A stretch of DNA of 21,764 nucleotides from a virus, in the IMG/VR virus record IMGVR_UViG_3300036835_000068, positions 1 through 21,764 of that record; one strand, 5' to 3'. The notes under the pieces were generated by a model. It was given only the letters and a program-made list of their open reading frames with translations. It was not told the origin of the DNA and made no database searches. Below are positions 1 to 21,764 of this stretch, piece by piece. Both the position numbers and the translations under genes were made by a program. Each line of letters begins with the position of its first letter. Positions within the stretch are counted from its first letter, which is position 1.

Positions 1-47
1 CAAAACTACAGAATTATGCAGATTGATGTGAGAAAGCCGTCAAGCCA

Positions 48-620
48 TCACTTGGGCTGGTCACGGAGCCAGCGGAGCCGGTAGAGAACCTCCCGGGCGT
101 CGCTGAGGGCGTTGTGCTCGCGACGTCCCGGCAGTTCCGGCAGTTCCGGGTTGCCGCACTCCTCGGCGAACTGCTTGAGCTCGTGCGTCCACATCGGGAT
201 GCCCGGAGGGAGATCAATCATCGCCCCCCAGAGCTGGCACAGCGCCACGTGGTCATAAGCTCCGTACCAGGCCCAAAGCCGTGGCTCCGGGGCAGCGAGG
301 ATGAAGTCGCGGGTCTCGTTGGAGATCACCTGGATGGGCTTGACGCGCGTGTCAGCCGGGTCGAGACCTACCAGGTCGATAGACGGCTTCGGGTAGCTGT
401 TCGGGTGATGTGCGAGATATTTGCCAAGCAATGTGCGGCCGGTGATGGGGAGAGAAGGGACGACATTCCTCAAGAGCCAGTCGTGCTTCTTGACGCGCCC
501 AAAACGGATGTCGTAATTGACGGCGTAATACTCCCGGCCGTCCTCGGCCACCAGGCCGATTGAGATCAGCTCGATCGTCCGGCCGTCCTCAAGGAACTCC
601 AGGTCATAAGCTATATCCAC
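48..620 (-). CDS. RNase AS-like DEDDh 3'-5' exoribonuclease
   Basis: The 190-residue protein resembles the polyadenylate-specific exoribonuclease AS family of actinobacteria (the Rv2179c type), a DEDDh nuclease that trims RNA from the 3' end. Visible motifs are YDLEF (D6, E8), YGAYDHVAL (D123) and the H169-x4-D174 pair in EHNALSDA, which together give a complete acidic metal site. The length fits the family. The start is a GTG at 620 with no strong ribosome site, so a different start is possible. It is the last gene seen in the early operon, downstream of the recombination genes. A phage copy could act on host or phage mRNA tails or small RNAs; that role is inference. Other DEDDh nucleases, such as oligoribonuclease-like or DnaQ-like enzymes, are the alternative. 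Confidence 0.8.
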   Translation of the reverse strand: MDIAYDLEFLEDGRTIELISIGLVAEDGREYYAVNYDIRFGRVKKHDWLLRNVVPSLPITGRTLLGKYLAHHPNSYPKPSIDLVGLDPADTRVKPIQVISNETRDFILAAPEPRLWAWYGAYDHVALCQLWGAMIDLPPGIPMWTHELKQFAEECGNPELPELPGRREHNALSDAREVLYRLRWLRDQPK

Positions 621-637
621 CGCAGCGTCCTGTCTGC

Positions 638-841
638 TCAGAAGAGATTGATGAAGAAGGAGTCGGTATCGTGCGGCCAGAGCTCAGCCTGGAGCTCTTC
701 GAAGTACCGCTCCCGGTAGGTAGTGACCACGCGCTCGGGGTAGGCCATCGGCACCCCGAGAACGCGCCGGGCGTCAGCCTCCGCAGCTGGCAGGCGGTTC
801 TTCCTGGCCTGCCAGCGCAGCCACAGCCGCATGACGATCAT
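638..841 (-). CDS. Hypothetical 67-aa protein
   Basis: A 67-residue protein begins MIVMRLWLRWQARKNR. I chose this start because its ATG overlaps the stop of the upstream gene as ATGA (838-841), a standard coupling arrangement. The longer reading in the same frame lies antisense-like over the neighbour and is unlikely. The N-terminus is short, hydrophobic and basic, followed by a charged helical region and an aromatic acidic C-terminus ending FFINLF. No domain is recognised. It lies between the 126-residue protein and the RNase AS-like gene, at the end of the early operon. The function is unknown. Confidence 0.6.
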   Translation of the reverse strand: MIVMRLWLRWQARKNRLPAAEADARRVLGVPMAYPERVVTTYRERYFEELQAELWPHDTDSFFINLF

Positions 842-1218
842 TCCCGCTCCTGCTCGTGATAGTGCGAGGCTTGTGCGCCTGCCCGGTGCAGGCGGCGGTG
901 AAGAGCGCGCCAGATGCGCTCCATCTGCGGGGAGAGGTTTTCCGGCAGCTCGGGCAGGCCGCCAAGGCCGTCCGCATGCCGGATGGTCATGTGCAGCGCG
1001 AAGTTGCCGGTACTCATCTCCTCCGCTGCCGACACGGGCACGTCGCCGTCCAGCCACCTCCGCACGACAGCGAGCAGTTCGGGGTCGGCTTCCGCTGACG
1101 GCCCTTTGATTCGGGCCGCGTGAATCTTCCGCATCGCCGGAATGACGAACGGATCGCGGTAGTCGGCCTCGGCCAGCCGGCCATCGGGCGGCGGCAGCCG
1201 GACAGCAACGATGTGCAC
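838..1218 (-). CDS. Hypothetical 126-aa protein
   Basis: The start is a GTG at 1218, only three bases after the stop of the SSB-like gene, so the two are probably translated together. The protein has 126 residues: a short N-terminal strand (MHIVAVRLPPP), a helical basic and acidic middle (residues about 20-60), and a Pro/Leu/Glu stretch LPELPENL, followed by a basic helix with several His and Arg residues ending YHEQERE. No catalytic motif or membrane segment is visible. Position and codon use agree with its neighbours in the early recombination operon. I do not recognise the family. The alternative frame across this stretch has no supported start. Confidence 0.65.
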   Translation of the reverse strand: MHIVAVRLPPPDGRLAEADYRDPFVIPAMRKIHAARIKGPSAEADPELLAVVRRWLDGDVPVSAAEEMSTGNFALHMTIRHADGLGGLPELPENLSPQMERIWRALHRRLHRAGAQASHYHEQERE

Positions 1219-1221
1219 GGC

Positions 1222-1920
1222 TCAGAACGGGTCTTCGCCGTCCCGGCCACGCCTGGAGGCGCCTGCGCGGGCCGGAGCGCGCCGCCTGCCGTCGTCAGCG
1301 GACCGCCGCGGCGGCGTGCTGCCCCGGCCGTTGCCACGCCCGTTAGCGGCCTCCTGGCGGCGGCGCGGGCGTTCCTCCGGCTCCTCGTCCTCGTCCTCGG
1401 CGAACTCATCCAGCCCACTGCTGGCGCCGGCCGGGTGAGGCAGGTACCTGGCGACGCGGACCTGCCGTTCCTCCTCGTACATCTCGGTCTTGACCTTGAC
1501 GGTGCACATCGCATCGTCGCCGCCGGGCTCCCAGGTGCCGATCGACAGCACCTTGCGGCCGAGCCGCGACTCGTCCTCTTCAAGATCCATGCGGGACTTG
1601 ATGTCGCGCAGGCTCAGCCCGAAGAGCGTCAGGAACGGCTGGTACCGGAACGCGGCACCCGGCGTGAACACGATGTTGTCCCAGATAGGGCAGCCGTCGT
1701 AGGCGCCGAGCTCGCGGTTCCCCGCGGTCTCGGCCTCGAAGACCAGCTTGAACATCGGGTTCCCGTTGCTGCTGCGGGTGTACCACATGTTCTTGATCCG
1801 GCCGGGCAGCTCCATCCGGGACTTCGGCTGCGGCCCGTCGTACTCGATGATGTCGTCGCGCTCGTCGTAATCGACGTCGAGCTCATCGACATCGAAGTCT
1901 GCCCCGAGCTTGGTCCTCAT
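1222..1920 (-). CDS. Probable phage single-stranded DNA-binding protein
   Basis: The 232-residue protein has a structured N-terminal part (about 30-160) that looks OB-like: alternating strands around MELPGRIKNMWYT, GNPMFKLVFEAE, FLTLFGLSLRDIKSR and MCTVKVKTEMYEE. A disordered Arg/Gly/Ala/Pro-rich linker (170-227) follows. It ends DGEDPF, which matches the acidic tip plus terminal Pro-Phe that bacterial SSB proteins use to recruit partner enzymes. The start has a strong ribosome site (GAGGAGAAA) ahead of the ATG. It lies directly after the RecT gene, a common place for a phage SSB. It is not an obvious member of the canonical SSB family, so the identification rests on tail, architecture and neighbourhood. 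A general dsDNA-binding protein is the alternative. Confidence 0.6.
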   Translation of the reverse strand: MRTKLGADFDVDELDVDYDERDDIIEYDGPQPKSRMELPGRIKNMWYTRSSNGNPMFKLVFEAETAGNRELGAYDGCPIWDNIVFTPGAAFRYQPFLTLFGLSLRDIKSRMDLEEDESRLGRKVLSIGTWEPGGDDAMCTVKVKTEMYEEERQVRVARYLPHPAGASSGLDEFAEDEDEEPEERPRRRQEAANGRGNGRGSTPPRRSADDGRRRAPARAGASRRGRDGEDPF

Positions 1921-1954
1921 GGTTGTTTCTCCTCTGCTGGCTGGTTCTCTGCCT

Positions 1955-1972
1955 GGTAACTAGCCGGTAACT
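1955..1972. repeat. Tandem GGTAACT repeat, possible operator
   Basis: Two copies of GGTAACT (1955-1961 and 1966-1972) sit 11 bp apart in the 54-bp gap between the RecT and SSB-like genes. On the minus strand this reads AGTTACC-N4-AGTTACC, which resembles the AGTTAGC-N3-AGTTAGC elements of the control region but has one changed base and one extra spacer base. It could be a weak site for the same regulator. Chance similarity is not excluded. Confidence 0.35.
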
Positions 1973-1974
1973 AG

Positions 1975-3081
1975 TTAGTCCTCGCCGCCGTCCTCACGGT
2001 CGCGCACGGCGCTGGCCACGAGCCGCTTGAGGGCGGCCTGCGGGTTGTCCTTGCGCTGGGCGACGGCGAAGATGTCGATGATCGTTTCCGCCTCGCCGTC
2101 AGTCAGGTCGCTGTAGCTGGCGATCTCGCGGCCGGTGATCTGGCTGGCCGCGCGGTGGCGCTGCTCGTCGTCCAGCCGGAGGGCCTTCGCCTGCGCCTGA
2201 AGCCGGGTGAGCTGGCCGGCCTCGATCATGGGCTCGGCGTCTGCCACCTCACCGCCGTCACCCTGCTCTGGCTCTTCCGGCCAGTCCTCTTCTTCCGGGT
2301 CATCCCAGAACTCGTCCTGGAGCTCGGGGTCGTCATCGCTGGCCTGTTCCGGCTGTTCCGCCTGTTCCGGCTCATCGGTATCGGGCTCCGGTGCGGCGGC
2401 CCGTGTGCGGCGGCGGCGCCTGACCGGGCCGGTCTCGCTTCCGGTCCCGGCCGGGGCAGTCAGGTCTGAGCCGGTCTCAGCCAGCTCCTCGCCGATCAGC
2501 TCGGCGGTCGGCAGGCCGTTGGTGGCGTCGGTGAAGATCGCGTCGCACATATCGCTGGAGCAGCGGGCCAGGAGCATCCGCTTCGGCCGGGTGACCCAGT
2601 TGCTCCGCGCCCGGACCAGGCCAGCTGTCCGGGCGTCGGCGATCGTGTACTCGAACTCCGTCCAGGTCTTCTGCCCGCGGCGCCGGCCGCGCATCTTGCA
2701 GGTGGTCTTGGTGAGCGCAAGGATCTCGTACTCATGCCCGCGCTCCAGTACCCGCGCCCGCTTGTACTCCGCAGACATCGAAGGTGTGCCATCGACCATC
2801 TGGACGTGCTTGAGGCTGGCCATCGGGCCGATCCCGAGCTCGCGGCCGGTCAGGAAGCATGCGGTGATCGCCGCGGGCTTGCCCCGGAGGGCCTGCGGGA
2901 CGAAATCGGTATCGGCGATGGCGTTGGCGAGCTGATCGACCTGCGCGAGCGTGACGACCCAGCCGTCCACGACATCGCGCATCGGCTCGTAGCTGATGAA
3001 CTGCGGAACCTGCTGCGGCGCCAGCGCATGATTGATGCCGTTGTTCTGGTAGACCTCAAGATCGGTTGATGGAGCAGTCAT
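1975..3081 (-). CDS. recT: RecT-family single-strand annealing protein
   Basis: The protein anneals complementary single strands in phage recombination, working with the exonuclease encoded just upstream. I start it at the ATG at 3081, preceded by GAAGAAGGGG; an in-frame GTG at 3129 would add 16 unconvincing residues. This gives 368 residues. Residues about 40-205 carry the RecT core: ACFLTGRELGIGPMASLKHV, then DGTPSMSAEYKRA, then WVTRPKRMLLARCSSDMCDAIF. Residues 210-285 are a low-complexity Arg then Glu/Asp/Pro/Gln linker. Residues 287-340 form a small helical domain (ASQITGREIASYSDLTDGEAE) of the kind seen at the end of several phage annealing proteins. The core assignment is firm; the role of the C-terminal domain is not known to me. 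Confidence 0.88.
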   Translation of the reverse strand: MTAPSTDLEVYQNNGINHALAPQQVPQFISYEPMRDVVDGWVVTLAQVDQLANAIADTDFVPQALRGKPAAITACFLTGRELGIGPMASLKHVQMVDGTPSMSAEYKRARVLERGHEYEILALTKTTCKMRGRRRGQKTWTEFEYTIADARTAGLVRARSNWVTRPKRMLLARCSSDMCDAIFTDATNGLPTAELIGEELAETGSDLTAPAGTGSETGPVRRRRRTRAAAPEPDTDEPEQAEQPEQASDDDPELQDEFWDDPEEEDWPEEPEQGDGGEVADAEPMIEAGQLTRLQAQAKALRLDDEQRHRAASQITGREIASYSDLTDGEAETIIDIFAVAQRKDNPQAALKRLVASAVRDREDGGED

Positions 3082-3142
3082 TTCCCCTTCTTCCTTGTTC
3101 CTCTGCATCCGTGATTCGTTGACACTCACGTGTCAGTGCGGG

Positions 3143-3922
3143 CTATCCCTCGTCCGCCTCCGCGAAGATCTGCGAGCGGTCGAGATCCATCCAGCGGGCG
3201 ACCTGCTGGAGGTAGCGGCCAACCTTGAGCAGGTAGGCCGGGTCGGCGATGACGACGTGACGCGAGTAGGTGCCGTCCTCGCGCAGGTGAACGCCCCACA
3301 GCTCATCGATCTCGGGCATCGGCACCTCGTTGTCGTCGCCGTCGAGGTAGAAGTCGGCGCCTGCATAGAGGCCGAGCTGGAGCGCGGTCTCAGGCCAGAT
3401 CCCGCTGTTCGAGGTCTTGTAGTCGAGCAGCGTCCGGATGCGCTTTGGCTGGCCACGCTTGGCCAGGGCCTTGGCGATCAGGTCCGTGGTGCCGGCGTAC
3501 TTGTAGCGGCGGCTGAACAGCCGGACCTCGATCAGCTCAGCCTCAACCTCGTAGTCGTCCTGGAAGCTCGCAGCCGCCTGGGCGTAGCCGCGCATCTCTT
3601 CCGGCACGTCTTCGAGCTCGCCGCCAGCGACCAGCTTCTCGGCGTAGCCGTGCACGGTGGTCCCGCGGATCTGGGCGCTCCGCACGGTGGAGTAGGGCGA
3701 CTTGACGATGGCCTTGAAACGCTCGGAAGGCTTCATCGTCACCAGGTCGTCCCAGTTGTCGAGGACGTAGCCCGCGGCCTGCTCGGCGTACCACTTGTTC
3801 AGAGCGGGCCTCGGCAGCATGTCCTTGATGCCGGAGACGCTGATGACCGGCTGGCTGTCGAGTTCATAGGAGTGGCCGCGCCCGCGGTTGATCCGGCGCG
3901 TACGGAGCCTGACGTCGCTCAA
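3143..3922 (-). CDS. RecB/Cas4-like PD-(D/E)XK exonuclease
   Basis: This 259-residue nuclease should produce the single strands used by the RecT protein. Visible motifs in order are RGTTVHG (87-93, the Arg-Gly...His motif), acidic residues E129 and E132, GTTDLI (D147), LLDYKTS (D167 and K169, the D-x-K catalytic pair) and QLGLYA (182-187, the Q-x3-Y motif). This is the full order expected for RecB-like phage exonucleases. Four cysteines typical of many Cas4 proteins are absent, so an iron-sulfur cluster is unlikely. The start codon overlaps the stop of the upstream HTH gene as ATGA at 3919-3922, so the two are translationally coupled. A 61-base gap separates it from the RecT gene. Confidence 0.85.
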   Translation of the reverse strand: MSDVRLRTRRINRGRGHSYELDSQPVISVSGIKDMLPRPALNKWYAEQAAGYVLDNWDDLVTMKPSERFKAIVKSPYSTVRSAQIRGTTVHGYAEKLVAGGELEDVPEEMRGYAQAAASFQDDYEVEAELIEVRLFSRRYKYAGTTDLIAKALAKRGQPKRIRTLLDYKTSNSGIWPETALQLGLYAGADFYLDGDDNEVPMPEIDELWGVHLREDGTYSRHVVIADPAYLLKVGRYLQQVARWMDLDRSQIFAEADEG

Positions 3923-4149
3923 GAGGGAACCTCATCCGGAACGGGGTAGGTGATCGAATCGAGCGGGACTCCGAGCTCGTCGGCGATGCGCCGCACGACG
4001 TCCGGCTCCGGCTGCTTGCGGGCGCCGCTCTCGATCTGCGAAAGGTAGGCCGGGGTGATCGCCACGCGGGCGGCCAGGTCCACCTGCTTGATGCCGAGGG
4101 CTTTGCGAAGGCTTGCAATCGAAGAGCCGTTCGCTTTGCGTTCCGCCAT
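3919..4149 (-). CDS. XRE-family HTH regulator (Cro-like position)
   Basis: A single helix-turn-helix domain fills this 76-residue protein: IASLRKALGIKQVDLAARVA, ITPAYLSQIESGARKQPEPD, VVRRIADELGVPLDSI. I chose the ATG at 4149 over the GTG at 4161 because a predicted -10 box (4158-4163) overlaps the GTG and would place transcription start at or next to the ATG. No ribosome site precedes either codon, which suggests a leaderless mRNA. It is the first gene of the early operon and runs straight into the exonuclease. Its place is like lambda cro, facing another HTH gene. Whether it represses or activates cannot be seen. It has no dimerisation or protease domain. Confidence 0.85.
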   Translation of the reverse strand: MAERKANGSSIASLRKALGIKQVDLAARVAITPAYLSQIESGARKQPEPDVVRRIADELGVPLDSITYPVPDEVPS

Positions 4150-4157
4150 GAACGTGA

Positions 4158-4186
4158 ACACTAGCTAACTACTGCTAACTCTGCAA
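4158..4186 (-). promoter_or_regulatory. Predicted early promoter, minus strand
   Basis: Reading on the minus strand there is TTGCAG (4186-4181), a 17-bp spacer and TAGTGT (4163-4158), followed eight bases later by the ATG at 4149. The spacer is exactly filled by one of the 17-bp operator elements. The -35 box matches the consensus only in TTG; the -10 box fits TAnnnT. Transcription from here would be leaderless. Confidence 0.55.
4164..4180 (-). promoter_or_regulatory. Operator element 1 (AGTTAGC direct repeat)
   Basis: On the minus strand this 17-bp element reads AGTTAGCAGTAGTTAGC, two identical heptamers starting 10 bp apart (one helical turn). It lies between the -35 and -10 boxes of the early promoter, where a bound protein would block RNA polymerase. 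Confidence 0.65.
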
Positions 4187-4238
4187 CCTGGCACACCGTG
4201 AACAGCCAGGACCAGGTAACAAGATCATATATGTCATG

Positions 4239-4255
4239 AGTTAGCGCAGGTTATC
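4239..4255 (+). promoter_or_regulatory. Operator element 2 (AGTTAGC direct repeat)
   Basis: The plus strand reads AGTTAGCGCAGGTTATC, with the same 7+3+7 layout as the other two elements and one degenerate half. It lies just upstream of the predicted plus-strand -35 box, a place suited to activation or cooperative binding. Confidence 0.6.
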
Positions 4256-4261
4256 TGAGGT

Positions 4262-4291
4262 TTGACTTAGCAGCAGTTAGCGGGCGATGAT
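4262..4291 (+). promoter_or_regulatory. Predicted promoter of the plus-strand HTH gene
   Basis: TTGACT (4262-4267) matches five of six -35 consensus bases; GATGAT (4286-4291) is a fair -10 box at an 18-bp spacing. The ATG at 4298 follows six bases later with no ribosome site, so the transcript is probably leaderless like its divergent partner. Confidence 0.55.
4265..4281 (+). promoter_or_regulatory. Operator element 3 (AGTTAGC direct repeat)
   Basis: The plus strand reads ACTTAGCAGCAGTTAGC, matching element 1 at 15 of 17 positions. It overlaps the -35 box and spacer of the plus-strand promoter, so binding here would repress that gene, possibly by autoregulation. Confidence 0.65.
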
Positions 4292-4297
4292 GCGTCG

Positions 4298-4618
4298 ATG
4301 GCTTCCGGTTCCCGCGTCGGGACCATGATCAGGCTGCGCCGCCAGGAACTTGGCATGACCCAGGTGCAGCTTGCCGGGCTAGTCGGCGTCCACGTCTCAT
4401 CGGTGACGCTCTGGGAGAAGGGCAAGCACTTCCCAGATCGCCACCAGGGCAAGCTGGAGACCGTGCTCGGCATCAGTCTCGGCGACGAGCAGGACGGGGA
4501 GGTCTATACAGATCCCGCCGAAGCGGCCATCTGGGCTCTGGACCGCTACAGCCCTGAGGAGCGGCGCAGAATTATCAGCGAGCTCCAGCGCACCCGCGAG
4601 CAGGCCGCTGACCAGTAA
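4298..4618 (+). CDS. XRE-family HTH regulator (repressor-like position)
   Basis: The 106-residue protein has an N-terminal helix-turn-helix (about 10-62): MIRLRRQELGMTQVQLAGLV, then HVSSVTLWEKG as the recognition helix region. A helical C-terminal extension follows (AAIWALDRYSPEERRRIISE) of a kind common in actinobacterial HTH proteins and probably used for dimerisation. It is the first gene of a two-gene plus-strand unit facing the early operon, the position of a lambda-type lysogeny repressor. There is no S24 peptidase domain, so RecA-driven self-cleavage is not expected. An internal ATG at 4325 is a possible alternative start, but 4298 agrees with the predicted leaderless promoter. The repressor role is inferred from position only. 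Confidence 0.85.
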   Translation: MASGSRVGTMIRLRRQELGMTQVQLAGLVGVHVSSVTLWEKGKHFPDRHQGKLETVLGISLGDEQDGEVYTDPAEAAIWALDRYSPEERRRIISELQRTREQAADQ

Positions 4619-4649
4619 TTCACAGGGTTACCCACAGGGAGGGCTTGGA

Positions 4650-5342
4650 GTGGGCCAGCACGCCTCAAGGCAGTCACTATCTGCACGGGTCAGGGAACTA
4701 GAAGCGATCGTTGAAGATCTGCGTGAGCACGTCCGGCAGGCAACGGAAGCCGACCGGATCATCCGCCGGGCTCAGCTCGGCATCCAGCCGCCCAGCCCGC
4801 CGCAGCACCCGGCGCACCGCCGTGACCGGCACGGCCTGCGTCTCATCTCCGGCGGCCTGGCCGCATTCGCTGCGTGGCTGGTGGCCTCACGCTCTCGCAG
4901 GCTGATCACGATGGCGGCGGCCACGATGCTGGCCGTCCCCGCCGCAGCCTCCCCCTCGATCATCACGGCGCACCCCGCGGGTGTGCCGCCAGCGGCAGCG
5001 GGAGTGGTCCATCACAAGCACCATGCCCACCAGCAGGTCCCCCTCGCGGAGAAGCCTCAGCCCCGTAAACGCCGGAAGAAGACAGCCAGCACAGGCACGA
5101 TCACGGGCGATGACAGCCCGCAGCCGTCAGAATCGCCGGTTCCCGATCCGCAGGCAGGCAGCCCCGTCCCTCTGCCGGTCGATCCGCCTGTCCCGCTGCC
5201 CACCGGGCCACTGCCCACCGTCAGCCCGTCGCCTCCCATCGACGCCGGGAGCCCGGGTCCGCTCCCTCCTGGTGGAGGAGGCGTCCCCGGGCTCCCGGGT
5301 GGTGCTGTCGTCAGCGCGGGCAGCCTGACGCTGGCGGCCTAG
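4650..5342 (+). CDS. Coiled-coil, membrane, proline-rich protein
   Basis: The GTG start at 4650 follows an AGGGAGGG ribosome site, 31 bases after the HTH gene, so the two form one operon. The 230-residue protein has a predicted coiled coil (about 10-42), a hydrophobic segment (63-80), a basic turn SRSRR, a second hydrophobic segment (84-106), a His-rich patch (HHKHHAH, 121-127), a basic stretch (PRKRRKK) and then a long Pro/Ser/Val/Gly tail, ending in a short hydrophobic stretch. This suggests an inner-membrane protein with a long extended domain. I recognise no family. Expressed with the putative repressor, it is a candidate lysogenic-conversion or superinfection-exclusion protein; this is a guess from context. 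Its TAG stop overlaps the stop of the convergent gene in a shared CTAG. Confidence 0.65.
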   Translation: MGQHASRQSLSARVRELEAIVEDLREHVRQATEADRIIRRAQLGIQPPSPPQHPAHRRDRHGLRLISGGLAAFAAWLVASRSRRLITMAAATMLAVPAAASPSIITAHPAGVPPAAAGVVHHKHHAHQQVPLAEKPQPRKRRKKTASTGTITGDDSPQPSESPVPDPQAGSPVPLPVDPPVPLPTGPLPTVSPSPPIDAGSPGPLPPGGGGVPGLPGGAVVSAGSLTLAA

Positions 5343-5839
5343 TACGGAACAGGACGGCGCCGCGGAGCTGGGCCTGCCAGGGCACTGGCCCGCGGCGCTT
5401 CCTCGCCGTCCCCGGCGGTCTCGCCGTCCTCGTCCCCGTCCAGGTCGTCCAGATCTGGCTCGGGAGCGGCAGCCTTCGGCGTACGCCGCCTCGTGGTGGC
5501 CGCACGGCGCCGGCGCGGCGCCGGTGCTTCCTCTTCCGGCTCTTCCGGCTCTTCGGCCTCCTCCGGCTCTGCCTGGCGGGACCGGCCGGCCGGGCGCCCG
5601 CGCTGGCGCCGCTGAAGGGCCAGCTCGCGCTCGTGACGCCGCTGCTCCAGCATCTCCTGCCGCTCGGGCGACGCCTGCCACTCGCTGTGCAGCGCCTTGG
5701 CCAGCGCGACCGACTGGAGATCGACCTCGTAGCCGGTCATCTCCTCAATCCAGCTGGCGAAGTGCCGCTGGACGGCGGTCGGCGGCTTGTCCGCGTAGCT
5801 GGCCAGCGGGAAGTTCCTCGTCTTCGCTGCTCGCGCCAT
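5339..5839 (-). CDS. Hypothetical protein with charged low-complexity tail
   Basis: The start at 5839 follows GGAG at a good distance; an upstream in-frame GTG at 5887 is less likely. The 166-residue protein has an ordered N-terminal part (1-70: NFPLASYADKPPTAVQ, HFASWIEEMTGYEVDLQSVA) that reads as a small helical domain. An Arg/Gln-rich helix follows (75-100), then a Glu/Pro/Ala run containing EEPEEPEEE and an Arg-rich plus acidic tail. The alternating acidic and basic tails suggest nucleic-acid or protein contacts. It lies 48 bases after the helicase gene and may work with it. The family is unknown. Confidence 0.7.
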   Translation of the reverse strand: MARAAKTRNFPLASYADKPPTAVQRHFASWIEEMTGYEVDLQSVALAKALHSEWQASPERQEMLEQRRHERELALQRRQRGRPAGRSRQAEPEEAEEPEEPEEEAPAPRRRRAATTRRRTPKAAAPEPDLDDLDGDEDGETAGDGEEAPRASALAGPAPRRRPVPY

Positions 5840-5887
5840 GTTTATGTCTCCGTCCGGGATTGGGTCTCTGCCGTGAGATAGTATCAC

Positions 5888-7753
5888 TTATGCACTTTTG
5901 TGCAGAACTCTGCGGTTGTAAGCAACGCCGCGCGAGCCGTCGAGCCGCTCCTTGACCTCGGTCTCCCTGGCCATCGTCAGGCGCACGATGTCCTCTTCGA
6001 TCGTCCCGGCGCTGCGCAGGTAGTAGATGGTTACCTGGTGCACGCGCGAAGTCCGGTGCACGCGGTCCTCAGCCTGCTCCTGCTCGTCCGGGACTTCGGT
6101 CTCGTCGAGGAAGATCAGGTGATCTGCCTGGTCGAGCGTGATGGACTCGCCACCGGCCCTTGTGTTGAGCAGCATGATCCTGATCTCATCCTGTGCGCCC
6201 TGGAACTGCCTGACGGCGCGGTCCCGGTCATCGTCTTTGACGTTGCCGGTGATCTGGAAGCTCTCGTGGCCAGCGGCCCGCAGTGATTCGGCGAACATCT
6301 CGATCACCTGCGTGAACTGCGAGACGACGACGTGCTTGCCCTCGCACTCTTCAAGGTGCTCCAGCAGCCAGTCCAGCTTGGCCGAGGGCAGCGCGGGCCG
6401 GAACCGGCCATCGTCGTCCAGCCGGCCGGCCGAGGTGGCAAACTGCTTCAGCCGGGTCCGCTGGGCAAGGGCGCTGCTGGCCAGCAGTGTCTCCTCTCCC
6501 AGCTCGGCCTGCGCCATGGTCGCCATATCACGGTAGGCGCGCTCCTGCTCGGGCGGCATGTCCAGCCAGACGCCCACCGGGGAGCCCTCGTCGTCCGGGT
6601 CGAGCGGCGTGCCCGCGTACTGCTTCGGCGGGAGCTGCGGGAAGATCTCGGCCTTGGTCCGGCGCAGCACGTAGGGCGCGAGCGTGCGGTCGAGCTCGTC
6701 TTCCATCTCCGGCCGCAGGTCGCCGATCACCCGTGCGCCGCCGTACCCGGAGGTGTCCACCTTCCAGTAGGTCTCCACATACCGCCAGTAGCTCGTAAAG
6801 ACGTCTGGCCGGAGCCAGTTCAGCGTGCCCCAGGTGTTGAGCAGCTTGCCCCGGTACGGAGTCGCTGACAGGGCGATCTTCAGGCCGCCGTCAGCCAGCG
6901 GCAGCTGGACGGCGCCGAGCCGGGTCTGCGTGATCTTCGTGGAGTAGTGGCTCTTGCCGACCAGCGCCCGGTGCGACTCGTCCAGCACGATCGCGTCCCA
7001 CGGCTGTGCGAAGAGCTGCGGCCAGTCCGGGATGAAGACGGTCGTCGCGCTGGTCTCTTTGACTTCGAGCCCGCGCTTGACGCGCATCATCTCGATGTTG
7101 CAGATCAGCAATCGCAGCAGGTCAGCGTCGCTGGAATTGTATGATTCCAGTATCTCTTCCCGCTGCCGGTGCGTGCCGCGGGCCAGCCAGACAGCCACGC
7201 CGCCGCCCAGCCAGCGCTCAGCCTCGCGCTGCCAGACCGTCCGCAGCGCGGTCCGCTTGGCGAAGACCAGCACGCGCCGCGCGCCGGCCTCCACGAGCGC
7301 CGCGAGGGCCTGGAGGGTCTTGCCGGAACCGGCCTCGTCGGCGACCAGGACGGCTCCAGAGCGCGCGGCGAACGCCGCTCCTGCCACCTGGTAGGGCCGG
7401 GGCTGGATGGCGGCCCAGAGCTTCGGAGCGGCGGCCGGGACGCGCTCCAGCATGGCGCCCTGGCCCGCCCGGAGAGCTTCGAGCTCTTTCTCCCGGCCGC
7501 GCTCGGCCCAGGCCCACTCAGACAGGTCCGGCCCGATCACGAGCTCGTCGCCGAAGACGTGCCGGAACTTGCGGCAGACAGCGAGGTCGAGCGCGTATGT
7601 CCAGCCGATGAAACGGTCGCGGGAGCCTTCGCGCTTCTCATACAGCGGCCGGGCGCCGGGGATCTCCTTCGCCTGGAGCGGCCCGAGGCCACACGCATAA
7701 GGAATCTTGGCGATGATCCGCTTATCGCCGTGCCGCTCGATGACGACGGTCAT
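5888..7753 (-). CDS. SNF2/DEAD-like superfamily 2 helicase
   Basis: The 621-residue protein has both RecA-like lobes of an SF2 ATPase. Motifs in order: QPRPYQ (117-122), ADEAGSGKT as Walker A (138-146), LDESH as the DExH box (257-261), SATPYRG (296-302), VVSQFTQ (476-482), LLNTRAGGESITL (528-540, motif V) and QAEDRVHRTSR (560-570, motif VI). The sequence style is SNF2-like, so translocation on double-stranded DNA is more likely than strand separation. An N-terminal 110-residue region has no family I recognise. The start ATG overlaps the stop of the 49-residue upstream gene (ATGA, 7750-7753). It may support replication or remove proteins from DNA; the exact job cannot be read from sequence. 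Confidence 0.9.
   Translation of the reverse strand: MTVVIERHGDKRIIAKIPYACGLGPLQAKEIPGARPLYEKREGSRDRFIGWTYALDLAVCRKFRHVFGDELVIGPDLSEWAWAERGREKELEALRAGQGAMLERVPAAAPKLWAAIQPRPYQVAGAAFAARSGAVLVADEAGSGKTLQALAALVEAGARRVLVFAKRTALRTVWQREAERWLGGGVAVWLARGTHRQREEILESYNSSDADLLRLLICNIEMMRVKRGLEVKETSATTVFIPDWPQLFAQPWDAIVLDESHRALVGKSHYSTKITQTRLGAVQLPLADGGLKIALSATPYRGKLLNTWGTLNWLRPDVFTSYWRYVETYWKVDTSGYGGARVIGDLRPEMEDELDRTLAPYVLRRTKAEIFPQLPPKQYAGTPLDPDDEGSPVGVWLDMPPEQERAYRDMATMAQAELGEETLLASSALAQRTRLKQFATSAGRLDDDGRFRPALPSAKLDWLLEHLEECEGKHVVVSQFTQVIEMFAESLRAAGHESFQITGNVKDDDRDRAVRQFQGAQDEIRIMLLNTRAGGESITLDQADHLIFLDETEVPDEQEQAEDRVHRTSRVHQVTIYYLRSAGTIEEDIVRLTMARETEVKERLDGSRGVAYNRRVLHKSA
5891..5904. promoter_or_regulatory. 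TGCAC-N4-GTGCA dyad, possible operator
   Basis: The 14-bp dyad TGCACTTTTGTGCA covers the last codons of the helicase gene, about 52 bp upstream of the next gene's start at 5839. The AT-richer minus-strand sequence after it contains TACTAT (5883-5878) as a possible -10 box. The same half-site occurs upstream of the gene at 9171. Confidence 0.35.
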
Positions 7754-7899
7754 AGCGTCCAGTCCGGCGAGTCATCCCAGCAGGTGCAACGGTCGTCAGG
7801 TTCATTCGGGAACATGACGACCAGGCACTCGCTGAAGTGATTAATGCCCCGGACGACTACCCCGGGCACTCCAGGTTCGATGCCGATCCGGCTGCTCAT
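7750..7899 (-). CDS. Hypothetical 49-aa protein, overlapping both neighbours
   Basis: A small reading frame begins MSSRIGIEPGVPGVVVRGIN and ends RCTCWDDSPDWTL. Its ATG overlaps the stop of the HAD gene (ATGA, 7896-7899) and its TGA overlaps the start of the helicase (ATGA, 7750-7753), so it exactly fills the gap between two coupled genes. That double coupling is the main reason to call it. It has a valine-rich N-terminal half and a C-x-C plus Trp/Asp-rich C-terminus. No family is recognised. It could be a helicase cofactor or only a translational bridge. Confidence 0.65.
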   Translation of the reverse strand: MSSRIGIEPGVPGVVVRGINHFSECLVVMFPNEPDDRCTCWDDSPDWTL

Positions 7900-8333
7900 C
7901 GCGGTACTGCCGGATGCCGGGCCTGCATTTCGATCTGAAGAGCGTTCCAGTTTGTAAACCTGATACCGCGGTCATCTATGTAGGCAATCGCCGCCAGCTT
8001 GCGCTTCGTGACCAGCAAGCGTCCCTGCTCATTCCAGAGCTTCCGGCACTGATCCTCGTGAACGCAGGTAAAGCCGTTAGAGTCTTCGCAGTCGCAGGAG
8101 TCTCCGTTGACCTCGACAAACGTGCTGAAGCCGCATTCCATCAGCCATTGAGCGACCTGCACGACATCCCGGCTTGTGAGGATGAAGACCGCATAGCGCT
8201 CCATCAGCCAGTGCAGCCCGTCAATTGCGCCGGGCATCGGCACATCATAGATCTTGCCGTCCTGCCAGCCTCGCGAATATGAATGGATTACCCCGTCGAA
8301 GTCCACAGCGACGGTCTGCACGTAATCAGTCAC
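7896..8333 (-). CDS. HAD-superfamily phosphatase with Cys-rich insertion
   Basis: I start this at GTG 8333, overlapping the stop of the upstream gene as GTGA; the long upstream reading is Arg/Pro-rich and out of character. The 145-residue protein has HAD motifs: VAVDFDGVI (nucleophile D11 and D13), ILTSR (motif II, 51-55), VTKRK (basic motif III, 108-112) and YIDDRGIRF (D120, D121). This is a small, capless phosphatase type often found in phages. Between motif II and III is an insertion with C80, C82, C90, H92 and C96, which could bind zinc. The substrate is unknown; nucleotide or nucleic-acid end phosphates would fit the helicase context but are speculation. Confidence 0.8.
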   Translation of the reverse strand: MTDYVQTVAVDFDGVIHSYSRGWQDGKIYDVPMPGAIDGLHWLMERYAVFILTSRDVVQVAQWLMECGFSTFVEVNGDSCDCEDSNGFTCVHEDQCRKLWNEQGRLLVTKRKLAAIAYIDDRGIRFTNWNALQIEMQARHPAVPR

Positions 8334-8542
8334 CGCACGCCCGCCTGACTGCCTATCAGCAGGGCGATTCCGCATCCGGCACGCCCCCGCCAGCGCGGCC
8401 AGCGGCGCCTGAGCTCGCGCCGGACGGTCTTGAGCTGGTACCGCGACAACTCGGGGTCGCTCAGGTACCAGGCGGCGATCCCGGCCAGGAGAACGGCAAG
8501 GACCAGCACTTCCCAGATCAGGATGGTGATCACGCCGCCCAC
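8330..8542 (-). CDS. Small one-TM membrane protein
   Basis: The 70-residue protein has one clear hydrophobic segment (about 4-26: ITILIWEVLVLAVLLAGIAAW), followed by an Arg-rich tail (YQLKTVRRELRRRWPRWRGR), then a short hydrophobic end. By the positive-inside rule the tail is probably cytoplasmic. The start lies inside the end of the zinc-finger gene (13-base overlap) and the stop overlaps the HAD start, so it is part of the coupled operon. The function is unknown; it could tether operon products to the membrane. Confidence 0.65.
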   Translation of the reverse strand: MGGVITILIWEVLVLAVLLAGIAAWYLSDPELSRYQLKTVRRELRRRWPRWRGRAGCGIALLIGSQAGVR

Positions 8543-9171
8543 TCCTTCGCGGCGCAGTCAGGGCCGATGCCGCGGGCAATGCTTTCCTCGTCGGTCAGCG
8601 TCCGGCCGCAGCGGACGCACAGGCCGTAGAGGCGCCCGTACTCCTGGGCTTCTTCCAGGCTGAGCCGCACGTGCCCTTCGATGTAGTTGACGGCCAGCCC
8701 GAGGTACTCGAAGCGTGCTGCCCCAGCTTCGTGGACAGATCCCGTCACGGGCAGGATGAGCCGCTTCACGCAGAGCTTGTTAGCGCCGTGCACGGTCCGG
8801 TAGACCTTGAGGATCTCGCCGCTGGCCGGGTGCCGGTAAATGCCCTCGGCAGGCTCGGCGGCCTTCGCCCGGCCGCGGGCATCATGCCGCTTAACCAGGT
8901 GCTCCTCAGCCAGGGTCTTGACCGCGCCCGGCGCATAGTCATACTGCCCTGTCTGGGCGTTCAGGAGCATCGCGTACTTGTGCCCGCTGCTGGCCGACCG
9001 CCTGACGTGAAACCGCTGGCCGTTCTTCTCGTAGGTCCCCTCGGGAAGCGCGTCGGCCCTGTCCTGCGCACTCTCGGCCGATCCCGTCGCACAGGCCCGG
9101 ACTTCAGCAACCGTCGAGTGGTACCCGTCTGCGCAGGTGACGCACCTGATCCGGTGATCCGTCATCGTCAT
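8530..9171 (-). CDS. Zinc-finger protein with C-terminal DUF6011-like domain
   Basis: The start at 9171 follows GGAGGAGAGC, giving 213 residues. At the N-terminus C10, C13, H18 and C27 (RCVTCADGYHS...VRAC) look like a small zinc finger. The middle (45-165) has a two-part strand-rich region: GTYEKNGQRFHVRRS with GHKYAMLLN, and GIYRHPASGEILKVYRTVHG. The C-terminus has C185, C188 and C206 in the pattern CVRCGRTLTDEESIARGIGP, the DUF6011 signature of many actinophage proteins. The family has no established activity that I know of. It is the first gene of the middle operon, preceded by a long leader with dyads. Confidence 0.75.
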   Translation of the reverse strand: MTMTDHRIRCVTCADGYHSTVAEVRACATGSAESAQDRADALPEGTYEKNGQRFHVRRSASSGHKYAMLLNAQTGQYDYAPGAVKTLAEEHLVKRHDARGRAKAAEPAEGIYRHPASGEILKVYRTVHGANKLCVKRLILPVTGSVHEAGAARFEYLGLAVNYIEGHVRLSLEEAQEYGRLYGLCVRCGRTLTDEESIARGIGPDCAAKEWAA

Positions 9172-9179
9172 GCCCGCTC

Positions 9180-9224
9180 TCCTCCGCTCTCTGCCTGCGG
9201 AGAGCGACGTGCGTCGCTCTCTCC
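9180..9224 (-). promoter_or_regulatory. 5' leader with mutually exclusive hairpins
   Basis: The leader of the gene at 9171 has a perfect hairpin with 10-bp arms GAGAGCGACG / CGTCGCTCTC (9200-9221, two-base centre). One arm can pair instead with a second AGAGCG copy (9185-9190), forming a stem that ends right at the GGAGG ribosome site. Such switching could control translation. It may equally be a DNA operator. No aptamer-like conserved core is recognised. Confidence 0.4.
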
Positions 9225-9227
9225 ACA

Positions 9228-9259
9228 AAACTGCACACTACACCTCATGAGTGCAGTTT
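9228..9259. promoter_or_regulatory. AAACTGCAC-N14-GTGCAGTTT dyad, probable operator
   Basis: Perfect 9-bp arms (9228-9236 and 9251-9259) flank a 14-bp centre in the divergent intergenic region. TAGTGT on the minus strand (9240-9235), the same -10 hexamer as at the early promoter, lies inside it; TACAGT on the plus strand (9284-9289) is a weak -10 candidate. A regulator bound here would control the middle operon. Confidence 0.5.
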
Positions 9260-9338
9260 GCACCACAAGAGCAGAAACCATGTTACAGTGAGGTCGCTGA
9301 AGTGGTCATGCCGTCACTTCCGCCGTTCCTCTGCCGGG

Positions 9339-9379
9339 GGCGGTGCCCGCGCCCATTCCCCGTGGGCACGGGCGCCGCC
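9339..9379. terminator. Strong GC hairpin, candidate late-operon terminator
   Basis: Arms of 16 bases (9339-9354 and 9364-9379) pair with one mismatch and one G-U around a 9-base loop. The hairpin is equally stable on either strand. It lies 90 bases after the last late gene (minus strand) and before the middle operon's promoter region, a natural place for a terminator. No U tract follows on either strand, which is not unusual for actinobacteria. Confidence 0.5.
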
Positions 9380-9398
9380 CTCACCGTCTGGAGACGTG

Positions 9399-9539
9399 AT
9401 GCAGGCAGACGAGGCGATCGGGCTGCTGGAAGCCGAGCTGGCGGCGGCCCGCCGGGATCTTGATCTGATCAGGGCGCTTGTTCCGGAAGTTCCGCCTGTT
9501 CCGTACGGCTCTTCTGCCTGCCATCGAGAGCGCCCTTAA
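9399..9539 (+). CDS. Possible 46-aa helical protein, antisense to late operon end
   Basis: The ATG at 9399 follows GGAG at five bases. The reading begins MQADEAIGLLEAELAAARRD, a good amphipathic helix, then turns Pro/Val-rich. It overlaps the convergent membrane-protein gene by 71 bases at its 3' end. The helical start and ribosome site favour a real gene. Against it are its short length, its antisense position and a strong hairpin just upstream that could stop its transcription. The function is unknown. Confidence 0.4.
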   Translation: MQADEAIGLLEAELAAARRDLDLIRALVPEVPPVPYGSSACHRERP

Positions 9540-9837
9540 CCTGGAGATTCCACGTGACGGCAACGCGCCAGACGAGAATGCACGGGATAGCGCCGACGCA
9601 AGCCAGGACGAACCACTGGTAGATCACGTTGGTGATCGTCAGCCCAAACCACAGATTGAGAACTGACGGCAGGAAGGCCAGCGCCAGGCAGATAGCCTCG
9701 GCCGCCGCGGTACGGCCCAGCCCGTGCTTCCACCAGGGCCAGAAAAGGCTGACGACCGGCGTGAACAGCACGGATACAACGAACGTGACGTTGACGATAA
9801 TCTTGCTGACCTCAGCTATGAGCTGTGCTTGGGCCAT
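9469..9837 (-). CDS. Multi-TM membrane protein, possible holin
   Basis: The 122-residue protein has three or four hydrophobic segments: about 8-32 (IIVNVTFVVSVLFTPVVSLF), 45-66 (AEAICLALAFLPSVLNLWF) and 68-92 (ITNVIYQWFVLACVGAIPCILV), followed by a short charged tail with ELPEQAP. It is the last late gene, after two other small genes of lysis-module type, so a holin or lysis-regulating role is plausible. Its start lies 26 bases inside the upstream gene. No family is recognised. A membrane protein unrelated to lysis is possible. Confidence 0.7.
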   Translation of the reverse strand: MAQAQLIAEVSKIIVNVTFVVSVLFTPVVSLFWPWWKHGLGRTAAAEAICLALAFLPSVLNLWFGLTITNVIYQWFVLACVGAIPCILVWRVAVTWNLQVKGALDGRQKSRTEQAELPEQAP

Positions 9838-10024
9838 TACGGCGGTGCCCTTCCCTTATGACCTTGACAACATCCGCCGCCACATGGTTCTTCGCCCGGA
9901 TCTCCCGGAGGGGAACGCGCACGCGCTCATTGACCTCTCTCAGGGACGCCTCGGATTCCTCCCTGATGGCGCGGGCCTCCTGCACGTCCCTCGCGAGCTG
10001 AGCCCTGCGGCGGCGGAAGATCAT
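9812..10024 (-). CDS. Small charged helical protein next to holin-like gene
   Basis: The start is the ATG at 10024, overlapping the stop of the 78-residue gene as ATGA; a longer in-frame reading covers that gene antisense-style and is rejected. The 70-residue protein starts MIFRRRRAQLARD, continues as a long charged helix (QEARAIREESEASLREVNER) and contains LREIRAKNHVAADVVKVIREG. This pattern resembles short proteins encoded after holins in many actinophages (I recall the label DUF7620, not checked). The function is unknown. Confidence 0.65.
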   Translation of the reverse strand: MIFRRRRAQLARDVQEARAIREESEASLREVNERVRVPLREIRAKNHVAADVVKVIREGHRRNGPSTAHS

Positions 10025-10257
10025 CTCTCCAGCTCCCTCCGGAGCCCGGCCAGCAGCAAATTCGTGGTCTGAGCGGCCTCTACGGCGGCGTCGGCGCGCT
10101 CGCGCTCGGTCTTCACTGCCAGCTTGAGCTCGGCGATCTGCTCGTCCTTCTGCCTGTCTACCCAGCCTGGAACGAATATCCGGAGGGCTATGCAAATGAT
10201 CCAGATGCCCGCTACGCCTGCGCCTGTGATCAGTGCCGACATAACCTCCGGCGGCAT
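10021..10257 (-). CDS. Holin-like protein, one TM plus coiled coil
   Basis: The ATG at 10257 follows GGGGAG; a second ATG at 10242 sits too close to its own GGAGG. The 78-residue protein has one hydrophobic segment (about 7-30: ALITGAGVAGIWIICIALRI) and a charged coiled coil (35-78: DEQIAELKLAVKTERERADA). That layout is typical of small actinophage proteins placed in the lysis module after the tail genes. Holin activity is inferred from layout and location only. No endolysin lies beside it in this window. Confidence 0.65.
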   Translation of the reverse strand: MPPEVMSALITGAGVAGIWIICIALRIFVPGWVDRQKDEQIAELKLAVKTERERADAAVEAAQTTNLLLAGLRRELER

Positions 10258-10291
10258 TTACCATCTCCCCGCTCATTGTCTTGTCCCCTGA

Positions 10292-11296
10292 TCACGCTTC
10301 CAGGTACCAGCCCTGAATATTGAGGAATGCGTTTGCGGATAGGTCCGACCCTATGATGTTCGTGTCGATGTTAGGCGTGCTGTTGCTGCTGCCCCGGATA
10401 CGGTCCACCTGAGCACCGCTGAATCCCTCAGCACTGCTGAAGATCGGGGCCACTCCCTGCACGCTGGAGCCCGTGCCGCGCAGGCCATCGCCGCTGAACG
10501 GGATGAGCTGCCGGTTGGAGCGGTCCGGGGTGGTAGGAAGTGAAGCAGTGACAACTGAGCTTCCCGAGCCAGCTGTGCCGATCTTGGCGTAGATATTCAC
10601 AAAACGCATCTTGCCGATATTGACATGCCAGCCAGCCCGCACGCTGAAATCAGCAGTGCCAATCCCGCTGAATACCGGCGTATACGCGGTAGCCGAAGGA
10701 GGCGCATTCAGGTAGCTCCAGGCAGAGCCGTCCCAGGCGATGATGCTCTTCGTGTCGCTCTCGTAGGCCAGGCCATCGGTATCGAAGTAGTCCGGCCTGG
10801 TCGCTGAGGTGCAGACCGGGATGCCGGGCGAGAAGAAAGACCGCTCGTCGGTGAGGCTGGTCAGCGTGCCGTCCGACTTCGATCGCCACGAGGCTACCTT
10901 GACGTCGTACGTGCCGCCGGAGGTGTAGGAGGGCGACGGGGCGACCGGCGAGCCGGAGGGAGTTCCTTCGAGCACGACAGCCTGGACGACCGCTCCCGCA
11001 CTGCCCGCAGCCCGGTCCAGCCGCAGGACCAGCCGGTCAATCCGGTCCGAGCCGCTCGCCGCGGGAATAGCCGTGGAGACGTTGGCGTCGGTCTCCCACA
11101 AGCGCCCCTGGATAACAACCTTGCACGGCGCGAGCACGATGTGACGGCCGGGCACATCGAAGCTGGCGGCGGCAGCTGACCCTGAAGGGTCACCGAGAAT
11201 GCCGCTGCGCAGCCCAAGGCACTTGATGATGTCTTCCCATTCGGAGTCGAGCGTGAGCTGCGTGAATGAGCAGGGCCGCGCGGTGGTGATAGCCAT
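10292..11296 (-). CDS. Minor tail protein / tail-tip fibre
   Basis: The 334-residue protein is rich in Ser, Thr, Gly and Ala and appears to be mostly beta structure. The N-terminal part (about 1-130) contains FDVPGRHIVLAPCKVVIQGR and SDRIDRLVLRLDR, a pattern common in actinophage minor tail proteins that fold as a baseplate-like module. A middle segment (TRPDYFDTDGLAYESDTKSI, then WDGSAWSYL) resembles a short repeat unit seen in tail fibres. The C-terminal 130 residues are a separate domain ending WYLEA that may contact the host surface. It follows the Gp37-like gene, as usual for tail-tip proteins. Confidence 0.75.
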   Translation of the reverse strand: MAITTARPCSFTQLTLDSEWEDIIKCLGLRSGILGDPSGSAAAASFDVPGRHIVLAPCKVVIQGRLWETDANVSTAIPAASGSDRIDRLVLRLDRAAGSAGAVVQAVVLEGTPSGSPVAPSPSYTSGGTYDVKVASWRSKSDGTLTSLTDERSFFSPGIPVCTSATRPDYFDTDGLAYESDTKSIIAWDGSAWSYLNAPPSATAYTPVFSGIGTADFSVRAGWHVNIGKMRFVNIYAKIGTAGSGSSVVTASLPTTPDRSNRQLIPFSGDGLRGTGSSVQGVAPIFSSAEGFSGAQVDRIRGSSNSTPNIDTNIIGSDLSANAFLNIQGWYLEA

Positions 11297-11300
11297 GGTT

Positions 11301-13658
11301 TCAGCCTCTCTGTGCGTCCAGGCGCCGCTCCAGCCGCCGCACGTTGGCGAGGAGCTGCGCTGAGAATGAGGGATCGGCCGCGCCGGGGTCCTGGGGGTAG
11401 CCGATGGTGGGCACAGACCAGATTGGCGGCGTCGCCATCGGGTCGATCGTCAGGTCCACCTGGGAGATGATGTCGGTCACTGTGTCGCCGTTGCGGGTCT
11501 CGACGGTCACTCTGTCGCCGAGGAAGTAGTCCCGGCCGAAGACCAGCGCCGGGATGTCGATGGTCGTGATCGAGAGCTGCGGTGTCGCTGCGCCCTGTGC
11601 GATGGCGTCCTGGCCGGCCTGTGTGACCTGCGTGGCATCGGTGCTGGAGGTCTGATCGACGTACTGCTCGACGCGGGTCCACCAGTCCGAGCTCCCGTCG
11701 CCGGTCACCTCTGTGAAGGCGCCCGAGGCACCCTGCACGAGCGCGTTGGTGACCAGCGGGTCGGCCAGGGCGAAGGAGATCGAGACCAGGTTGCCGAGCC
11801 GCTCGCTGAAGTAGGCGTAGCCGGACAAGTCTCTTGGCACGTAAGTGTCAAAGACGAGACCACCGCTGCCGTTGTCGGTGACCTGGACACCCATCGGGCC
11901 GCCTGTGGCTACCAGCGTGCGGATAATGTCCATCAGGTTGAGATCGACGCCATCGGTGAACTGGGCGCTGTAGGAGACCGTGCCGCCGCGCCCGGCGTCG
12001 GTGGCGACCGACAGGATCGGCACCTTGCGCCCGCTGATGGCTCCCGGGCCGGCATTCACGTTGACGTAGTGCTTGATCGCCGTCTCCAGCGGGACGCTGG
12101 TCACCGCGTCAGCTCCGGCCGCCGACTGGCCAGACCAGGCTGCGGCCGGGTTGGGGAAAGCGATCCTGTTGGCGATCAGGGCCTCGTAGGTGGCACCAGA
12201 GATGATGATGTAGGCACCTTCGAGAACCGCCGCGGCGAAGGTCGAGCCTGGTAGCGCGTACTGGTAGCCGGGACTCTCACACTTGCCACCGAACCTGAAG
12301 TAGCCGCCCCAGTCGATCGTGACCCCGAAATCGGCGCTGCTCACCATGTCCCAGAGCTGGTCAGAGTACGGGACAGCGATAGCCCAGGAGCCGACCCCGT
12401 TGTAGTAGAGGGTGGCATCCAGCGTCACCTCGTCGATCGGCCCGAGACTGCTCAGAGCGCCGTCGTGGCCCTCGATAGAGACATACAGGCTCGGGACGAA
12501 CGGCTGGACAGGCTGCGCGGGCACATCTGGCCCGGCATCGGCCAGAACCACAGCCGTGATCGTCCTGACCGCTTCCAGCCTGGCAGCCAGCAGGCCGCTG
12601 GCGGTGATTCCGGCCGTGATGGGCAGGCTGACGTCCAGCACGGGCGCGGGCCGGCTGATACCCGCCGTGATCGCCGCGGTGATCTGCTGGCTGACGCCGG
12701 CCGGCAAGCTGGGCAGCCCGGCTGTGATCGCTGCGGTAACCGGCCGGGAAACATCGAGCTCGCGAGACAGCGAAGGCGTGCCTGCGGTGATTGCCGCGGT
12801 GATTCCGAGGCTGACGTCAATCTCAGGAGCAGGGAGTTCGAGACCCGCGGTAATGGCAACAGAGATCTGCTGCGAAACATCAGCCGGAGGGCTGGCCAGC
12901 TTGGCGGTTATACCTGCGGTAATTGTGCTGGAAACAGCAGCTTCAGCCGTCAGGAGCGGTGTGCCGGCGGTCACCGTAGCGGTAATCGTCTCGCTGACGT
13001 CAAGGCTGAAGGTAGAGCCTCCTGCTGCGGCCTTAACCTCGACGGCGACCGCGCCCCAGTCATCGGAAGTGTCGCCGGACCAGGTAAGGGTTATAGACCC
13101 ACCTGCGGCCTTATCCGCCTGGCCAGCATTGCCAGCGCCATTACTGTTGCTGAAGTTGGCAACCCACCGCGATGTGGCCGGGTTCGTCAGGGTATCCGAC
13201 CCGATCGACGCGACCCCGGCGACCATGTTCCCGCTGGTCGTACCCGTAACGGTGACGTTGGGGCCGGTGCTGCTGCCCGACTTGGTGACCGCCGTGCCGA
13301 ACGGGGCAGAGGTGTCGGCGCCCGAATAGGAGACCGACCCGGCCTCCCATGTCCGCGATCCCGCGCTGCCGGTCTCGGAGACGACGATCGTGTGAGCGCC
13401 GCTGGCCTGGTTCGCGATGCCGAACAGCAGCGTTTCGCCAGCGTTCCCCCCGGCGTTATTGACGCTGCCCAGCAACGTCATCGCGTTGCCGTCGCAGGTC
13501 GCCGAGACCGTCCCGTTGGAGCCGCCGGCGTGGCCGAAGCCCACGCCGACCACAATCGCCACGCCGGACGCAACCGCAGTATGCGTCCAGGTCACCGACG
13601 TGCCGGTACCCGTCTGCCCGCTCGCAGACGGGCCTACGGCGTCTTCCGCGACCGCCAC
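11301..13658 (-). CDS. Gp37-like tail protein with N-terminal beta domain and repeats
   Basis: The GTG at 13658 follows GGGAGGAGG at seven bases. The 785-residue protein has three parts. Residues 1-213 are Ser/Thr/Gly-rich beta structure (TWTHTAVASGVAIVVGVGF, TWSGDTSDDWGAVAVEVKA), probably a carbohydrate-binding or Ig-like fold. Residues 219-372 are eight tandem repeats of about 20 residues built on DVSxxITAAITAG. Residues 388-785 match the ReqiPepy6 Gp37-like family: GVGSWAIAVPYSD, DIIRTLVATGGPMGVQVTD, GYAYFSERLGNLVSISFA and FGRDYFLGDRVTVETRNGDT. The C-terminal part is the tail-tip core of actinophages; the N-terminal half looks like an added host-contact arm, longer than I would expect for the family. 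Confidence 0.82.
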   Translation of the reverse strand: MAVAEDAVGPSASGQTGTGTSVTWTHTAVASGVAIVVGVGFGHAGGSNGTVSATCDGNAMTLLGSVNNAGGNAGETLLFGIANQASGAHTIVVSETGSAGSRTWEAGSVSYSGADTSAPFGTAVTKSGSSTGPNVTVTGTTSGNMVAGVASIGSDTLTNPATSRWVANFSNSNGAGNAGQADKAAGGSITLTWSGDTSDDWGAVAVEVKAAAGGSTFSLDVSETITATVTAGTPLLTAEAAVSSTITAGITAKLASPPADVSQQISVAITAGLELPAPEIDVSLGITAAITAGTPSLSRELDVSRPVTAAITAGLPSLPAGVSQQITAAITAGISRPAPVLDVSLPITAGITASGLLAARLEAVRTITAVVLADAGPDVPAQPVQPFVPSLYVSIEGHDGALSSLGPIDEVTLDATLYYNGVGSWAIAVPYSDQLWDMVSSADFGVTIDWGGYFRFGGKCESPGYQYALPGSTFAAAVLEGAYIIISGATYEALIANRIAFPNPAAAWSGQSAAGADAVTSVPLETAIKHYVNVNAGPGAISGRKVPILSVATDAGRGGTVSYSAQFTDGVDLNLMDIIRTLVATGGPMGVQVTDNGSGGLVFDTYVPRDLSGYAYFSERLGNLVSISFALADPLVTNALVQGASGAFTEVTGDGSSDWWTRVEQYVDQTSSTDATQVTQAGQDAIAQGAATPQLSITTIDIPALVFGRDYFLGDRVTVETRNGDTVTDIISQVDLTIDPMATPPIWSVPTIGYPQDPGAADPSFSAQLLANVRRLERRLDAQRG
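12543..13004 (-). repeat. Eight ~20-residue repeats within the Gp37-like gene
   Basis: The encoded units begin at V221, V242, V261, V282, V303, V322, V343 and V364, with spacings of 21, 19, 21, 21, 19, 21 and 21 residues. The consensus is DVSxxITAAITAGxPxLxxx. The DNA copies have diverged, so this is an old repeat kept by selection rather than a recent duplication. Confidence 0.85.
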
Positions 13659-13685
13659 CGGACCGCCTCCTCCCGGGGATGAGGG

Positions 13686-14069
13686 TCAGGCCGCGATTGG
13701 CGTGAAGGCGATGGTCAGCGTGTTGAGGTTGAGAGTGTCTCCGTTAACCACCGCCCGCGGCGTGGTGGCCGCCGCGCTGCCGAGGAAGTTCCCGGCCGAG
13801 CTCGCGTCCCAGAACGAGACATGCGAGATAGTCTCGCTGGCTGTCATCGACCAGCTCGGAGTCCCACTCTGCGACTTCGAGCCGCCGCTGGCCGCTGCCC
13901 AGGATACGCTCTGGCGCGTGGTGACTGCGGAGGCATTGCTGGCTCCCGAGGCGCCCGGATCGCCCGTATGCAGCTTGACGTAAAACGCCGGCGGCGCGGT
14001 AAACGCCGTGGCGCCGAGCATGTCGAGCCACTTGTTCGCCAGGTTGGCGGCACTCAGTCCGGCAGTCAC
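13686..14069 (-). CDS. Small tail fibre-type protein
   Basis: The 127-residue protein contains FYVKLHTGDPGASGASNAS near residues 29-47, then WAAASGGSKSQSG and SHVSFWDASSAGNFLGSAAA. The HTGDPG...N motif with the later FWDA...G.F is a recurrent small tail protein of actinophages and other siphoviruses, probably a beta-sandwich at the tail tip. The start is a GTG at 14069 overlapping the upstream stop as GTGA. It lies 27 bases before the Gp37-like gene. The exact place in the virion is not known. Confidence 0.7.
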   Translation of the reverse strand: MTAGLSAANLANKWLDMLGATAFTAPPAFYVKLHTGDPGASGASNASAVTTRQSVSWAAASGGSKSQSGTPSWSMTASETISHVSFWDASSAGNFLGSAAATTPRAVVNGDTLNLNTLTIAFTPIAA

Positions 14070-14188
14070 GGCCGGCCCTCCTCTTCTTCTGCTTCTCCGC
14101 TGGTCTCTGCCTCGTCCGGCTCGACGACCTCGCCGTCCCGGACAACTTCAAAACCAGCCTCGATGTTCAGGCCGGCCATGATGCTCAT
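14066..14188 (-). CDS. Hypothetical 40-aa acidic protein
   Basis: The ATG at 14188 is preceded by GGAGGAGCAC, an excellent ribosome site, and the TGA overlaps the next GTG start. The protein begins MSIMAGLNIEAGFEVVRDGE and ends in a Glu-rich tail (GEAEEEEGRP). It fits between two tail genes with no slack. A longer in-frame start at 14251 would run into the distal tail gene and has no ribosome site. The function is unknown, perhaps an assembly peptide. Confidence 0.6.
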   Translation of the reverse strand: MSIMAGLNIEAGFEVVRDGEVVEPDEAETSGEAEEEEGRP

Positions 14189-14201
14189 GTGCTCCTCCTG
14201 T

Positions 14202-15122
14202 TCAGGCCCGCTGCCAGCGGCGCCGGTAGGACATCGCGATGCTTGAGTCATCGCTGGAGCCGGTCAGGCTCAGCGAAAGGCTGTTGTCGCCGCGGACGAG
14301 CGGCCAGAGGTCACGCAAGGTGGACTGGATGAGGTCCGACCAGATATTCGTGTCAGCGCCGAGGTCTACAGCGCTCTGCGCGCCAGGCTTGGTGGTGATC
14401 CGGATGACCTGCTCATCGGCCAGCGCACTGATCAGGCCAAAGGTGCGTCCGGTCGTGTTGTTAGTGAAGGTAGGCGTGCCCGGCCCGGTAACCGTCCAGA
14501 CCGGGTAAGCGTCGGCGGTGCCGTCGTTGGTCACGATGACGTCACCGATGACCGTGGCGCTCCCGAGATCGATCGGCAGGAGAGGCAAGATGCCAGTGCC
14601 GCCGCCTGCGGAGCCCGCGAAAATCAGCGTCGTATCGGCGCTGTCCTCGAAGAACGGGTCGTCAGCCTCGAAGGTGAGCGCGTAGGTCGTCCAGAGGACG
14701 CCATCGGTGTCAGGGCTGGCGTCAGGCTGGTCGAGGCCATCAGTGCACAGGACCGAGATCTGCCGCATCGAGCCGTCTGGCCGCTGGACGGCAAGCACGC
14801 CGGGCGCCGGAATGTCGTTGCGGTTCGTGTAGAGCGCGATCGAGAGCCGGTCGAGGAGCTCCAGGTAGTCGTTCTGGCCCGTTGGGCCGCCCTGAGCCTC
14901 GACGTAGAGCCCGACCAGCACCTTGCGTGGCTGCGGGACGTACTGGAGCGGCACGGCGCCGCCACGGGGCAGCGGGGAGGTGTAGAGCGTCACCGGGGCA
15001 CCCGACAGGCCCACGATTCCCGTGCAGACGTAGCCATTGGGCACATCCAGATCGGACAGCGGCCACTCATTGCCGTCCGGATCGGTGTAGGTAACGTAAA
15101 GCGGGGTCGCCTGCGCGCTCAC
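14202..15122 (-). CDS. Distal tail-like protein
   Basis: The 306-residue protein follows the tape measure directly, the standard place of the distal tail protein that starts the tail tip. The GTG start overlaps the tape-measure stop as GTGA (15119-15122). Features include PLSDLDVPNGYVCTGIVGLS, LYVEAQGGPTGQNDYLELLD followed by RRWQRA at the end, and a middle segment TTYALTFEADDPFF that marks phage tail-family proteins of this kind. A later beta domain (VIGDVIVTNDGTADAYPVWT) probably forms the galectin-like half. The family assignment is by recognition and position. Confidence 0.78.
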   Translation of the reverse strand: MSAQATPLYVTYTDPDGNEWPLSDLDVPNGYVCTGIVGLSGAPVTLYTSPLPRGGAVPLQYVPQPRKVLVGLYVEAQGGPTGQNDYLELLDRLSIALYTNRNDIPAPGVLAVQRPDGSMRQISVLCTDGLDQPDASPDTDGVLWTTYALTFEADDPFFEDSADTTLIFAGSAGGGTGILPLLPIDLGSATVIGDVIVTNDGTADAYPVWTVTGPGTPTFTNNTTGRTFGLISALADEQVIRITTKPGAQSAVDLGADTNIWSDLIQSTLRDLWPLVRGDNSLSLSLTGSSDDSSIAMSYRRRWQRA

Positions 15123-18109
15123 CGACGCCTCCCCACCCGTGACTTCCGGCCCTTCTGCATTTCCATCGCGCGGAAAGCTGTCCTGACCTGGCCCTGGTAC
15201 GCCTGCGCGGTCATCCCATCAAAATGCGCGTGATACTCCGTGCCGCCGTCGCCGCCCTGGACGGCCTCGCTGAGCATCCGCCACTGCGAGTCGGAGAGGA
15301 CCGGCTCGGGCCGGCCAGTGCCGTTGAACGTCAGGCTGGCGCCGGGCATGAGCCAGCCGCCCTGGTCGTACCAGCCAGCGGCCACCTCGTGAGCCCAGGC
15401 GGCGGCCGGGGAGCCGTACCTGCCGTCGATGTACCGCAGGCCCCACATCACCTGGGCCATGTAGTCGCCGAGCGCGTAGGGGTGGCCGTGGCCGAGGCTC
15501 TGCGGGATGCCATAAGCCCCGCTGGCAGGATTGACAGCGTAGGAGTTCCAGCCGCTCTCCCGGTTCCACAAGGCCAGCAGGGGCGCCCACTGCGCCGCGC
15601 CCCAGCCGAAGGCGCCGAGCTCGGACCGGGCGAACGCCTGCGCCTTGCCCGCGCTGGCCGACAGCGGCCCGGACGGCCCGGCCATCGCGGCGAACGCCTG
15701 GGTCATCTGGCTGAAGGCCGCCTGCGCCACGTCGCTGCTGAAGGCATCGACCGTCGCGTTATAGTTGCGGTCCACCCAGTCCGTCGCGCCGGGGACGCCG
15801 CCGCTGTAGCTGGGCACGACTCCACCGCCAGCGAAGCCAGGGATCATGCCGCGCAGGTGATCAACCGCGCCAGCCTGCACGAGGTCAGTCGGCACGATGA
15901 GCTCACCCGGCATGGTCAGGGCGAGCACGCTGTCCTTCCCGGGCGTCCCGCCCGTGATGTAGGCGCCCTCGGCGCTGATGACCGGGCGGTGATGCTGAAC
16001 CTCATGCCCCGGGGCGCCCGTCAGGCTCCAGTCCCCGCTGGCGTTGATGATGATCTGCTCGCGGATCTGCTTCTTGATCTTCGCCTCTTCCATGCGGAGC
16101 GCATGGATCTCCTCGCGGGCGATCTTGCTTTTGCCGGCGTGCGTCTCCAGCCACCTGATCTGGTCCTGGATGGCGTCGCTGGCCCCCTGAAGGTTGCCGT
16201 GAGCCTTGAACTGCTCCTCGGCGAACTGCACGACGGCGCTGGTCGCCCCGATGATCGCCTGCCGGTCCTCCAGAGCCGCCTTCGAGTTGCCGTCGAGCGC
16301 GCCGTGGTTCTTCTGGAGAGCGTCCGTGGCCGCCTGCTGGGCCTGCTTCCAGGCCACCTGATCGCCTTCAAGCGTGAGCACCTGCACGACGTTCTGCTCC
16401 ATCGCCGTCGTGAGGGACTGCACCGCCAGCGACAGCGCATTGGTCGTGCCGGTCGCCTCGTCGGTCCCGCGCCCGTAGTCGAGGATCTTCTGCATGGCCT
16501 CCTGAGCGGCCGGGCCGTTGCCCGCAAGATCCTTCGCGCTGACTCCCGCGGCGACCGCCAGGCGCTCGGCCTGAGTGGTCGTCAGGCCGAAGGTGTCCTG
16601 GATCTGCTGGAGGTGAGTGCGCAGGTTCTCGGCCGAGGACACCGCCTGCACGTGGGCCTGGTAGACCTGGCCGACCGCGTGCGAGTAGGAGGCGGCGCCG
16701 GTCCGCACGCTCACGAACGCCGGGACGGTGCTCTGCTCGGCCTTGGTGAGCGCGAGCGCGCTCTTCCCGGCCTGGTCGGTCTGGGCAGCGAGCCGCTGGA
16801 ATCCGGCGATGTTGTACCCGGTCGCCTGGTCCTGCTCGCGCAGCCTGGCGATATAGCCGTCCATGGTGCCCGCGTGCTGAAGCAGGACGTAGGTCAGCCC
16901 GGCGATAGCTGCGGTTCCTGCGATGGCCCAGTTAGTAGGGCTGACGGCTTCCAGGAGCGCCCCTGCGGCAGCTGATGCCTTCTCGGCCCGGGTGAGCTCG
17001 GCGACGGCGGTCACGGTGCCATCGGCGGCGACGGCGAACGTGTGGGCGCCTGTGGCCGCCCCTTCCAGGCCCTTCTCGACAGCACTGGCGGCGATGGCCG
17101 TCTCCGACAGGCTGCGCAGCCGCATGAGCCCTGCCGCAAGAGCCTGGAACTTCTCGCCCAGCTCCAGGCCGGCGATCAGCCTGAGTGGCCGGTACAGCGC
17201 GATGGCGAGCAGCGTGACGCTGATCACCCCCGGCGCCACCTTCGAGACCTCAGAGACCATGCCAGCGAACCCGGCGACCAGATGCAGCAGCTCCAGGCTG
17301 GTCGGCTGGAGGGCCTCGATCAGGTTGAACAGGGTGTGGATCAGCGCGACGACCGTGACGTCGATCTCGTGCATGTCTGGCCCGATGTTCTTCGCCACGA
17401 AATCGAAGAACTGCTGGGCCTGGCTGTCGGTCAGCGCGGTCCCGATGGAGTCGAGAGTCCCGACGATGGCACTCCCGGCCGCCTTGGCCAGCGGCACGAC
17501 CTCGGGCAGGATGCGGTCCAGATTGGCTACCACGGCCTCGAAGACCTGCATGACCTGCGGGTCTACTTCACGGGCCATGCTGGAGAACTCGCTCCCCAGG
17601 TTGCCGACCCCGATCGCCAGCGCCCGCTGATCGGTGGTCATGCCCTGCCAGTCGGCCCGCGCCTTGGCCGCGTTCGTGTGCAGGTCTTGCTCGTACTGCA
17701 CGACCGACTTGAGGCTCGGGATGGCCAGGGCGGCGAACGCCCCGACCCCGACGCCGGCGACAGCGAACGCGGGCGCGATGGCGGTCGCCGCGGCGACGGC
17801 AGAAACGAGCCAGCCCATGACGCCGCCGGAGTTATGGACACTGACCCTGATCGACTCGTCCTTGGCCCCGAGCTCGTCGGCCTTGAGCCTGGTCTTGTCG
17901 AGCTCGGCGTTAGCCTTCGCCGTGTCCGCGTTGACCCCGAGCCGGACATCGCCGAGCTTCTCCTCGACCCCGGCACGGATACGCTCGCCGACCTCGCGGC
18001 CGAGGGCATCGGCCTGCGGCAGCAGCCTGGCGCGCATCCGCTCGGTGAAATCCTTGGCCGAGGGGACGACAGCTACGGCAATCGAGCCGACGTTAGGCTC
18101 TCCCGCCAT
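15119..18109 (-). CDS. Tape-measure protein with transglycosylase-like domain
   Basis: At 996 residues this is the longest gene. It sets tail length and helps DNA cross the cell envelope. It starts after GGAGG. The N-terminus has VNADTAKANAELDKTRLKAD, a pattern typical of tape measures; hydrophobic stretches follow (about 98-125, 300-320, 395-412). Coiled segments fill the middle. Residues about 826-915 form a lytic-transglycosylase-like domain: LWNRESGWN (likely catalytic Glu at 851), NPASGAYGIPQSLG, YIDGRYGSPAAAW and GWYDQGG. This could cut peptidoglycan during infection. By the usual scaling, 996 residues suggests a tail of roughly 150 nm, which is an estimate only. Confidence 0.92.
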   Translation of the reverse strand: MAGEPNVGSIAVAVVPSAKDFTERMRARLLPQADALGREVGERIRAGVEEKLGDVRLGVNADTAKANAELDKTRLKADELGAKDESIRVSVHNSGGVMGWLVSAVAAATAIAPAFAVAGVGVGAFAALAIPSLKSVVQYEQDLHTNAAKARADWQGMTTDQRALAIGVGNLGSEFSSMAREVDPQVMQVFEAVVANLDRILPEVVPLAKAAGSAIVGTLDSIGTALTDSQAQQFFDFVAKNIGPDMHEIDVTVVALIHTLFNLIEALQPTSLELLHLVAGFAGMVSEVSKVAPGVISVTLLAIALYRPLRLIAGLELGEKFQALAAGLMRLRSLSETAIAASAVEKGLEGAATGAHTFAVAADGTVTAVAELTRAEKASAAAGALLEAVSPTNWAIAGTAAIAGLTYVLLQHAGTMDGYIARLREQDQATGYNIAGFQRLAAQTDQAGKSALALTKAEQSTVPAFVSVRTGAASYSHAVGQVYQAHVQAVSSAENLRTHLQQIQDTFGLTTTQAERLAVAAGVSAKDLAGNGPAAQEAMQKILDYGRGTDEATGTTNALSLAVQSLTTAMEQNVVQVLTLEGDQVAWKQAQQAATDALQKNHGALDGNSKAALEDRQAIIGATSAVVQFAEEQFKAHGNLQGASDAIQDQIRWLETHAGKSKIAREEIHALRMEEAKIKKQIREQIIINASGDWSLTGAPGHEVQHHRPVISAEGAYITGGTPGKDSVLALTMPGELIVPTDLVQAGAVDHLRGMIPGFAGGGVVPSYSGGVPGATDWVDRNYNATVDAFSSDVAQAAFSQMTQAFAAMAGPSGPLSASAGKAQAFARSELGAFGWGAAQWAPLLALWNRESGWNSYAVNPASGAYGIPQSLGHGHPYALGDYMAQVMWGLRYIDGRYGSPAAAWAHEVAAGWYDQGGWLMPGASLTFNGTGRPEPVLSDSQWRMLSEAVQGGDGGTEYHAHFDGMTAQAYQGQVRTAFRAMEMQKGRKSRVGRRR

Positions 18110-18892
18110 CTGCTGCCTCCTTCCTTAGTCTCGGATCGAGCATCATGCGCTGCTCTGGCGTCAGCCGGGACCTGCGGCGCCGCTTGACTCCCGGCCGGGG
18201 GACAGGCTGAGGTGCCTTATGAGCGGAGCCCTTCTTCGCATGGACAAGCGTGTAAGCGTGACGGAGTGCCCGCACCTCGTCAATGAGCGTCGCCATGAGC
18301 ATCTGGTCCTTTGACCATGGTGCTTTTTCAGGATCTCCGTCCGGCAAGTCATCAATCGTGCCGTCCTCTGTCTTGTCATTCCTGACCGCCGTCATCGTGG
18401 CCGATTCCGCGGGCAGATGCTCGATCAGGACCGAGAGCTTTCTTACTGTTAGCGATGTTCCTTTCCGGTAGAGGTCAAGCAGATCAATTCCGTAGTATCT
18501 GTGCAGGTCGGCCTCTAGCGGCCCCGCCTTCTCTGCTGCGATCGAAAGGGCGGCTGCGATTTTCCCGGGCTCGCAGTCCCCATCTGCTTCAGCATCAGCT
18601 TGATAATTCCGTCAAACTGGTAGTTCTTCAGGTTCGCTGCCTTCCATGCCTTGAAGTCAGCTGGCGAGAGAAGCTCAAGAGCCCAGGTATCGAACATTCC
18701 TGACATCAGGAGCCTGGTCTGCTCGTGCGTCCATTCCGCATGGTGCGGGAAAGTGATAATCTTCCCGCCTACCCTGATCTTTGTCGGCTGGCCGATCGCC
18801 TCGCGGAGATTGGCGTCTTCCAGGTCGAGATCGAGGTCGATCTCCTCTTCCACGGGCGGGACTTCTGGCTCCTTGGTTCTGCTCTCGGGCAT
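18093..18892 (-). CDS. Tail assembly chaperone gpGT, -1 frameshift product
   Basis: The long chaperone is made when ribosomes slip -1 at GGGAAAA (18566-18560). Reading on from 18560 in the -1 frame gives IAAALSIAAEKAGPLEADLH and then YYGIDLLDLYRKGTSLTVRK, LSVLIEHLPAES, joining the 100-residue frame at 18395-18093 without a stop. The fusion has 266 residues: 111 from the first frame and 155 from the second. The YYGIDLLDLYR...LSVLI stretch is typical of the T part in actinophages. The end overlaps the tape-measure start by 17 bases. The 100-residue ATG frame at 18395 taken alone would be a misannotation. Confidence 0.88.
18515..18892 (-). CDS. Tail assembly chaperone gpG, short product
   Basis: This unshifted product has 125 residues and is the more abundant chaperone in related systems; it binds the tape measure with gpGT during tail building. 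The ATG at 18892 follows AAAGGA. The N-terminus is acidic (VEEEIDLDLDLEDANLRE). The core (about 35-105) includes TKIRVGGKIITFPHHAEWT, LLSPADFKAWKAANLKNYQF and IIKLMLKQM. The last 14 residues after the slip site are basic and probably unimportant. It sits between the major tail protein and the tape measure, as expected. Confidence 0.85.
   Translation of the reverse strand: MPESRTKEPEVPPVEEEIDLDLDLEDANLREAIGQPTKIRVGGKIITFPHHAEWTHEQTRLLMSGMFDTWALELLSPADFKAWKAANLKNYQFDGIIKLMLKQMGTASPGKSQPPFRSQQRRRGR
18560..18566 (-). promoter_or_regulatory. Programmed -1 ribosomal frameshift site GGGAAAA
   Basis: The heptamer sits in phase as G GGA AAA at codons 109-111 of gpG, the classical X XXY YYZ form. A short GC stem is possible just downstream (CCGCC with GGCGG, about 20 bases apart). 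The -1 frame stays open for 156 codons. Confidence 0.88.
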
Positions 18893-18924
18893 GTTGCTGT
18901 CCTTTCGTGCGCGGGATCATGAAA

Positions 18925-18964
18925 GGCCCCAGCCCCAGCCAGGTTCCCGCCCCTGGCCAGGGCC
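18925..18964 (-). terminator. Hairpin between major tail and chaperone genes
   Basis: On the minus strand, arms GGCCCTGGCC (18964-18955) and GGCTGGGGCC (18934-18925) pair over 10 bp with two wobble pairs, followed by TTTC. This could be a partial terminator that lets the major tail protein be made in excess. The U run is short and the loop is 20 bases. Confidence 0.4.
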
Positions 18965-18974
18965 GGGACGATCA

Positions 18975-19580
18975 TCAGGTGAAGAACGGCGTCAGGTCGG
19001 CGGCACCGTAGTTGACGATCCGCTGGAGGGCACTGCGGTCCGAGCCGATCGTCGCCGGGTACAGCGAGATGGTCATCTGGAGGTTCTCGTTGTCGGACTG
19101 CTGCTGCTGGTCGTCCCCGCGCGTGGTGACCTTGGCGTTCGGGGCGAACAGGCGCGTCTCCTTGTCGCCGTCGAGGGTGTCGAAGACGAAGCAGTAGCGC
19201 CGGTCGGTGGGGATCTCCGGCAGCACGTAGGTGGCGATGGTGGTCGCCCCTGCCGGCTGGAGGTCCGAGATGTCCACGTCGTCATACAGCGCCCTGACGG
19301 CCGGGTTGAGCGCCTCCAGGAAGGTCGCCTCGATGGTCTTAGGAGCCCCGGTGACGAGCGTCCGGATCGGGTCGAGCGTGCCCGATGCGTTGATGTCCTT
19401 GAGCTGCTCGTCCAGCTTGTAGATATAGCCGTTCGTGTCGATCCACCCGAGGCAGATCCACGGCGCGGCCAGCTCATCGGTGCTGGCCGGCCCGGTTGGC
19501 GCGCTGGTGCCCAGAGGGGCGTAGTACGCGATGACGTCGCCAGCGGCGTAGGTGAGGTCCGCGTTCCTCGTGTCGGTCAT
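18975..19580 (-). CDS. Major tail tube protein
   Basis: I start it at ATG 19580 after GAGGAAGG; the 63-residue upstream extension overlaps the neighbour and is Arg/Ser-rich noise. The 201-residue protein has the expected size and strand pattern: PWICLGWIDTNGYIYKLDEQ, KTIEATFLEALNPAVRALYD, RRYCFVFDTLDGDKETRLF and ENLQMTISLYPA. It lies between the tail terminator and the chaperones, the standard location. These subunits stack into the tail tube. The possible hairpin after it could raise its share of the transcript. The assignment is strong by order plus sequence style. Confidence 0.87.
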   Translation of the reverse strand: MTDTRNADLTYAAGDVIAYYAPLGTSAPTGPASTDELAAPWICLGWIDTNGYIYKLDEQLKDINASGTLDPIRTLVTGAPKTIEATFLEALNPAVRALYDDVDISDLQPAGATTIATYVLPEIPTDRRYCFVFDTLDGDKETRLFAPNAKVTTRGDDQQQQSDNENLQMTISLYPATIGSDRSALQRIVNYGAADLTPFFT

Positions 19581-19593
19581 GATGCTGCCTTCC

Positions 19594-19989
19594 TCATGCG
19601 TGAGTATGGAACTCGTAGCTGGCGCCGAAGCGGAAGAGCTCCGGGTTGACGTCGGGCATCCAGCGCGGGCCGATGACCGTTGTGCAGAGCTGCACATAAC
19701 CGTCCTGCGTGGTAACCCCGCGCATGCTGAGGACGGCTTGCTGGACCAGGCGCGCTGCCGCCGCACCATCGGCTTCGCTCAGGGCGTACACGTCGATATC
19801 GACGATCGGCCGGTCCACCCTGATGCTCCGGTTGGCACCGCTGGTCCGGCTGACGCGGACCGTGATCTGCGTGATAGAGGCCGGGAGCCGGGTGCAGTAG
19901 GCATAGGTGTCCACGCCGCTCTGCGGGCCGCTGAGCCAGCCAACGAGGAGCTGCTCGACGTCTGGGAAGGCGTCAGTCCTGGGCGGCAT
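19594..19989 (-). CDS. Tail terminator protein
   Basis: The 131-residue protein starts MPPRTDAFPDVEQLLVGWLS and ends with WMPDVNPELFRFGASYEFHT, the pattern of the tail terminator that caps the finished tail and joins it to the head. Strands around QITVRVSRTSG and RVDRPIVDIDVYALSEADGA and a helix (AAARLVQQAVLSMRG) fit the family fold. It overlaps the gp10-like gene by 17 bases and lies 14 bases before the major tail gene. Confidence 0.8.
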   Translation of the reverse strand: MPPRTDAFPDVEQLLVGWLSGPQSGVDTYAYCTRLPASITQITVRVSRTSGANRSIRVDRPIVDIDVYALSEADGAAAARLVQQAVLSMRGVTTQDGYVQLCTTVIGPRWMPDVNPELFRFGASYEFHTHA

Positions 19990-20320
19990 GGAGGGCGTTC
20001 CTCAGCGTGTGGTGAGCTGGCGTGCGGCTGGTCCCGAACTCGATGTGCATTGCCCGGGGGTCGGCATTCTCGACGTATCCGGCTGCCCGGTCGTCCTTCC
20101 GGCCACCGCGATTGACCGCCCGCGAGCGGAAGCCGGACTTGAACTCTCCGCGGTGCGGGTCTCTGGCCGGCCCGACCGGCGCGGTAGCTGCGGCCAGGTC
20201 GCGCACGCGGTCTGCGCGGCGCTTCATCTCGGCCTTCATGAACTCGCTGCGGAGCATCTCGCCGATGCCGGAGTAGCTGAGCGTGAGCTTGCTGCCCTGC
20301 GCGGTCCTGGCGGCGGTCAT
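19973..20320 (-). CDS. HK97 gp10-like neck / tail-completion protein
   Basis: The 115-residue protein has a helical N-terminus (GEMLRSEFMKAEMKRRADRV), a basic middle with FKSGFRSRAVNRGGRK, and the C-terminal motif YVENADPRAMHIEFGTSRTP followed by AHHTLRNAL. The IEFGT...P..TLR.A pattern is the hallmark of HK97 gp10-type proteins found between stopper and terminator genes. Its start shares one base with the upstream stop (TGATG). Exact virion location is unclear for this family. Confidence 0.82.
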   Translation of the reverse strand: MTAARTAQGSKLTLSYSGIGEMLRSEFMKAEMKRRADRVRDLAAATAPVGPARDPHRGEFKSGFRSRAVNRGGRKDDRAAGYVENADPRAMHIEFGTSRTPAHHTLRNALHAAQD

Positions 20321-20673
20321 CAGACCACCACCGTGTGAGCGCCAGCGCCGGTCACCCGCCGCAGGCGCACCATGACCGTGCCGCCGATGCCAGTGAACGG
20401 GCTGCTGTAGGGCGAGGGCTGGCCCATGACGTCCCAGACCGTCCCGTCCGCGAGCTGGAAACGATCCTCCGGGGCCACTGCCGTATCAGGTGGCAGGTAG
20501 AGCTCGGCGGCGGCGGTGACCTGCTCGGTCGCCTCGATGTCCTCGGTGGTCTGGCCGGGCACGAACGCATAGGCCAGCAGGCCGGCCGGGGTGAAGGTTG
20601 TTACATCGTTGCCGCGGGAGTCCTGGCCGGTCACGCTGGCCACGAGGTGCGTGACCGGGAGTGCCGCGATCAC
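20320..20673 (-). CDS. Head-tail stopper (head closure) protein
   Basis: The 117-residue protein is strand-rich: THLVASVTGQDSRGNDVTTF, AELYLPPDTAVAPEDRFQLA, DGTVWDVMGQPSPYSSPFTG and GTVMVRLRRVTG. The DGTVWDV.G.P.....F.G element is typical of stopper proteins that close the head after DNA packaging. The GTG start at 20673 overlaps the adaptor stop as GTGA. It lies in the usual place between adaptor and gp10-like protein. Confidence 0.78.
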   Translation of the reverse strand: MIAALPVTHLVASVTGQDSRGNDVTTFTPAGLLAYAFVPGQTTEDIEATEQVTAAAELYLPPDTAVAPEDRFQLADGTVWDVMGQPSPYSSPFTGIGGTVMVRLRRVTGAGAHTVVV

Positions 20674-21302
20674 CGCAGGTCCATCATGATCGTGTCTTCG
20701 GTGTCCCGGTAATCGGTCAGGGCAGCGAAGTCGGATTCGGTCAGGGCGACCTGCAAGCCGCCCCCAGAGCGCTCCAGACGGTAGGAGTAGGGACCGATGG
20801 ACTCCCCGATGACCCCGGCCGCGTTCGTGGGCGCCATGAGCACGCGCAGGGCCGCGTTGGCGCAGACCATCACCACGTCATCGGGCACGGAAGCGTCCCC
20901 GTAGTCCCGGTTGACCCGGAAGGTCTGCGGGTACAGGTCGGAGGTCCACCAGACCTCGGGCAGGTTGATAATCCCGCGGCCGGGGTCGATGCGAATGGTC
21001 CTGATCCCATCGAAGGTGTACCAGACGATCGGCACGTCAGGCAGGCCGAGGCCGCCGCCGATGGCCGTGACGGAGTGCACGGCTGTGGTTGTCATATCGG
21101 GCAGCTCGATGATCGAGTCGCGGCCCTTGAACAGGCCGTCCTCGGCTGTGTGCGGCTGGAAGTCGCGGTGGCAGTACCGGGCGATGGCCGCGGTAGCGTC
21201 GGAGAGGAGAGCATCGATGCGCGCCGCCTCGATGGACGTCAGCGACCTCCCCAGGCGTGACTCCACATCGGCCTGCGTGGCCAGCGGCGTCAGTGCCGGC
21301 AT
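20670..21302 (-). CDS. Head-tail adaptor protein
   Basis: The 210-residue protein has an N-terminal helical bundle with ATQADVESRLGRSLTSIEAA, RIDALLSDATAAIARYCHRD, then a strand region around TTTAVHSVTAIGG, and a C-terminal helix (DDVVMVCANAALRVLMAP). The opening T..DV..RLGR.LT..E..R...LL..A is the adaptor (connector gp6-type) signature. The start follows GGAGGAGAGC. It binds under the portal, whose gene should lie to the right of this window. Confidence 0.82.
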   Translation of the reverse strand: MPALTPLATQADVESRLGRSLTSIEAARIDALLSDATAAIARYCHRDFQPHTAEDGLFKGRDSIIELPDMTTTAVHSVTAIGGGLGLPDVPIVWYTFDGIRTIRIDPGRGIINLPEVWWTSDLYPQTFRVNRDYGDASVPDDVVMVCANAALRVLMAPTNAAGVIGESIGPYSYRLERSGGGLQVALTESDFAALTDYRDTEDTIMMDLR

Positions 21303-21341
21303 GCTCTCCTCCCCTCCGCTTCCCGGGTGCTGCGGCCGGGC

Positions 21342-21659
21342 TCAGTAGGCCAGGACGTTGACGGCGGTTGCCGCGCTGGCCAGGCCGTGAATCGAGTCGC
21401 CGTCGTAGAGCACGAGCTCGTTGTAGGTGAGCAGCCGGTTGTCGAGGACATCGACCGCCTCCCCCGCGTCCACCGCCAGCGCCGAGGCGAGCTGCTCGAC
21501 GTTGCCGGACAGGTTGCGGTGGACCGACAGCGTGACGGTGCGGTCGGTGCCGGTGGCGTTGAAGGCCACGATGCGCCTGATCGTGGTCTCACCGGACGAG
21601 GTGTAGAGCGCGGCGTCGGAGGTTCCCGGCTGCGCGTTGTAGTGGATCGTGGTAGACAT
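21342..21659 (-). CDS. Small head-associated protein of unknown function
   Basis: The 105-residue protein starts after GGAGG at four bases. It reads as a short beta-sandwich: TTIRRIVAFNATGTDRTVTL, NVEQLASALAVDAGEAVDVL and LVLYDGDSIHGLASAATAVN. Proteins with this pattern occur among phage structural genes, probably as decoration or minor head proteins, but I cannot name a family with certainty. It lies just upstream of the adaptor, where capsid-related genes are expected. Confidence 0.65.
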   Translation of the reverse strand: MSTTIHYNAQPGTSDAALYTSSGETTIRRIVAFNATGTDRTVTLSVHRNLSGNVEQLASALAVDAGEAVDVLDNRLLTYNELVLYDGDSIHGLASAATAVNVLAY

Positions 21660-21699
21660 TGCGCCTCCGTAAGGCAGAGTCAGGGTTCAGGGGGCTGGC

Positions 21700-21764
21700 C
21701 GGCGGGGGGGCGGCCCCGGCGCGGGGCAACAACAAGCGGGCCCCCCCCCCCCGGAGCTGGGGAT
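21700..21764. other. Homopolymer-rich end of the sequence, likely artefact
   Basis: The last bases contain a run of seven or more G, several GC blocks and a run of 12 C, unlike anything else in the window. No gene is supported here. It looks like low-quality read ends at a contig edge. Confidence 0.55.

Follow-up and report, generated by a model that had tools for sequence, protein, structure and literature searches.

How are two divergent HTH genes of a virus controlled when the 148-bp gap between them carries direct repeats on both strands? The window analysed here is the whole of a viral record from IMG/VR, 21,764 bases in length, which may itself be a fragment.

The divergent HTH genes and their promoters

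The features of the locus are listed below.

3919..4149, minus strand: cro-like gene, encoding a 76 aa XRE/HTH_3 protein; it heads the lytic (minus) strand before the exonuclease and RecT genes
4158..4163, minus strand: −10 sequence TAGTGT of the cro promoter, 8 nt before ATG 4149, consistent with a leaderless reading
4164-4180, minus strand: direct-repeat candidate operator AGTTAGC-AGT-AGTTAGC (AGTTAGCAGTAGTTAGC), exact; it makes up the whole 17-bp spacer of the cro promoter
4181..4186, minus strand: −35 sequence TTGCAG of the cro promoter
4239-4255, plus strand: third, degenerate element AGTTAGC-GCA-GGTTATC (AGTTAGCGCAGGTTATC), two mismatches, 26 bp upstream of the 4265-4281 element
4262..4291, plus strand: putative repressor promoter TTGACT-18-GATGAT, 6 nt before ATG 4298
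4265-4281, plus strand: mirrored direct-repeat candidate operator ACTTAGC-AGC-AGTTAGC (ACTTAGCAGCAGTTAGC), one mismatch, in the repressor promoter
4298..4618, plus strand: divergent HTH_3 gene, 106 aa, at the position of an immunity repressor (putative role)

The 76 aa protein of the minus strand was assigned to HTH_3 by Pfam (E=3e-14), and its modelled structure was a helical HTH fold (pLDDT 76). By tblastn, it matched HTH or Cro genes that adjoin immunity repressors in mycobacteriophages and in Thermobifida phage P1312. Exonuclease and RecT-like genes follow downstream on the same strand, with cro as the head of these early lytic genes. A GTG at 4161, upstream of ATG 4149, is a possible alternative start.

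The 106 aa protein of the plus strand was also assigned to HTH_3 (E=2e-8) and gave weak PHROG matches to transcriptional repressors. No close relative of it was found by homology searches, including a plasmid search. The single-sequence AlphaFold model of this protein was too poor to use (pLDDT 46) and was set aside. The position of its gene agrees with that of the repressor in relatives, and suggests that the gene encodes the repressor. Thus, the locus has the make-up of an actinophage cassette, in which a Cro-homologous HTH gene diverges from an HTH gene at the repressor position. On the 3' side of the putative repressor gene, an ORF of 230 aa (4650-5342, plus strand) encodes a protein with a hydrophobic segment and a tail rich in proline; neither Pfam nor PHROG gave a match to it.

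An Rfam search of the window returned no RNA family, and the 21.7-kb contig showed neither a recognisable integrase or excisionase gene nor an att site. Because an integrase is missing from this contig, we only infer a temperate lifestyle. The region probably controls the choice between lysis and lysogeny in a phage whose hosts are high-GC Gram-positive bacteria.

The two promoters diverge back-to-back, as do the genes, and the face-to-face arrangement given by an earlier, sequence-only reading of this DNA was incorrect. The same reading had placed one element exactly in the −35/−10 spacer of the minus promoter and another over the −35 and spacer of the plus promoter, and both placements held: the former lies in TTGCAG-17-TAGTGT, and the 4265-4281 element overlaps TTGACT and its spacer. 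For the plus promoter, a promoter scan found one match against 0.1 expected. No Shine-Dalgarno-like 4-mer occurs within 20 nt of either start, in agreement with the claim that ribosome sites are absent there, and the transcripts of both genes are probably leaderless.

Direct repeats in the intergenic gap

In each of the three elements, the half-sites are asymmetric heptamers that start 10 bp apart, and no inverted partner was found inside any element of the window. These elements had been described as three matched 17-bp elements. Their positions and strands were as described, but they are unequal, with the second heptamer of the third degenerated to GGTTATC. By eye, this third element (4239-4255) lies at the place where relatives carry TGACCTGCGGAAAC. 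That mid-gap block recurs in many relatives' cro-repressor gaps (e.g. L178 and L150); the window has TAACCTGCGCTAAC at the block, with GCTAAC in place of GGAAAC.

We scanned the contig for AGTTAGC-N3-AGTTAGC, as had been suggested, and found no site beyond these three with up to two mismatches; a control scan with the reversed pattern gave 0 matches. The single heptamer is not enriched over chance, with 25 occurrences of AGTTAGC in the whole window at up to one mismatch against 26.4 expected; five of the 25 fall in the 148-bp gap. A perfect 7-bp direct repeat at a lag of 5-30 arose in 14% of dinucleotide shuffles of the gap, and a second such element within one mismatch in 0 of 3000. Along the real window, the same repeat test was positive elsewhere only near 2258 and near 12655, in each case within a long ORF. 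Separately, two minus-strand copies of AGTTACC, at a distance of 11 bp, occur in the short intergenic stretch that separates the RecT-like ORF from its neighbour (1955-1979, GGTAACTAGCCGGTAACTAGTTAGT). Each copy is one base off AGTTAGC, and may belong to an auxiliary operator.

The layout and its half-site words in relatives

Few or no close relatives of the minus protein, the exonuclease or the helicase of the window were found in IMG/VR and genome collections. Relatives were therefore gathered through Cro homology and an alignment-based scan of IMG/VR. The Cro homologues came from M. abscessus prophages, ThulaThula, dwieneke, Gordonia phages Lton, Cashline, Madeline and Murp, Thermobifida P1312, and Girr. 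They are mostly labelled HTH or Cro, and diverge from an annotated or apparent immunity repressor. Examples of the cro promoters (−35, spacer, −10) are as follows.

Window: TTGCAG-AGTTAGCAGTAGTTAGC-TAGTGT
Lton: TTGACG-TGTTCCCTATAGTTCCTC-TACTGT
GD11-1: TTGACA-TGTTCCTGAGTGTTCCGA-TAGATT
ThulaThula: TTGACA-CTGTTCCTGTTCGTTCC-TACTGT
L174: TTGACA-CGTTCCCATGTGTTCCC-TACAGT
P1312: TTGACA-TCAGCAGGCAACAGCAGG-CAACAT
Gordonia GMA1: TTGACC-TACGCACATCTACGCAG-TACCTT

When the spacers of 21 actinophage cro promoters were pooled, identity at lag 10 was 105/148 (71%) against 28% in shuffles (p<0.0005, a value that overstates independence, as most of the related promoters share ancestry). Lag 11 was also raised (46%), and lags 4-9 and 12 were not significant. 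In an unanchored analysis of the last 60 bp at 18 loci, lag 10 reached z=8.4, with at least 5/6 identity in 15 of the 18; smaller peaks were seen at lags 15, 22 and 23 (z=3.2 to 4.5). The distance from the −10 to the ATG in relatives is 4-8 nt, mostly 6-8, with 7 the usual value. Lag 11 fits better than lag 10 in prophiGD12-2, GD05-1 and L153, and prophi102-2 does not fit the layout. This layout, in which a word recurs in the same direction after about one helical turn within the −35/−10 spacer, is common within the family and is not peculiar to this phage.

A mirrored copy at the repressor end was observed in GD11-1, Lton, L178, Girr and the window with 0-1 mismatches of 12, and was weaker in others. 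The combined chi-square for mirrored copies was 107.7 on 32 df, compared to 46.8 for same-strand copies. P1312 is an exception, with both copies on one strand. Low-GC Cro relatives (e.g. L163 and L168-L171) are mostly without a clear lag-10 repeat or have uninformative AT-rich repeats. In L189, also a low-GC Cro relative, TGCAAT is repeated at lag 10 upstream of 2983; this possible exception suggests that the layout may extend beyond actinophages.

The words of the half-sites change as the layout stays. GTTCC-N5-GTTCC is the form in many relatives, and GGCAAC-N4-GGCAAC, CTACGCA-N3-CTACGCA and TTTGCA/TTCGCA were found in P1312, GMA1 and Girr, respectively. Across eight half-site classes, the match of left and right half-sites within a phage was 41/56 against 18.8 by permutation (P=0.00012, inflated since the classes were picked after the pattern had been seen). 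An exact scan of IMG/VR for AGTTAGC-N3-AGTTAGC found at least 119 stretches. The high-GC cases that were inspected adjoin integrase genes or lie in unrelated contexts, none of them in a cro promoter, and hence the architecture is the signature of the family and the literal motif is not. Among these matches, tandem AGTTAGC repeats with a 10-bp period lie by integrase genes in other high-GC phages (L079 6067-6093, L117 1884-1920 and L125 1555-1581), and might serve there as arm-type sites for integrase or excisionase. One low-GC viral contig (L064 2676-6009) carries nine exact copies of AGTTAGC-N3-AGTTAGC, spread over a few kilobases.

The half-site words were compared with the recognition helix of Cro. 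It reads YLSNIEAGRK in the GTTCC class, with the N invariant in that alignment, and YLSQIESGAR in the window, where Q replaces this N and the half-site is GTTAGC. In P1312, YLSRVENG occurs with GTTGC (other-strand reading), and in GMA1 and T46-1, YLSDLE occurs with TACGCA. We take the variable residue (N/Q) to be equivalent to Gln33 of the 434 repressor. Within the GTTCC class, Cro proteins have a mean identity of 50% (minimum 41%), and the repressor HTH domains diverge more (mean 36%, minimum 21%); the word GTTCC is kept across very different repressors. This comparison favours Cro as a reader of the half-sites, and the resemblance of the HTH of the minus protein to SinR in sequence and fold agrees with it. 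Both Cro and the repressor differ between Girr and GMA1, so that the repressor also stays a candidate for the main reader.

A candidate switch, its alternatives and known systems

We propose, with a probability of roughly 0.8, that the locus is a Cro/repressor switch with leaderless promoters, whose direct-repeat operators are bound head-to-tail and block RNA polymerase. The minus HTH gene would be cro, the first of the early lytic operon, and the plus HTH gene the repressor, each under its own leaderless promoter bearing a near-identical pair of AGTTAGC half-sites. Because the half-sites start 10 bp apart, two HTH units could bind head-to-tail along one face of the helix, each in one of two consecutive major grooves that lie between the −35 and the −10. 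By covering the spacer, they would keep RNA polymerase off the cro promoter. An occupied cro-side element (4164-4180) would turn the lytic genes off, and an occupied mirrored element (4265-4281), perhaps an occupied third one too, would turn the repressor off. Binding by Cro and/or the repressor and the resulting repression are predicted from the arrangement of the DNA. The head-to-tail geometry is likewise predicted, and would go against the usual preference of dimeric HTH proteins of this fold for inverted repeats.

This preference speaks for another reading, in which an ordinary HTH dimer binds an imperfect inverted repeat whose better half is the heptamer, and the direct repeat represents two such dimer sites that overlap. 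SinR-like proteins favour inverted repeats (PMC3163267), and in several phages of the GTTCC class (Lton, Cashline and dwieneke) GGAAC occurs 13-15 bp downstream, at the start codon. However, the window is without an inverted partner, and the distance to the inverted partner varies among phages, whereas the direct spacing of 10 bp is constant. We regard overlapping dimer sites as unlikely, although they are the alternative to be taken most seriously.

Sites for a promoter regulator of the excisionase (RDF) type, such as Apl of 186 or Cox of P2, would leave the neighbouring HTH proteins without a part at the repeats. Apl sites, too, repeat directly with a spacing of 10-11 bp and lie between early promoters (PMC7498355), and the 10-bp AGTTAGC tandem repeats of L079, L117 and L125 adjoin integrase genes. 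Yet searches of the contig gave no integrase, excisionase or att site, the genes on either side belong to HTH_3, two promoters hold the elements in precise register, and the half-site words vary together with the recognition helix of Cro; we consider an RDF improbable here. It is more improbable still, to the point of being hardly credible, that the repeats are inert or a chance by-product of low-complexity intergenic sequence. A lone perfect repeat is common enough in shuffles to be expected by chance, but a second matching copy never appeared in them, and relatives show the same layout built from different words.

Beyond this locus, head-to-tail binding may define an undescribed and widespread class of actinophage operators, a suggestion to which we give slightly less than even odds. 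In this class, a small XRE Cro (and the repressor) would bind head-to-tail on two direct half-sites one turn apart within the spacer, the partner promoter would carry a mirrored copy, and immunity specificity would diverge by concerted change of both half-sites and recognition helix. A search of open-access papers found no title or abstract describing this operator form in actinophages. If the proposal is true, a family of proteins of 70-80 aa offers natural operator variants, each at a fixed place in the promoter, and direct-repeat reading and the evolution of superinfection immunity become directly testable. Operators would be predictable from actinophage sequences, and would supply compact, orthogonal promoter/regulator pairs for high-GC hosts.

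A similar arrangement is that of genes 33/34 of mycobacteriophage BPs, where gp33 is the repressor, OR occupies the −35/−10 spacer of PR, and ORep lies near the repressor gene (PMC4557955). As in the window, repressor and cro-like genes diverge, one operator is within the spacer of the lytic promoter and a second is near the repressor gene. In contrast, the half-sites of BPs are 12-bp palindromes spaced 5 or 8 bp apart, one of them highly degenerate, whereas those of the window are short asymmetric words in direct orientation, 10 bp apart. SinR of Bacillus subtilis has the same HTH type in sequence and fold, and reads a heptamer, GTTCTYT, that begins with GTT as do GTTAGC and GTTCCC; the orientation of its heptamers varies widely, binding to inverted pairs is 10-fold better than to tandem ones, and a tandem pair is no better than a single site (PMC3163267).

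Direct repeats are read by several phage regulators. P2 C, a small HTH repressor, uses two of them in the early promoter, and the reading of a direct repeat by an HTH dimer with two-fold symmetry has been called puzzling, with few structures available (PMC4752584). The P2 C repeats are 8 bp long, 22 bp apart from centre to centre and flank the −10, unlike repeats 10 bp apart within the spacer, and a PDB search returned no sequence match to P2 C. The direct repeats bound by Apl of 186 recur once per helical turn (10-11 bp) in the region between the early promoters (PMC7498355), and the window repeats are likewise 10 bp apart between early promoters. Apl, however, is an RDF with a second role at att, and its seven operators lie between face-to-face promoters; the window has HTH_3 proteins, paired elements and divergent promoters. 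The lambda CII site, TTGC-N6-TTGC, is also a direct repeat with starts 10 bp apart, but CII activates transcription from repeats on either side of the −35, whereas the window sites fill the spacer and are expected to act in repression. CII is cited as a direct-repeat binder (PMC4752584).

None of these systems agrees with the window in full. The compact switch with an unusual operator form, as the sequence-only reading had it, stands in its direct-repeat architecture, which is kept in relatives, but not as a rarity: the form is common in the family, direct-repeat operators have precedents in P2 C, Apl and CII, and an operator within the PR spacer has one in BPs.
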